This document shows positions 1 to 43,018 of a stretch of DNA of 43,018 nucleotides, one piece after another. Within the stretch, counting starts at the first letter, position 1. Every line of letters starts with the position of its first letter. Where the stretch lies: the IMG/VR virus record IMGVR_UViG_3300009034_000088, positions 1 through 43,018 of that record; one strand, written 5' to 3'. Source of the stretch: a virus. The notes under the pieces were generated by a model. It was not told the origin of the DNA and did no database searches. It saw only the letters and a program-made list of their open reading frames with translations. The translations under genes and the position numbers were made by a program.

Positions 1-230
1 CCTTTGCAATCCTTGCGGTTAGTATAAAAAACAACTTCATAATTGCGTCCTAAATCATAACAACATTCTTTTGGATTCTCTTGTTCGTCTATTTCAAATG
101 TTCCGCTATTATCAATATAGGGATTTATTATAATATGCGACTGTATTTCTTCACTTGTAGCCCATCTTTCTTTTTCTTTATTCCATACACGGAATTTAAA
201 TCGTGAATTGTCCATTTTTATCTCTCTCAT
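1..230 (-). CDS. YopX-like phage protein, N-terminal part (cut by window edge)
   Basis: The frame is open from an ATG at 230 to the left edge, so only about 76 residues are visible and the C-terminus is missing. A GGAGG ribosome site lies 5 nt before the ATG. The start (MREIK..., then RFKFRVWNKE) and the last visible stretch (YEVVFYTNRKDCKG) resemble the beginning and the 'qyTGLkDknG' segment of YopX-family phage proteins, whose function is not settled. The ATG overlaps the stop of the preceding 54-codon gene (ATGA), so the two are probably translationally coupled. Family assignment rests on motif resemblance only. Confidence 0.6.
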   Translation of the reverse strand, partial: MREIKMDNSRFKFRVWNKEKERWATSEEIQSHIIINPYIDNSGTFEIDEQENPKECCYDLGRNYEVVFYTNRKDCK

Positions 231-391
231 ACTAACCTCCTCCTGTCTCTCTCCCACAGTTCCCGCTTGGCTGTAGAGTTCTCAAGATAGTCTTGCAATA
301 GTCTCTTGAATCTCGTATCTCCTACCTTGACGGGACGCTGTGGCTTGTCATACCTGTATCTCTTTGTGTCATTCTTGATAGGGATATTCAT
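227..391 (-). CDS. Small basic protein of unknown function (54 aa)
   Basis: This short frame starts at an ATG at 391 that overlaps the stop of the upstream gene (ATGA). It ends with a TGA that overlaps the ATG of the YopX-like gene, so it is locked between two coupled genes, which is the main reason to accept it. The product is rich in Lys and Arg (MNIPIKNDTKRYRYDK... ending WERDRRRLV) and probably helical in its second half. I do not recognise a family. Confidence 0.6.
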   Translation of the reverse strand: MNIPIKNDTKRYRYDKPQRPVKVGDTRFKRLLQDYLENSTAKRELWERDRRRLV

Positions 392-720
392 TTTCTCAGG
401 CTTCTAAGAAACCGCCACTCCTTGTCAGCCAATCGCTTGCACTCAGGGCAGCGGACTTTTATTAAGGTAAATTTTGAATGTTTATTATCTTGGTGCTCTC
501 TCCATTCTCGATAAGGAGTATTATTACAAGCCCGTTTTCCCGTTTTTATATATACAATACACCCTTCACACGCCTTGCCAAAATATTCCTCACACAAAGC
601 ACAATTTTCATCTAATCTATCCACTCCTTTCCCATGCCGTATATTATCCCACTTTTCTTCAGACAAATCCCGTGGGTCCTCGCCCCGTCTAAGCCTCCTC
701 AGCATTTCAGACCGTGTCAT
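388..720 (-). CDS. Cys-rich phage protein with two zinc-binding clusters (110 aa)
   Basis: I place the start at the ATG at 720 (MTRSEMLRRL) because it overlaps the stop of the upstream gene as ATGA; the open frame upstream is an out-of-phase extension. The N-terminus reads 'LRRGEDPRDLSEEKW', followed by a cluster CALC-(x)7-CEGC, a further Cys near 'ACNNTPY', and a C-terminal CPEC. The pattern suggests a metal-binding miniprotein. It lies in a run of small coupled genes. Function unknown; zinc binding is inferred from Cys spacing only. Confidence 0.75.
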   Translation of the reverse strand: MTRSEMLRRLRRGEDPRDLSEEKWDNIRHGKGVDRLDENCALCEEYFGKACEGCIVYIKTGKRACNNTPYREWREHQDNKHSKFTLIKVRCPECKRLADKEWRFLRSLRK

Positions 721-941
721 TGGGTGCCTCCCTTTATAGTCTGTTCCATTGCTTCCCACTCCGCTTGCCACTTTTTAGAGGGTTTACCCTTCTTAATCCA
801 CTGGGTATAACCTTTATATTTATACCCTCTCCGTGACCTCCACCCGCACTTGTGGGCAAAGTGGATATAGTCGCCACGGATACCATAGCGAGTGATACAG
901 TTACCTCGCCACTCACAATCTACACACGGCGGTCTATTCAT
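717..941 (-). CDS. Small Cys-rich protein, probable zinc finger (74 aa)
   Basis: The ATG at 941 is preceded by an AGGAGG ribosome site. Cysteines at 'CVDCEWRGNC' and 'HKCGW' in the first third form a likely metal site, and the rest is basic and aromatic with a helical C-terminus (KKWQAEWEAMEQ). The stop overlaps the next start. No recognised family; position in a coupled cluster of Cys-rich genes is the only context. Confidence 0.7.
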   Translation of the reverse strand: MNRPPCVDCEWRGNCITRYGIRGDYIHFAHKCGWRSRRGYKYKGYTQWIKKGKPSKKWQAEWEAMEQTIKGGTQ

Positions 942-955
942 GGTTTCCTCCTGTT

Positions 956-1225
956 TTATGCCTGATTATATAAAGCCGTTGTCTCCAAACAATCTTTACA
1001 AAAATACACTGCTACACAGCAACAGTCATGTAGCCAGAATCCGCCTTTTCCTTCATTATCATGGAGAGAACAGACATTTTTCGTCTTTTTTGGATCTTCT
1101 TCTATCCCCTCGTGAGCCACAAAGCCTATTCTTGCCATGCCTTCACATCTACAACACTTTGTCGTTTCTGGAAATTCTGCTTGCCAAGTACATTCAAGCC
1201 CTTCTTTACCCAATGTAACTTTCAC
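956..1225 (-). CDS. Cys/His-rich zinc-ribbon-like phage protein, GTG start (89 aa)
   Basis: The frame is open up to 1375, but that ATG lies inside the -35 of a promoter at 1347-1375, so it cannot be the start. I choose the GTG at 1225 because a run of six G lies 5 nt upstream and the core of the protein begins there (VKVTLGKEGLECTW). The product has CCRCEG, then ARIGFVAHEG, then a Cys, His and Cys-rich tail (HDCCCVAVYFCKDCLETT). This is a compact zinc-ribbon-like pattern. First gene of the leftmost transcription unit. Function unknown. Confidence 0.75.
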   Translation of the reverse strand: MKVTLGKEGLECTWQAEFPETTKCCRCEGMARIGFVAHEGIEEDPKKTKNVCSLHDNEGKGGFWLHDCCCVAVYFCKDCLETTALYNQA

Positions 1226-1340
1226 TTTATCCCCCCAATCTAACGGGCCCCAAGCCATGCGATGACACAGAGGAGAGATACAACCTCTCGGCCCGGGACC
1301 CTTTTTTTCGACTGTTTGTTTTGGGATTCTGCGCCATCGC
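1226..1340 (-). promoter_or_regulatory. Possible structured 5' leader with interleaved short stems
   Basis: Transcription from the promoter at 1347-1375 should begin near 1340, leaving about 115 nt before the GTG at 1225. On the transcript GCGATG (1340-1335) can pair with CATCGC (1264-1259), and CGGGCC (1295-1290) with GGCCCG (1249-1244). The two pairings interleave, and a GAGAG/CTCTC hairpin (1289-1273) lies between them. The six-base arms are short enough to arise by chance, so this is weaker than the two other leaders described here. Confidence 0.35.
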
Positions 1341-1346
1341 GAATAT

Positions 1347-1375
1347 ATAATACCACAGAAAATCCATTTTGTCAA
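1347..1375 (-). promoter_or_regulatory. Sigma-70-type promoter
   Basis: On the minus strand TTGACA (1375-1370) and TATTAT (1352-1347) are separated by exactly 17 bp, a near-consensus housekeeping promoter. The flank TTTACTTGACAAAATG is identical to the promoter at 41162-41190. It would drive the small Cys-rich genes from 1225 to the left edge. Confidence 0.8.
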
Positions 1376-1721
1376 GTAAAATCTTCGAAAAGTGCGTGAA
1401 AAATGATTGAAATTTCAGGGGATTGGTAAATAACCTATAGGGAGGGTATGCGAAATTCTGTCGAATTTTTCTTGAAATTTTATTTGGCTATCCGAGAGGG
1501 GGCCCATTTTTGGGATTTGCGAGAAGTTAAGTCGTTAGAATTAGGGGGTTAGACAAATCGGAAGCGATACAACGGCTCTGACGGGCTGAAAATGAGTTTT
1601 AGGGAATATGCTATGCCAAAAAGGGATAACGGCGAGATTTCTGGGGGTTTTGTTCTTTATATCGGGCAATTTGGGGAAGGGGGCAGGGTGATGTTTGGGG
1701 ATTTTTTCCTGAATTCTCATA
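1376..1721. other. Intergenic region with G-rich tract and small palindromes
   Basis: I find no convincing gene in these 346 bases between the amidase and the next promoter. The plus strand carries four G-runs at 1673-1700 (GGGG, GGGGG, GGG, GGGG with loops of 2, 2 and 8), a possible G-quadruplex in the template strand just beyond the amidase stop. Other items are AAATTC-TGTC-GAATTT near 1453 and GAAATTTC near 1409. No hairpin followed by a U-run ends the late operon here. Confidence 0.5.
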
Positions 1722-2216
1722 TTACAGATAACTCCTCAGTTTGTCCATGCTGAAGAACTTCCCCGGACAGAGGGTATCACCAAACTTGTTGTGTGGCTGG
1801 ACGGCAGATGCGTCAAGTTTGAATATCTCCAAAAGGGGAACTATCACCCTGCGTGCCATGATTTTCAATGCCTCCTCTGGGGGTGAAACCTCTTCATAGT
1901 TTCCTATCAGGCATATCCCTATGCTGTTATGATTCTGACCTAAGCAGTGAGCTCCCCGCAGATGCAGGGGCCTGCCGACTACCGCCTCCAGGGCATCATG
2001 GATTTCCTCAACAAGATAGTGATAGCCAACATCTGCCCATCCACGCTCAACCGTGTGTATCTCCCTGATTTTCTGAGCGTCAGACAGAGAGCTGTCCTCG
2101 CAGGCGGAATGGTGAATTATAATCCACCGCACCACCTTGATTTTTGGGATTTCTATCGTGTTATTCTCAGGCATTGTCCTGTTCAGAAATCTCTTTCTGA
2201 AGAACCAGTAGAGCAT
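1722..2216 (-). CDS. N-acetylmuramoyl-L-alanine amidase (endolysin, Amidase_2/PGRP fold)
   Basis: The enzyme should cleave the amide bond between muramic acid and the peptide stem of peptidoglycan, acting as the endolysin. Visible family marks: a beta strand ending in IIIHHSA (zinc ligand His35 or His36), GYHYLV with catalytic Tyr65, SIGICLIGNY, then QPHNKF (His142) and TLCPGK (Cys150) as the remaining zinc ligands. At 164 aa it is a single-domain, T7-lysozyme-sized amidase with no separate wall-binding domain. The ATG at 2216 overlaps the stop of the upstream gene; an alternative ATG at 2174 (MPENN) has a slightly better ribosome site. It ends the late operon, next to membrane genes typical of a lysis cassette. 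Confidence 0.92.
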   Translation of the reverse strand: MLYWFFRKRFLNRTMPENNTIEIPKIKVVRWIIIHHSACEDSSLSDAQKIREIHTVERGWADVGYHYLVEEIHDALEAVVGRPLHLRGAHCLGQNHNSIGICLIGNYEEVSPPEEALKIMARRVIVPLLEIFKLDASAVQPHNKFGDTLCPGKFFSMDKLRSYL

Positions 2217-2884
2217 CAGAAGAATGGACCGAACTCGATGCCTACCTTCCCGGTGAACGGATTGTACCCTATGCCTATCGCAGAATTGCTCAATAGGGGC
2301 AGTCTGTCAAGCCTGTAGTTCATCCCGATCGGGGTAAACTCATAGCCATCAGGCGTGTAGTAGCCTCCTATATAGCCCCCGAAACGGTTCCAGTACCAAA
2401 CACGAAAGGCAATCCCCGCTTTCCATGTGATGTCATGGAGTCCGAAAGAGCCCCCGAAAGACGCTTGCGGACGCAAGCAAAAGCCCTTGTTCCTTATCTC
2501 TATCTCAATTTTCCCGCTGTCATCCACTGATATTTCCGCACCTCCCTCTTCTGGTATATGCTTCGTAACCCAAGTGGTGCAAAGCACGGGCACGCTGTCC
2601 TTCAGGTATATGGGATAGGGGATCGTCTTGTCCTTTCTCTTGAGCAGTTCAACATATATGCACTCAAGCTTGTCCTTTTCGAGCTTGAATCTCATCTTCT
2701 CGTTCTTCTCAAGCTTTATGCTGTGTTCCGATTCGCTCAGCTTGCCATGAAGGTCTGACACCTCGCTCCTGAGCCTATCGACCTCGCAGCCACGGATAAG
2801 CATAATAAGCACCACGATTATAACGGCAATGGCTATTATTATGCCGGCCGAGGTCTTAAGTACACAAAATATGCCTTTCAACAT
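2216..2884 (-). CDS. Membrane-anchored coiled-coil protein with beta-rich C-terminus; spanin candidate
   Basis: I use the ATG at 2884 because a GGGGGCG ribosome site precedes it; the frame is open 8 codons further. The 222-aa product has one N-terminal membrane helix (about residues 8-32), a charged heptad-like coiled coil (about 35-85), and a C-terminal half made of alternating aromatic and glycine-rich strands that ends in FGPFF. One membrane anchor followed by a periplasm-length coiled coil is the layout of lysis spanins, and the gene sits next to the endolysin. The beta-rich tail is unusual for a spanin and could be a small beta-barrel-like or surface domain. Role is inferred from layout and position. 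Confidence 0.6.
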   Translation of the reverse strand: MLKGIFCVLKTSAGIIIAIAVIIVVLIMLIRGCEVDRLRSEVSDLHGKLSESEHSIKLEKNEKMRFKLEKDKLECIYVELLKRKDKTIPYPIYLKDSVPVLCTTWVTKHIPEEGGAEISVDDSGKIEIEIRNKGFCLRPQASFGGSFGLHDITWKAGIAFRVWYWNRFGGYIGGYYTPDGYEFTPIGMNYRLDRLPLLSNSAIGIGYNPFTGKVGIEFGPFF

Positions 2885-2885
2885 T

Positions 2886-3083
2886 TTACGCCCCCTTCTT
2901 TGACCCAAAATAAAAGCCTATCACGCCGCCGATTATTGGAGAAAACACGAGTCCTATTGCCTTGAGGAGTTCCACATCCTTAACAATGAGAACTGTCCAG
3001 CTACACAGGAGAACAAAGCCTCCCACAAGAGTCGTTGCAAGCAACGCCCTGACCCCAAAGTCTTTCCTCAATTTTGATTCCAT
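2886..3083 (-). CDS. Two-helix membrane protein; holin candidate (65 aa)
   Basis: The start is the ATG at 3083, eight bases after GGGAGG; the upstream GTG at 3092 overlaps that ribosome site. Two hydrophobic helices (about residues 12-34 and 40-58) are joined by a short charged turn, and the C-terminus ends GFYFGSKKGA. Size, topology and position beside the spanin-like and amidase genes fit a class II holin, but two-helix phage membrane proteins of this type exist with other roles. No sequence family is recognised with certainty. Confidence 0.6.
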   Translation of the reverse strand: MESKLRKDFGVRALLATTLVGGFVLLCSWTVLIVKDVELLKAIGLVFSPIIGGVIGFYFGSKKGA

Positions 3084-3102
3084 TATTTTCACCTCCCTTC
3101 TA

Positions 3103-3327
3103 TTATGGTCCGCCGATTCCTATCTGCGTGCTGTCTACCTCATAGCCCTTGAATCCTGGCCATCGTGCGGATATTATCTCCTTGGAGAATTGCTCCTGCT
3201 TTTCGACTATTTGCCTAAGCAAGGTTATGTTATTGGTTATTTTGTCCATGCAGGTCACCACTTCCCAGACTATAATAAGATTCATAAGCAGAGAAAATGC
3301 CAAGACTATGGCGATAAATACCTTCAG
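3103..3327 (-). CDS. Small single-pass membrane protein, probably with a non-ATG start
   Basis: The frame contains one N-terminal membrane helix (KVFIAIVLAFSLLMNLIIVW) and an amphipathic charged tail ending in IGIGGP. There is no good ATG. A CTG at 3327 lies 4 nt after AGGTGG and gives the complete membrane helix; a TTG at 3303 would cut the helix in half and has no ribosome site. I therefore favour the CTG. It belongs to the row of small membrane genes ahead of the amidase. Function unknown. Confidence 0.5.
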   Translation of the reverse strand: MKVFIAIVLAFSLLMNLIIVWEVVTCMDKITNNITLLRQIVEKQEQFSKEIISARWPGFKGYEVDSTQIGIGGP

Positions 3328-3335
3328 ATAACCAC

Positions 3336-3689
3336 CTATCTATTGTTAAGCAAATTCTCAATCGTGGTGAGTTTCGTCTGGGTTCTCTCATAGTGCCGGA
3401 CCTGCCTGATATTGAGGGTATCTATCTTTTCCTCAAACTTATTCTGCCTCTGCTCAATCTCTGGCACTTTGATACTTAAGATCTCTATCTTTGCCTCTGC
3501 TGTGTCCACTCTTGCCACCACAATAGGGACTTCATTAGCCATATCGAATGCTTTCTTAGCACTCCAGGCATATTTAAAGAGAGCAACAGCTACAAGACTT
3601 CCAACCCATAGTATAGTAATTACAGTCAAAGCGGTATTCAAGGCAGAACGTTTAACCTCATAACATCCATTATCTTTCTTTTTCAGCAT
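3336..3689 (-). CDS. Membrane-anchored coiled-coil protein (117 aa)
   Basis: GGAGGGAGA directly precedes the ATG at 3689. A basic N-terminus (MLKKKDNG) is followed by one membrane helix (about residues 17-40) and a long coiled coil (about 55-117) rich in Glu, Lys, Ile and Val. The layout recalls hemolysin-XhlA-like or inner-membrane spanin proteins of lysis cassettes, although XhlA usually has its helix at the C-terminus. The first 20 bases overlap the end of a 31-codon membrane gene. Function inferred from layout only. Confidence 0.65.
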   Translation of the reverse strand: MLKKKDNGCYEVKRSALNTALTVITILWVGSLVAVALFKYAWSAKKAFDMANEVPIVVARVDTAEAKIEILSIKVPEIEQRQNKFEEKIDTLNIRQVRHYERTQTKLTTIENLLNNR

Positions 3690-3765
3690 TCTCCCTCCAT
3701 GGATAGATTATCAACGCAAGGACAACAAAACCAACAATAATCGCACACAGTATCCTTTCATACAT
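3670..3765 (-). CDS. Very small membrane peptide (31 aa)
   Basis: An ATG at 3765, preceded by GCGGAA, opens a 31-codon frame for MYERILCAIIVGFV... , which is almost entirely one membrane helix ending in a charged tail (PWRENAEKER). It overlaps the start of the next gene and carries that gene's ribosome site in its coding sequence, so the two may be coupled. Size and position in the lysis region are compatible with a small holin-like or regulatory peptide. Without homologues it remains a candidate. Confidence 0.5.
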   Translation of the reverse strand: MYERILCAIIVGFVVLALIIYPWRENAEKER

Positions 3766-3778
3766 TTCCGCTTAATCT

Positions 3779-3806
3779 ACCCCCCTTTCTGTGCATCTGA
3801 GGGGGT
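3779..3806. repeat. Inverted repeat between small lysis-region genes
   Basis: ACCCCCCT (3779-3786) and AGGGGGT (3800-3806) form a GC-only hairpin with a 13-base loop, after the stop of the signal-peptide gene at 3810. On the minus strand no U-run follows, so it is not a canonical terminator. It may slow decay or reduce read-through. Confidence 0.4.
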
Positions 3807-3809
3807 ATT

Positions 3810-4109
3810 TTACTGATGGGGCATACTCAAAAGTATAGCCATTGTCGAATCCCACAAGGCATAGTATTTCACCTTGATGGTATCTTCCTGCCCATCAGGG
3901 ACTGGCATTGTATACCCATTTTTAGTAATGTACTCCCCATCCGATTCAAGAATTTCATCCATCAACTCTGCAGCCTTATACATATCCCCTACCAAGTCCC
4001 CTAATTTAGTACAGGCAGTCATTATTTGCCCGCAGGTCTCTTGATTCACAGGAGAAGCGTATATTGCCAGAAACACTAAACCAAAAAGAATCAATGTTGA
4101 CTTTTTCAT
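3810..4109 (-). CDS. Small secreted protein of unknown function (99 aa)
   Basis: The open frame extends upstream to 4220 but overlaps the preceding gene; the ATG at 4109 has GGGGGAAA four bases upstream and starts a clear Sec signal peptide (MKKSTLILFGLVFLAIYASP). The mature part has a Cys pair (ETCGQIMTAC), a helical stretch, and a segment GYTMPVPDGQEDTIK. It is one of two genes in the late operon with an export signal, the other being the YadA-like protein at 4693-6564. No family recognised. Confidence 0.65.
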   Translation of the reverse strand: MKKSTLILFGLVFLAIYASPVNQETCGQIMTACTKLGDLVGDMYKAAELMDEILESDGEYITKNGYTMPVPDGQEDTIKVKYYALWDSTMAILLSMPHQ

Positions 4110-4117
4110 ATTTCCCC

Positions 4118-4444
4118 CTATGGAATTGCCGAACCGATTAAGCATCCAGCAATCATTCCTATATGGTTCACTATCAAATCCTTGATTGACCAGCACCAAG
4201 ACTTGCCGTCCCCGTCCCAACCAAACAGTTTAGACAGCCAATTATTCTTTAACCACCTGTCCCAATGGTCTGTCATCTCCCAAGCCTCTATCATTGCCCC
4301 AACTATCTCAGATATGATAACGGCTATCAGTATGCCATAGAAATAACTGAGAATGCCAGCAAGCAATAGATGGAGGCAGAAGTGCTCCAATTTATCAAGA
4401 CCGAACCAGTCGTCTTTACCCGATTCATTCCAGCAGAATTTCAT
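4118..4444 (-). CDS. YfiM/VanZ-like small membrane protein (108 aa)
   Basis: The sequence has the DKxxHF motif (GLDKLEHFCLHLLLAG), a membrane helix with GILIAVIISEIVG, an acidic EAWEM segment, and the closing motif SIKDLIVNHIGMIAG. This order matches YfiM/DUF2279 and related VanZ-like membrane proteins found in many phages near lysis genes; their function is not established. There are two to three membrane segments. The assignment is by motif memory. Confidence 0.6.
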   Translation of the reverse strand: MKFCWNESGKDDWFGLDKLEHFCLHLLLAGILSYFYGILIAVIISEIVGAMIEAWEMTDHWDRWLKNNWLSKLFGWDGDGKSWCWSIKDLIVNHIGMIAGCLIGSAIP

Positions 4445-4445
4445 G

Positions 4446-4691
4446 TCACTCCAATTCAGATACCAAAACAGATGTCAGCACATTGAAAATCCCGTTGGCA
4501 GCTATTTTGATATAAAAAACCTTCGTTCCGTCCATCGACAATATCCTGATGCAGTCTTCTATCTCGTCGGTAATCTCCCTGCTGCGGAATGTCGAATGGC
4601 CCTCTGGGCAGGTGCTTGGCTGCTCCTGCTCCCACCTCACATACGTCTGATTGCAAGTGCTACAATTGTCAACAAATCTCATAATCTTCAT
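4446..4691 (-). CDS. Small Cys-containing protein of unknown function (81 aa)
   Basis: This gene fits tightly between the YadA-like gene (stop 4693) and the YfiM-like gene. Cysteines at 'CSTC' and 'TCPEGH' in the first 32 residues form a plausible zinc knuckle. The second half is predicted strand-rich (KVFYIKIAANGIFNVLTSVLV). It may be a tail-fibre accessory or simply a small late gene; nothing in the sequence decides. Confidence 0.55.
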   Translation of the reverse strand: MKIMRFVDNCSTCNQTYVRWEQEQPSTCPEGHSTFRSREITDEIEDCIRILSMDGTKVFYIKIAANGIFNVLTSVLVSELE

Positions 4692-4692
4692 G

Positions 4693-6564
4693 TCAATCCT
4701 CCTCCCTGTAGAATATCTTCACCCTGCCAATCTCCACCGTATCTCCCGATGAGTTGGCCGTGAACTGCGCCTCCCACGAAAAGACATCCCCTGCGTTGAA
4801 GTTGCTCAGGCTTGTGAGTGTTGTCTCAGCCCATGTCGTAGACGCAAGCCCCCAAGCCGAATCCTGCGTGACGCATATCCTCGTTATTCTCCAGTTTGCT
4901 GCAGCACCGAATCCCGATGCTCTATACCGTATTTTTGCCGAATCTACCGAGATGACATCCAAGGGTATTTGCCACTGCCCCCGAGTGCCTGTGATCGTGT
5001 AGTTTCCTATCACCCGATAGTATGTCTCGCAGATTGTTGTGTTGTATTGTGTGCTCATTATTGCTTGTGTCAAGTCCCATCTTGGGAAGTCAGCCCATAC
5101 CTGATTTATCGTATCGGGCCCGTTGCTGGGTGCGTACCCCGCCGTGTCGGCATATCCGGCAGAATCCGCATATTCCGCCGAATCCGCAACGAAGGGGCTG
5201 TCAACCACCAATTCCTCTATCCTCGTCTTAGGCAGCACGGACGAATCCAAAGCGACATGGAAGCAGTGGGGCTTTCGTGATGTGTCGGAAACCTCGTCGC
5301 CGATTAGAATACAATAAGGCACCGAATCCACAACGCCTGTGCCGATACACGCAGAGCCTGTGTCAGAACTACTGCCAAGAACTTCTGCCTTATAACCCAA
5401 TGCGGTAGCCCATCTTGCCTGTACTATAATATCTTGATTCCAACCTCCAGAATAGTATCCGCTGATTGTATTGCCATATCCCCATCCGCCTGAATAATAT
5501 CCACTGATTGTGTTTTGAATACCCCATCCGCCTGATCTTTGTCCGCTGATTGTATTTTCATATCCCCAACCTCCAGAATGTTGTCCGCTGATCGTATTAT
5601 TATATCCCCATCCGCCAGTAGCAAGTCCGCTTATAGTATTTCCATTGCCCCAACCACCAGATTGGTTCGCACTAATTGTATTATAGATTCCCCAACCGCC
5701 TGTATAATCTCCGCTGAATACATTATTTATGCCCCAACCACCCGAATAGTCTCCGCTTGCCGTGTCATTATCTCCAGCGACCCAAGCGAATGTGCCCGTA
5801 GCCACATTTGAGGACACATCGCCGAATACGATATGCCTCGACAAGGCGGTGAACAGGCTCTCTGCCTCCACGGCAAGGGAATCGGATATTATCCTTATAA
5901 CCGAACATCCTATTATGCTGTCGAGATATGCATTAACACAGTTTCCCGCCCAGCCCACTTGGTCTGATACAACTTTTGATGTATCGGAATAAATCGAATG
6001 AGCAACAGAGCATTCTGAAACAGCGGAACATGGGACGGAATACGCAAAATCGGCGGTGTCCACCGGCCCGCATATAGCTCTCGCGTTGATCCATTCGTAT
6101 TTGCTTAGGCTGTCGCCTGTATTCGGGTTTCCCCCGAGCCCGACATCGGAAGCATAGGCGTGGACGCAGACCGAATCCGATGAGTCAGCTGCCGCCCCGA
6201 GGATGGTCACGCGGAGCACCTCCTGCCAGTTCGTGGAATCCGCCCATATCCCCCCGCTGGAGGTATGAATGATTGTATCCGTTATGGTGTCGTTGGTGCA
6301 TAGCGCACCGTACAGCTGGAAGGTGCAGGCGTCGGCTATGCCTATCGTGATCGTGTACAGTCTGTAGCAAATGGTGTCGCCCCTCACCGTGTACCGAAGC
6401 GTGTCGTAGTGCGGCAAAGTGTCAACCGCGGCCAGAACATTGGTCGTGTCCAAGACCATTCTTGCATCCGGGCACGTGCTTCGGTGATCCTCCTGATAAT
6501 GGACGAAATACGGCTGCCCATACGCTATCCAAGGTACGGCAAGCAACCAGAGAAGCTTTTTCAT
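4693..6564 (-). CDS. Secreted YadA-like repeat protein; candidate tail fibre or surface adhesin
   Basis: The 623-aa product starts with a Sec-type signal peptide (MKKLLWLLAVPWIAYGQ), unusual for a virion protein. The first 250 residues are strand- and Asp/Thr-rich with several Cys. Residues about 270-376 hold seven copies of a 14-residue repeat (SGGWGxxNTISGxx), the unit length of the YadA/Hep_Hag left-handed beta-roll head. A segment GWNQDIIVQARWATALGYKA follows, then VADSAEYADSAGYAD-type linker repeats, and a beta-rich C-terminal domain. Position after the tail hub genes fits receptor binding; the signal peptide fits export and display on the host. Both are inferences. Confidence 0.7.
   Translation of the reverse strand: MKKLLWLLAVPWIAYGQPYFVHYQEDHRSTCPDARMVLDTTNVLAAVDTLPHYDTLRYTVRGDTICYRLYTITIGIADACTFQLYGALCTNDTITDTIIHTSSGGIWADSTNWQEVLRVTILGAAADSSDSVCVHAYASDVGLGGNPNTGDSLSKYEWINARAICGPVDTADFAYSVPCSAVSECSVAHSIYSDTSKVVSDQVGWAGNCVNAYLDSIIGCSVIRIISDSLAVEAESLFTALSRHIVFGDVSSNVATGTFAWVAGDNDTASGDYSGGWGINNVFSGDYTGGWGIYNTISANQSGGWGNGNTISGLATGGWGYNNTISGQHSGGWGYENTISGQRSGGWGIQNTISGYYSGGWGYGNTISGYYSGGWNQDIIVQARWATALGYKAEVLGSSSDTGSACIGTGVVDSVPYCILIGDEVSDTSRKPHCFHVALDSSVLPKTRIEELVVDSPFVADSAEYADSAGYADTAGYAPSNGPDTINQVWADFPRWDLTQAIMSTQYNTTICETYYRVIGNYTITGTRGQWQIPLDVISVDSAKIRYRASGFGAAANWRITRICVTQDSAWGLASTTWAETTLTSLSNFNAGDVFSWEAQFTANSSGDTVEIGRVKIFYREED
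5437..5760 (-). repeat. 42-bp coding repeats for the beta-roll
   Basis: Seven full units plus a partial one encode SGGWGxxNTISGxx. The units have diverged mainly at the two codons after GGWG and the last two codons. They are direct repeats in coding phase with no spacers, so copy number could change by recombination without a frameshift. Confidence 0.85.
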
Positions 6565-6571
6565 GTCAACC

Positions 6572-7060
6572 TCACTTCTGAAGTGTTATTGTTATGTCCA
6601 CATAGGCATCGTCGTCCCCGCTCTCGCCGAAAAGCTCCACATCGAAGCTTGTGGGCGTGATGTTCTTGACCACTATCTGCCTATGGGCCACCAAGCAGTC
6701 CACCCTCACAAGGGCATTGTTGATTGTGGTCGGCAATGCGTTTCCGTCCTCGTCTATCAGGGAGTTGAAGTCTATCGTGCCCTCCCTGCGTATCCTTTTG
6801 TTCCTGACGTGCCAAACCCAAAATCCAAGAAGCTGGTCGTCGTGCCTTTTTACCCCGTTGAGATAGATGTCGTAGAACTTCGCTATGCACTGCTCGTTAA
6901 CGGTGTGGTCCATCACTATCTTGTATGTCCCGTCAAACTGATCCGCAACGGTGATTCCACTTCCGTTCGTCGTTCCAGCGGGATATGCCCTCACCGTGCT
7001 TCCCGGCTGTGCTATTCCGGGGAAATTTCTTACAACGTAATAATAAGTTAAAGTTTGCAT
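6572..7060 (-). CDS. Tail-associated protein of unknown function (162 aa)
   Basis: I start at the ATG at 7060 (MQTLTYYYVV) because GGAG lies 5 bases before it and it overlaps the upstream stop (TAATG). The protein is strand-rich with DQFDGTYKIVMDHTVNEQ, a mid-region that resembles an immunoglobulin or fibre-neck fold, a short helix (HVRNKRIRREGT), and a C-terminal DDAYVDITITLQK strand. Placed between the tail hub and the YadA-like gene, it may be a baseplate or fibre-connecting protein. Confidence 0.55.
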   Translation of the reverse strand: MQTLTYYYVVRNFPGIAQPGSTVRAYPAGTTNGSGITVADQFDGTYKIVMDHTVNEQCIAKFYDIYLNGVKRHDDQLLGFWVWHVRNKRIRREGTIDFNSLIDEDGNALPTTINNALVRVDCLVAHRQIVVKNITPTSFDVELFGESGDDDAYVDITITLQK

Positions 7061-7512
7061 TATGGCTCCGCTACCCAAGGCTGGGAGAGCAATTTCACTC
7101 CGACAAACCGAAGAACTCCCTGAAACCCCTTCCCTCCGCCCCAGTAATCATAACCCCATCCACCATCTTTCAATACTTGATACCATAGTGGTCTCGTTAT
7201 TGCCCCCGGGCCCCTGTCCAAATATCGGGGGTAGACGTATATGTCCCCGGTGTACGCGTCAAGGGACTGCAGAAAGGCATCCAATACCGTACTGTCCTGG
7301 TCCAGGGCGAGGAACTGTATCTCTGCGACGAATCTCACCCCGTCCTTGAACTTTGTCATGTCCCGGTCGGCCTTCTCGAATATTCCGTCCCCCACTTCTT
7401 CAAAATAATAAGTACAGCCGACAAAGTCCTTATAGGTGAAAGTGTATGTTCCGTCTGCCCCGTTCAGCCCAAGGTCGATTCTCGGATAGCCTGATCCGCC
7501 AAGTATTGTCAT
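7060..7512 (-). CDS. Minor tail protein of unknown function (150 aa)
   Basis: A beta-rich protein with a Gly-rich start (MTILGGSGYPRIDLGL) and 'DGTYTFTYKDF', followed by acidic loops and a C-terminal Trp/Gly-rich segment. It abuts the hub gene with a one-base overlap at 7512 and the following gene as TAATG. Position suggests a tail-tip or distal-tail component. Not recognised further. Confidence 0.55.
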   Translation of the reverse strand: MTILGGSGYPRIDLGLNGADGTYTFTYKDFVGCTYYFEEVGDGIFEKADRDMTKFKDGVRFVAEIQFLALDQDSTVLDAFLQSLDAYTGDIYVYPRYLDRGPGAITRPLWYQVLKDGGWGYDYWGGGKGFQGVLRFVGVKLLSQPWVAEP

Positions 7513-10091
7513 TACGATATTGTGAGCTCAAACCCGAGGAGGTTTATGAGAAACGGAGACGCGAAAGGATGCAGCGGAGGATACACTCCATTCTCCTCGA
7601 CCTTCTCGATGATCTTCGCCCTTACCTGATGCTTGTCGCTCTGATACTCAAGATCGTAGCAGATTCCCTTCAAGACCGTGGCATCGTCCCATGGGAGCTT
7701 GAACTGTACCTCGTCCTGCAGCTCAAGGTGAATCAGGAATTTCATGTCGATCTCGTACAGGTGCCGCCTGTACCTGAAGAAGTTCCACATCCAATTGGCG
7801 ACGGACTGTCCGAGATTGTCGTCCAGAAACCTTGAGCTTATCTCAAGCACCCGCTGGCCCCACAGTATGTTCCCCGCCGCCCATTGCAGGCTTTCATAGC
7901 CGGTCACGATGACCCCGTCGTATATCTGCTTCCAGATTTTGATTTTCGGGGGGTGGTAGTATCGGGAGATGCCGGTTGGGGTCAGATTGTACTCACTCCC
8001 TTCGTTTTTCGCGTATTCCCGGTAGTAGAAGAACGCGGCATCATAGGCGGTCCTTTTGTGGGTACACAAAAAAGCTGTCGCAAGATCATTAAGGGCATCG
8101 CGGATGGTCATGTCCGTGAAATCTGCCAAGTGAATGAAGGGACGCTTTGTCGCGCTGAATTCCCATGCGAGATAGCGGTTGAGGCCGACCTTCTCGTGGC
8201 CGATCCCGAAAAGGTATTCGTTGTCAGTGTCATACATGCACAGGTGCGACTTATTGTCGTATATAAAAATGGCGTCGGAGACTATTTGGGCGTTGCCGCT
8301 GTCGAATTTAACGATATGCTGATCCGAGTCAAACGCCCAGACATACTTGCCGATTGTCGTGGGATAGGAAGTCAGCCCCCTTATGATCCCCTCATTGCCC
8401 CACATCATAAACGTAAAGCCGTATTGCGGATGCGTTGAAGATTCTTCAAAATATATGTATTGGAATTCCTCCGAATGGGCACACCGCGCCCCAACCTTCG
8501 GCCCTCTCACAAATCCTGTGATGAGATGCGTACTGATGGAATCGTTTGTGATGTCATATTGGACCATATGGTCGCGAACTATATGGCTGTCAACCGCTGG
8601 GAAAACGTAGTATTCTATGTTCCCGGCAGCGGGATAAAAAGCGTAGCATCCGCCAGCATAGGGATAGTATTCGCTTGCGAAGTCTTTCACCAATGAGAAC
8701 GTTCTGGTAGGGAAATCGAATTCGAACAATTCGGTATAACTTGTAGGTCCTCCCCAATTCCCCGTCATGTAATATAGTTTGTCGCCCTGTACGCCCCCCT
8801 TCATTTCTATCGATACGCCGAGCAGATTGCAGGGATAGTTCGTGGGGGCGGATCCGAGCGTCATGTTTAGCTCCAGTATTACTCCCGTTGGGAACGATGC
8901 CATGAACATTTTCGTCAAATTGCCTTCATCCGTCCCGGCTATGCCCCAAGCCTCCCCGTTCACATACCAAAGGCGATATATCTTCAGGCCGGCAGATAGC
9001 GTTCCCCACACTTCGTATGTGAGGGCCTCTGTTTCCTCGCGCTTCACTATCATCAACGTATCGTCCAAGCCAAATAAGAAATAATCATCACCTATGTATA
9101 CACATGAATAGCTTCTCTTGGAGCTCAATTCAGAATTGTAATAGGAAAACACCTTTTCCCCTGTTTCGACGGGAACCGACCGCACATTGATATTCCTGTC
9201 AGAGATAATCCCGTCAAGATCAAACGGGGGATCGTACTCGACGGCATCCCATAATTCGCCCACCAAAGTCTCAAGGTGTATGTTTTCCCACCAGTAGCAG
9301 GGATGCAACAATATGGGATTGGTCGGATTTTTTATTACTACGATCACATCCGTCTGCGTGCCTGCCGGCAAAGCGCCGATAATTGTGAATGTCAATTTCT
9401 GCTCCTTTTGGGCCAAGGCCCCAGTGGCGTCTTTGTATTCATTCCACACCTCAACCGTTCCGGTGTTACCCGTGACCCTATCTCCGCTGTCGTATTGCCA
9501 CTTATGATTCGAACCCTCGATGGTATGGGTCAACGTATGCACCCCTAATTCGCCCCCTTCTATCGTGGGAGTATTCGGGGCTTCCCATCCGAGGCCCGTG
9601 ATGTTCCTGAACGGACTGTTGTCCGGGTCCGCCACCGTTTCGGCGTTCCACGCCTCCATGTTCTGCTCCCAAGAGATCGCCCTGATCTGTATTTTGTTCT
9701 CTCCTACCCTCTGGACTGCCTTGGTGTCTATGTATCCGTCAAACTTCACCAATTCGTCAGTGATCACCGCGGGCGATCCAGGAACGGGCCGAAATCTGAG
9801 CTTCAGCATCACGCGGATCTGTTCGTCTTTCTCGACTATCCCCGTGCCTTCATCATTGAGAAAAAAATCATTAAGATTGAAAACCCTGAAATAGATGTCC
9901 CCTGCCTTGAATTCATTGAGGTCTTTCTCTATCCGCTCGGAGATATTGCCGATCGATGCAATGTCAAGGTATTCCGACCTGTCCACGAGAGGCTCATTGA
10001 GCGATAGGTTCGCAATGAAGAGCTTCGGCTCAACTCCAGGGCTCTGTGCCGCGTCTATCGCATTCTGAAAGGCTGCTGTTATGGTTTTCAT
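7512..10091 (-). CDS. Large tail hub/tip protein with beta-propeller-like insert (859 aa)
   Basis: The start MKTITAAFQNAIDAAQ and the next 170 residues (FDGYIDTKAVQRVGENKIQIRA) resemble distal-tail or hub N-termini; the last 200 residues (about 660-859) include a helical 'TIRDALNDLATAFLCTH' and strand-rich 'FLIHLELQDEVQFKLPW', as in baseplate hub proteins. Residues about 320-660 consist of repeated strand groups with Tyr/Phe and Asp/Gly turns (such as YIGDDYFLFGLDDTLMIV and FAFDSDQ-like blades), which looks like a beta-propeller inserted in the hub. It follows the tape measure gene with an ATGA overlap, the usual place for tail-tip proteins. The propeller may bind host glycans; that is inference. 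Confidence 0.65.
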   Translation of the reverse strand: MKTITAAFQNAIDAAQSPGVEPKLFIANLSLNEPLVDRSEYLDIASIGNISERIEKDLNEFKAGDIYFRVFNLNDFFLNDEGTGIVEKDEQIRVMLKLRFRPVPGSPAVITDELVKFDGYIDTKAVQRVGENKIQIRAISWEQNMEAWNAETVADPDNSPFRNITGLGWEAPNTPTIEGGELGVHTLTHTIEGSNHKWQYDSGDRVTGNTGTVEVWNEYKDATGALAQKEQKLTFTIIGALPAGTQTDVIVVIKNPTNPILLHPCYWWENIHLETLVGELWDAVEYDPPFDLDGIISDRNINVRSVPVETGEKVFSYYNSELSSKRSYSCVYIGDDYFLFGLDDTLMIVKREETEALTYEVWGTLSAGLKIYRLWYVNGEAWGIAGTDEGNLTKMFMASFPTGVILELNMTLGSAPTNYPCNLLGVSIEMKGGVQGDKLYYMTGNWGGPTSYTELFEFDFPTRTFSLVKDFASEYYPYAGGCYAFYPAAGNIEYYVFPAVDSHIVRDHMVQYDITNDSISTHLITGFVRGPKVGARCAHSEEFQYIYFEESSTHPQYGFTFMMWGNEGIIRGLTSYPTTIGKYVWAFDSDQHIVKFDSGNAQIVSDAIFIYDNKSHLCMYDTDNEYLFGIGHEKVGLNRYLAWEFSATKRPFIHLADFTDMTIRDALNDLATAFLCTHKRTAYDAAFFYYREYAKNEGSEYNLTPTGISRYYHPPKIKIWKQIYDGVIVTGYESLQWAAGNILWGQRVLEISSRFLDDNLGQSVANWMWNFFRYRRHLYEIDMKFLIHLELQDEVQFKLPWDDATVLKGICYDLEYQSDKHQVRAKIIEKVEENGVYPPLHPFASPFLINLLGFELTIS

Positions 10092-11812
10092 AGTTCGGCA
10101 GCTTGATCTTCCGTCTCCTCAAGCCCTCTCCTGTATATGCGGGATTGGACCGCTGGCTGAAGATTCTCAATCCATGTCGATGGATCATGGGTGACAACCC
10201 GTATGCTCCCTATGGCGACCTCCATCGCCTTCTGCAGTGCGGTCTGGAATTGCGGCTCATTGAGCACCCACTCCGAATAGGGGCCTTCGCCGACCATCGC
10301 CATTGTCGGGCCGGTCACGTGGGCCCCCTCTTGCAGTTTTGGGATAGCAAGTGCGCCCTCCTTGAATCCAAAAAGACCGGATATTCCCCCAAGTATTCCA
10401 GCTCCCAATCCCAATCCGCCCAATCCCGGTATTACTGCCAGAATACCCGACAACGATCCCAAAAATCTACTGAGTGTGAATTCGCCAGATTTCAGAGATT
10501 GAAACATATTGATAAAAGAATTTGTCAGATTTAGAACTTCTGAAGCAGTTATAGCAGTTTCTCCTTTGACTTCCGCTGTTTTCGTTTTCACTCTGTCCAT
10601 TTGACCGGCTAATTCCGATTCCTGTCTTAGCAATTGTTGAACTACCCCGTCCATGTAATCAATATCTGTCCCCAAAAGCTCAAATTCTTCTTTTTGTTCC
10701 TTCACCTTCTCGGTTTTTTCATCCATCGCATCGCCCAAATCTTCTTCTGCCTGAATTGTCTGTTCAATGTTTTCGGTTGCGTTTTTTGTAGTCTCATCGA
10801 CTTCCTTGAGTGCTTCTTGCAAGGATATTTCTGCTTTTTTCAGCTCTTCGACTTCAGTTCTGAGCTCATTGGCTTCTTTTCTGTTTGACGCAAGATCACC
10901 GGTGAATATTCCCGTGATTGTGGATAGCTTGCTTGTTTTCTCCGCTATCTTTTCCTCCCTCTCCGCTATTTCCTCCTGGACTCGCTTCAGCTGGTTGGAA
11001 ACGGTCGTGAGGTCTTGTGTCTTTTCGGTAGTCTCTGGGAGTATCCCAAGCAGCCTGTCAGAAATCTCAATCAGTCTGCTTGTTCCGCTAATCCAGTCCT
11101 CTATTGTAGGAATCAGTCTCTCTCCGATCTCTTCCTTGAAATCTCCGGCCTGATTGGTCAATTGCTCCATGCGACCCAAGTAAGTCTGAGCCTTCGCCTG
11201 AGCCGCTCCGCCGAACAGTTCCGTGATGTTCTCAACCGCCATCTGCATCCGCTCCGTGCTTCCAGAAGTGCCCTCAACCACTATCCCGTATCTCGACAGG
11301 GCATTAGTCGAGCTGCCGACCGATTTCGCCACAAGATCAGCCGCCGCCTTCAGGTCCATTCCCTTCGCCGCAGCGAGGTCAAGAGTCGCTTTCGTGAGCT
11401 CGTCCATCATCTCGCCCTCGACCCCGAAGTTTGTCAGCATCTTCTGGACCATGAGGATTGTCTCATCCCCGAAGGTAGTCACTTTCTGGAGACTGGAGGC
11501 GTAATCGAGGTTGTGCTGGTGGGCCTCTTTCGTGTAAGTGCCGGCGACTTTCATCGCCTCGGCGAGGGTGTATTCCGCCTGCTCCTGTATTCCTGCGGCA
11601 TTAGCCAAATCAAGAACAGTATCTTTCGCCTTCTTGATAGTGGCGAATACGGCCACGGCTTTCGCCACGGCGAGGCCCATCTGTGCGAACCGCTCCTGGG
11701 CCGACTTGACGTTCCGCTCAGTGTCCTTCAGCCCTGTCTTGACCTGACCGAGCCCCCTCTTGAGGTCGGCTATGTCAGCCCTGATCTGTACTATAAGCTG
11801 TTCATCTGGCAT
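10088..11812 (-). CDS. Tape measure protein (574 aa)
   Basis: The protein is helical and coiled-coil throughout, with LKRGLGQVKTGLKDTERNV at the start, SLQKVTTFGDETILMVQKML and LAAAKGMDLKAAADLVAKS as in many tape measure proteins, and a hydrophobic Gly-rich segment (ILAVIPGLGGLGLGAGILGG) near residue 460 that could enter a membrane during DNA ejection. It lies directly after the tail chaperone pair. At 574 aa it is short for the family; with about 0.15 nm per residue a tail of less than 100 nm is expected. This is a rule of thumb, not a measurement. Confidence 0.85.
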   Translation of the reverse strand: MPDEQLIVQIRADIADLKRGLGQVKTGLKDTERNVKSAQERFAQMGLAVAKAVAVFATIKKAKDTVLDLANAAGIQEQAEYTLAEAMKVAGTYTKEAHQHNLDYASSLQKVTTFGDETILMVQKMLTNFGVEGEMMDELTKATLDLAAAKGMDLKAAADLVAKSVGSSTNALSRYGIVVEGTSGSTERMQMAVENITELFGGAAQAKAQTYLGRMEQLTNQAGDFKEEIGERLIPTIEDWISGTSRLIEISDRLLGILPETTEKTQDLTTVSNQLKRVQEEIAEREEKIAEKTSKLSTITGIFTGDLASNRKEANELRTEVEELKKAEISLQEALKEVDETTKNATENIEQTIQAEEDLGDAMDEKTEKVKEQKEEFELLGTDIDYMDGVVQQLLRQESELAGQMDRVKTKTAEVKGETAITASEVLNLTNSFINMFQSLKSGEFTLSRFLGSLSGILAVIPGLGGLGLGAGILGGISGLFGFKEGALAIPKLQEGAHVTGPTMAMVGEGPYSEWVLNEPQFQTALQKAMEVAIGSIRVVTHDPSTWIENLQPAVQSRIYRRGLEETEDQAAEL

Positions 11813-11814
11813 AT

Positions 11815-12377
11815 CTATTTCTCCCCAACACGAATTTGCCTGACTCTTTTCGCCATTCTCCTTTGGGCCATCTCAAAATACATGAACAGTTGGTCCAAAT
11901 CCATATTGTCGATTGCGTCCATCGTGTATCCCGCTCCTATCATGTAGTCTTCGACTTCTCCAATCCCGACTGGGCGATTATCCGCTTGAGGACTTGGGCT
12001 ACCGTGTTGAGGATTCCCACGAAAAAAAGGTCAAAAAGAGTCCTGTTGACCTCTGTTATCTTCTTCACCAGCTTGATAACATCGTCCATATCAAGCTCAA
12101 TGGCGTCCTTTGCCTCCTTGTCGGTGAAGAGGGCGATCAGGTCCGCTATGGTATCGGGCGCAATCTCTACGAATTTCGGCAAATTCTGTATGACGAACTT
12201 CTTTATGTCGCCCCTCTCTGGAGACTGCACGTTCTCGATAAGGGGCGGGATCCTCGCTATTATGCCCTTGAACTGGGAAATCTCCTTCAGCTTCAGCTTG
12301 CGGATGGTGAATCCCTTGAATATCACCGGGGTCGGGAGGGCTGTCTCTTCCTGTCCCTTCAGATTGCCGCCCATCAT
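11815..12377 (-). CDS. Tail assembly chaperone long form (G-T fusion by -1 frameshift)
   Basis: The second reading frame (stop TAG at 11815) is open back through the slippery site at 12021-12027, so a -1 shift there yields residues 1-119 of the short chaperone followed by 68 residues ending in RQIRVGEK. The extension contains 'GAGYTMDAIDNMDLDQLFMYFEMAQRRM', split here by the reader's eye as GYTMDAIDNMDLDQL and FMYFEMAQRRM, typical of the T domain. An isolated ATG at 11943 could give only the last 42 residues. In lambda and many siphophages the G and GT proteins coat the tape measure during tail assembly. The gene sits in exactly that place, before the tape measure. Confidence 0.75.
11940..12377 (-). 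CDS. Tail assembly chaperone, short form (gpG-like, 145 aa)
   Basis: The ATG at 12377 overlaps the upstream stop (ATGA) and follows GGGAGGG. The product has a strand-rich start (PTPVIFKGFTIRKLKLKEIS), then helices with 'IAPDTIADLIALFTDKEAKD', ending in LEKSKTT. Size and position between the tail tube and tape measure genes match gpG-like chaperones. Most ribosomes should stop here; a fraction should shift at codons 118-119 into the T frame. Confidence 0.78.
   Translation of the reverse strand: MMGGNLKGQEETALPTPVIFKGFTIRKLKLKEISQFKGIIARIPPLIENVQSPERGDIKKFVIQNLPKFVEIAPDTIADLIALFTDKEAKDAIELDMDDVIKLVKKITEVNRTLFDLFFVGILNTVAQVLKRIIAQSGLEKSKTT
12021..12027 (-). promoter_or_regulatory. -1 programmed frameshift site T TTT TTC
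   Basis: In the chaperone gene codons 117-119 read CTT TTT TTC, so the heptamer T TTT TTC has the correct phase (X XXY YYZ) for tandem slippage. The -1 frame after it is open for 68 codons to 11815. It lies 27 codons before the zero-frame stop. Confidence 0.75.
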
Positions 12378-12814
12378 TTCCCTCCCTTCTTGAACACGAA
12401 CTGCTTAGACATGACGGCGAAGTCCGAGCATAGCTCACTGAACCGCCTGCCGTCCTCTATCTTTATTTGCCCCTTGAACCACTTGTTTACGAGGTCCCCC
12501 AACTGCTCGACCGTCTGCGCCTTCTCGCTGTTTGGGTCAGGGCGCATCTCGAATACCACAAGGGGCTTGTTGGTTGGCATCTGGAATCCTATGCACTCGA
12601 ACCCCATCTTGATCCTCTCTGTCACCCTGTTTGGATTCGGCTCGAACACCTTGAACGGCTTTCCGTCCTTTTCCCCCTGCAGTATCGCCCCCGCTATATT
12701 CTTCTTCTCTGCGAGCCATTTCGGCCCTATTTTGGCCCCGTACAAGCGGAGCATAGCGGCTATGGCATAGTCCGATGTCGCATAGCCGCTATTTTTCATT
12801 ATCTCGTTATACAT
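12374..12814 (-). CDS. Conserved-looking tail gene of unknown function (146 aa)
   Basis: A helical N-terminus (MYNEIMKNSGYATSDYAIAA) is followed by mixed segments including KPFKVFEPNPNRVTERIK, 'IGFQMPTNKPLVVFEMRPDPNSEKAQ', and a basic C-terminus (FVFKKGGK). It lies between the tail tube gene and the chaperone pair, a slot that some phages fill with a tail-associated or accessory protein. No motif points to a reaction. Confidence 0.6.
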   Translation of the reverse strand: MYNEIMKNSGYATSDYAIAAMLRLYGAKIGPKWLAEKKNIAGAILQGEKDGKPFKVFEPNPNRVTERIKMGFECIGFQMPTNKPLVVFEMRPDPNSEKAQTVEQLGDLVNKWFKGQIKIEDGRRFSELCSDFAVMSKQFVFKKGGK

Positions 12815-12850
12815 TTCTATCTCCTTTCAATTATCTATATAATTATCAAT

Positions 12851-13417
12851 TTATGAGCTCTCCAGCCCTGTGGTTATCGTGTAGTCCTGGTTCGTCTTGT
12901 CCTCTATCTCCCCGATGGCCTCGTCCTCGTCCCTTGTGTCGTCTATCAGTCCGCTGAAGATAACCGGCAGAGTCGTGTATATGTCCCTCTGGATGTTGTA
13001 ATCCTTGGCGTCGGCCGTGATAAAAGCCCGGTAGAGTGTTATTTTCCGCCTCTTGCTGTCAGGCGCCATGCAGTAGCACTCAAGCTGTCCCTTCGGAAGC
13101 CCGTGTCCTCCCCCGAATGGTAATCTCTGATATGAGCCATCCGTCTCTATCGTAAGGCTCTGCCCGAGTATTTCCGAAAGATTAGTAAGCGACATCTCCG
13201 CAAGAAGCGTGTTCAATGTAGCTCTTTCTGACAGCTTCTTGGCGTCCGACAATCCCGTCGCCTGCGTCGGCGATTCCAATTCGCTCACCATGAAGGCATG
13301 GGAAAATACACCTGGATCGAACGAATATCCGAGATATACAGGACTTCCGCCTTCTGGAGTCCACACATAAGAGGCGGCACTTACAACAAGATTCGTGAAA
13401 TTCCTAATCGCTCCCAT
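12851..13417 (-). CDS. Major tail (tube) protein candidate (188 aa)
   Basis: The ATG at 13417 (MGAIRNFTNL) is seven bases after GGGGG; the GTG at 13426 overlaps that site. The protein is strand-rich and acidic with 'YVWTPEGGSPVYLGYSFDPG', 'SLTNLSEILGQSLTIE' and a C-terminal run of charged and Thr residues, in line with phage tube proteins of the HK97/lambda type. It follows the tail terminator gene and precedes the chaperones, the canonical tube position. The fold cannot be proved from sequence alone. Confidence 0.65.
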   Translation of the reverse strand: MGAIRNFTNLVVSAASYVWTPEGGSPVYLGYSFDPGVFSHAFMVSELESPTQATGLSDAKKLSERATLNTLLAEMSLTNLSEILGQSLTIETDGSYQRLPFGGGHGLPKGQLECYCMAPDSKRRKITLYRAFITADAKDYNIQRDIYTTLPVIFSGLIDDTRDEDEAIGEIEDKTNQDYTITTGLESS

Positions 13418-13418
13418 T

Positions 13419-13664
13419 TTATTCACCCCCTTTCTTCTTCTTCTTTGATTCTAACGGAATCAGCTTCATCGGTTCCGATGGTGGACTTTCAAGTATCTCA
13501 AAATCATCAAGGCTGTTGGTGGAGACTATTTGATTATATTCCGCCTCGATGATCTCGGTAGGTGGATCGCCTCCGAAAATCACCTTTCCGGTCCAGAACA
13601 CGAATTTCCACTTCTTCGGCTTGAGATACGCCACCGTCCACAGTCTGAGCTTCCTTCTTGGCAT
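13419..13664 (-). CDS. Small basic tail/head-region protein (81 aa)
   Basis: The frame is open to 13919, but the upper part only shadows the neighbouring gene. The ATG at 13664 is preceded by GGGGG and four bases, and gives MPRRKLRLWTVAYLKPKKW, a beta-hairpin-like start, then an acidic centre (EIIEAEYNQIVSTNSLDDFE) and a poly-Lys tail (ESKKKKKGGE). Placed between terminator and tube genes. Unknown function. Confidence 0.6.
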   Translation of the reverse strand: MPRRKLRLWTVAYLKPKKWKFVFWTGKVIFGGDPPTEIIEAEYNQIVSTNSLDDFEILESPPSEPMKLIPLESKKKKKGGE

Positions 13665-13672
13665 AATACCCC

Positions 13673-14149
13673 CTAAGTTTCTTCTGAATCCTCTACATAG
13701 TTCGCCACATAGGTCATCTGCACCTGATAGTGGCTTCCGCTCCATCCGCTGTCGGTCCGCACCCTCCTTAATCCGAAATTCTTGAACCCGTGCCCCGGAG
13801 CGATGTCCTGCCAAAAGTCGGGCCCCATCACCAGCGGCCTTAATACTTTCTTGATATTTTTCACAACCTTTCGGACCTCGGTCCGCGGGCTTGTATCGAC
13901 TTTCTTGATAAATACCCAAATATGAATGTCGGCGGACACCTGATCCATTATGTTCCCCGACTGGAGATAGCTTTCGTCCCCTTCGCTGTCCACAAGGGCG
14001 AGCGGCAAGTCTCCGCTGTCGACCTGATCCGCCATCTTCCAGTCCTCGCCCGTCAGGACATTCAAGTTGAAGTCGTATCCGTTGGCGATGGTCACTGTCG
14101 CCAGAATCTCCTCTATCTTCTGCACTATGTTTAGTTTTCTGTCTATCAT
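13673..14149 (-). CDS. Tail terminator/completion-like protein (158 aa)
   Basis: The product has an N-terminal helix (MIDRKLNIVQKIEEILATV), 'GYDFNLNVLTGEDWKMADQ', a strand with DIHIWVFIKKVDTSPRTEV, a helix 'VVKNIKKVLR', and a closing strand YQVQMTYVANYVED. This alpha-beta order is that of tail terminator proteins (lambda gpU type), which cap the tail tube below the connector. The ATGA overlap with the gp10-like gene and the position before the tube gene support the call. Confidence 0.7.
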   Translation of the reverse strand: MIDRKLNIVQKIEEILATVTIANGYDFNLNVLTGEDWKMADQVDSGDLPLALVDSEGDESYLQSGNIMDQVSADIHIWVFIKKVDTSPRTEVRKVVKNIKKVLRPLVMGPDFWQDIAPGHGFKNFGLRRVRTDSGWSGSHYQVQMTYVANYVEDSEET

Positions 14150-14547
14150 ATTGACCGCCTCAAAACTTCTCTGAGCTTATCGATTATCTCTGGACGCAAG
14201 TCCTCAAGGGCTGGGGCCATGAACGGGCGCTTCCTCGGCCCCTTCTTCACCCTCGATATTCCCTTCTCCCACATGATCCCGTATCTGACGCTTGTTCCAG
14301 CTTTCCCAATTATCAGCCCCTTAGCCATGTCATAGTCTTTCCATGCCCGTATCGATTTTATAAGATCGCTGCTTATCGCTCCGAGCCTGCTCGGTCTTGG
14401 GCCCCTCAGATATGCCTGTCTTGCCCTGTTTTTAACCTGAACGGCAAGATATTCGATCGCATCGCCGAGATACTTGACCATATCTCTGTCTTTCTTCTCG
14501 TATTTCTCAACCAATCTCGGCACGCCCAGTATTATTGCCTTGATCAT
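14146..14547 (-). CDS. HK97 gp10-like head-tail joining protein (133 aa)
   Basis: Features of the family: a helical N-terminal half containing VKNRARQAYLRGPRPSRLG, 'LIKSIRAWKDYDM', 'VRYGIMWEKGISR' (the YA.YvEfGT-like segment), and the closing RPFMAPALEDLRPEIIDKL. Such proteins join the connector to the tail tube. It is flanked by the connector and terminator genes with ATGA-type overlaps. The call is good by motif and position. Confidence 0.8.
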   Translation of the reverse strand: MIKAIILGVPRLVEKYEKKDRDMVKYLGDAIEYLAVQVKNRARQAYLRGPRPSRLGAISSDLIKSIRAWKDYDMAKGLIIGKAGTSVRYGIMWEKGISRVKKGPRKRPFMAPALEDLRPEIIDKLREVLRRSI

Positions 14548-15098
14548 AGCATCGTCCTTGTCGAATACTTTCCGACAGTGTCCTGGATGGTTTTTGGCAG
14601 CTCGTCAAGCCTGAACGTAATAGTGCCGTGGGCGGACGATCTCGCCTTAGTGTTCCAGGTCTTGTCGTCCCTCTTCTGGTGGAACACACCAACAAGCTCG
14701 ATGCAGGCGAGCTTCAGGTCCTCTGGAATCGTGACATATCCCGCGGTGTAGACAATTGTGTACTTCAGCATGTCCGTCAGGGCAACGGCGAGCCTCAATA
14801 TCCCCCTGTTCGGCATTATTCGGAAATCGTCCGAGGCCTCGGTGTATGCATTCCCGTTCTCGTCAGTAAAGGAATCGATGCTGATGATCGGCCTGTCGTC
14901 AAGGCAAATCTCCTCCTCCTCCTGCCCTATGATCTCCTGGGTGAACTGCCTGCTCTTGAATTTCCTCTGGCACTGGGACTCGATCCATGCCGTCACGCCG
15001 TCAAGGGCGATTGTGAGCCACGCATCGTGGGTAGTCTCGTCTATGTCGAGGGCAGTCCCGACTTCTGCCTTTGTAGCCAGCCAGTAAGAGCTATTCAT
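14544..15098 (-). CDS. Head-tail connector (gp6-like adaptor, 184 aa)
   Basis: The order of elements matches the gp6-like adaptor: a helical start (LATKAEVGTALDIDE), 'AWLTIALDGVTAWIESQCQRKF', an acidic beta segment with 'ICLDDRPIISIDSFTDE', a 'YTIVYTAGYVTIPEDLKLAC' strand-helix, and a variable C-terminus. The adaptor ring docks on the portal. Here it is separated from the capsid gene by the seven-gene glycan cassette, which is unusual, because adaptor genes normally follow the capsid gene directly. Confidence 0.82.
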   Translation of the reverse strand: MNSSYWLATKAEVGTALDIDETTHDAWLTIALDGVTAWIESQCQRKFKSRQFTQEIIGQEEEEICLDDRPIISIDSFTDENGNAYTEASDDFRIMPNRGILRLAVALTDMLKYTIVYTAGYVTIPEDLKLACIELVGVFHQKRDDKTWNTKARSSAHGTITFRLDELPKTIQDTVGKYSTRTML

Positions 15099-16398
15099 CC
15101 TTTGCCTCCGCTACTTTGCCTTCCTCTACCAGCTTCCATATCGCCTCTTTCACCGCCTGCTTGTTCGGAAAGGCGTTCTTGTCGTCGGCGTTCTCAACCC
15201 CGAGCGATGTGGCAAGCCCCCTGATCTTGGCCGAATTGAGGGTATCCCATCCGACAGGCAGGGTCTCTATCGCCGCCTTCTCCTCTTCCTTCGGTTCTTC
15301 CTTTTTCGGCGCAGCAGGAGCAGTGGTCTCATACATGGGAATCTGGGTGCGTTTTGGACTTTTTTTGGTTATCGGGGCGCCGGCCATCGTATTGACGGGG
15401 GCCACGAACTGCTTCACGACAGGATCGTGTATCTCGTGCAGAATCTTGACGCTCCTCCCGAGCTGGTTCGCTCTCTTGCGCGACATAATAGTCCTGTCGC
15501 CTTTCTTGAATTTCTTGTAATTCTCATAGCATGGGCCCAAAAACTCGACCGATACGAGATTTTTCACTTCCATCTTCCCTCCTCCGTCGCCTGGACGACT
15601 GATTGTTTGCTCTACCTTACCGCCCCGGACCCAGCGTTTCAGTATGGGAACGTTGTCCGGCTTGGGGTAGAGCATCTTGTCCTGAGTGCAATGAAAGCAC
15701 TTGATGCTGTAATCCGTCAGCACCTTGAATCCCTTCTGCTTTATTCGGTAGATATGGTAAAGGTCTATGTTCGTCAGAAGCCCTCCCGGGCGCATGAACG
15801 GTATGTCCTTGTACAGCTGGGTAGGCATCATGAAGCAGTAATGCCCTCCCCCGTCTATCTCCATCAGACCCGTGTCCCTGTATGGCAGCGATTCGGCGTA
15901 AATGAACTGCGTGCCGTCCCACTGAAGCTTGAATGCGCCGAGGCATCCAATCCCCCACCTGTCCATCTCCGTCCCCTGCACGAATCCGATCCCGTTGCTC
16001 TTGATGGTCCTCAGCAGCTTGGGGAAAGCGTCCTTCGGGGGAAGTGTGTCGTCCTCCAGCCCGAGCAAATATTCCGTCTTTCCCAGAAGGTTCTGTGACG
16101 TGCTCCTCATCAGGACGTGCCTCGACCTTCTCGTCGGGTCTCTCGTCTCGCGTGGAGGCTTCAGGCCCGAGAAGTAGACCTTGACCTTCGCCCACTGGTC
16201 CTTTACCCTCTTGGTTATGTTGCTGAGCATCGCCTTGTCGTCTGTGTCCACGTACAGGATCAGCTCGCTGTTTCCTCTGTCTATGTCCATCTTGTAGAAA
16301 TTGTCGAACCACTTCTCCACCATCCAGGGCCGCGTGAAGGGCGAAAACACGCTGTACTTCGGTTTTCTGCCAGAATCGCATAATGTCTCAAGTTTCAT
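15091..16398 (-). CDS. Glycosyltransferase fused to small phage domains (435 aa)
   Basis: Residues 1 to about 285 form a GT-A-type glycosyltransferase: a strand with SELILYVDTDDKA, the acidic metal-site motif 'LLGLEDDTLPP', and a Gly/His-rich acceptor region (EIDGGGHYCFMMP). Residues about 287-335 (MEVKNLVSVEFLGPC, KKGD, SRKRANQL) resemble the small domain often encoded beside phage connectors. A Pro/Ala/Glu-rich linker follows, and the last 50 residues (NSAKIRGLATSLGVE to EEGKVAE) look like a HeH/SAP-type helix-extended-helix. The fusion links the enzyme to structural-type domains. Last gene of the cassette, overlapping the connector gene. Donor and acceptor unknown. Confidence 0.75.
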   Translation of the reverse strand: MKLETLCDSGRKPKYSVFSPFTRPWMVEKWFDNFYKMDIDRGNSELILYVDTDDKAMLSNITKRVKDQWAKVKVYFSGLKPPRETRDPTRRSRHVLMRSTSQNLLGKTEYLLGLEDDTLPPKDAFPKLLRTIKSNGIGFVQGTEMDRWGIGCLGAFKLQWDGTQFIYAESLPYRDTGLMEIDGGGHYCFMMPTQLYKDIPFMRPGGLLTNIDLYHIYRIKQKGFKVLTDYSIKCFHCTQDKMLYPKPDNVPILKRWVRGGKVEQTISRPGDGGGKMEVKNLVSVEFLGPCYENYKKFKKGDRTIMSRKRANQLGRSVKILHEIHDPVVKQFVAPVNTMAGAPITKKSPKRTQIPMYETTAPAAPKKEEPKEEEKAAIETLPVGWDTLNSAKIRGLATSLGVENADDKNAFPNKQAVKEAIWKLVEEGKVAEAKDE

Positions 16399-17150
16399 AG
16401 CCCAAAAGGCTCAAGAATTTCCAGATTTCTTTGCCCGATCGTTTTAATATTAGGGATTGGATATTTGCTTATATCAATATCGGATAATTGCTGTCTCTCT
16501 TTTTTCTTTTTGTATAAATTCATCGCATTCAATCCATGAGTGACATGAACATACAACCTGCCGGGCAATATAATTGCTTTCATTTTTTTAGCGATATCTT
16601 GATGTCCGCGCACTATATTCATGTATTCCTTTTTCGCCGGTTCATCGAAAAAAACGGATGTCGGGAAAATAATTGTCCAGAACGGTGGCGATTTCCATTC
16701 ATGGGTTTCTAATCTATTTATTCTTATATCCCATCTATAGCCTTGCACTGGAAAAACTGCCTTTTTCAGAATTGGTTTTTGCGTTTGTATCAAATCAATG
16801 TAATTGCTGTGAATTAAATCGTCTGTATCGCAGTTTGAAACATATATCCATTCTGTGGCTTCGATTGCCTCTTTCAATGGAGACAAATCATCAAACGTGA
16901 ATACTGAATTTATGCCAACCGATTTTATCAATTTTTGCCATTGAAGAACACTTTCATCATCTTTCATGTTAGCATGCCAACGCAACCAGACAATAAAATC
17001 TTTATTTGTTTGCGCTAAAACGCTTTTTAACGTAAGCTCTTTGAAAAGAACCAACCTATAATCCAGCCATCCAGGAATATCAAAGCCTCCATTATCAGTG
17101 TGCATTCGCATTTGAATAATATGTTTACAATTTGGCAATAATTGATTCAT
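16395..17150 (-). CDS. Glycosyltransferase, rhamnosyltransferase-like (251 aa)
   Basis: The N-terminus (HIIQMRMHTDNGGFDIPGW) followed by 'LTLKSVLAQTNKDFIVWLRW' and 'IYVSNCDTDDLIHSNYIDL' matches the putative rhamnosyltransferase-like group, in which the D-x-D-D motif binds metal and nucleotide sugar. The C-terminus is basic and ends in LGNLEILEPFGL-like residues. DNA here is clearly more A+T-rich than the fused glycosyltransferase that follows. ATGA overlaps on both sides tie it to its neighbours. Sugar specificity cannot be read. Confidence 0.75.
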   Translation of the reverse strand: MNQLLPNCKHIIQMRMHTDNGGFDIPGWLDYRLVLFKELTLKSVLAQTNKDFIVWLRWHANMKDDESVLQWQKLIKSVGINSVFTFDDLSPLKEAIEATEWIYVSNCDTDDLIHSNYIDLIQTQKPILKKAVFPVQGYRWDIRINRLETHEWKSPPFWTIIFPTSVFFDEPAKKEYMNIVRGHQDIAKKMKAIILPGRLYVHVTHGLNAMNLYKKKKERQQLSDIDISKYPIPNIKTIGQRNLEILEPFGL

Positions 17151-17683
17151 TGCTTGCGGTATATTGCTACTAAGCTTCTGCCTGCTTGTTGAACGGTGGC
17201 TCGGTCAAAGTCTTTGGCTGTCCACTCGCTAAGATGTCTTTCGTGAGGATTGCCAACTATTTCTCCCTGTTTGGCAAAAACTCTTGGGACGGCTATGATT
17301 AAAACTTCGGCTTTTTGCATAGCAAGATTTAACAGCTTTCCTCCTTTAGGGCGCGTTAAATGTTCGAGCATTCCGATTATCAAAATCAGGTCATAATTTT
17401 CAAGTTCCTGGAATATATCTAATGCGTCTCCGATATAAATATTGCTATATACATTCCGTTGTATTGCTGTAATATAATTAGCAAATATTTCTATCCCATC
17501 TATCCTCGTTTGCCATTTATGATATCTGCTCGAATCATTAAACGCAAGGCGAATATCAGTATATTCTCTGCATAGATACCCGTATTTCCCGAAACCTATC
17601 CCTATGTCTAAAATAGAATTGGGCTCTTGGTTTATTACCTCATTCAAAACTATCGGTATTATATGCGGATTACTCGACGGCAT
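17147..17683 (-). CDS. SAM-dependent methyltransferase, class I (178 aa)
   Basis: Motif I is visible as SILDIGIGFGKYG (about residues 18-30); an acidic residue ends the second strand (RIDGIEIF); and 'YDLILIIGMLEHLTRPKGGKLL' carries the post-motif region of small-molecule methyltransferases. GGAG lies 8 bases before the ATG at 17683. Its place between two glycosyltransferases suggests O-methylation of a sugar in the same glycan. A methyltransferase acting on other substrates cannot be excluded. Confidence 0.8.
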   Translation of the reverse strand: MPSSNPHIIPIVLNEVINQEPNSILDIGIGFGKYGYLCREYTDIRLAFNDSSRYHKWQTRIDGIEIFANYITAIQRNVYSNIYIGDALDIFQELENYDLILIIGMLEHLTRPKGGKLLNLAMQKAEVLIIAVPRVFAKQGEIVGNPHERHLSEWTAKDFDRATVQQAGRSLVAIYRKQ

Positions 17684-18356
17684 ATCTGTGGCTCCTTCTT
17701 ATTTTTTTGATAACTTCAGTTCTGGCGATTTTGTTCGCGTTGATACCCAGACTTTTCTGTTCGGAATGCCTTCTATATAACATCACGACAGAAGGGACAT
17801 ATCCAATCCTGTAGCCTTTTCTCAACAGCTTAAAATGCAGATCCAGCTCTTCGCCTGTCCACAGTGTTTCGTTATAGCCGTTGACTTCCAGCAATGCCTT
17901 TCTCCGATATAGCGTTGTCCCTCCGTGAATATGATTGTGCGCCATAAGCTGTTCGAAAGTCGGATGAGTAATTCTTGGAATATATACCCAAGTTGATTCG
18001 CCATCGCGAATATATTGAGCTTGAGCATGCACTAAGTCTGCTTTTTCTTCGTCTGCTTTATTGACAAGAGCCATAAGGCAATTTGGCACTAATATATCAT
18101 CGTCGCTCAATAATTTGATATATTCTCCTTTAGCTATTTTAACAGCACGGTTAGCGCTTGTGGCAAGATTCGCCTTTTCGCCTGTGACAAATTGGATTTT
18201 GTATGCCTTGGCATACGACGAAAGATCACGATTGCCATCTGAGGCAAGAATCACTTCGTATTTCTGTTGAGGGAATTTTTGATCCACGGCGCTATCCATA
18301 GCCTGCTCCAGAAATCCTCTGTCACGTTGAGCAGTTATTATTATTGTTGCCTTCAT
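17670..18356 (-). CDS. Family 2 glycosyltransferase (228 aa)
   Basis: A typical GT2 start (MKATIIITAQRDRGFLEQA) is followed by YEVILASDGNRDLSS, 'ATSANRAVKIAKGEYIKLL', the metal-binding motif SDDDIL (about residues 84-89) and an acceptor part 'HGGTTLYRRKALLEVNGYNETLWTGEELDL', shown here only in outline. The catalytic base is probably the Glu in WTGEELDL. The enzyme should add one sugar residue from a nucleotide donor. It belongs to the A+T-rich block of the cassette. Confidence 0.88.
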   Translation of the reverse strand: MKATIIITAQRDRGFLEQAMDSAVDQKFPQQKYEVILASDGNRDLSSYAKAYKIQFVTGEKANLATSANRAVKIAKGEYIKLLSDDDILVPNCLMALVNKADEEKADLVHAQAQYIRDGESTWVYIPRITHPTFEQLMAHNHIHGGTTLYRRKALLEVNGYNETLWTGEELDLHFKLLRKGYRIGYVPSVVMLYRRHSEQKSLGINANKIARTEVIKKIRRSHRYAVE

Positions 18357-18389
18357 AATTTCCAGTCACGCTGGAATCTATTGTTCGCA

Positions 18390-18992
18390 TCATCCAGATT
18401 TCTTTGTCCTGTGATGCATCAAGTCCTTTCTTAGTCCCCCAGTTTTGAGAACTTTCGGATATATGTCGCAGAAATTTAGCAATAATTCGACATCATGATT
18501 ATTGACGACCCTCTCGAATGATACTATCAAAACTGGTTTTTTGCATCTCAGCATTCCTAAATAAACATTGTCAAGATAAGTGAATACTTGTTGCGGATTT
18601 AACTGGGCTTTTTCTTTCAGGCTCTTCTCCATTGCCCCAAATCCCCTAAAAGTATATATCACTTTTATAGGATGATTCGCCGTGGCTTCAATGATCGCAA
18701 TTAGCTTGTTCAGGCAAAAAATTGCTCTTGGATATTTGAATATCACCGTTTTGTCTTTTGGTAGTTTCTTTAAATGCTGACTGAATGCTAAGGATTCTTT
18801 TCTGCATCTTACTTGCCTGTTTAGAGGTTTGCACAATCGCTTGAATATCCTGTCTTCATATTTGACATATGGCAACAATTCGCTTGTAGCATTACTGTAT
18901 GGCCCTGTCCATGCTCCATTATCAAGAAGGAACTTTGCTATCGCTGAAGTCCCACTGTGATTCGCGCCCACTATCAGGATTATGGGTTTCAT
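18390..18992 (-). CDS. PAPS-dependent sulfotransferase-like protein (200 aa)
   Basis: I use the ATG at 18992, which overlaps the upstream stop (ATGA) and has GGGG before it. The N-terminal strand and loop IILIVGANHSGTSAIAKFLL is the 5'-phosphosulfate-binding loop of sulfotransferases. About 110 residues later VIYTFRGFGAMEKSLKEKA has the Arg (about 116) and Ser (about 124) of the 3'-phosphate-binding motif. Sulfotransferases move sulfate from PAPS to sugar or protein hydroxyls. The setting among glycosyltransferases points to a sulfated glycan. A P-loop kinase is the main alternative, but the R...S motif argues against it. Confidence 0.75.
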   Translation of the reverse strand: MKPIILIVGANHSGTSAIAKFLLDNGAWTGPYSNATSELLPYVKYEDRIFKRLCKPLNRQVRCRKESLAFSQHLKKLPKDKTVIFKYPRAIFCLNKLIAIIEATANHPIKVIYTFRGFGAMEKSLKEKAQLNPQQVFTYLDNVYLGMLRCKKPVLIVSFERVVNNHDVELLLNFCDIYPKVLKTGGLRKDLMHHRTKKSG

Positions 18993-19666
18993 ATTCCCCA
19001 TGCCTTGCCTGGATGGGCAATAAGCCTTGTTTCCCTGCCGTAGACCGCATTCTCATCCTTGAATCTCCCTTCTTCTATGTTTCTCTTTTTGGTATACGCA
19101 TTTCTGCGGGGGAAGTTCCTCATGTTCCTTATGACGAGACCGGTGTCCTTCCAGGTATATGATTGCCCCTGCTTCTGGTGGGATGACATCAGCCTCTGCT
19201 GCCCGTCGTAAATCCAATGGTGCCTGCCCGCGTAATGTATTCCTTTCTTGTGCCTGAAGAATCTCGGCTCGGAATACGGCCTGTCCTTGTAGAGCTTGGA
19301 CATTATCATCAGCCATCCGACATCCACGGGGGCGTTCCTTCCTGATATTCGAAGGTCGTTCTCCTTAAAAGGAGTTAGCAATATCTCGTCCGTGTCGATT
19401 ATGAAGTAGATGTCGCCTGCGCTGCCCCTGAAATACTGCGTCCTCTTGATTATCTGGTCCTTCCAGGGCTTTTTGGTCTCTATCACTTGGGCTTTGCATT
19501 CCTTGAGGTATTTCACCGTTCCGTCGGTGGAGTAGGGCTTTTTGTGGGGGTAGTCAGCATAAGCGCCGTCCACTGCGATGATCCTTCCAACGGACCCGCG
19601 GATCGACTGTATCGTATGCGGAAGGGACGACATCGAATTGTAGCAGTTTATGCAGGCTATTATCAT
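18989..19666 (-). CDS. Glycosyltransferase (GT2-like, 225 aa)
   Basis: The start MIIACINCYNSMSSLPHTI and 'IRGSVGRIIAVDGAYADYP' give a GT-A fold with an early Asp, followed by 'QYFRGSAGDIYFIIDTDEIL' where DTDE is the metal motif. A later PRFFRHKKGIHYAGRHHWI stretch is rich in His and Arg and resembles the acceptor side. It resembles the 'glycosyltransferase family 2-like' group that has RxxR...HY segments. Base composition is like the surrounding late genes, unlike the A+T-rich block next to it. Confidence 0.8.
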   Translation of the reverse strand: MIIACINCYNSMSSLPHTIQSIRGSVGRIIAVDGAYADYPHKKPYSTDGTVKYLKECKAQVIETKKPWKDQIIKRTQYFRGSAGDIYFIIDTDEILLTPFKENDLRISGRNAPVDVGWLMIMSKLYKDRPYSEPRFFRHKKGIHYAGRHHWIYDGQQRLMSSHQKQGQSYTWKDTGLVIRNMRNFPRRNAYTKKRNIEEGRFKDENAVYGRETRLIAHPGKAWGI

Positions 19667-20340
19667 CGCTTCGCCCCTATCTTGTATTTCTCAACCACAT
19701 ACTCAACCGAAGAGTTCCACGTCGCCATGTTGCTGGACAGCCCGTCTGGGCGTAGATACATCAGGAAAAGGTACTCTGGCACATAGGCCCCAGTCCAGCC
19801 CTCGGAGAGGATGGACAGCCAGAATTCCCAGTCCTGAAGGCGCATCCTGTTTAGGTTCATGTCGAACCCCTTTATCGCCTCCCTGCGGACAAGAGAACAG
19901 AAAGAGACTGAATTTCCCTTGGATAGCCGTTCCATCGAGACGGGCCCCGACTTTCTCCGTATCATGTGAGGGCCGCCATTCCTCTCCATCGCTATAACCC
20001 TGTCGCAGTAGGAAAACCCAGCCTTTAGGTTGGAATCAAGGGCGATTTTGAGCTTCTCAAGGTAGGTCGGACCGAGCAGAACGTCGGCGTCCATGAATAT
20101 CAGATATTCCCCGTTAGCCTCTTCATATCCCCTGTTTCTCGCGTACTGCGGCCCCTGATTGTCCGGCAGTTTGATGTACTGGATCCCCGCGTATCTCTTC
20201 ACAAGGGCTTCGGTGTCGTCGGTGGACCCGTCGTCCACGACTATCACCTCGTATTCCGTGAAAGTCTGCGCTATAATGCTGTCAAAGAGCTCTTCAAGAT
20301 ATGCCTCGCAATTGTATGTCGGTATCACTATCGAAATCAT
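19663..20340 (-). CDS. Family 2 glycosyltransferase (225 aa)
   Basis: This is a textbook GT2 domain: ISIVIPTYNCEAYLEELFDS, 'EVIVVDDGSTDDTEALVKRY', 'QGPQYARNRGYEEANGEYLI', FMDADVLLG as the metal-binding motif, and an acceptor half with 'MRLQDWEFWLSIL' carrying the ED/DW catalytic region. First gene after the major capsid gene, separated from it by a GC-rich hairpin. It probably initiates or extends the glycan made by the cassette. Confidence 0.92.
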   Translation of the reverse strand: MISIVIPTYNCEAYLEELFDSIIAQTFTEYEVIVVDDGSTDDTEALVKRYAGIQYIKLPDNQGPQYARNRGYEEANGEYLIFMDADVLLGPTYLEKLKIALDSNLKAGFSYCDRVIAMERNGGPHMIRRKSGPVSMERLSKGNSVSFCSLVRREAIKGFDMNLNRMRLQDWEFWLSILSEGWTGAYVPEYLFLMYLRPDGLSSNMATWNSSVEYVVEKYKIGAKR

Positions 20341-20369
20341 TCTATTATCTTTTTCTTATCTTCAGACGC

Positions 20370-20395
20370 GGAGGGGCAGGAAAGCCCGCCCCTCC
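20370..20395 (-). terminator. GC-rich hairpin after the major capsid gene
   Basis: GGAGGGGC (20388-20395 on the minus strand) and GCCCCTCC (20370-20377) pair perfectly over 8 bases with a 10-base loop. No U-run follows on the minus strand, so it may act as a 3' stabiliser or weak terminator that lowers expression of the glycan genes relative to the capsid gene. Confidence 0.55.
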
Positions 20396-20412
20396 CGTTG
20401 CCATAGCTTAGG

Positions 20413-21669
20413 CTATGAAGCCGTCTGTGCCGTACTCAGAACCGCAAACGCATCGTCGCCGAAGAGGGGCAAGAAGCACTCCCTCACAACGGCTCTCAGC
20501 GCTGTCATGTCCATTTGAAACAGGTCTATGACCTGCTCTTCGCCCTCCGAATCCGTGTATCTGATCGTCGCCTCTGAGCTTGTCTTGAAGGCGAGTGACT
20601 TCCTGTCGCCTATGATGTAGTGCTTGAGGTTTCCGAACCAGATGAAATGAGTATTCGGAGCATCCGAGCTTACCCCCGGCAGTATCGTAGGAACGACATT
20701 ATAGGGATAGTCCCAGATCATCCCCGGAGTCTTCTCGCTCGGCTTCTGGTAGATGTAGTTGCCGTCGCTGTCCTTGACGTTCCTGAGAACGTTGAATACC
20801 GTCCGAGACATGTAGAACTCTGCCCCTTCAAGGGCACACTCGGAGATCGACTCCGTGAGGTGCTTGATGTGGTCGAAATTCAGGTTGAGGATCGAAGTAG
20901 CACCGGTCCCCGTCATGTAGTAAACGGTCGCCACATCGTCTATGCCGTTCACGCTTGCCGCCGTATTGCCGAAGAATACAGCCCTATCCTCGGCGAGCGC
21001 CCATGCCCTCGCAAGCTCCGTTCTCAGGAAGGCAACGAGATCGATCGTTGAGTCCTGGATCGTCTGGTCGTGCATGGGGATAATCCCGGCGAGCTTTTTG
21101 CATTCGCAGGTTTCCCTTCCAAACTCGCCAGAAAGGACCGGCTTGACGTGGGTCGCTCCAACGAACTCAAGCTCAAGCAAGGTGAGCCATGTGGGGATAT
21201 ACACCGGGCAGGAATTGATCGGAAGGATTGTCGCCTTCTTCCTTGCGATTCCGTAGTCGCACAGGATAGAGTGGATCTGAGTAACATACTGAGGATGGAC
21301 GAGATATTCGTCGCCCTCAAGCTGCTTCTCCTGAATGCCCCATCCCTTCATTATCTTCTCTGCGGTCTCCCTATCGGCTCCGCCCTTGCGATAGACAGCC
21401 TTCATCAACTCGGTGACTTCCTTGTTGATCTTGTCCTCGTCCTGTGCGGGCGGGACAGTAACAGCCGTCATCAGCTTGTTCTGCGTCTCCTGAAGAGGCT
21501 TCATTGAAGCAGATACGGCGTTCGCTATCATGGTCTGAAGCTCCTCCTTGCTGACCTTGCCCTTCGCCATCTCCTTCTTGACCTCTTCCACCAGCTTTTT
21601 CTCCTCGTCGGTATCTCCCACAAAATTGGGGTCCGCGAGAAGCTTCTTCCTTATTTCCTCCTTATTCAC
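20413..21669 (-). CDS. Major capsid protein, HK97 fold (418 aa)
   Basis: An N-terminal charged helical part (residues 1 to about 110, EEIRKKLLADPNF and KKEMAKGKVSKEEL) matches the HK97 delta/scaffold region, normally cut off by the prohead protease encoded next door. The rest shows the fold: 'IARKKATILPINSCPVYIP', 'RTELARAWALAEDRAVFFGN', 'EGAEFYMSRTVFNVLRNVKD', and the C-terminal strand 'MDMTALRAVVRECFLPLFGDDAF', typical of the P-domain end. It assembles the shell around portal and scaffold. Cysteines (CECKK) are unusually frequent. Confidence 0.9.
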   Translation of the reverse strand: MNKEEIRKKLLADPNFVGDTDEEKKLVEEVKKEMAKGKVSKEELQTMIANAVSASMKPLQETQNKLMTAVTVPPAQDEDKINKEVTELMKAVYRKGGADRETAEKIMKGWGIQEKQLEGDEYLVHPQYVTQIHSILCDYGIARKKATILPINSCPVYIPTWLTLLELEFVGATHVKPVLSGEFGRETCECKKLAGIIPMHDQTIQDSTIDLVAFLRTELARAWALAEDRAVFFGNTAASVNGIDDVATVYYMTGTGATSILNLNFDHIKHLTESISECALEGAEFYMSRTVFNVLRNVKDSDGNYIYQKPSEKTPGMIWDYPYNVVPTILPGVSSDAPNTHFIWFGNLKHYIIGDRKSLAFKTSSEATIRYTDSEGEEQVIDLFQMDMTALRAVVRECFLPLFGDDAFAVLSTAQTAS

Positions 21670-21678
21670 AGCTACCTC

Positions 21679-23358
21679 CTACTTAGGCTCAAACGTCTCA
21701 CCCCTCATGTAGGCCAAAGTCTTCCCGATGACGTTTTTCACGATGTCCGGCACGATCTTGCGTGCCTCATCGAGCGTCAATTCCGTCTCCTCGGGAGCAT
21801 CGGGCTCCGGGCTGTCGTTTGAATTGTCCATGTTGTCCTCTTTTTTTGGTTCGTTTACTATCTCAAGTCCAGCGACTTCCAATCCCTCGTCTTTCTCTGG
21901 TTCCTGCGGCTCTGGCTCTTCCGCAGGCTTTTTCTGCTCTATCTTGGACAACCTCTCCTCTATGCCGTCGAATCTCTCCTTGACGCTCTTGGAGAGGTCC
22001 GCTATAGCGTCCTCGATGGTGACAGGGCCGAGTTCCTTGGCGTCAAGTATCACGCTGTCCTTGATCTCGTCTGCGAGGAATTCCTTTGTCAGCTCTGGAT
22101 GGTCGGCAAGCCACGCCTTCGCCTTGTCCGTCGTCCACCCGTCCGCCTTTGGGAATCTTAGGGCCTGCCATGCCCATTCGTCCTTGCCCTTGTACTTGGC
22201 GTAGACGCCGAATACCCTCGGCTTCTCCTTGACTATCGTCTTGTACCTGAACGTATCAAACAGGTCGGGATTCTTTATTCTAAACCTGATTTCATTCTCG
22301 GTCTCGTCCCATGTCGGCTTGTTGACCGTATCGGGAGTATTATCCTCATATAGCTCGGGGAATATTCCCTTAAGTTCATCTTCTGTATATTCCCTAAACT
22401 CGGGCGGTTCCTTGTCGAACTTCTTATAATAAGAAACGAAGAAATTATACGCCTGTTTCTTCTCTCCCGCAGGCATATCGACTCCGCCTCTCGCTCCAAG
22501 CAATACCGCCATTCCAGCCGCCACTCCTCTCCATAACGGAAGTTTGTAGCCCCCGAAGGTCTCCCTGTTTTCGGGATCGAAATAGACAAAAGCCTGCTTG
22601 TATTTGTTCCAGTCTATTTCCTCCCCTCCTGCCCATTCTCTGACGCTTCGCTCTGCCCTTGTTGCGTTCCAGTCCCTGTCCTCGGGAGCAAGGGCAAGGT
22701 TCCTATTTCCTCCGATTGTTTTCTCTTCGTTATTCTCTGGTTCTATTTTGAAATCTTTTTTGAGTCTATCTGATACCACTATCGATTTCGCAAGAGCACT
22801 TGAAAGGCATGGCACATTGCAGCCCGAGGTCTCAAGAAGATACCATTTGTTGAATCTATATCCCGTCACCTTGCCCTTATCCGTCTCATCCTCGCTCACT
22901 ATATCCTCAATTCCGCCTGCCTTTGGGAGAAATCCTATCGAGCAGGCTTTCAGAAATCCCTGACGGTACAGCTCATAAACGTCCTTGGCGAGCTGGGTGG
23001 TGTCCTGAAACTGCACCTTCGACAGGATTTCGCTGTTGTTTTCGCCCTTCTTCGTCCACATCGCCCTGCCTATCGCAGGTATCGAATGGTCATGGGCCCA
23101 AAGAAAGACAGGATTTTTCTTATAAATGGACAGGTCCGCTCCCTTGGTCTCCACTACATCGCCCCGCAAATCAGTTTCTGGGGCCGTTATCCTAAAAACC
23201 ACAGCCCGCTCATCCTCAAGCTTCTTCTTGTCCTCGGCCGTCTTCGGCTCAAGGACGGATATGTCGAAGCTCTTTTTGAGCATCTTGCCGCAGTTAGGGC
23301 AAGAGATTTCATCGCCCTTGACGATGAATTCTGCTCCGCATATTGGACATTTCTTCAC
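21679..23358 (-). CDS. Prohead protease fused to scaffold-like region, with N-terminal zinc ribbon (559 aa)
   Basis: The start is a GTG at 23358 preceded by AGGGGG. Residues 1-25 contain CPIC and CPNC, a zinc ribbon not usual in this family. Residues about 30-160 are an S78-type prohead protease: '[18 protein letters not shown]' (catalytic His 89 or 91) and '[12 protein letters not shown]' (Ser 140). The middle ([21 protein letters not shown], '[16 protein letters not shown]') matches the family's substrate-binding and conserved downstream segments, and the acidic coiled-coil C-terminus (about 450-559) is scaffold-like. It should process the capsid delta domain. It lies between portal and capsid genes as usual. 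Confidence 0.85.
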
Positions 23359-23414
23359 AATTCCCCCTATTTTCTTGCGACCTTAGTTTGCGTCACAAAC
23401 TGGTCTGTGTTAAC

Positions 23415-25502
23415 TTATTCCCACAATAAAGTACAATGACAATTTATTATCTGCGCGGCAGTTCCATTGAAGTCACCCGGATAAAGCATTTGGCAATCAC
23501 TAAACACAAAATAGTCATCTTTTGAAATTCCTTCGACCGTTTGTGCATCCATTGCCTGATGCTCAGGGCGCGGATCCTCCACTGTGACCGAATGGAGCCA
23601 AGATTTTTTAGAGATATACATGTTCTCCTGAGAATAGGTGTACTCCCCGGCGTTCCTTGCCCCTCCCATCTCTGTTATCGCTATCCTGTTTGCCTTCCAA
23701 AGCTCGGTCTCATCGAACCACTTGAGGAAACCCTTCCGCACCTCTGACAGGGTCTTGCCCTCGTCTATCATCCCCCTCAGCAGTTGCTTCACCTCGTTAT
23801 GGTATTTCACCGCTACCGTCTTTATTGCCGATTCCCTATTGACAAGCCTGCTCACCGCCTCCGTGTAGTCGGGGCTCCAGTCTATGTCGAACCCGACCTC
23901 CGCAACCATGTCCGTGAATCCGCTCTCCATGGCGAGCAATATCTCAGCCTTCATGACTTCCCACAGCTCGCTTTCCATGTCCCCCGCAGGGATGACTATG
24001 AAATCGGTGATGTCCTTTGTCCGTATCTCCGCTGAGCTTTTCCCGAAGTTGATGATGTTTTTGGCAATCTTATTCGCCCACTGTTTGTATAATCTCCTCA
24101 CTACCTTCTCGCAGTGGTTCTCAAGCCTCTTGGTCATCTCCACATGGACCCGCTTCTTCCTCTCGCATATCTCCTGCCTGACAGATTTGTCAACCATCCC
24201 GGGCAATGATTTTGAAGGAGATCCCCCTGCCGCAAGGGGCAATATAGCCATCGGAGCAAGAGGAGTTTTGCCCCATCCTGCTGGATCCATGCCCTCTCTT
24301 TTTCTCTCTTCATTTACTGATGTCATGTAGGTTTTCAGCCTTGACTCCCTATCCTTAAGCAGAAATTCCTTGTCTTCGGGCACGACGTTCTCGAACTCCA
24401 CATAGTAGTGCCCCGTGGTCGATCTGTACAGGGGCATTATCTTCTCGTTTATCTTCTCGGCCACAAGATTGAGCCTCGGGGTGATGCAGTTCTTCATGTA
24501 CAGATAGATCAGGGCATCGGCAACGCTCCTGTTGGCGACTTCCTTGCCTATGCCCACAAGGAGGGGAGACATATCGAAGAACGAGCAGACTTCCTCCCTT
24601 GAGAACTTGTTGCTCTCTATGAAGTCCAATTCCTGCGGAGTGGGGGCGAGCAGTTTCGCCTTCGTGCCATGGGTCAATAATGCCACTTTGCTCGCTTTTG
24701 ATGAGCTCCTAAAGAGCCTGTTCCACCGGGACAGATTCCTGTCAACTTCCTGCTCTATGAGTGGCTGGTCTGTTTCGAGAATGACATCGGGCCTCGCTCT
24801 GTTCTTGTACAGCGCATCCATGTAGTCGTCCATATACTCCTTTGTGTTGACATCGTGCATAGCCGCCTCCACCGGGCCCATCCCGTAATACAGAGACCTC
24901 GGATTGGCATACTTGAAATGGACTATCTCATCCTCGGCGAAGGCAGTCTGCCCAGCTCCCCCGTCGTTGTAGATGTATCCCCGGATGAACTTCTCTTTAT
25001 CTGGTATAATTTCCATATAATGCGCCGGTACAAGCCACAATTCCTGCGGCATCCCGATCGTGTTTTTAGGAAGGTACCAATACGAGTTGCCCGTCAGGTC
25101 AAGGAACGTCTGGTTCTCCTCCTTGAGCTCACGCTTGTTCTTGAACTGGTTAACCCTGTTGAACAGATCCAGAAAGATATGCTTTTCTATTTCGGTTGAC
25201 GCCTTGGTGCGGGAATTGTAGTGAAACATCTTGAGCTCTGTCGACCCTATGTCCGTCGCTATCATCGACACGCACTTGTAGATCCATCCCTCGTAGGAAT
25301 CCACATAAGTCTTATAGTCACCGGGTTGAAGTTTCGGCACTCCCGACTCGTAGGAAGGCACAAGCCCGCTTGGAAATACTGATTGATATGCTTTATACAT
25401 CAAGGCGAATCTTGCCGCCTGCCTGATTTCCAGATGCCTCTTGACTGCCTGTATTAGACCTTGCATAACAAAAAAGAGCCCAACCCGACAAGCAGACCTC
25501 AT
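23415..25502 (-). CDS. Portal protein fused to MuF/SPP1 gp7-like minor head protein (695 aa)
   Basis: Residues 1 to about 430 are a portal: 'YVDSYEGWIYKCVSMIATD', 'DLTGNSYWYLPKNTIGMP', 'HFKYANPRSLYYGMGPVEAA', 'FDMSPLLVGIGK', and a C-terminal crown-like helix. Residues about 440-695 are a head-morphogenesis domain, seen as 'WLHSVTVEDPRPEHQAMDAQ', 'LYPGDFNGTAAQIINCHCTL'. These are separate neighbouring genes in many phages; here they are one frame. The ATG at 25502 follows GAGGG by seven bases and overlaps a strong hairpin (25470-25528); an in-frame ATG at 25466 is the alternative start. Confidence 0.85.
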   Translation of the reverse strand: MRSACRVGLFFVMQGLIQAVKRHLEIRQAARFALMYKAYQSVFPSGLVPSYESGVPKLQPGDYKTYVDSYEGWIYKCVSMIATDIGSTELKMFHYNSRTKASTEIEKHIFLDLFNRVNQFKNKRELKEENQTFLDLTGNSYWYLPKNTIGMPQELWLVPAHYMEIIPDKEKFIRGYIYNDGGAGQTAFAEDEIVHFKYANPRSLYYGMGPVEAAMHDVNTKEYMDDYMDALYKNRARPDVILETDQPLIEQEVDRNLSRWNRLFRSSSKASKVALLTHGTKAKLLAPTPQELDFIESNKFSREEVCSFFDMSPLLVGIGKEVANRSVADALIYLYMKNCITPRLNLVAEKINEKIMPLYRSTTGHYYVEFENVVPEDKEFLLKDRESRLKTYMTSVNEERKREGMDPAGWGKTPLAPMAILPLAAGGSPSKSLPGMVDKSVRQEICERKKRVHVEMTKRLENHCEKVVRRLYKQWANKIAKNIINFGKSSAEIRTKDITDFIVIPAGDMESELWEVMKAEILLAMESGFTDMVAEVGFDIDWSPDYTEAVSRLVNRESAIKTVAVKYHNEVKQLLRGMIDEGKTLSEVRKGFLKWFDETELWKANRIAITEMGGARNAGEYTYSQENMYISKKSWLHSVTVEDPRPEHQAMDAQTVEGISKDDYFVFSDCQMLYPGDFNGTAAQIINCHCTLLWE

Positions 25503-25528
25503 TGAAAGGCCCTCTGTCAGGCGGGCTC
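25470..25528 (-). terminator. Strong hairpin with U-run overlapping the portal start
   Basis: On the minus strand GAGCCCG-CCTGACA (25528-25515) pairs with TGTCGGG-T-TGGGCTC (25490-25476), with an inner GGCCT/AGGTC stem, and is followed by six T. This is a textbook intrinsic terminator, yet it contains the ribosome site and first codons of the portal gene. It may act as an attenuator between the terminase and capsid parts of the late operon. Confidence 0.75.
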
Positions 25529-25571
25529 CTCTTCAGTAACCCTGTTTAAACTATTTTAAAGAGCTAATTAT

Positions 25572-25691
25572 TTACCAATCCCAAACTACTACACCATTCA
25601 AGCGTATGAATGCCAATGCCCGACCTTTTGCATTTTCAATCCAGCCAAGCCAGCCAACTCTTTTGGGATTCTTATATAATTTTAGAATCAT
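25572..25691 (-). CDS. Small conserved-looking phage protein (39 aa)
   Basis: AGGAGA precedes the ATG at 25691 by five to six bases. The peptide reads MILKLYKNPKRVGWLGWIEN, then a basic strand (KGRALAFIRLNGVVVWDW) and stops. Both halves look like paired beta strands, forming one small sheet. It lies between terminase-adjacent genes and the terminator. No function known; the strong ribosome site and the compact strand pattern argue for a real gene. Confidence 0.6.
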   Translation of the reverse strand: MILKLYKNPKRVGWLGWIENAKGRALAFIRLNGVVVWDW

Positions 25692-25700
25692 CTTGCTCTC

Positions 25701-25952
25701 CTAACTAAGTCTTATTTTGTCCTGAATTGTAGCGTCTATGAAACAGTTCCCGTCAGCGATGACAAGCCGCATCTTGCCCCTGCCGTCTGCTTTAAATAAT
25801 CGATAATATTTGATGACATCCTTTTCGTCCTCGGTCAAAACCTCATTGATAAGCCGCGCTTTTTTAATGTTTATTATTATATCCGGCATCATGCATTCAA
25901 CAAGATTGGGAAAAGTAAATATAACTTCTTTATCATCTTTCATTATGTTCAT
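25701..25952 (-). CDS. Small protein of unknown function (83 aa)
   Basis: The ATG at 25952 has only a weak purine-rich site (AAAAAAGAAA) before it; M4 (25943) is an alternative. The product has an acidic start, a strand (EVIFTFPNLVECM), a helix (DIIINIKKARLINEVLT), and 'KDVIKYYRLFKADGRGKMRLVIADGNCF' in outline. Nothing identifies a fold. It is one of three small genes between large terminase and portal. Confidence 0.5.
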   Translation of the reverse strand: MNIMKDDKEVIFTFPNLVECMMPDIIINIKKARLINEVLTEDEKDVIKYYRLFKADGRGKMRLVIADGNCFIDATIQDKIRLS

Positions 25953-25982
25953 TTTCTTTTTTCATTATCCAGCCATGCCTGT

Positions 25983-26165
25983 TTAATCGCAATTATCATT
26001 TATAAAAGCAATAAACTTTGTTAATCTATCCGCCAATGAATGTATTTTTAAAGCTTTTATTATACTCCAAAATAGTTCTCTTCCTGCTTTTTGTAATTCA
26101 ATATAAGATTCATATACTGTTGGATTCATTTCAAAAATTATCAGCAATTTAGAAAAATTAATCAT
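25983..26165 (-). CDS. Small helical protein of unknown function (60 aa)
   Basis: The ATG at 26165 follows GGGGGGATA, a good ribosome site located inside the end of the large terminase gene. The 60 residues are mostly helical (MINFSKLLIIFEMNPTVYES, LQKAGRELFWSIIKALK), with few charged clusters. The base composition is more A+T-rich than the terminase, which hints at a late insertion. No function can be proposed. Confidence 0.5.
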   Translation of the reverse strand: MINFSKLLIIFEMNPTVYESYIELQKAGRELFWSIIKALKIHSLADRLTKFIAFINDNCD

Positions 26166-27507
26166 TATCCCCCCACCATCTTTTTTCCTTCTCTTCCCAC
26201 TGCTCCCTCTCCTGCTCCTTCGTCAGCTTCGCCCCTATCATAGCAAGCTCTTTCGGGCTTGAAACATGGATCAGATCGCTCACCTTCTCGCCTATTGTGG
26301 TGTGAACGGCGTATCTCATTGTATCCATTCCGTCATCATGCGCCTTGATCATGTCCTCCTTGTCCTTGTTCGCCCAGCAATAGAGGGGGAACTCGTCCTC
26401 CGTCTTGGTGGGGAGCTTCTTCATCTGCTGCCTCATGTCGAGCTCGACAAGGGAATCCTCGACGAAGAATATCCTGCCCTCGTCGAAAAGCTTCTGGACC
26501 GACTGCTGCCCTGCGAGCCTCGACTTCTTGGCCGGGATTGTCTGTATTCCAGCAGCCCTCAAGTCCGCCATATTCTCGGCATCGTGATCGCAGATAGCGA
26601 CGGGCCATATCTTGTCCTTTTCGAAGAACTGCTTCATCTGATCGGCGTGGACAGCCACCCTCCGGCTGCTCATGTATATCTCCCTATATCTGTACCATAT
26701 ATCATCCGGCGAGATGTACCACCACTGGGCCACGAAAGGGTGATCGTACCCGAAGTCCACAGAAAGGACAACCTGCCCCTCGCCTGACATCTTGAACTGA
26801 GAGCGGGTAATTCTGTGCCTCTGAGGGTCATAGGGATAGACAATCCCCTCCACTGCCACCCATTCTCCGTCCCTGTACCGTTTGGCGAACACGCCCTTGA
26901 GTCCGTGAAGCCATTCGTACCAGCTTGAGGGGAGTATGCCCGCCGACTCTGGGATAGTGGGCATGAACAGCGACTTGTGCCCTTTGGATGTCTTCAGTAT
27001 GAGGTTCTGGTTGATCCAGTGGGAGGGGGGTCCTGGATTGCACAAGAGGAGGGTCTGGAGGAAGGACACTCCGGGCATCCTCACCGCCCGCCTTATCTTC
27101 TCGTCATAATAACTCCACGGGATTTCTGTGGCCTCCTCGATTATTGCCATTCCGCACTCCGCCGAGGCGAGCTTGTTCACGTCCTTTTCCGAGTCGAGAC
27201 CGAGCCCCCAGAATTCCGTGCCGCCCCTGATCCTGCGGAACATCATAGTCTCGTTCTGGTCCGTGACGATCTCGGCCGGAAGCCTCTCCTTGAACCTCTG
27301 CCACAGTGTCGTCCTCAAGTCTGCCTTCTTCTTCCTTATGAGATATATTTTATATTTAGGGATGTTCGCCCCGACTATTATCGCCTTGTTCACGGCGATC
27401 TCCGACTTTCCGCTGCCTCCGGGGCCCCATAATAGCAGGCTGTCGCTCTCGTCCTCGAAGCCCTGCCTCTGCTCTTGCGTGATTGCCTTAAACCTTATCT
27501 CCGCCAT
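26158..27507 (-). CDS. terL: Terminase large subunit (449 aa)
   Basis: The packaging motor ATPase and nuclease. Walker A is GPGGSGKS (28-35), Walker B is MAIIEEA (120-126), followed by the coupling-region Asn (QTLLLCNPG). The nuclease half has the RuvC-like acidic residues: Asp251 in VLSVDFGYDHP, Asp307/309 in ICDHDAEN, and Asp391/392 in AHDDGMDTMRYA. The order and spacing are complete, so the enzyme should be active. It overlaps the small terminase gene by 20 bases, and the pair forms the head of the late operon. Confidence 0.95.
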   Translation of the reverse strand: MAEIRFKAITQEQRQGFEDESDSLLLWGPGGSGKSEIAVNKAIIVGANIPKYKIYLIRKKKADLRTTLWQRFKERLPAEIVTDQNETMMFRRIRGGTEFWGLGLDSEKDVNKLASAECGMAIIEEATEIPWSYYDEKIRRAVRMPGVSFLQTLLLCNPGPPSHWINQNLILKTSKGHKSLFMPTIPESAGILPSSWYEWLHGLKGVFAKRYRDGEWVAVEGIVYPYDPQRHRITRSQFKMSGEGQVVLSVDFGYDHPFVAQWWYISPDDIWYRYREIYMSSRRVAVHADQMKQFFEKDKIWPVAICDHDAENMADLRAAGIQTIPAKKSRLAGQQSVQKLFDEGRIFFVEDSLVELDMRQQMKKLPTKTEDEFPLYCWANKDKEDMIKAHDDGMDTMRYAVHTTIGEKVSDLIHVSSPKELAMIGAKLTKEQEREQWEEKEKRWWGDND

Positions 27508-27886
27508 TGTGGTTCTTGTTGTTGTTGCCGGGTATCTTGCCTGCGCCTTCCAGGATGATCTTGAGGGGCTTTTCGCTGTTCCCGGAAACCTCCATTTTGT
27601 TTACATTGTGCCACCTGTCGGGGCATCGATTGCACAGCCAGAAAAAGGCCGCGGTCGGATTGTGTTTCGTCATGGAGAAAAGGCGGCTTTCCACCGTCTC
27701 GTTCAGCAGATGGTTTATCTCGTCCTTCTGCTCGGCGAATTCCCTGTCCTTCTTCAGCAGGTCATAAATCGCCTGCCGGGATATTCCGACGGCCCTGCAT
27801 GCGCTGACAACAGACTTTGTCTTCTCATAGGCTTCCAGCCATTGCCCTTTTTTCTTTCTGTCAAGTTTGTAATTCCCTTTAATCAT
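27488..27886 (-). CDS. terS: Terminase small subunit (132 aa)
   Basis: An N-terminal helix-turn-helix is visible in 'KTKSVVSACRAVGISRQAIY' with the DLLKKDREF recognition helix after it. A charged helical centre (EINHLLNETVESRLF) and an Asn-rich tail (KIPGNNNKNHNGGDKV) complete the protein. The small subunit binds the packaging site and recruits the large one. The nearby repeat array at 28178-28274 is a possible target. The ATG overlaps the end of the upstream gene. Confidence 0.85.
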   Translation of the reverse strand: MIKGNYKLDRKKKGQWLEAYEKTKSVVSACRAVGISRQAIYDLLKKDREFAEQKDEINHLLNETVESRLFSMTKHNPTAAFFWLCNRCPDRWHNVNKMEVSGNSEKPLKIILEGAGKIPGNNNKNHNGGDKV

Positions 27887-28064
27887 TCATTATCTCCACC
27901 AACACCGTTTCGTCCGCCTTCATGATCCTGTTCAGGTCGTTTATCAGGTCGTCCGTCGGCTGAAACGACAAAAGAACCCTCGCTCCCTTATCAAGAGAAA
28001 CGAGGGCTTTTATTTCCAGCTTTTTTATCAAAGCCTCGAACTTTACTTTCTTTTTCTCTGCCAC
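27879..28064 (-). CDS. Small protein ahead of the terminase genes (61 aa, GTG start, near-leaderless)
   Basis: The GTG at 28064 lies only one base below the predicted transcription start of the promoter at 28072-28100, so the message would be essentially leaderless. The product has a basic start (AEKKKVKFEALIKKLEI), then LDKGARVLLSFQPTDDLIN and a closing helix-strand 'ADETVLVEIMND'. This pattern of Ser/Asp and strands resembles small phage proteins of about 60-70 aa that precede terminase genes. The function is unknown. Confidence 0.55.
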   Translation of the reverse strand: MAEKKKVKFEALIKKLEIKALVSLDKGARVLLSFQPTDDLINDLNRIMKADETVLVEIMND

Positions 28065-28071
28065 TATTTTA

Positions 28072-28100
28072 TATATACTACAAAATCCCTAATTTGTCAA
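28072..28100 (-). promoter_or_regulatory. Sigma-70-type promoter of the late operon
   Basis: TTGACA (28100-28095) and TATATA (28077-28072) are 17 bp apart on the minus strand; the flank ATACTTGACAAA resembles the other three promoters. It would start the terminase and structural operon. The repeat block at 28178-28274 lies about 110-210 bases upstream of the start site. Confidence 0.75.
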
Positions 28101-28177
28101 GTATTTTTTTGAAAAAGTTTACCAAAACTGTTGTAATCTTTTGCTATTTTTCAAGGGAAGGTATGAAATTTATTCCA

Positions 28178-28226
28178 TTTAACTTATATTATATTAACTT
28201 AAACTTAACTTATATTAACTTAACTT
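28178..28226. repeat. A+T-rich TTAACTTA direct repeats
   Basis: TTAACTTA occurs at 28178, 28193, 28204, 28214 and 28219, overlapping at the end. Intervals are 15, 11, 10 and 5 bases. The block is nearly pure A+T with one C per copy and directly adjoins the GGAGTA array. It could be an easily melted element or an array of binding sites. Confidence 0.75.
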
Positions 28227-28230
28227 AGGG

Positions 28231-28274
28231 GGGAGTAGTCCGGGAGTTATCCCGGAGTAGGTCAGGAGTAAACC
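28231..28274. repeat. Four GGAGTA-type repeats with exact 11-bp period
   Basis: GGAGTAG, GGAGTTA, GGAGTAG and GGAGTAA begin at 28231, 28242, 28253 and 28264, so all copies face the same side of the helix. The array also holds the perfect palindrome CCGGGA-GTTA-TCCCGG (28239-28254) and TCAGG-AGTAAA-CCTGA. Position between the HNH gene and the small terminase suggests a cos/pac site or an operator. Confidence 0.75.
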
Positions 28275-28322
28275 TGATAACTTAATAATAGCCACAAAAT
28301 CAGCTAACAATTTTCCTAATTC

Positions 28323-28619
28323 TCACGTTTCTTCCATGTAATAGCTGTAAATCCCCTCCGACACTTCCCTGAACTGCACGCTGAACCTCTTCTCGAACGA
28401 CTTCTTTCCGATCCTGTGGACTGAGTTGCCCCCTGCCGTATGGTGCTCGGAACAGAGGGGGACCGTCTGCCTGTCGTCTGGCTTGATTCCAATCCCGTGG
28501 GGTCCCCAATGGTGGGGCTGGACCGGTCTCTTTCCGCACGCGCAGCAGCACAGATTATCCCTGATCCATTGGAGGTACTTTGGGTCTCTGAAGGTCTTAT
28601 GCTTAGGGAGTGGGTTCAT
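28323..28619 (-). CDS. HNH-type endonuclease-like protein (DUF968-like, 98 aa)
   Basis: The frame is open to 28802, but the ATG at 28619 (MNPLPKHKTFRD) overlaps the stop of the upstream membrane gene (ATGA) and follows AGGACA. The core is 'YLQWIRDNLCCCACGKRPV', then HHWGPHGIGIKPDDRQTVP, LCSEHH and a closing HRIGKKSFEKRF. Cys pairs, the HH and the final His match HNH/DUF968 phage nucleases. HNH genes next to terminase genes are common in cos phages and assist packaging; that role fits here. Confidence 0.75.
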   Translation of the reverse strand: MNPLPKHKTFRDPKYLQWIRDNLCCCACGKRPVQPHHWGPHGIGIKPDDRQTVPLCSEHHTAGGNSVHRIGKKSFEKRFSVQFREVSEGIYSYYMEET

Positions 28620-28777
28620 TGTCCTGATGTCGGCTCTTTCCGCCCGCCCAGAAAGCAGATAAATCCAACAATCGTAATTGCAAGAGAGCCCAACGCCCCA
28701 CCCCCCTGACCTGCAAGACAAGTAGCAGGAAAACTGCCAAGGCCCAAGATTATCAATACAGTGCCGATCGCTTTCAT
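28616..28777 (-). CDS. Small two-helix membrane protein (53 aa)
   Basis: GGAGG lies just upstream of the ATG at 28777. The peptide has a hydrophobic start (MKAIGTVLIILGLGSFP), a Gly-rich turn with a Cys (CLAGQGGG), and a second membrane segment (ALGSLAITIVGFICFLG), ending GRKEPTSGQ. The stop overlaps the HNH start as ATGA. It looks like a small holin-like protein, but lies in the early region. An alternative reading, a signal peptide with a lipobox-like C, is also possible. Confidence 0.6.
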   Translation of the reverse strand: MKAIGTVLIILGLGSFPATCLAGQGGGALGSLAITIVGFICFLGGRKEPTSGQ

Positions 28778-28968
28778 GGTGCCTCCTTTCTTTGTTGTTC
28801 ATCCGCCCTTCTCAATATCTCATACCGCACATAACCGCCCTCGGCTTTGTTCAGCCCGTGCCTGTTGCAGAAGTCCATGTATCGCATTGTCTTGGAGTGG
28901 ATACCTTCCACGGTCTTAAGCTCCTCAGCCCACCTGTCAGCAAGTTTCTGGATGCGGTCCTCTTTCAT
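28774..28968 (-). CDS. Small charged helical protein (64 aa)
   Basis: I start at the ATG at 28968 (MKEDRIQKLADRWAEEL), because it overlaps the stop of a 32-codon gene as ATGA; the TTG further up has no ribosome site. The product is a single charged helix followed by 'MRYMDFCNRHGLNKAEGGY' and a basic tail. It may bind nucleic acid, given its charge, but no family is visible. Confidence 0.55.
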   Translation of the reverse strand: MKEDRIQKLADRWAEELKTVEGIHSKTMRYMDFCNRHGLNKAEGGYVRYEILRRADEQQRKEAP

Positions 28969-29063
28969 TTGTTCAGGAAATCGTTCAACGCCCTGATACC
29001 GCAATCGAAGATAACCAGAAAGGCTGTGAAAATATCTGCTAAGATGTCGATCAGAATATTCAT
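28965..29063 (-). CDS. Very small hydrophobic peptide gene (32 aa)
   Basis: A perfect AGGAGG precedes the ATG at 29063, and the stop overlaps the next ATG. The peptide MNILIDILADIFTAFLVIFD (then CGIRALNDFLNK) is one amphipathic or membrane helix with acidic residues spaced through it. The strong ribosome site makes it a real translated gene. Size and hydrophobicity resemble type-I toxin or small membrane regulators, but that is only resemblance. Confidence 0.6.
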   Translation of the reverse strand: MNILIDILADIFTAFLVIFDCGIRALNDFLNK

Positions 29064-29200
29064 TTAACCTCCTTTTTCTCCTTCCGGGGGAATCTTTTCC
29101 CTTTGCTGACGCAGTATTTACAGACGGCTATCTCGCACCTATGGTCCACTTCGACACTACGTCCACAGTGGATACAGGGCATTTGTTTAAGGGTTGTCAT
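29060..29200 (-). CDS. Zinc-ribbon miniprotein (46 aa)
   Basis: The frame starts at 29200 with a weak ribosome site and ends in an ATGA overlap with the 32-aa gene. Cysteines are arranged as CIHC, then a Cys 10 residues later, then CKYC, giving a plausible zinc ribbon; the tail is strongly basic (KGKRFPRKEKKEVK). A metal-binding nucleic acid binder is the simplest reading. Function unknown. Confidence 0.6.
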   Translation of the reverse strand: MTTLKQMPCIHCGRSVEVDHRCEIAVCKYCVSKGKRFPRKEKKEVK

Positions 29201-29224
29201 ACATTTTAATTTTCTCTGGATTAT

Positions 29225-29404
29225 CTACAAAATTTTACTAATCCACAGTCCCAAAATCGTTATACCTAATACTGAATATCCACTACCACCCCAGATACCT
29301 AATACAGTAAATCCCCATATTCTAATTAATAGTTTATCACAATAATCCTCGTCATCAGTTAACATCCATCCAACTTGCCATCTATTTTTGTTCAATATTA
29401 TCAT
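29225..29404 (-). CDS. Small membrane protein (59 aa)
   Basis: AAGGAA lies directly before the ATG at 29404. An N-terminal soluble part (MIILNKNRWQVGWMLTDDED) precedes one hydrophobic, Gly- and Trp-rich segment (IWGFTVLGIWGGSGYSVLG) and a second one (ITILGLWISKIL). It overlaps the end of the preceding frame. No family recognised; the membrane topology is the only visible property. Confidence 0.55.
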   Translation of the reverse strand: MIILNKNRWQVGWMLTDDEDYCDKLLIRIWGFTVLGIWGGSGYSVLGITILGLWISKIL

Positions 29405-29537
29405 TTCCTTTCACCTTCCTCTCTATCTCTTTCAACTGCTTCACCCTCTCCTCAAGTTTTTCTATATCGTCATTGTCCAGATGCCTATACAGGTCTTGAG
29501 TGAGCAGGAACAGGTATTTGATAATATCAAGGAGTAT
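29382..29537 (-). CDS. Possible small coiled-coil protein without a clear start
   Basis: The frame from 29537 to 29382 encodes a hydrophobic start (ILLDIIKYLFLLTQDLYRHL) and a strongly charged coiled coil (EKLEERVKQLKEIERKVK), which looks coding. There is no ATG, GTG or TTG in place; the codon after the upstream TAA is ATA, and a CTG at 29513 lacks a ribosome site. Translation may be coupled to the preceding gene, or a frameshift may have removed the start. Confidence 0.4.
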   Translation of the reverse strand: MLLDIIKYLFLLTQDLYRHLDNDDIEKLEERVKQLKEIERKVKGNDNIEQK

Positions 29538-29832
29538 TTATTTCATTGGTGTCTCCAAATCTATATATAACTGTATCTACAATTGTTCCCAATCCGTTTT
29601 CACGTGTACGATAATATACAATTAGCCTGCCTATTTTTATGCCATCTATGTTTTTCCTGTAATCACAAATATCTGTATTGTGCAAGGGATAAATAGTTTT
29701 AGTCTGTTTCTCTGTCTCTTGTTTAATCGAATACCTATAACTATAAATCAGCCCGAAGGCTATGAATATCAGCAACGCCAACAACAGTCGCCTTGCGATG
29801 AACGCTATTTTATCCTCTTGAGGGTAACTCAT
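29527..29832 (-). CDS. Single-pass membrane protein (101 aa)
   Basis: GGAGGTAAA leads into the ATG at 29832. A short cytoplasmic start (MSYPQEDKIAFIARR), one membrane helix (LLLALLIFIAFGLIYSY), and a soluble strand-rich domain ('IKIGRLIVYYRTRENGLGTI', 'DTVIYRFGDTNE') follow. A small extracytoplasmic domain is likely. No enzyme motif is present. Function unknown. Confidence 0.6.
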   Translation of the reverse strand: MSYPQEDKIAFIARRLLLALLIFIAFGLIYSYRYSIKQETEKQTKTIYPLHNTDICDYRKNIDGIKIGRLIVYYRTRENGLGTIVDTVIYRFGDTNEINTP

Positions 29833-29833
29833 T

Positions 29834-30139
29834 TTACCTCCTGTTTACCCCAATCTTGTGTTTTTTAATCAACTTCAATGACTCCCGATTTGTTCCATGT
29901 CGTTCTTTGATGCTTTTGATTGCCTCCTCAAAAGTTTTTGTGAATCGGCCATATACTTCTTCTCCATAATTCAATCCCTCAATTACTCTCATCACCGATC
30001 TTTCTATTATTCTTGATTCTGTTTTTATCCGGGCTTTTATAATCTCTTCGGGAGTAGCATCCAATAAAACAAAATCATCCACAATATACGACCATAAAGC
30101 ATATTTACCATTCGGTTGTTTAATGATCTGTTGTCCCAT
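29834..30139 (-). CDS. Phage protein of unknown function (101 aa)
   Basis: The start MGQQIIKQPNGKYALWSYIV with 'DDFVLLDATPEEI' is a pattern I have seen at the N-terminus of small hypothetical phage proteins. The rest is helical and basic (IIERSVMRVIEGL, FEEAIKSIKERHG). It overlaps the end of the membrane gene upstream by 20 bases. No catalytic motif can be pointed out. Confidence 0.6.
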   Translation of the reverse strand: MGQQIIKQPNGKYALWSYIVDDFVLLDATPEEIIKARIKTESRIIERSVMRVIEGLNYGEEVYGRFTKTFEEAIKSIKERHGTNRESLKLIKKHKIGVNRR

Positions 30140-30536
30140 TTATCCCCCTATTTCCCCACATAAAATCAGCGAATCCTTCAGGCTTCACCTGATTCAGATG
30201 ATGCTCTCTCCAGACTTCAGGCGATAGATACTCATAACAGTCCTCACAGGCTTGGAGATAGCCGTCTTGGTAAGTCTTAGGCTTTTCTTCCCGTATCATC
30301 ACAGTATCCTGCTTATCTTTGCTTACATATATAAAAGTATCCCCTGCTGGCACATATCTATTTTCATACCTTACAAACATATCTTGACCTTTGTTATCTA
30401 CAAATACAATTTCAGGGTCAACTTTCACATTTTTGTATCTATCATGAGCTCTAATCATGCAAAATATAAAAATAATCATAGCACATATTATAAATATCCA
30501 GTCATGTATCGATAAGTGCTTTATATTATATCCCAT
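30120..30536 (-). CDS. Membrane-anchored protein of unknown function (138 aa)
   Basis: The start is the ATG at 30536 (MGYNIKHLS), eight bases after GGAGG; the frame is open 17 codons further without a ribosome site. One membrane helix (DWIFIICAMIIFIFCMI) is followed by a soluble part with 'FVRYENRYVPAGDTFIYVS', two Cys (ACEDCYEYLS), and His-rich WREHHLNQV. The protein should sit in the inner membrane with its main domain in the cytoplasm or outside. Confidence 0.6.
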   Translation of the reverse strand: MGYNIKHLSIHDWIFIICAMIIFIFCMIRAHDRYKNVKVDPEIVFVDNKGQDMFVRYENRYVPAGDTFIYVSKDKQDTVMIREEKPKTYQDGYLQACEDCYEYLSPEVWREHHLNQVKPEGFADFMWGNRGINGTTDH

Positions 30537-30600
30537 TTGTAGAACCTCCTTTCCTAACCCCCTTAGACTTATGCCTGAGTAGATCAAAATCCCTTCTCTA

Positions 30601-30999
30601 TCAAGTCATCTCCTCGAATGAAACAAGGCAATCATCTCTATGGTGTGGCATCACTTCCCACTTTCCGTATGCCCTGATTTGTCTGTCATTAAGATAGATG
30701 ATCCCCTGTCCAGCGTCTTCTATAGCCTTAATCAAATTGCTTAAATCCTTGACAGATTCACGCTTTTTGACTTTGAATATCCCGCTAATCCTGAACTTAT
30801 TCGGGCTCGGCTTTCTTGGATCAAGCCCAAGAAATTTCATCTGGTCTATCATTTCATACTTCAATTCTTTCTGGTTTTCTGAATATTTTATGGCACGAAG
30901 CTTGACAAACTTTCCCCTTTGTGTCATTCTCGTATAGGGCACTATCTCTAAAAAACAACTAAAGTAAAATTTCTTAATCTGCTGTTCGGTGCGTTTCAT
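30601..30999 (-). CDS. RusA-like Holliday junction resolvase with altered active site (132 aa)
   Basis: The ATG at 30999 follows AAAGGGG by seven bases. The RusA signature is recognisable as VKDLSNLIKAIEDAGQGIIY with 'LNDRQIRAYG', where the family has D-x-D-N L..KA..DAL and a later DD.Q. Asp85 and Asp105 are kept, but the position of the second acidic residue is Ser87, and the first of the DD pair is Asn104. RusA resolves branched DNA before packaging. The change may lower or remove catalysis, or the metal site may be rebuilt. Family call is good; activity is uncertain. Confidence 0.7.
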   Translation of the reverse strand: MKRTEQQIKKFYFSCFLEIVPYTRMTQRGKFVKLRAIKYSENQKELKYEMIDQMKFLGLDPRKPSPNKFRISGIFKVKKRESVKDLSNLIKAIEDAGQGIIYLNDRQIRAYGKWEVMPHHRDDCLVSFEEMT

Positions 31000-31642
31000 T
31001 GGGAAACCCCTTTCGTTTAATCGGATAATTCGCATTATCTTTTATAAATACTGGGATATTATGCTCATCTGCCTTATTTACTATTGCATCAATCCATTCT
31101 TTTCTATGAACTGGACGAGGCGTAAGACCTCCTATAACAATCCAATCAAGATGCTCAAATCCTTTTGGTATTAACCAATTTATATCCATTCGCTCTAACA
31201 GTGGTTCAAAACTAACAAACCTTACTTTTGCTGTAGTATGTGATATTAATTGATATAAATTTGATATATCTGCCATACCAGTAATAGTCGTGCCAAACCA
31301 ACAGTTATCAGGATAAAATTGTGGAGCCCGTTCAGGAAGTTTTGTAAGTATCTGAAATGTATGTTTACTTTGTTCGATGATTTCAAATATTGCTTTTTTC
31401 CATCCGTTCCGTATAAGAGGATGAAACAATTCCATTGTCGAGCATACAAATATCTTAGAGGGCTTTTTAATGCTTAGAGGAGCAGATAATTCTTTATCAT
31501 CAAATCTAAGTCTTGGATTCCACTTGAATCGTTTATACAATCTCCTTGCGTAACAGTAAAAGCAGTTTATAGGACACAGACCTTTTATAGGATTCCAAGT
31601 CCAATCTGTCCAACCAATTTTATTTTCGCCTTGTTTATTCAT
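30974..31642 (-). CDS. DUF5131 / phage Gp37-Gp68 family protein, radical-SAM-like (222 aa)
   Basis: The ATG at 31642 (MNKQGENKIGWTDWTWNP) follows GGAGGT. WTWNPIKGLCPINCFYCYAR contains the CX3CX2C cluster (Cys23, 27, 30) that binds an iron-sulfur cluster in radical SAM enzymes. Later 'FVCSTMELFHP', 'QILTKLPERAP', 'NCWFGTTITG', 'RFVSFEPLLE', WIVIGGLTPRPV and 'PVFIKDN' follow the family order exactly. The substrate of this phage and mobile-element family is not established. It overlaps the RusA-like gene. Confidence 0.88.
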   Translation of the reverse strand: MNKQGENKIGWTDWTWNPIKGLCPINCFYCYARRLYKRFKWNPRLRFDDKELSAPLSIKKPSKIFVCSTMELFHPLIRNGWKKAIFEIIEQSKHTFQILTKLPERAPQFYPDNCWFGTTITGMADISNLYQLISHTTAKVRFVSFEPLLERMDINWLIPKGFEHLDWIVIGGLTPRPVHRKEWIDAIVNKADEHNIPVFIKDNANYPIKRKGFPNETHRTAD

Positions 31643-31871
31643 ACCTCCAATACCTCTCAATCTCTCCCTTCCTCTCATACCTCAGAATTGGCTTATTGGA
31701 ATCGGGAAGAGACCACTCGGTTATGATATGCTCTTCTCTTGACGTATCACCATCTGGGAGTTCCGTTTCCTTTGCTATGGTGAATGTGGAGTGGACTCGT
31801 AGCCTCTCGTATCCACCATAGGACTTGATAAGGTCAATGTATTCGCCTTTTGTTATCTCTTGCATATCCAT
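31635..31871 (-). CDS. Small protein of unknown function (78 aa)
   Basis: An N-terminal helix (MDMQEITKGEYIDLIKSYGG) is followed by strand-rich segments 'RLRVHSTFTIAKETE', 'EEHIITEWSLP' and 'KPILRYERKGEIERYW'. The ATG at 31871 lies inside the end of the upstream gene. It may form a small antiparallel sheet; no family is recognised. Confidence 0.55.
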   Translation of the reverse strand: MDMQEITKGEYIDLIKSYGGYERLRVHSTFTIAKETELPDGDTSREEHIITEWSLPDSNKPILRYERKGEIERYWRYE

Positions 31872-32553
31872 ACTTTTCTGCTTTGCTATTCAAAAATCCT
31901 GCACGAAATACAAATGTATATTCAAAATTGGTTATCGAACAATTCGGAATATATTTCCGTTCCCATATTTTACATAAGCAATATTTACCTATATCCCGCA
32001 AATTCCAACTGTAGAAACGAATTTCATTTTTAAGCATGGTGGAATCCCCTATGTAGATTGCGTCATAATTCCCTGCCCTGCAAATATTATCAAGTTTGGC
32101 ACCAAACATCTTCTGCACATCTTCCCAATAATTTGTTGTATAGACAAACGTTTCAGTAATCGTAAATCTACAATACATTTTAGAAATTGGAATTGAAATG
32201 GTATTTATGGGTAAACTAAGAATACGACTATCTGAATATTTCAAATTTGGTGTTAATGACAGGACATCAAGAAACCGTTCTTGATTAGAAGGAATCCTAA
32301 TTATTTTAATTCCAGATAGAAGTGACAATGCTTTAGAAATGTCAACAAGAGATTCTCCCTTATCGATATACTCTTGGGATGGCACTCGCAATTTCAATCG
32401 TAGTCTTCCCATGTACCTGTAAAATAATTTAGTTAGTTCTTGCATATGATTTATTTCATCCAGATGAACAACTATAACTAATAAAATTAGACCTATCCAT
32501 AGCGCACAGGCAAGACCGAATCCAGATAGCATGTTACGGTGTGCGTTAGTCAT
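31834..32553 (-). CDS. Membrane-anchored protein of unknown function (239 aa)
   Basis: The frame is open upstream, but GGAGAGTGGA and an ATGA overlap with the methyltransferase stop place the start at 32553 (MTNAHRNMLSGFG). One N-terminal membrane helix (LACALWIGLILLVIVVHL) is followed by a helical segment with 'LTKLFYRYMGRLRLKLRVPS' and a strand-rich C-terminal part containing five Cys. It is the next gene after the methyltransferase. No motif identifies an activity. Confidence 0.6.
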   Translation of the reverse strand: MTNAHRNMLSGFGLACALWIGLILLVIVVHLDEINHMQELTKLFYRYMGRLRLKLRVPSQEYIDKGESLVDISKALSLLSGIKIIRIPSNQERFLDVLSLTPNLKYSDSRILSLPINTISIPISKMYCRFTITETFVYTTNYWEDVQKMFGAKLDNICRAGNYDAIYIGDSTMLKNEIRFYSWNLRDIGKYCLCKIWERKYIPNCSITNFEYTFVFRAGFLNSKAEKYGYARDNKRRIH

Positions 32554-33092
32554 TCCACTCTCCTTGCCACATAAATTACGTGGTGACAAATAAACAGTGG
32601 TGCAGGGATTGTGATCCTGCTCGACAGTGTAATCCCTCCAGACAGTATCTTCTTTATCCCATAGCCTGTATAAGTCAAAAGCCTTACCATCCACCGAGGC
32701 GGATATGCAAACAGGTGGTCTTTGCAATACATGTGTCTCCTGTCCATAATCCAGTTAAAGACAATCTCTGGCGGATAATACGGATTGGGTACAGAGATTA
32801 TCAATATCCCATTTACATTCAACAGTTCCCTGCAATCCTTCAAGAACTTGATAGGGTTCTCCAAGTGTTCGACAATCTCCCCTGCGATAATCGTGTCGAA
32901 TTTATCTCTTACCGTATCCCGGATATTCTCTACATCGCCTGTTATGGTTAACTTGTAGCTCACTGGCTTCGGGACCTCTCGTATATCAAAGCCCGTAATA
33001 TCACCAGTCAGGTATCTATTGGGCAAATCGGCAAATCCTATGTCAAGTATCTTTCCCTTTGCTTCCTTTGCCATTTTTTTCAATCGTAGCAT
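32550..33092 (-). CDS. SAM-dependent methyltransferase, class I (about 180 aa)
   Basis: 'KGKILDIGFADLPNRYL' is motif I; 'ITGFDIREV' ends the second strand with Asp; 'FDTIIAGEIVEHLENPIKFL' and LNVNGILIISVPNPYY follow the Methyltransf_11 order. The His-rich RRHMYCKDHLFAYPP part resembles lipid- or quinone-type methyltransferases in this group. No good ribosome site exists: ATGs at 33092 and 33074 and a GTG at 33167 are all possible; I use 33092. The substrate is unknown, and it lies outside the glycan cassette. Confidence 0.75.
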   Translation of the reverse strand: MLRLKKMAKEAKGKILDIGFADLPNRYLTGDITGFDIREVPKPVSYKLTITGDVENIRDTVRDKFDTIIAGEIVEHLENPIKFLKDCRELLNVNGILIISVPNPYYPPEIVFNWIMDRRHMYCKDHLFAYPPRWMVRLLTYTGYGIKKILSGGITLSSRITIPAPLFICHHVIYVARRVE

Positions 33093-33176
33093 TTTGAGTT
33101 TACAAGGCTTCCTGATAACGCCAGCAAGGACTTGACACTCCGTAGGCAAGCCGCCAAACAACGCCACAGGAAGCCT

Positions 33177-33368
33177 TCATTTATAGTTTCTTTCCTTGAA
33201 ATATTCCCACCATTGTCTTTTAATGTCTTTTGGAGGAGGAAATATTTGTGGATAACGATAACCATTACACACACTACAAATATCAATTTCTGGAGCATCC
33301 GAATTACAACTTGGACAAAACCCAAAAAGTAATCTCCAATGTCCCCTTAAATATCTAAATAATTTCAT
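33177..33368 (-). CDS. Zinc-ribbon protein (63 aa)
   Basis: The Cys pairs CPSC and CSVC, 13 residues apart between strands ('WRLLFGFCPSCNSD', 'IDICSVCNGYRYP'), make a textbook two-knuckle zinc ribbon. The C-terminal part is Pro- and Trp-rich (IFPPPKDIKRQWWEYF). The ATG at 33368 follows GGGGGAGA and overlaps the end of the preceding gene. It may bind nucleic acid or another phage protein. Confidence 0.7.
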   Translation of the reverse strand: MKLFRYLRGHWRLLFGFCPSCNSDAPEIDICSVCNGYRYPQIFPPPKDIKRQWWEYFKERNYK

Positions 33369-33693
33369 TATTCAAATCTCCCCCACCGACTTCCCTCTTG
33401 CGACTGGAGCCCAATCCATCAAGAGAGAAGCCGAAGCCTTCAGTACAAGCCTGATGGCTGGGGGTTATTTTTTCTAACTGATAATTTGCTTTTTTTGATG
33501 CTTCGATAAAATCTTCAATTGTCCAATCGCCTTCCAGTTTATTCATTAAATCAAATATTTTATCTGATAATTCTTCTATAGATAAAATATATCCACCCAT
33601 ATTACACCTCCTCTTACTCTCCTCCCACTGTACCCACGTGGAGCCAATGGAGAGGAAAGCCATTACTACTAACAGGATTAGGTCTATCAGCAT
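33355..33693 (-). CDS. Membrane-anchored protein with a second internal start (112 aa)
   Basis: The first start (33693) follows GGAGG by eight bases and gives an N-terminal membrane helix (MLIDLILLVVMAFLSIGSTW). A second in-frame ATG at 33600 (MGGYILSIEELSD) also has a perfect GGAGG six bases upstream, so a soluble 81-aa form may be made as well. The soluble part is helical and acidic ('KIFDLMNKLEGDWTIEDFIE') with a basic Gly-rich tail. Alternatively two genes have fused by loss of a stop. Confidence 0.6.
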   Translation of the reverse strand: MLIDLILLVVMAFLSIGSTWVQWEESKRRCNMGGYILSIEELSDKIFDLMNKLEGDWTIEDFIEASKKANYQLEKITPSHQACTEGFGFSLDGLGSSRKREVGGGDLNNEII

Positions 33694-34403
33694 GGTTCAA
33701 GCCTCCTGAATGAAATCACCCAACACCATTTGTTTAAAAACTCTTCTGGATTTTTTGCTCTATTGAGTTTAATAATACATTCAAAAAAATCTTCTCGGCT
33801 ATTGAATCCTTCACATATTATATCATTATCAGATATTTCAATTATCCTCTCTACCCTTACATCTGTAATCTCAAGCAATATACGAGAAGCCCATCGGGGC
33901 ATGTAAAGAGGAGACGACCAGCGTGTTCTATCATCATCATAATCATTCACAGACTCAGATACTATATTAGGCTCAGGTTCAGTAGCCCTATAATGCGGGA
34001 TTAGATGATATTGTCCCCATTCATCACCACCATCTTTGGTCTTAATGGGTCTATCTTTCGCCCATTTTTCTAATTCTTCTTTCGAATAGATATACTCAAT
34101 GTCACTTTCAATTACAAATGTTTCTCTCACCCATAGTCTATCTCCAATTTGCCCATAGGGACATTTCTTGATAGCATTAAAAATACTATTTGGGTTTGTC
34201 CAACAAAATTCACATTGAATTTCAATAGGACAATTTGCACAAGACCCATCACAGTCTGGGTCATGTTCTGGATATGAACCTGTATCATCACAATAATCAC
34301 ACTTTTCAATTTTCTGTTTAATAACCCTTCTGGTAACGGTTTTGCGTCCCTCAAGCACAGCCCGCACCATTTCGGCACTGAATATAATGGGTCTCTCTTT
34401 CAT
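33687..34403 (-). CDS. ASCH/PUA-like phage protein (238 aa)
   Basis: MKERPIIFSAEMVRAVLEGR followed by KTVTRRVIK is the standard start of the phage ASCH-domain family. A Cys-rich insert of about 45 residues (CDYCDD, SCANCPIEIQCEFCW) adds a likely zinc site. Then 'KCPYGQIGDRLWVRETFVIE', 'RWSSPLYMPRWASRILLEI' and 'DVRVERIIEISDND' complete the family order. ASCH domains resemble RNA-binding PUA domains; the role in phages is not known. Confidence 0.82.
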   Translation of the reverse strand: MKERPIIFSAEMVRAVLEGRKTVTRRVIKQKIEKCDYCDDTGSYPEHDPDCDGSCANCPIEIQCEFCWTNPNSIFNAIKKCPYGQIGDRLWVRETFVIESDIEYIYSKEELEKWAKDRPIKTKDGGDEWGQYHLIPHYRATEPEPNIVSESVNDYDDDRTRWSSPLYMPRWASRILLEITDVRVERIIEISDNDIICEGFNSREDFFECIIKLNRAKNPEEFLNKWCWVISFRRLEPC

Positions 34404-34412
34404 TCTGTAAAT

Positions 34413-34607
34413 TTATAAATCCTGTTGGAGCAAAACCCGTTCTTTCAGTCTCTTGTCAAAATCATATCTGCCACTTGTACGCCCTACAAAACACTTATAG
34501 TTATTGTATCTGCACCGCTTGCTTTCGTCTTTTGTGAACCCATAACAGGCAATCGGTGGTTGATACCATAGACAGCCTGAACATTTTACATCGGGAATAC
34601 GTTTCAT
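34413..34607 (-). CDS. Small Cys-rich protein (64 aa)
   Basis: The ATG at 34607 (MKRIPDVKCSGCLWYQPP) overlaps the upstream stop as ATGA; the longer frame has no ribosome site. Cys residues form CSGC, a Cys at ACYG, RCRY and KCFVG, suggesting one or two metal sites. The rest is basic (RYDFDKRLKERVLL). One of many such miniproteins here. Confidence 0.65.
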   Translation of the reverse strand: MKRIPDVKCSGCLWYQPPIACYGFTKDESKRCRYNNYKCFVGRTSGRYDFDKRLKERVLLQQDL

Positions 34608-34915
34608 TCCAACCAACCCCTCAATTGCTTTATCCTTGCCCGTATCACCTTGTCGCACTCGGCTTGGGTGATGAGACCTTTTTCATATTTTTCTCTCGCC
34701 ATTACCGACTTATAGGCAAGAGTTCTTTTATCAGCACAACCTTCAATGGGATACATAATTTCATTAGGACATGAATCGCAATCATCCTTCCAAATATTAG
34801 CATCATATTTACAAAAGACACACCCGAAATCCTCATGGTACCTCAGATACTTCTCATAGGCTTCTATCTGCTCTCTGATAGCCTTCTTCTGGATTGGTGT
34901 AAAGTTATGTTTCAT
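34604..34915 (-). CDS. Helical protein with an internal Cys cluster (103 aa)
   Basis: Two long helices, MKHNFTPIQKKAIREQIEAY at the start and 'ITQAECDKVIRARIKQLRGW' at the end, bracket a Cys group (GCVFCKYD, DCDSCPN, GCADKR) that could bind zinc. The protein starts at an ATG that overlaps the end of the GNAT-like gene. The family is unknown to me. Confidence 0.65.
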   Translation of the reverse strand: MKHNFTPIQKKAIREQIEAYEKYLRYHEDFGCVFCKYDANIWKDDCDSCPNEIMYPIEGCADKRTLAYKSVMAREKYEKGLITQAECDKVIRARIKQLRGWLE

Positions 34916-35220
34916 TTGTCCTTGTAGTAAATCTCCACATTCTCTTCGTAGTTTTTATCATATTCCCATTTCTTTTTAAATCCCAATTTCTTGCATATCG
35001 CCCGCATACGATTAGAAGGCGTGGGGACTTTAACCCCATAGCCAGCCTTGATGATATTGTCAAATAGTGTCCGCAGATTCCCTGTCCCTTCCTGCTTGCT
35101 AATGATAAATGATATTGTTATATGAGCATCCTTTTTCCACAGCCAGCCATCAAATTTGTCAGCCATGAATCCGAGTTTGTCGGCACGCTTTGTTCCCAAT
35201 TTAACTATTCCGTTTTTCAT
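34912..35220 (-). CDS. GNAT-like acetyltransferase-related protein (102 aa)
   Basis: 'HITISFIISKQEGTGNLRTL' resembles the acetyl-CoA loop of GNAT enzymes (Q/R-x-x-G-x-G), followed by 'FDNIIKAGYGVKVPTPSNRM' and 'ICKKLGFKKKWEYD', the usual strand plus KLGF segment. The domain is short (102 aa) and lacks the first GNAT strands, so it may be a reduced member. Substrate unknown. It overlaps its neighbours by ATGA. Confidence 0.6.
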   Translation of the reverse strand: MKNGIVKLGTKRADKLGFMADKFDGWLWKKDAHITISFIISKQEGTGNLRTLFDNIIKAGYGVKVPTPSNRMRAICKKLGFKKKWEYDKNYEENVEIYYKDK

Positions 35221-35450
35221 GGTATTATGTAACGTTTATTTTTCTCATCATATTCCCACTGTTCTTTATATTTACTCATCCATTTTTTCTCTTGAATTTG
35301 GTCTTCTTGTGTTTCCACGAAATCTGGATTGATTCTCATACATTGGTAGTGCAATTGATAAAATCGAATTATAGTCTCGTGTTCCTTTCCTCTAAAATGA
35401 AATGTCTGTACTCTACATTTATGACAACAACTTCTTAAGTTTATTCCCAT
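35217..35450 (-). CDS. Small Cys/His-containing protein (77 aa)
   Basis: The N-terminus MGINLRSCCHKCRVQTFHFR has a Cys cluster, then 'KEHETIIRFYQLHYQC' gives His and Cys that could complete a zinc site. The second half is charged (EDQIQEKKWMSKYKEQWEYD). Nothing indicates an enzyme. It lies between the GNAT-like gene and the loader candidate. Confidence 0.6.
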   Translation of the reverse strand: MGINLRSCCHKCRVQTFHFRGKEHETIIRFYQLHYQCMRINPDFVETQEDQIQEKKWMSKYKEQWEYDEKNKRYIIP

Positions 35451-35486
35451 AATTTACTCTCCATTTCAGAAAGTCACAAAGTCACC

Positions 35487-36083
35487 CTATACCCCATGAC
35501 TTTTAGGTGACTTTTTAGTGACAGATTTATTCTCTAATTGCTTTTTATCCTCAAAGCCTATCTCTAATGGAGGTTTAATATCTTTAATATATCCCCGTAA
35601 TCTATTGTTTATCTCATGCAACCCCGGCAGATAAGGCAATGATTTGACTCTATTGCGACTGAGTGCTTGATATAACTGCAAAAACTCTTTCTCTCTCCAT
35701 TGCAAATCATCCAGTTCTGTCGCACACAATCTCTGCCATCCGCCCATTGTTTCTATACAGGAATGAATTACGGTATCAGAAAATTTAATACTTTCATATA
35801 CCCCTATATCCTCCATAGCCTTAACTACTTGCTTCCATGCTATTAAAGCCCTATCGCTACAAGTTCCCTCTATTGCGTGACGTATTTTCGCGATCGTAGG
35901 AAATACAGAATACTCTTCATTGCCTAAAATATAATCAACAGCCTTTTTTACTTGCTCAATAGAGAAATCAGAAAGGTATCTAAAAAAAAGTTCTATTTTT
36001 TCTTTTGAAGGTTCTTTCCCACAATTCTCACCCAATGCGGTCGTTAATAATGCAAAATCTTTAAAGTCTTGTCTGCGTTTCAT
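35487..36083 (-). CDS. Helicase-loader-like replication protein (198 aa)
   Basis: The start is the ATG at 36083 (MKRRQDFKDFALLTTALGE), with GGGAGA upstream and an overlap with the O-like gene stop. A helical domain with 'ELFFRYLSDFSIEQVKKAVDY', 'YSVFPTIAKIRHAIEGT', then 'WQRLCATELDDLQWREKEFL' is typical of proteins found downstream of phage O-type initiators, by analogy with lambda P. Such proteins deliver the host helicase to the origin. Role inferred from position and domain pattern. Confidence 0.65.
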   Translation of the reverse strand: MKRRQDFKDFALLTTALGENCGKEPSKEKIELFFRYLSDFSIEQVKKAVDYILGNEEYSVFPTIAKIRHAIEGTCSDRALIAWKQVVKAMEDIGVYESIKFSDTVIHSCIETMGGWQRLCATELDDLQWREKEFLQLYQALSRNRVKSLPYLPGLHEINNRLRGYIKDIKPPLEIGFEDKKQLENKSVTKKSPKSHGV

Positions 36084-36910
36084 AGTTCTCCCTTTGCTAT
36101 TTTTTCTTCTTGTTCTTTTATCCATGCTTTCGCACCTGAATATTTCCCTCCAGTTTTGTGTAGTAATCGTGGTATCTGAGATTTGAATATCTCTATTGTG
36201 TACCCGGCTTCTTTGACAAATTTACTATCTGTCTTGAAAAACATAGCCATCAGTTCCTTTAACTTATCAATGCTGTATACCTGTAAAAGATTTTTAAATA
36301 TAACACCATGCTTACCCCATACAGGACAATATTTCTCACCAGTAATAATTTCAAATCCTCGACAAAATAATAATATCAATTCCTTTATTCTTGGATCACC
36401 TTTTTTCTTACGATCTACATTAGTAGTTTCTTTTGTATTAGTTTCTTTAAAATACTTTCTTTTGTGTACCCCAATATTGGGGACACTTTTTTTAGATTTT
36501 GTACCCATTATTGGGGATAGGGTGTTACCATTTTTGGGGACTGTTACCTTTTTTGGGGATACCTTCCACTTTTCGTAATCCTTTTGGAATCCATAGCTTA
36601 CAAGAGAGGTGTTACCATTTTTGGGGATAGGCTTTTTTATGAGTATATTTTTTTCGACAAGAGTATTTATAAGTAAATTACATCTTGAGCGAGGTATACC
36701 AGTTAATTCTGAGAATTGGCTATATGATATTATATCCATTCTTTTCTTTTTTTTCTTATCCTTTTTAGGATTCTCTAACCAGCCCCAAGTTTTTCTCAAT
36801 ACTACCCATAATATTTGCCATTCCTGCCCAGATATTCTGTGTTTGCATAGTGCATCTACAATTTCATTGGCTATATCAATATGTCCATTTTCCCTTTGAG
36901 GATTTGCCAT
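36080..36910 (-). CDS. Phage replication initiator, lambda O-like (276 aa)
   Basis: 'MANPQRENGHIDIANEIVDA' with LCKHRISGQEWQILWVVLRK, then 'TWGW' is the Phage_rep_O winged-helix N-terminus that binds origin iterons. The middle (about 95-165) is low-complexity and carries the repeated PKNGNT; its DNA is the iteron array. The C-terminal half ('LFCRGFEIITGEKYCPVWGK', 'AWIKEQEEKIAKGEL') should bind the loader. The ATG at 36910 lacks a clear ribosome site and lies after a 210-nt leader with strong structure. Initiator of phage DNA replication. Confidence 0.85.
   Translation of the reverse strand: MANPQRENGHIDIANEIVDALCKHRISGQEWQILWVVLRKTWGWLENPKKDKKKKKRMDIISYSQFSELTGIPRSRCNLLINTLVEKNILIKKPIPKNGNTSLVSYGFQKDYEKWKVSPKKVTVPKNGNTLSPIMGTKSKKSVPNIGVHKRKYFKETNTKETTNVDRKKKGDPRIKELILLFCRGFEIITGEKYCPVWGKHGVIFKNLLQVYSIDKLKELMAMFFKTDSKFVKEAGYTIEIFKSQIPRLLHKTGGKYSGAKAWIKEQEEKIAKGEL
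36380..36627 (-). other. Probable replication origin inside the O-like gene (oriLambda type)
   Basis: Five iterons of the form GTWACCATTWTTGGGGA begin at 36466, 36501, 36524, 36543 and 36611. The first has the palindrome CCCCAATATTGGGG. In gene direction the array is followed by an A-rich tract (36465 to about 36380). Iterons inside an O gene followed by an A-rich segment is the arrangement of the lambda origin. Confidence 0.8.
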
Positions 36911-37120
36911 CTGCTGTATAATGAGGAATTATTGTCGGTTTCTTCCTCATATATAAAAGTACCCCTCCCCATGCCAATATCACCCGAGGCACCAGCCGTA
37001 CAGGTACGGAGGATCCGGGAGGACAAAGAGAGGGGTACCCTTAATTGTCTGTGTAAAAAAGCCTGTATCACTGGTGCCTTCTCCTTTCTACATCTACGGT
37101 TTAGGTTCTTCTACTGAACG
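36911..37120 (-). ncRNA. Structured 5' leader of the replication operon
   Basis: From the predicted start near 37120 the transcript can form GGCACCAG/CTGGTGCC (37078-37071 with 36995-36988) and GTACCCCTC/GAGGGGTAC (37038-37030 with 36967-36959). The pairings interleave, so they form a pseudoknot or exclude each other. A CCGTAC/GTACGG hairpin (37009-36996) lies between, and ATGAGGAA/TTCCTCAT (36950-36921) closes just before the start codon. A GTG at 37071 with AAGGAG could give a leader peptide. Confidence 0.6.
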
Positions 37121-37126
37121 CATATC

Positions 37127-37155
37127 ATTATACCATACTTTACTCAATTTGTCAA
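37127..37155 (-). promoter_or_regulatory. Consensus sigma-70 promoter of the replication operon
   Basis: Perfect TTGACA (37155-37150) and perfect TATAAT (37132-37127) are separated by 17 bp on the minus strand. This is the strongest promoter in the window. It lies between the zinc-ribbon gene and the replication initiator. Confidence 0.9.
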
Positions 37156-37184
37156 GAGAAAAATGAAAAAAAGTTAAGTAGTTG

Positions 37185-37475
37185 TTACTGCTTCCTTGTT
37201 ACGCTCCATATCGAATAGCAAACCTTGTCTTCTGGTGGAATTGGCTTGTCTATCCGATTTCTGAACACCCTGACCCTGACAATAGATTTGCAATGCGGGC
37301 ACTCTATCTCTACATCTGCCAAAGGTTTCTTTTTCTTAGCCATCTTGCTACCCTCCCTTCTTATATTTGATACTCTTTTGGCAACACAGGACAAGCATAA
37401 ACCGCTTTTGGTTACGCCCCTTTTTCCACATTCACATCTTAAATCCATATTTATTTCAATCGTTCTATCATCCAT
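37185..37475 (-). CDS. Double zinc-ribbon protein with internal start (96 aa)
   Basis: The ATG at 37475 (MDDRTIEINMDL) has GGGGG before it; the GTG at 37484 is less likely. The N-terminal part has CECGKRG and GLCLSCVAK, and the C-terminal part has 'IECPHCKS' as a second site. An in-frame ATG at 37344 (MAKKKKPLADVEI) has GGGAGGG upstream, so a 49-aa form may also be made. It is the last gene before the replication promoter. Function unknown. Confidence 0.65.
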   Translation of the reverse strand: MDDRTIEINMDLRCECGKRGVTKSGLCLSCVAKRVSNIRREGSKMAKKKKPLADVEIECPHCKSIVRVRVFRNRIDKPIPPEDKVCYSIWSVTRKQ

Positions 37476-37517
37476 CTCACTCACCCCCTTTACATCTTTT
37501 TAGTGTTACTTTCCTTC

Positions 37518-37778
37518 TTACTTTCTTAGCCCTGGTCGTTTCAGAATATCTTTAGGTTCGTCGTATCCGAACAGTTCCGTTTCTAACATGCATAATTGCT
37601 CTCTCAATATTCTTATATTGTCCCGGATGATAAATACAGGCATTTTAATATCTAAAAGTTTGCAACAGAGATCAAGGCATTTGTATGCTAACGTATGGTC
37701 TAAAAAATCGTGACCTAATCCCTGAAATACTTCATCGGATATTTTTCTAAGTTGCTCTAAGTGTTCATCTGTCCACAT
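37518..37778 (-). CDS. Helical protein of unknown function (86 aa)
   Basis: GGGGAATA precedes the ATG at 37778. The sequence is helical throughout (MWTDEHLEQLRKISDEVFQG, 'YKCLDLCCKLLDIKM', 'IIRDNIRILREQLCMLETEL') with a C-terminal Pro/Lys tail. Heptad-like hydrophobic spacing suggests a helical bundle or oligomer. No family can be named. Confidence 0.6.
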   Translation of the reverse strand: MWTDEHLEQLRKISDEVFQGLGHDFLDHTLAYKCLDLCCKLLDIKMPVFIIRDNIRILREQLCMLETELFGYDEPKDILKRPGLRK

Positions 37779-37905
37779 TATTCCCCCTTTCTTTCTGCAT
37801 TCCTTTCTTTTTATCCCTCAATTCCTCCTCGCACCCTCTCCGATAGATACAATCCCTGCACTGAGGCAGTCTATCAAAGTCCTCCCCATGCCGGCAGTCA
37901 GTCAT
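37765..37905 (-). CDS. Small Cys-rich protein (46 aa)
   Basis: A frame from the ATG at 37905 gives MTDCRHGEDFDRLPQCRDCI, then YRRGCEEE and a charged tail, with four Cys in a C-x11-C-x2-C-x5-C pattern that could bind zinc. The ribosome site is weak, but the end overlaps the start of the next gene. A 19-codon frame (37898-37957) ahead of it could couple it to the methyltransferase gene. Confidence 0.5.
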   Translation of the reverse strand: MTDCRHGEDFDRLPQCRDCIYRRGCEEELRDKKKGMQKERGNNVDR

Positions 37906-37946
37906 TCGTATGGGTCGGCTTGTTATTGTCATTGGTTTTTAATATA

Positions 37947-38522
37947 TTATACCTCATTACCCCAAACATCCCATCCTTCTGTTTTTTGGCGAGCAAACAA
38001 TTCAATGCGAGACAAATCACCAAGTAATTGAACAATACGATTTCGTATACAATCTGGTTTTTTAGAATGTTTTTCAATCGGTGTATCAACAATACTATGA
38101 ATACCAGCATTAATTCGTTTTGGTTTTCCTTTTGTTGCAAGTAAGCAAACTTCTGCGTTTGCTCTTGTCCATCTGCCCATTCCCATAAACCAAGAAGATG
38201 AAATTTTATTACGTTTTATCCATGTAAAAGCAACTGTTTTATATTCAAATCCCCATGCTTTGATTAAATCAAAACATTCGTTTAATTTTGGCATTGTTAC
38301 CCATAAAAACAATACGCAGTTTTCATCTGATATTTCTTTAATTTTTAAATTTTTTAACCATTCATTAGATTGTACTTGATATTTACATCCAGCTCCTCTA
38401 TTTCCAGCAAGAGCTTTATCTCTATAACTCCAAGGTGGATCAGCATAAATTATTTGATATTTTTTATTCGGGAAAGGTTTAATCATCACTTTGGTTTGTT
38501 GATTTTTGTCAGGATTTCTCAC
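37947..38522 (-). CDS. MT-A70-like DNA adenine methyltransferase (191 aa)
   Basis: The catalytic motif DPPW is at about residues 28-31 (YQIIYADPPWSYRD). 'ENCVLFLWVTMPKLNECFDL', 'WGFEYKTVAFTWIKRNK', 'EVCLLATKGKPKRI' and 'KKPDCIRNRIVQLLGD' with 'RIELFARQKTEGWDVWGNEV' complete the family order, including the C-terminal SAM-side motif. It should make N6-methyladenine in DNA, possibly to escape host restriction. The GTG at 38522 overlaps the stop upstream (GTGA); an ATG at 38486 is the alternative. Confidence 0.9.
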   Translation of the reverse strand: MRNPDKNQQTKVMIKPFPNKKYQIIYADPPWSYRDKALAGNRGAGCKYQVQSNEWLKNLKIKEISDENCVLFLWVTMPKLNECFDLIKAWGFEYKTVAFTWIKRNKISSSWFMGMGRWTRANAEVCLLATKGKPKRINAGIHSIVDTPIEKHSKKPDCIRNRIVQLLGDLSRIELFARQKTEGWDVWGNEV

Positions 38523-38719
38523 TTTCCTTCACAACCATCGGTTTTTAAGTATAACGATACAGAATGAGGGGATTTCAATCCCAATAGTCTCTGTATCTCT
38601 CTAAGCCCAAAACCTGCATCATGCAGAATACGAGCAGCATCTTTTCTCAGTGTAGCCAATTCTTTTTTGGTCTTAGGCTCAGTCAACTCACCCGTTCCAT
38701 TGCATACAGGACATTTCAT
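38519..38719 (-). CDS. Zinc-knuckle plus helix-turn-helix protein (66 aa)
   Basis: From the ATG at 38719: MKCPVCNGTGELTEPKT holds CPVCNGTG, a DnaJ-type zinc knuckle half, followed by 'ARILHDAGFGLREIQRLLGL' and KSPHSVSLYL, a good helix-turn-helix. It may be a small transcription regulator. A TTG at 38761 would add 14 residues with another Cys. It sits directly before the methyltransferase gene. Confidence 0.65.
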   Translation of the reverse strand: MKCPVCNGTGELTEPKTKKELATLRKDAARILHDAGFGLREIQRLLGLKSPHSVSLYLKTDGCEGK

Positions 38720-38753
38720 TTTATCATTCTGGTTTGCACCACAAACTGGTTTG

Positions 38754-39722
38754 TTAGTCAATTATCACGCCCGTTCCTTTGCAGTGCGTGCAGTCTTTCA
38801 ACGGTTTGTTTATCTCTGCCATGAGGTTTTTAAGATAGGTATCGATGTTTTTCTTCAAGTCCTCATGGTCTTTTCCTTCAAAGCCCTGAATCGGTGTATA
38901 TCCCTTATAGTTCTCTGGGCTATATGTCATCTCAAAAACTTTAACGGGGCGATCAAATCTATATCTTGTTGCATATTCCGCTTCACCTTCAGGGTCATAG
39001 TTTATATTAACTTTATACTCCTCTGGTTCAACCAATTTTATTTTCTTACAAACAGAAAAACAAAAATCGTAGTCGGAAGTTATTTTTGCTACTTTCGGGT
39101 CAATATTATCTTGGATGTGTTTGCGAATGATTCTATATGCCTGATAGGAAGAAAGTTTAGAAGGTCGAGAAGGTAGGACAATATTAGGGAAAAGTATCTT
39201 GTCCAAAAGTTGCGATTCAACATTTTTCTCCGTTATCTCTGTGGTACTATCTTTGTGTGTTTTCGAGGCAGGATATGAAAATCCGTTTACTTTTTTGACA
39301 TCTTCCAATTCAATCACATTCACAACCTCAAAAGCAATCTCTCTTTTTATATTAGGCTGTTCATCATATTTTTCTTCATACAGCGATCGATAATCGGCAT
39401 ATTCGCTTTTCCATGAACTATAACCTTTACTATCTGTAGAAAGTGCGTCTTTCCTTTTGATAACCAAAGGTATCTTGTCGCTTGCGAAAGATTTATCTTT
39501 CAGTTCATATCTGAAGTTAATATCGGGCTGGCTAATTTCTTCTTCGACCTTTGAAGGAATTTTCTTTACCACCACCCATGCTTCATGGAAAGACGGTTTT
39601 GCTTTCTTTCCGTCAAAGTAAAGTTCCAACAAATCCTTAGCATAACAAGACTTGTAATCCATATATCCTAAATAAATCTTATCCCTCGTCTTGATAATAC
39701 TAAACTTTTTAATCTTATCCAT
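38754..39722 (-). CDS. Large early protein of unknown function with C-terminal zinc knuckle (322 aa)
   Basis: The protein starts MDKIKKFSIIKTRDKIYLGY and is mixed alpha/beta, with 'IKREIAFEVVNVIELEDVKK' and 'SKLSSYQAYRIIRKHIQDNI' (a helical region that could be a winged helix), and 'YKGYTPIQGFEGKDHEDLKK'. It ends with CTHCKGTGVIID, a CxxCxGxG knuckle like that at the start of the next gene. I do not recognise the family. It is the largest early gene apart from tnpB. Confidence 0.6.
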   Translation of the reverse strand: MDKIKKFSIIKTRDKIYLGYMDYKSCYAKDLLELYFDGKKAKPSFHEAWVVVKKIPSKVEEEISQPDINFRYELKDKSFASDKIPLVIKRKDALSTDSKGYSSWKSEYADYRSLYEEKYDEQPNIKREIAFEVVNVIELEDVKKVNGFSYPASKTHKDSTTEITEKNVESQLLDKILFPNIVLPSRPSKLSSYQAYRIIRKHIQDNIDPKVAKITSDYDFCFSVCKKIKLVEPEEYKVNINYDPEGEAEYATRYRFDRPVKVFEMTYSPENYKGYTPIQGFEGKDHEDLKKNIDTYLKNLMAEINKPLKDCTHCKGTGVIID

Positions 39723-39894
39723 CTTACCCCCTATTCCCCCGCCTTGACTTGCGGGACTGTTTACGTTTCTTCTTCACCTTCTTTGACACTCTCCTTTTTT
39801 TAAAACAGCTCAACCAGTCACGACCTGGTTCTGTGTCTTGAGAAACTTATCTGCCTTTAAAAGGTCCCGATTCCACTTACTCTTGACCCAATTT
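39723..39894 (-). other. Possible remnant of a gene beside the TnpB element
   Basis: From the element end to a TGA at 39810 a frame is open and reads like the C-terminus of a protein (AKNWVKSKWNRDLLKADKFL, then KTQNQVVTG). No matching N-terminal part is evident on the other side of tnpB. A 21-codon basic frame (39724-39789, SKKVKKKRKQSRKS) follows a misplaced AGGAG. I see no other gene in this stretch. Confidence 0.4.
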
Positions 39895-41048
39895 TTGGCA
39901 CTTTCCTATTTAAAAACAGGAGATTCTCAGGCTACACCTGACAACTCAGGTGTTGACGCCTGACGGGTCTGCCCGACCCTCAAAATATTTAGGGATGCGT
40001 TCAAATCCCTATCTATCTCTAATTCACAAAAAGGGCAATGATGAACTCTAACAGCCAATGTTTTAGGAACCTTCTCGCCACATTTAGAACAAATCTGACT
40101 GGTGTTTTGGGGTGGAACTTTAATCAGTTCTCTATCAGCCTCTACCGCTTTATATGACAAAAGATTAAAGAACATGCCCCAACTACTATCTGCTATGGAC
40201 TTACTCAAATGGCGATTTTTCACCATGCCCTTGATATTCAAATCCTCAACACAAATTGTCTTGAAATTCTTTATGTAGAAGTTTGCGACCTTATGAAGAA
40301 AATCATTCCTTTGATTGGTGATTTTCTCATGAGTTTTTGCAACCAGTATTCGAGACTTATTTCTTCTATTAGAACCTCTTTTTTTACGGGAAAGTCTTCG
40401 TTGTCTCCTGCGAAGAACTTTCTCGGATTGCCTAAAATACTTAGGATTTTCAACACTATTGCCTTCAGAGTCCACACAGAAAGACTTTATGCCGACATCT
40501 ATTCCCACTTCCTTTGTAGTATTGGGAAATGTTTTGCATGGAACATTATCACAGGAAAAAGAGACAAACCACTTATCAGTAGAAGTTTTTCTGATGGTGA
40601 TAGTCTTTATATTACCCTCAATAGGTCTCGACAGAAAAAGTTTTAATCTACCAACATTTCTAATATAGAGATTCCTGCCTTCCAATTTCCACCCACATTG
40701 TCTCAAAGTGAAGGAATCGTATCTATTTTTACTTTTGAATCTCGGATAACCCGGTTTATCACCACTTTTCACACGTCTAAAAAATCCCTGAAAAGCCTTG
40801 TCCACTCTTTCAACAACATCCTGAAGGACTTGCGAACCTACCTGTTTAAATTCAGGAAATTCTTTTTTAAGGTCAGGAAGTTGTTTTATTTGGTCATAAC
40901 ACGAAATTGATTCCTTATGCTGTCTATAAATATCTCTTCTATGTTCAAGACAGAGATTGTAGAGTTGTCGGCACAATTCAAGCCATTCAGTCGCATTTTT
41001 TTCTGTCTCTCTGTTAATTTTAGCTCTATATTTATAACATTTATACAT
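39895..41048 (-). mobile_element. IS605-family tnpB-only element (right end visible)
   Basis: The end after the tnpB stop reads GAGAATCTCCTGTTTTTAAA then TAGGAAAGTGCCAA (to about 39895), close to the conserved right end of IS1341-type elements, although its final hairpin has decayed. Just inside, ACACCTGA-GTTG-TCAGGTGT makes a perfect hairpin, the expected region of the omega RNA. The left end is not identified. No tnpA is present. Confidence 0.7.
39927..41048 (-). CDS. tnpB: TnpB, RNA-guided nuclease of the IS200/IS605 family (373 aa)
   Basis: The protein is full length. The N-terminal helical part ('EWLELCRQLYNLCLEHR') and 'KAFQGFFRRVKSGDKPGYPR' with 'RFKSKNRYDSF' are typical. The RuvC parts are intact: GIDVGIKSF (Asp184), ICVEDLNIKGM (Glu268), and IDRDLNASLNIL (Asp346/348). 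The zinc finger CSKCG...HCPFC (Cys320, 323, 338, 341) is complete. TnpB proteins cut DNA guided by an omega RNA made from the element's 3' end. Its start lies behind a phage-type promoter and a long stem leader. Confidence 0.95.
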   Translation of the reverse strand: MYKCYKYRAKINRETEKNATEWLELCRQLYNLCLEHRRDIYRQHKESISCYDQIKQLPDLKKEFPEFKQVGSQVLQDVVERVDKAFQGFFRRVKSGDKPGYPRFKSKNRYDSFTLRQCGWKLEGRNLYIRNVGRLKLFLSRPIEGNIKTITIRKTSTDKWFVSFSCDNVPCKTFPNTTKEVGIDVGIKSFCVDSEGNSVENPKYFRQSEKVLRRRQRRLSRKKRGSNRRNKSRILVAKTHEKITNQRNDFLHKVANFYIKNFKTICVEDLNIKGMVKNRHLSKSIADSSWGMFFNLLSYKAVEADRELIKVPPQNTSQICSKCGEKVPKTLAVRVHHCPFCELEIDRDLNASLNILRVGQTRQASTPELSGVA

Positions 41049-41155
41049 AAGAGAGAGCCCCTTGAGGAGAGATAGAAATGCTACAAGCAGGTAGGCTTGT
41101 AAACCTCGCAGGGCTCTATGGTTGTTATAAGGAATCTTGTAACATTTCTATCTCT
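41049..41155 (-). ncRNA. Structured leader before tnpB with a 20-bp stem
   Basis: The predicted transcript starts at 41155 with AGAGATAGAAATGTTACAAG, which pairs with 41087-41068 over 20 positions (one G-U pair). AGAGCCC in its loop (41117-41111) can pair with GGGCTCT (41060-41054), which carries part of the AAGGGG ribosome site of tnpB. The two stems interleave, so one form may hide the ribosome site. Confidence 0.65.
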
Positions 41156-41161
41156 ATTTAT

Positions 41162-41190
41162 AGTATAACACAAGATTTTCATTTTGTCAA
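41162..41190 (-). promoter_or_regulatory. Sigma-70-type promoter upstream of tnpB
   Basis: TTGACA (41190-41185) and TATACT (41167-41162) are 17 bp apart on the minus strand. The -35 flank TTTACTTGACAAAATG is identical to that of the promoter at 1347-1375. It probably belonged to the phage operon before the tnpB element arrived. Confidence 0.8.
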
Positions 41191-41270
41191 GTAAAAATTT
41201 AAAATAAATTCGTCTATCCATGGCATCTATTTGGTAGTTTGGTTCGCATCAGAACAGCCTCCCCTGACCA

Positions 41271-41801
41271 TTAGCATATAACTACTTTTTCTTTCTTGCC
41301 AGAAGGAAATGATACCCAACCGTAAGTTATATATTCATCTCTCCATAAGTGTATATTTCTGAATCTAATTTTAAATCCTGCCTTCCGCATTGCTTTCGGT
41401 AAATAAAGCCTTCTATACCAAAGATAACTATATGGATACACTTCTCTAATAATATCTTTCAAAGTGATTTGTTTCTTTTTAGGTACGATTGGATAATCCC
41501 ATCTTTCCCACCAGATTTTATCCCTATATTGATACTGTATATACGCCCCTAATTTTCGTATTTCACGAGTATTTAATACTCTATCTGCGGATTCAAACAG
41601 TATAGGCGGGACTATCAATACATTAGGTATAACAGGAGATACCGTTTCACCTTTGTTAGATTGCTCTTTCATTTTTTTTGATATACGCTGTAAATTCTCA
41701 GCACTAAAACAATTTTCCCTGTCCATTGCTATCTTCCTTTGGTTTATGCTTCCACTTATAAGTGTGTCTGTCCTCTTTGCCGTCCACTTCAGAGTATTCA
41801 T
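41271..41801 (-). CDS. Early phage protein of unknown function (176 aa)
   Basis: The ATG at 41801 overlaps the upstream stop (ATGA); a second ATG at 41726 (MDRENCFSAENL) follows GGAAG and gives 151 aa. The C-terminal 110 residues are rich in Trp, Tyr and Arg ('YQYRDKIWWERWDYPIVPKK', 'REVYPYSYLWYRRLYLPKAM'), and end in a strand 'YGWVSFPSGKKEKVVIC'. The basic aromatic surface might bind nucleic acid. No family recognised. Confidence 0.6.
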   Translation of the reverse strand: MNTLKWTAKRTDTLISGSINQRKIAMDRENCFSAENLQRISKKMKEQSNKGETVSPVIPNVLIVPPILFESADRVLNTREIRKLGAYIQYQYRDKIWWERWDYPIVPKKKQITLKDIIREVYPYSYLWYRRLYLPKAMRKAGFKIRFRNIHLWRDEYITYGWVSFPSGKKEKVVIC

Positions 41802-42265
41802 TCTTTTGCAGATGACAATGTTTCTGGTTCATATTTCATGAGTGCTTTTATTGCTTCGGCTTTCCATTGTTCTCCCCATGCCCGAATCTTTTCGCATTGA
41901 GAACGGCAAAATTCGAAGGCATCTTCTAAGTCTGATATATCGTATTCTGCCGATTCTATTTCAGTAATTATATCTTCTCTGGTTTCGTCTTGATTCTCGA
42001 TATATTGTGCTGATTTCAAAACAGATTTTAATAAATTGAGAGCAGAATTAACATCTTTAATTGCCTTATTAATTTTTTCACAACTCATTTCGGGCTCTGA
42101 TTCTATCGCTAATATATCCTCAAAATCTAATAGCAGAGTTCTTAAGTGGCGGGTAGCTGAACCAGAGGAAATTCCCATCTGTGTCAAAGCCCATTTCTCG
42201 ACCTCCCAAGTGGTCACTTCAGACCTGCAACGGACAAACGATTCTACTCGGTCAATCTGTTTCAT
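41798..42265 (-). CDS. wHTH/coiled-coil protein of unknown function (155 aa)
   Basis: The first 50 residues (MKQIDRVESFVRCRSEVTTW, 'VEKWALTQMGISSGSATRHL') look like a winged helix-turn-helix. The rest is a long charged coiled coil ('EKINKAIKDVNSALNLLKSV', 'DISDLEDAFEFCRSQCEKIR'). A DNA-binding regulator that oligomerises is a reasonable guess. Its first codons lie in a 31-bp sequence repeated at 42830-42860, where a truncated copy of the same N-terminus occurs. Confidence 0.6.
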   Translation of the reverse strand: MKQIDRVESFVRCRSEVTTWEVEKWALTQMGISSGSATRHLRTLLLDFEDILAIESEPEMSCEKINKAIKDVNSALNLLKSVLKSAQYIENQDETREDIITEIESAEYDISDLEDAFEFCRSQCEKIRAWGEQWKAEAIKALMKYEPETLSSAKE

Positions 42266-42270
42266 GGCTT
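42240..42270. repeat. 31-bp direct repeat, copy A
   Basis: The 31 bases spanning the start codon and the first eight codons of the wHTH gene recur at 42830-42860 with a single change (C/T at the middle). Copy distance is 590 bases. The repeat points to a past duplication. Confidence 0.85.
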
Positions 42271-42805
42271 ATTTCTGAATACGTTCAAGTATCTTAACTG
42301 ACCATAAACTATCATAAGCACTGATTGCTTGTTTCAAACAAAATTCATTGAATTGTAAAATAACAGTATCGGCTTTCTCTTCATAATTTTCACAACAAAT
42401 AGATATTCTGTATTTACATACTTCTATTGTTTTTTGTGTCAATACATCACTGTGATACGTTTTTTCTTGAATATCAGCATACAACTGTTCACTAATTATT
42501 CCATAACTATCACCCTGTATACGTCCGAGCAAAATTATGGATGGCAATGGATTAACTTCTATTATTAAATTCTTTAACATAAATAGTAATAGCATTAAAT
42601 TCATAATATTCTCCCCCTCTCCCACCCGCCTCACAGGAGCCCCATGAGGCGGGATGATTAGTGTTACTTCTTCAGAGAGCCATCGAAGAAATCGGTCAGC
42701 ACAACTTACTCCCTGATACATCGCCTTTATTTTTACTTGCTCTGTGCGAATAGGTCCAAAAGCCTCTACAATTATCAGCACTTTTTCTTTTTGGGTTAAA
42801 TCCAT
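42269..42805 (-). CDS. HTH protein with membrane segment and second internal start (178 aa)
   Basis: Residues 1-66 (MDLTQKEKVLIIVEAFGPIR, 'VSCADRFLRWLSEEVTLIIP') form a winged-helix-like domain. A second in-frame ATG at 42604 (MNLMLLLFMLKNLIIEVNPL) has GGGGGAGA upstream and starts with a hydrophobic segment, so a 111-aa membrane form may be made separately. Either a membrane-tethered regulator or two genes fused by loss of a stop would explain the frame. Function unknown. Confidence 0.55.
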   Translation of the reverse strand: MDLTQKEKVLIIVEAFGPIRTEQVKIKAMYQGVSCADRFLRWLSEEVTLIIPPHGAPVRRVGEGENIMNLMLLLFMLKNLIIEVNPLPSIILLGRIQGDSYGIISEQLYADIQEKTYHSDVLTQKTIEVCKYRISICCENYEEKADTVILQFNEFCLKQAISAYDSLWSVKILERIQK

Positions 42806-42855
42806 GGTTCCCCCTTTTTCTTGACATAGGATTCTACTCGGTCAATTTGTTTCAT
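42796..42855 (-). pseudogene. Truncated copy of the wHTH gene start (19 aa)
   Basis: The ATG at 42855, in the second copy of the 31-bp repeat, opens a frame for MKQIDRVESYVKKKGEPWI and then stops. The first nine residues equal those of the gene at 41798-42265. It overlaps the start of the next gene at 42805. It is either a remnant of a duplicated gene or a coupling leader peptide. Confidence 0.55.
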
Positions 42856-42860
42856 GGCTT
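42830..42860. repeat. 31-bp direct repeat, copy B
   Basis: Second copy of the repeat at 42240-42270, with one substitution. Here only 19 codons follow the ATG, so the downstream part of the duplicated gene has been lost or replaced. Confidence 0.85.
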
Positions 42861-43018
42861 TTTCAATTCTTTCGGCCACCGTCTTACAGCCTTAATTTTA
42901 TTCCCACAGAATCCGCTAATTTTTTCTGTCTCAATTGGGTCATCTAATTCCACTATAAATCTCATCCTTTTTGTTGTATCAATAATAGTTCCTAATATGT
43001 TATTTTCTGTCTCCCATT
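42852..43018 (-). CDS. C-terminal fragment of an unknown protein (cut by window edge)
   Basis: An open frame enters from the right edge and ends with TGA at 42852, overlapping the ATG of the 19-codon copy. The visible 54 residues (ETENNILGTIIDTTKRMRFI, VELDDPIETEKISGF, then a basic tail ending ELKKP) are strand-rich and end in a basic tail. The size and family of the full protein cannot be seen. Confidence 0.55.
   Translation of the reverse strand, partial: WETENNILGTIIDTTKRMRFIVELDDPIETEKISGFCGNKIKAVRRWPKELKKP

Follow-up and report, generated by a model that had tools for sequence, protein, structure and literature searches.

Antibiotic-resistance and amino-acid genes can be controlled by leader-peptide attenuators, which carry a short 5′ ORF, and the position of the ribosome on it decides the fate of a downstream hairpin. 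In the repY/repZ system of ColIb-P9 (IncI-alpha), the initiator has no strong ribosome site of its own and is governed through a leader peptide and a pseudoknot. In satellite phage P4, pairing of the leader RNA involves a leader-gene start, and premature termination uses Rho. This pairing of the P4 leader RNA decides premature termination before the replication genes (PMC4825925). For ColIb-P9, control of the initiator by a leader pseudoknot is described in PMC10724649, which cites Asano and Mizobuchi 1998. In pT181 (repC) and pIP501 (repR), expression depends on a terminator-like hairpin immediately ahead of the initiator gene (PMC5703833).

Here we describe the leader of an O-like replication initiator gene (leader A) in a viral DNA of 43,018 nucleotides (IMG/VR record IMGVR_UViG_3300009034_000088), the whole of which is referred to as the window. 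With a probability of roughly 0.55, we read this leader as a translation-coupled transcription attenuator whose stems interleave.

Structure of leader A

The following features were identified in leader A and the adjacent gene.

37155-37127, minus strand: promoter A, TTGACA-17-TATAAT with a TG-extended -10, matching the sigma-70 consensus at 12/12 positions
37079-37071, minus strand: 5′ arm of stem P1, AGGCACCAG, between the Shine-Dalgarno sequence and the GTG of the leader ORF
37071-36871, minus strand: leader ORF of 66 codons with a GTG start and a Shine-Dalgarno sequence, AAAGGAG, at 37087-37081
37038-37030, minus strand: 5′ arm of stem P2, GTACCCCTC, within the P1 loop
37009-36996, minus strand: hairpin P3, CCGTA-CCTG-TACGG, 5 bp, flanked by the 5′ arm of P2 and the 3′ arm of P1
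36995-36987, minus strand: 3′ arm of P1, CTGGTGCCT, within the P2 loop
36967-36959, minus strand: 3′ arm of P2, GAGGGGTAC
36958-36951, minus strand: U-run UUUUAUAU, directly 3′ of P2, terminator-like but weak
36950-36943 and 36928-36921, minus strand: fourth hairpin, ATGAGGAA/TTCCTCAT, 8 bp, just upstream of O
36910-36080, minus strand: O-like replication initiator gene (Phage_rep_O; Pfam PF04492, E value of 7.5e-16; PHROG 277)

All genes around leader A lie on the minus strand. A promoter scan of the window gave promoter A the top score and detected no other 12/12 promoter, in agreement with a preliminary description that had placed the strongest promoter above the leader. Judging from the position of this promoter, the transcript probably begins near 37120, and the leader spans ~37120 down to 36911 on the minus strand.

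P1 has 9 bp and continues past a 3 × 3 loop into UACAGG/CCUGUA (37067-37062/37004-36999), resulting in 18-nt arms with a complementarity of 83%, while the 9 bp of P2 extend to 14-nt arms that are 86% complementary. The loop of P2 is long (62 nt), and the joint between P1 and P2 is 32 nt. The two stems interleave in the order 1-2-1′-2′ around P3, as had been proposed. The accompanying claim of four perfect inverted repeats held for three of at least 8 bp, but the third hairpin has merely 5 bp; the leader ORF with its start in P1 and the UUUUAUAU tract after P2 were absent from that description. The 3′ end of the fourth hairpin and the O ATG (36910) are 10 nt apart.

Dinucleotide shuffles were used to examine whether such repeats are expected in 210 nt, and low probabilities were obtained both for three or more perfect repeats with arms of 8 bp or longer (P = 0.001) and for any interleaved pair (P = 0.007). 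When interleaving was scored by stacking energy, leader A was matched by 0 of 1,500 shuffles. Nested folding detected a gap of only 1.5 kcal/mol between a P1 state (-54.2 kcal/mol) and a P2 state (-55.7 kcal/mol), and both stems together could be held by a pseudoknot. P1 had a predicted formation probability of 0.96 at a point where P2 was not yet complete, and in most of the leaders with this motif (see below) P1 was likewise predicted to form ahead of P2 completion.

The GTG of the leader ORF is located 9 nt past AAAGGAG, and the frame covers both P2 arms and terminates 40 nt inside O. Its composition was not coding-like, as expected if RNA structure sets the sequence. No Pfam or PHROG family match was detected for the three minus frames of the leader or the overlapping plus-strand ORF. 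A real gene in place of a leader was considered and rejected; one minus frame scores as coding-like, yet it has stops and is without a convincing homologue. A slippery heptamer, U UUU UUA (37060-37054, minus strand), is located in frame within the leader ORF, on the 5′ side of P2. Programmed frameshifting at this site was considered, but the -1 frame stops after ~30 codons, and a shift would yield a product of about 30 residues. A 24-codon frame, MRKKPTIIPHYTADGKSSKGKWTY (36950-36876, minus strand), has its ATG within the fourth hairpin and reads across the start of O.

The start codon of O has no Shine-Dalgarno sequence, which bears out the earlier statement that a ribosome site is missing and would be explained by translational coupling from the leader ORF. 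Within the O gene, TGTTACCATTTTTGGGGA-type repeats (36460-36640) resemble initiator-binding iterons and suggest that a replication origin is likely located there.

Recurrence upstream of O genes in relatives

A scan of the loci of relatives for strong promoters detected the first cases of the same stem order in unrelated letters. A descriptor was defined for the 260 nt preceding O: interleaved stems of at least 6 bp, scored by their summed energies, with a T-rich tract on the 3′ side of P2. With this descriptor, which was fixed after the first examples had been seen, the motif was detected at -26 kcal/mol in 21 of 112 relatives, compared to 0.85 expected from dinucleotide shuffles and to 2 of 332 control regions taken from the same loci as the relatives' leaders. 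At -30 kcal/mol, 15 of the 112 relatives had the motif (0.17 expected; controls, 0/332). The clean repeat is therefore the second sample only, which consisted of 48 previously unseen regions from two further viral scans and was analyzed with identical code. Here the motif was present in 11 of 48 regions at -26 kcal/mol (0.51 expected; controls, 1/92) and in 6 of the 48 at -30 kcal/mol (0.09 expected; controls, 0/92). The count of 21 was obtained with a minimum loop of 25 nt and increases to 22 with one of 20 nt.

The motif was missing from about four-fifths of the relatives. Most cases came from regions in which O is not closely preceded by the end of another gene (14 of 31 regions versus 8 of 81 others). 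In phages CBP1, Jimmer2 and Mimir87, O is located inside an operon, directly behind another gene. The T-tract criterion alone exhibited moderate strand specificity, with 22 cases in the sense strand and 14 in the reverse complement. Clear U-runs were observed in many relatives, and textbook terminators were present at P2 in, for example, L147, L152, L119 and L080. In L141, L161 and L152, an extra hairpin with a U-run, starting CGACGAGRAA, is located between the 5′ arms of P1 and P2 and represents an initial terminator, which falls within the leader ORF or at its end.

The covariation check suggested in the preliminary description could be answered in part. Pairing remained perfect despite full turnover of both arms, but the leaders were unalignable and were not close homologues; even for L126 and L131, whose O proteins are 60% identical, there was no shared sequence in the leaders. 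The broader claim of that description, that a pseudoknot or two-state RNA in the leader governs the O-like initiator, was supported by the over-representation upstream of O and by the gap of 1.5 kcal/mol in leader A.

Association of the stems with promoters, start codons and ORF ends

The positions of the stems relative to other signals were examined in the motif leaders. An ATG at the P1 5′ arm (-14 to +4) was present in 15 of 22 leaders, compared to 5.4 expected (P = 6e-6). In 15 of 22 cases the frame from the nearest ATG had no stop before the P2 5′ arm, versus 16 of 44 for the other frames (P = 0.014), and a stop of the leader ORF within 12 nt of the O start was observed in 9 of 22 versus 1 of 44 other frames (P = 1e-4). 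The ORF of leader A overlaps the P2 5′ arm; those of L141, L161, L162 and L163 stop 20 to 25 nt short of it. After P2, 4.3 of 8 positions were T, compared to a background of 2.1 and to 3.0 at the mirror position.

A sense promoter of at least 10/12 was detected in 18 of 32 motif leaders and in 10 of 117 others (P = 3e-8). Antisense promoters of at least 10/12 had no significant association with the motif (2 of 32 versus 1 of 117 other leaders; P = 0.12), and the antisense site in leader A is weak (9/12). An antisense-controlled initiator leader of the pT181, pIP501 or ColIb-P9 type was rejected on the basis of this lack of a significant counter-transcript promoter association. Overall, the computations supported the stems and their polarity, their recurrence with unrelated sequences, the overlap with the leader start, the ending of ORFs at O, the promoter association and the T-rich tracts.

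These data also bear on whether the repeats are palindromes acting at the DNA level, as protein sites or origin parts, or are due to chance. Such an explanation would fit the shortness of the arms and the O-type iterons a few hundred base pairs downstream, inside the O gene. It is quite improbable given that the layout recurs in both samples well above shuffles and control regions, the ties to the sense promoter, the leader start and the ORF end, and arms that are unlike the iterons.

Two further leaders in the window

The next-best promoters in the window after promoter A were each followed by the stem order of leader A.

41190-41054, minus strand: leader B, with an 11/12 promoter (41190-41162), before tnpB (ATG at 41048)
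1375-1244, minus strand: leader C, with an 11/12 promoter (1375-1347), before a small gene (GTG at 1225)

Leader B has a P1 of 13 bp (41155-41143/41080-41068) beginning near the inferred transcript start, a P2 of 7 bp (41117-41111/41060-41054) whose 3′ arm overlaps the tnpB Shine-Dalgarno sequence, and a P3 at 41101-41082; these stems were reached by 0 of 1,500 shuffles. Leader C has a P1 of 6 bp (1340 to 1259) and a P2 of 6 bp (1295 to 1244) with a hairpin between them (shuffle P = 0.006). A stacking-energy ranking of interleaved sites in 1,073 scanning windows of the minus strand placed leader B first, leader A second and leader C among the first few distinct sites. The arms are not shared among the three leaders. 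These results indicated that the interleaved layout is not specific to O, as it is present after promoters B and C too. No clear U-run was observed in leaders B and C, and hence these two leaders may act on translation only.

No similarity was detected between leader A and the tnpB region within the window, and a relation to the TnpB element was dropped. The TnpB (IS605 OrfB) gene (39927-41048) encodes a protein that is ~46% identical to Deinococcus relatives and has the three conserved acidic motifs in readable form, and no TnpA was seen near it. A Gad1 (Gabija anti-defence) gene (38754-39722; Pfam E value of 5.6e-79) is located between tnpB and an MT-A70 methyltransferase gene. Promoter C (1347-1375) lies just after the endolysin gene (1722-2216, minus strand) and, if the map is circular, would open an early region running across the contig end toward O.

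A purely translational pseudoknot switch would have P1 and P2 gate ribosome access to the leader ORF and, via coupling, to O, with no termination. The weakness of the U-run in leader A, its absence from leaders B and C, the position of the leader B P2 3′ arm over a Shine-Dalgarno sequence and the near-equal energies of the P1 and P2 states are consistent with such a switch, as is the pseudoknot-controlled initiator of plasmid ColIb-P9 (Asano and Mizobuchi 1998, cited in PMC10724649). The enrichment of T after P2 in relatives and the textbook P2 terminators in several of them (L147, L152, L119 and L080) argue against it, and we regard such a switch as unlikely, although it merits serious weight.

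Searches for known RNA families and homologues

Rfam searches at gathering and permissive thresholds detected no match for the leader, in keeping with the initial observation that it could not be assigned to a known riboswitch or ribozyme class. No relevant homologues of the leader sequence were found in phages, plasmids, viral contigs or bacterial genomes. Relatives of the O protein are numerous, and none had a leader resembling leader A in sequence; no conserved sequence core was present between leaders. Leader peptides read by eye had no shared regulatory codons or stall motif.

HDV-like ribozymes have a nested double pseudoknot, a 7-bp P1 at the cleavage site, a short P1-P2 joint and a catalytic core. 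The order P1-P2-P3-P3′-P1′-P2′ fits this fold and raised the question of whether the leader is a self-cleaving ribozyme or a ligand-binding riboswitch. Either identity is very improbable in view of the empty Rfam results and the lack of a conserved core between leaders. An HDV-like ribozyme was dropped because the order of stems agrees but the core does not: the joint of 32 nt in leader A contrasts with the short joint required, and in leader B the location of P1 near the inferred transcript start leaves little to cleave off. A known riboswitch class was rejected since no aptamer core matching an Rfam family was found.

RNA control as in P4 was also considered, in which a terminated leader RNA would work in trans, at the leader starts of further copies, and serve immunity or timing. 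P4 replication genes are kept off by premature termination via leader pairing (PMC4825925), and the strong promoter, an RNA that could end before O and a layout compatible with pairing over the start of a leader gene, with putative termination, would suit this control. It is nevertheless improbable. The P1 3′ arm already has a pairing partner in cis, the window's three leaders are without common arms, there was no Rfam C4 match, and no integrase or repressor was present among the proteins tested, which leaves lysogeny unsupported.

Discussion

The combination of a leader ORF and a U-run points to translation-coupled attenuation. We infer from the layout how the stems would form in the cell, where transcription would terminate, the direction of control and the coupling to O. 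In the proposed attenuator, the leader ORF could accept a ribosome for as long as its start remains free. Approximately 80 nt later, the P1 3′ arm would emerge, pair with the leader start and shut out new ribosomes; as P1 is predicted to form before P2 completes, loading would have to occur before P1 closes. P2 would be a terminator-like hairpin with a long loop, which P1 pairs with the start of the leader ORF. A ribosome sitting on the P2 5′ arm would prevent P2 from forming, so that transcription continues into O, and a leader ORF ending at or just inside O would pass its ribosomes to an O start that has no Shine-Dalgarno sequence. With no ribosome loaded, P1 and P2 would form a pseudoknot and transcription would halt before O. 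Expression of the initiator would thus be linked to the ease of ribosome loading.

More tentatively, at somewhat less than even odds, these leaders may belong to a widespread class of phage attenuators that is defined by layout instead of sequence, with the leader-ORF start pairing into a terminator loop, and that gates commitment to replication by ribosome availability. In such a class, each transcript would have one brief chance of ribosome capture. If real, this switch would be common among phages of many environments and would guard the step into DNA replication, so that replication could wait for a translation-capable host. A regulator that keeps its layout alone escapes RNA family searches, which require sequence similarity; a promoter, a start codon in stem 1 and an interleaved stem 2 with a U-run provide a simple descriptor for finding more such leaders.

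Among known systems, the P4 immunity leader (seqA, seqC, CI RNA and gene eta) has in common with leader A a pairing in the leader ahead of replication genes and, if the termination proposed here occurs, a premature end of transcription. It differs in that P4 has a processed RNA able to act in trans, whereas the pairing here is within the transcript, and in its use of Rho, whereas here P2 is a stem of intrinsic-terminator type. The repY/repZ leader of ColIb-P9 and its relatives share a weak or absent ribosome site for the initiator, a leader ORF and a pseudoknot layout. In that system the pseudoknot has an activating role and regulation is by an antisense RNA, whereas no significant antisense promoter association was detected here, and the stems here are longer. 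With pT181 and pIP501, the likeness is a terminator-like hairpin in an initiator leader; those leaders rely on an antisense RNA and on alternative arms that overlap, whereas the stems here are interleaved and share no bases. P4, ColIb-P9, pT181 and pIP501 each use a trans-acting or antisense RNA, for which there was no support here. Leader-peptide attenuators differ in that shared regulatory codons or a stall motif are lacking here and an interleaved stem closes the leader start itself. A layout of two interleaved stems that share no bases, in which one stem shuts the leader start and the other is terminator-like, was absent from Rfam and from the literature searched, in which subscription journals were thinly covered, so that an earlier description may exist. 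On the sequence evidence, the leader would be a translation-coupled attenuator of unusual topology.

Follow-up and report, generated by a model that had tools for sequence, protein, structure and literature searches.

The window analysed here, 43,018 nucleotides of virus DNA (IMGVR_UViG_3300009034_000088, positions 1 to 43,018), carries on its minus strand a tnpB gene whose product retains the IS605 OrfB and Cas12f1-like domains. Directly 3′ of tnpB and on the same strand lies Gad1 (anti-Gabija; 38754–39722 (−), Pfam E = 5.6e-79), which may be expressed from the same promoter. Between this promoter and tnpB we find a leader, here leader A, in which two helices, P1 and P2, interleave in the arm order 1-2-1′-2′ (Table 1). 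The initial annotation had proposed a 20-nt stem at the predicted transcript start and a second, interleaved pairing over the AAGGGG ribosome site of tnpB, and the sequence agrees with both proposals. The first base of P1 lies 7 nt past the end of the −10 box, that is at the predicted transcription start, and P1 comprises 20 pairs with one G·U. The core of P2 is exact over seven pairs (AGAGCCC at 41117–41111 with GGGCTCT at 41060–41054) and is extended by one U·G pair (41110 with 41061).

Pseudoknots were scored by the summed stacking energies of the two interleaved helices with the loop terms omitted, which gives a ranking score and not a free energy. P1 and P2 of leader A together score −51.1. 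When the 110-nt leader was shuffled 2000 times with its dinucleotides preserved, this value was never matched (mean −21.6, best −34.9). The minimum free energy of the leader RNA, from a fold which excludes the pseudoknot, has a z score of −3.8.

A blind scan of the transcribed strand over the whole window returned leader A as third among the pseudoknots. It is preceded by two others, leader C at 1340–1245 (−54.1) and leader B at 37079–36954 (−53.3), and the fourth-ranked pseudoknot of this strand scores only −39.4. In shuffles of the whole window −51.1 was never reached (0/60, best −44.9); ten separate shuffles peaked at −46.2. The antisense strands of the three leader stretches give only −37.2, −40.6 and −22.7. 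With both strands and spacers of 16–18 taken together, only three sigma70-like sites of the window show 11/12 matches or more, and these are the promoters of leaders A, B and C. Thus, the three top pseudoknots of the transcribed strand coincide with the three best promoters of the window. Leader B is the replication leader for which the initial annotation had already noticed the same topology; leader C was absent from it.

Table 1. Promoters, helix arms and genes of the three leaders in the window
Feature	Positions	Strand	Sequence or remark
Leader A promoter	41162..41190	-	TTGACA-N17-TATACT, extended TG before −10; 11/12 matches
Leader A P1 5′ arm	41136..41155	-	AGAGATAGAAATGTTACAAG; 20 nt, begins at predicted +1
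Leader A P2 5′ arm	41110..41117	-	AGAGCCCT; anti-SD
Leader A alternative hairpin	41081..41102	-	TTACAAGC-ctacct-GCTTGTAG; competitor of P1 3′ arm
Leader A P1 3′ arm	41068..41087	-	CTTGTAGCATTTCTATCTCT
Leader A P2 3′ arm	41054..41061	-	GGGGCTCT; SD overlap
tnpB Shine-Dalgarno (SD)	41058..41063	-	AAGGGG, 9 nt 5′ of ATG; read from sequence
tnpB (IS605 OrfB)	39927..41048	-	373 aa; ATG at 41048
Leader B promoter	37127..37155	-	TTGACA-N17-TATAAT; 12/12
Leader B P1 5′ arm	37070..37079	-	AGGCACCAGT
Leader B P2 5′ arm	37027..37043	-	TAAGGGTACCCCTCTCT
Leader B P1 3′ arm	36987..36996	-	GCTGGTGCCT
Leader B P2 3′ arm	36954..36970	-	GGGGAGGGGTACTTTTA; includes purine-rich ribosome site of small ORF at 36950
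O-like / DnaD-like replication initiator downstream of leader B	36080..36910	-	PHROG matches
Leader C promoter	1347..1375	-	TTGACA-N17-TATTAT, TG; 11/12
Leader C P1 5′ arm	1328..1340	-	GCGATGGCGCAGA
Leader C P2 5′ arm	1289..1301	-	GGGTCCCGGGCCG
Leader C P1 3′ arm	1259..1271	-	TCTGTGTCATCGC
Leader C P2 3′ arm	1245..1257	-	TGGCTTGGGGCCC
Cysteine-rich ORF downstream of leader C	956..1225	-	89 aa; without Pfam match

The three leaders differ in detail. The first base of P1 is the predicted +1 in A and in C but lies about 48 nt past the −10 box in leader B. In leader C the SD GGGGGGAU is able to pair with AUCCC within L1 of the same leader. When B and C are folded with nested pairs only, P2 alone is favoured over P1, and we assume that P1 and P2 coexist in these two leaders. 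For the gene behind leader C a single viral homologue was found (locus L016, 64%), which has no such leader beside it. Leader B is overlapped by the small ORF from 36950, which lies behind GGGGAGGGG, and by a 66-aa frame with a GTG start and a good SD (37071–36871 (−)); the start of the O-like gene at 36910 falls inside both frames.

We then fetched relatives of the O-like protein from viral contigs and scored pseudoknots up to 260 nt upstream of the gene. After two of 80 loci had been skipped (contig end too near), a score of −36 was reached by 20/78 loci against 0.8% of 1560 shuffles and a score of −32 by 29/78 against 4.0%; six of the 78 are leaderless duplicates of others, and some of the 20 matches have one short helix or lie farther from the start codon (L057, L018, L079). 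The other 58 of the 78 loci fall short of −36. They include L017, the closest relative (O-like protein 51% identical), whose best pseudoknot scores −26.9. A later set of 18 distinct loci, which had no part in framing the idea, contains eight that reach −36, three of the eight (L132, L151, L153) with one helix of only 4–5 pairs. With L3 limited to 12 nt, both strands of 76 non-duplicate sequences (851,177 bases, the window among them) yielded 120 pseudoknots at or below −36. A promoter with at least 9/12 matches lies 2–50 nt upstream of 25 of these 120, compared with 0/31 in shuffles.

One locus with an O-like protein 47% identical (L011) has two such leaders, one of which scores −56.6 after a 12/12 promoter; P1 begins there about 31 nt past the −10 box. 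The genes behind such leaders are not only O-like. Besides tnpB and the gene of leader C in the window they include a NUMOD4-HNH endonuclease (L030, Pfam E = 2.6e-16), a DPBB-domain protein (L020) and an uncharacterised gene (L011). The leaders form a recurrent architectural class of environmental phages, in which a strong promoter is followed by a knot and then by the first gene, mostly a replication gene. In lambda, P4, N15, HK022 and stretches of CBP1 and Jimmer1 we found 45 pseudoknots at or below −36 against 35 in shuffles, and none of the 45 is linked to a promoter. In the cultured phages CBP1 and Jimmer1 the O-like gene is packed within an operon.

From the recurring leaders 24 were curated by hand, namely 21 of the 25 promoter-linked matches together with leader B of the window, L031 and L011+2116; L017, L041, L042 and L043 were left out by eye. 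In this set L1 measures 10–50 nt with 74% A+T, L2 3–42 nt and L3 0–16 nt. The median of L3 is near 2 and P1′ and P2′ are therefore nearly continuous. The helices of the class mostly have 8–21 pairs each, and only a short distance separates P2′ from the start codon. A run of at least four T stands at the end of P2′ in 13/24 curated leaders, compared with 3.0 expected from the flanking sequence; leaders A and C have no U-run after P2′. This layout resembles a terminator in which a knot closes the stem, with a loop far longer than in ordinary terminators. The SD is paired in A and B and lies free downstream of P2′ in most related leaders; in the best examples P2′ ends about 13–25 nt ahead of the start codon with the free SD in between.

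Several leaders depart from the plain layout when inspected by eye. In L068 (5871–5977) three helices are mutually interleaved (1-2-3-1′-2′-3′), and the leaders of L029, L037, L048 and L075 have an additional helix of 7–11 pairs between L1 and L2, nested in P1. In L032 (2395–2485) and L043 (447–528) a P1 of 14–16 bp carries a loop CTCCT whose pairing partner is an AGGAG farther downstream, which in L043 is the SD; these two leaders show the common topology in a simple anti-SD version.

The sequences of leaders from different loci do not align, save for near-duplicates and very few pairs, and it is the architecture that recurs. The searches did not find a close relative of the window (none with TerL, and no match to the tnpB region in a DNA search of cultured phages); the evidence for covariation comes from loci other than leader A. 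The informative pair, L039 and L123, was drawn from the searches with the O-like protein and the L037 protein; the L037 protein search gave no near relative and the L039 protein search few additional ones. Between the two leaders, which are 77% identical, the 28 pairs show three double compensatory changes, of which two fall in P2 and one in P1, together with two one-sided changes to G·U and no broken pair. Compensatory changes on the transcribed strand, as found in these relatives, would place their leaders in the broad class of cis-regulatory 5′ leader pseudoknots.

The wobble pairs point in the same direction. In 32 leader regions, which include A, B and C and weaker ones beyond the curated set, we counted 12 internal G·U against 2 A·C (binomial p = 0.013), and in 878 other pseudoknots 50 G·U against 43 A·C. 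The helices for this count were picked on Watson-Crick pairs only, so that both strands are treated alike; the count replaces that of a G·U-permissive scan, which is biased (21:1). Because G·U exceeds A·C in the leaders, we conclude that the sense RNA is kept and not a DNA cruciform.

With Rfam 15 at gathering thresholds there were no matches in the window or in L006, L010, L011, L013 and L016, and only two tRNAs in 13 leader-bearing loci; the stretch 41000–41200 gave weak matches far under the thresholds. The class would escape searches with covariance models, because its members have only the interleaved topology and the position in common and neither sequence nor nested structure. Nothing in the loops points to a riboswitch, as 5- and 6-mers of L2 are not enriched over shuffles and L1 shows only U-rich words, slightly enriched. 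An HDV-like ribozyme, which has the same strand order, was considered and rejected, because P1 and P2 are too long for such a fold and do not adjoin.

Pseudoknots in 5′ leaders are already known. In the repZ/repA leaders of the I-complex plasmids (ColIb-P9, IncB, IncL/M) a pseudoknot lies just upstream of the SD of the initiator gene, and an antisense RNA competes for it. The likeness is that a leader pseudoknot precedes a replication initiator gene; the phage leaders, however, have no excess of antisense promoters (5/24 against 4.6 expected in a crude sigma70 scan) and also stand before genes unrelated to replication. Control by a countertranscript was dropped for lack of this excess. The rep attenuators of pT181 and pIP501 likewise place a terminator-like helix with a U-run just 5′ of a replication gene. 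There the hairpins are mutually exclusive and set by a countertranscript, whereas the arms of the phage leaders are interleaved and able to coexist. The tisB mRNA has at its 5′ end an H-type pseudoknot, a standby site, which lies near a single-stranded leader region (PMC7708055). Its stems of 9 and 5 nt lie far upstream of a sequestered ribosome binding site, unlike the longer phage helices with P2′ near the start codon. The leader pseudoknot of gene 32 in T4, T2 and RB69 is autoregulatory and controls translation (PMC3014915). It lies 67 nt upstream, is accompanied by UUAA(A) repeats and has one protein ligand, whereas the phage leaders precede varied genes and share no common sequence. STAXI pseudoknots are found near DNA-handling genes (PMC2864571) and are tandemly repeated; the phage leaders by comparison have no Rfam match. 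At the level of titles and abstracts the literature searched contained no description of a class of promoter-linked knotted phage leaders, which suggests that the recurrent, sequence-free and promoter-linked form across many phages is new.

How might the leaders work? With moderate confidence we suggest that they are large H-type pseudoknots which act in cis and lower the expression of the downstream gene until they are opened. From 5′ to 3′ the RNA would consist of P1, an AU-rich L1, P2, L2 (often with a hairpin), P1′, a short L3 and P2′. P1 would fold first while the RNA leaves the polymerase, and P2′ would next stack on P1′ and pair with the loop. The finished P2 helix would then reduce downstream expression, either by masking the ribosome site, as in A and B, or as a terminator-like helix with a U-run, as in roughly half of the curated set. 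The gene would be switched on when the knot is opened by a phage factor, a helicase or a ribosome on the leader. We favour an off-gate built on P2 because U-runs follow P2′ in many leaders and because P2 overlaps the SD in A and B and L1 can pair with it in C. The initial annotation had thought of a gate on the ribosome site of tnpB. The overlap of P2 with the SD does exist in A, and also in B, but this arrangement is neither specific to tnpB nor general. It had also reasoned that control of TnpB would lose ground if related phages without tnpB had the same stem elsewhere with no tie to translation; the structure does recur elsewhere, before replication genes, but still right before start codons. 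If the leaders are regulatory gates, uncultured phages would have in them a common control point for the expression of replication genes, and the restraint of the TnpB nuclease by a phage would be accounted for. For phage genomes a simple search rule follows: promoter, strong pseudoknot, start codon.

Like the tisB 5′ pseudoknot or the repZ/repA pseudoknots, the knot could instead raise expression, when together with the AU-rich L1 it binds ribosomal protein S1 or the 30S subunit and loads ribosomes onto the SD just behind it as a standby site. The free SD behind P2′ in the best examples, the A+T content of L1 and the precedent of tisB are consistent with such an enhancer. It would, however, leave the U-runs after P2′ without a role, and the SD is paired in A and B. 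We consider this reading unlikely.

A special form of the gate is an attenuator coupled to a leader ORF, in which translation from an AUG at the extreme 5′ end would carry a ribosome through the leader and unzip P1 and P2, and the leader would otherwise terminate transcription or block translation. An ATG is found within 4 nt of the start of P1 in 11/24 leaders against 3.5 expected, and the frame of this ATG (or of a GTG if ATG is lacking) contains no stop before the end of P2′ in 9/14 leaders compared with 5/28 other frames (p = 0.004); the U-runs would also fit. These frames were examined after the leaders had been chosen, though, the encoded peptides have no common sequence by eye, and in leader A there is only a frame of six codons at the start of P1. 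Such coupling is a tentative proposal to which we give a rather low probability. The ATG with its open frame could indicate the opening agent, a feature which leader A does not have. Carried further, and just as speculatively, the leaders could be a class of sequence-free RNA switches: a mini-ORF from the 5′ AUG would span the knot, its translation would open the attenuator and commit the phage to replication, and each phage would have evolved its own sequence for the same knot, which stands between its strongest promoters and key early genes (the replication initiator and nucleases including TnpB and HNH).

Protection of the 5′ end is quite improbable in our view. The stem at +1 and the knot would shield early phage mRNAs from 5′-dependent decay and insulate the ribosome site without any switching, which agrees with the predicted +1 as the first base of P1 in both A and C and with an architecture kept while the sequence is free. 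Such a shield needs neither the interleaved P2 nor the U-runs, however, and P1 begins well past the −10 box in leader B and in L011. The leaders could also release a separate small RNA, an attenuated transcript of about 100 nt, as the initial annotation had offered; the U-runs of the curated set speak for it, but leader A itself has none. We hold it to be very improbable that the leaders act on RNA polymerase like put of HK022, a factor-independent antiterminator RNA: they do lie directly behind the strongest promoters, but their loops have no conserved words and the scan of HK022 shows no promoter-linked pseudoknot of this type.

It had also been proposed that the stem of leader A is the left-end structure of the tnpB element. 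This is extremely doubtful, for although the leader adjoins tnpB and P1 can form in single-stranded DNA, the same architecture precedes two further operons of the window and the replication genes of other phages, the tnpB locus nearest in sequence has no leader and the excess of G·U in the class is the mark of an RNA. With tnpB as query we obtained one viral locus and four genome loci. L006, a Candidatus Omnitrophota MAG, has the nearest tnpB (67% identical in amino acids), and there tnpA (Y1_Tnp, Pfam E = 1.5e-40) lies directly upstream of tnpB in the place of the leader. DNA homology of L006 with the window is limited to 40899–39890 (71%), which includes part of the right end and omits the leader. 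No strong knot precedes tnpB in L006 and L009, which were scanned with flanks and together with L005; in L005, L007 and L008 only about 100 nt upstream of tnpB are present. Thus, in the one close homologue compared the structure does not travel with tnpB, as an IS200/IS605 left end would. Because the homology omits the leader and tnpA occupies its place, the leader is most likely the phage's own and lies outside the tnpB element, and tnpB was most likely placed behind it. The Omnitrophota genome containing L006 has no O-like match, and the hint at a host therefore stays weak.

The right end of tnpB, CTCCT..TAGGAAAGTGCCAAAAATT, resembles the end in L006 (39784–39804 and 39909–39929 of the window). 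About 100 nt beyond it lies a copy-like AGGAGAGTGTCAAA, and the two stretches form a 21-nt inverted repeat. The repeat may mark the guide-RNA region or an element end that is nested or rearranged.
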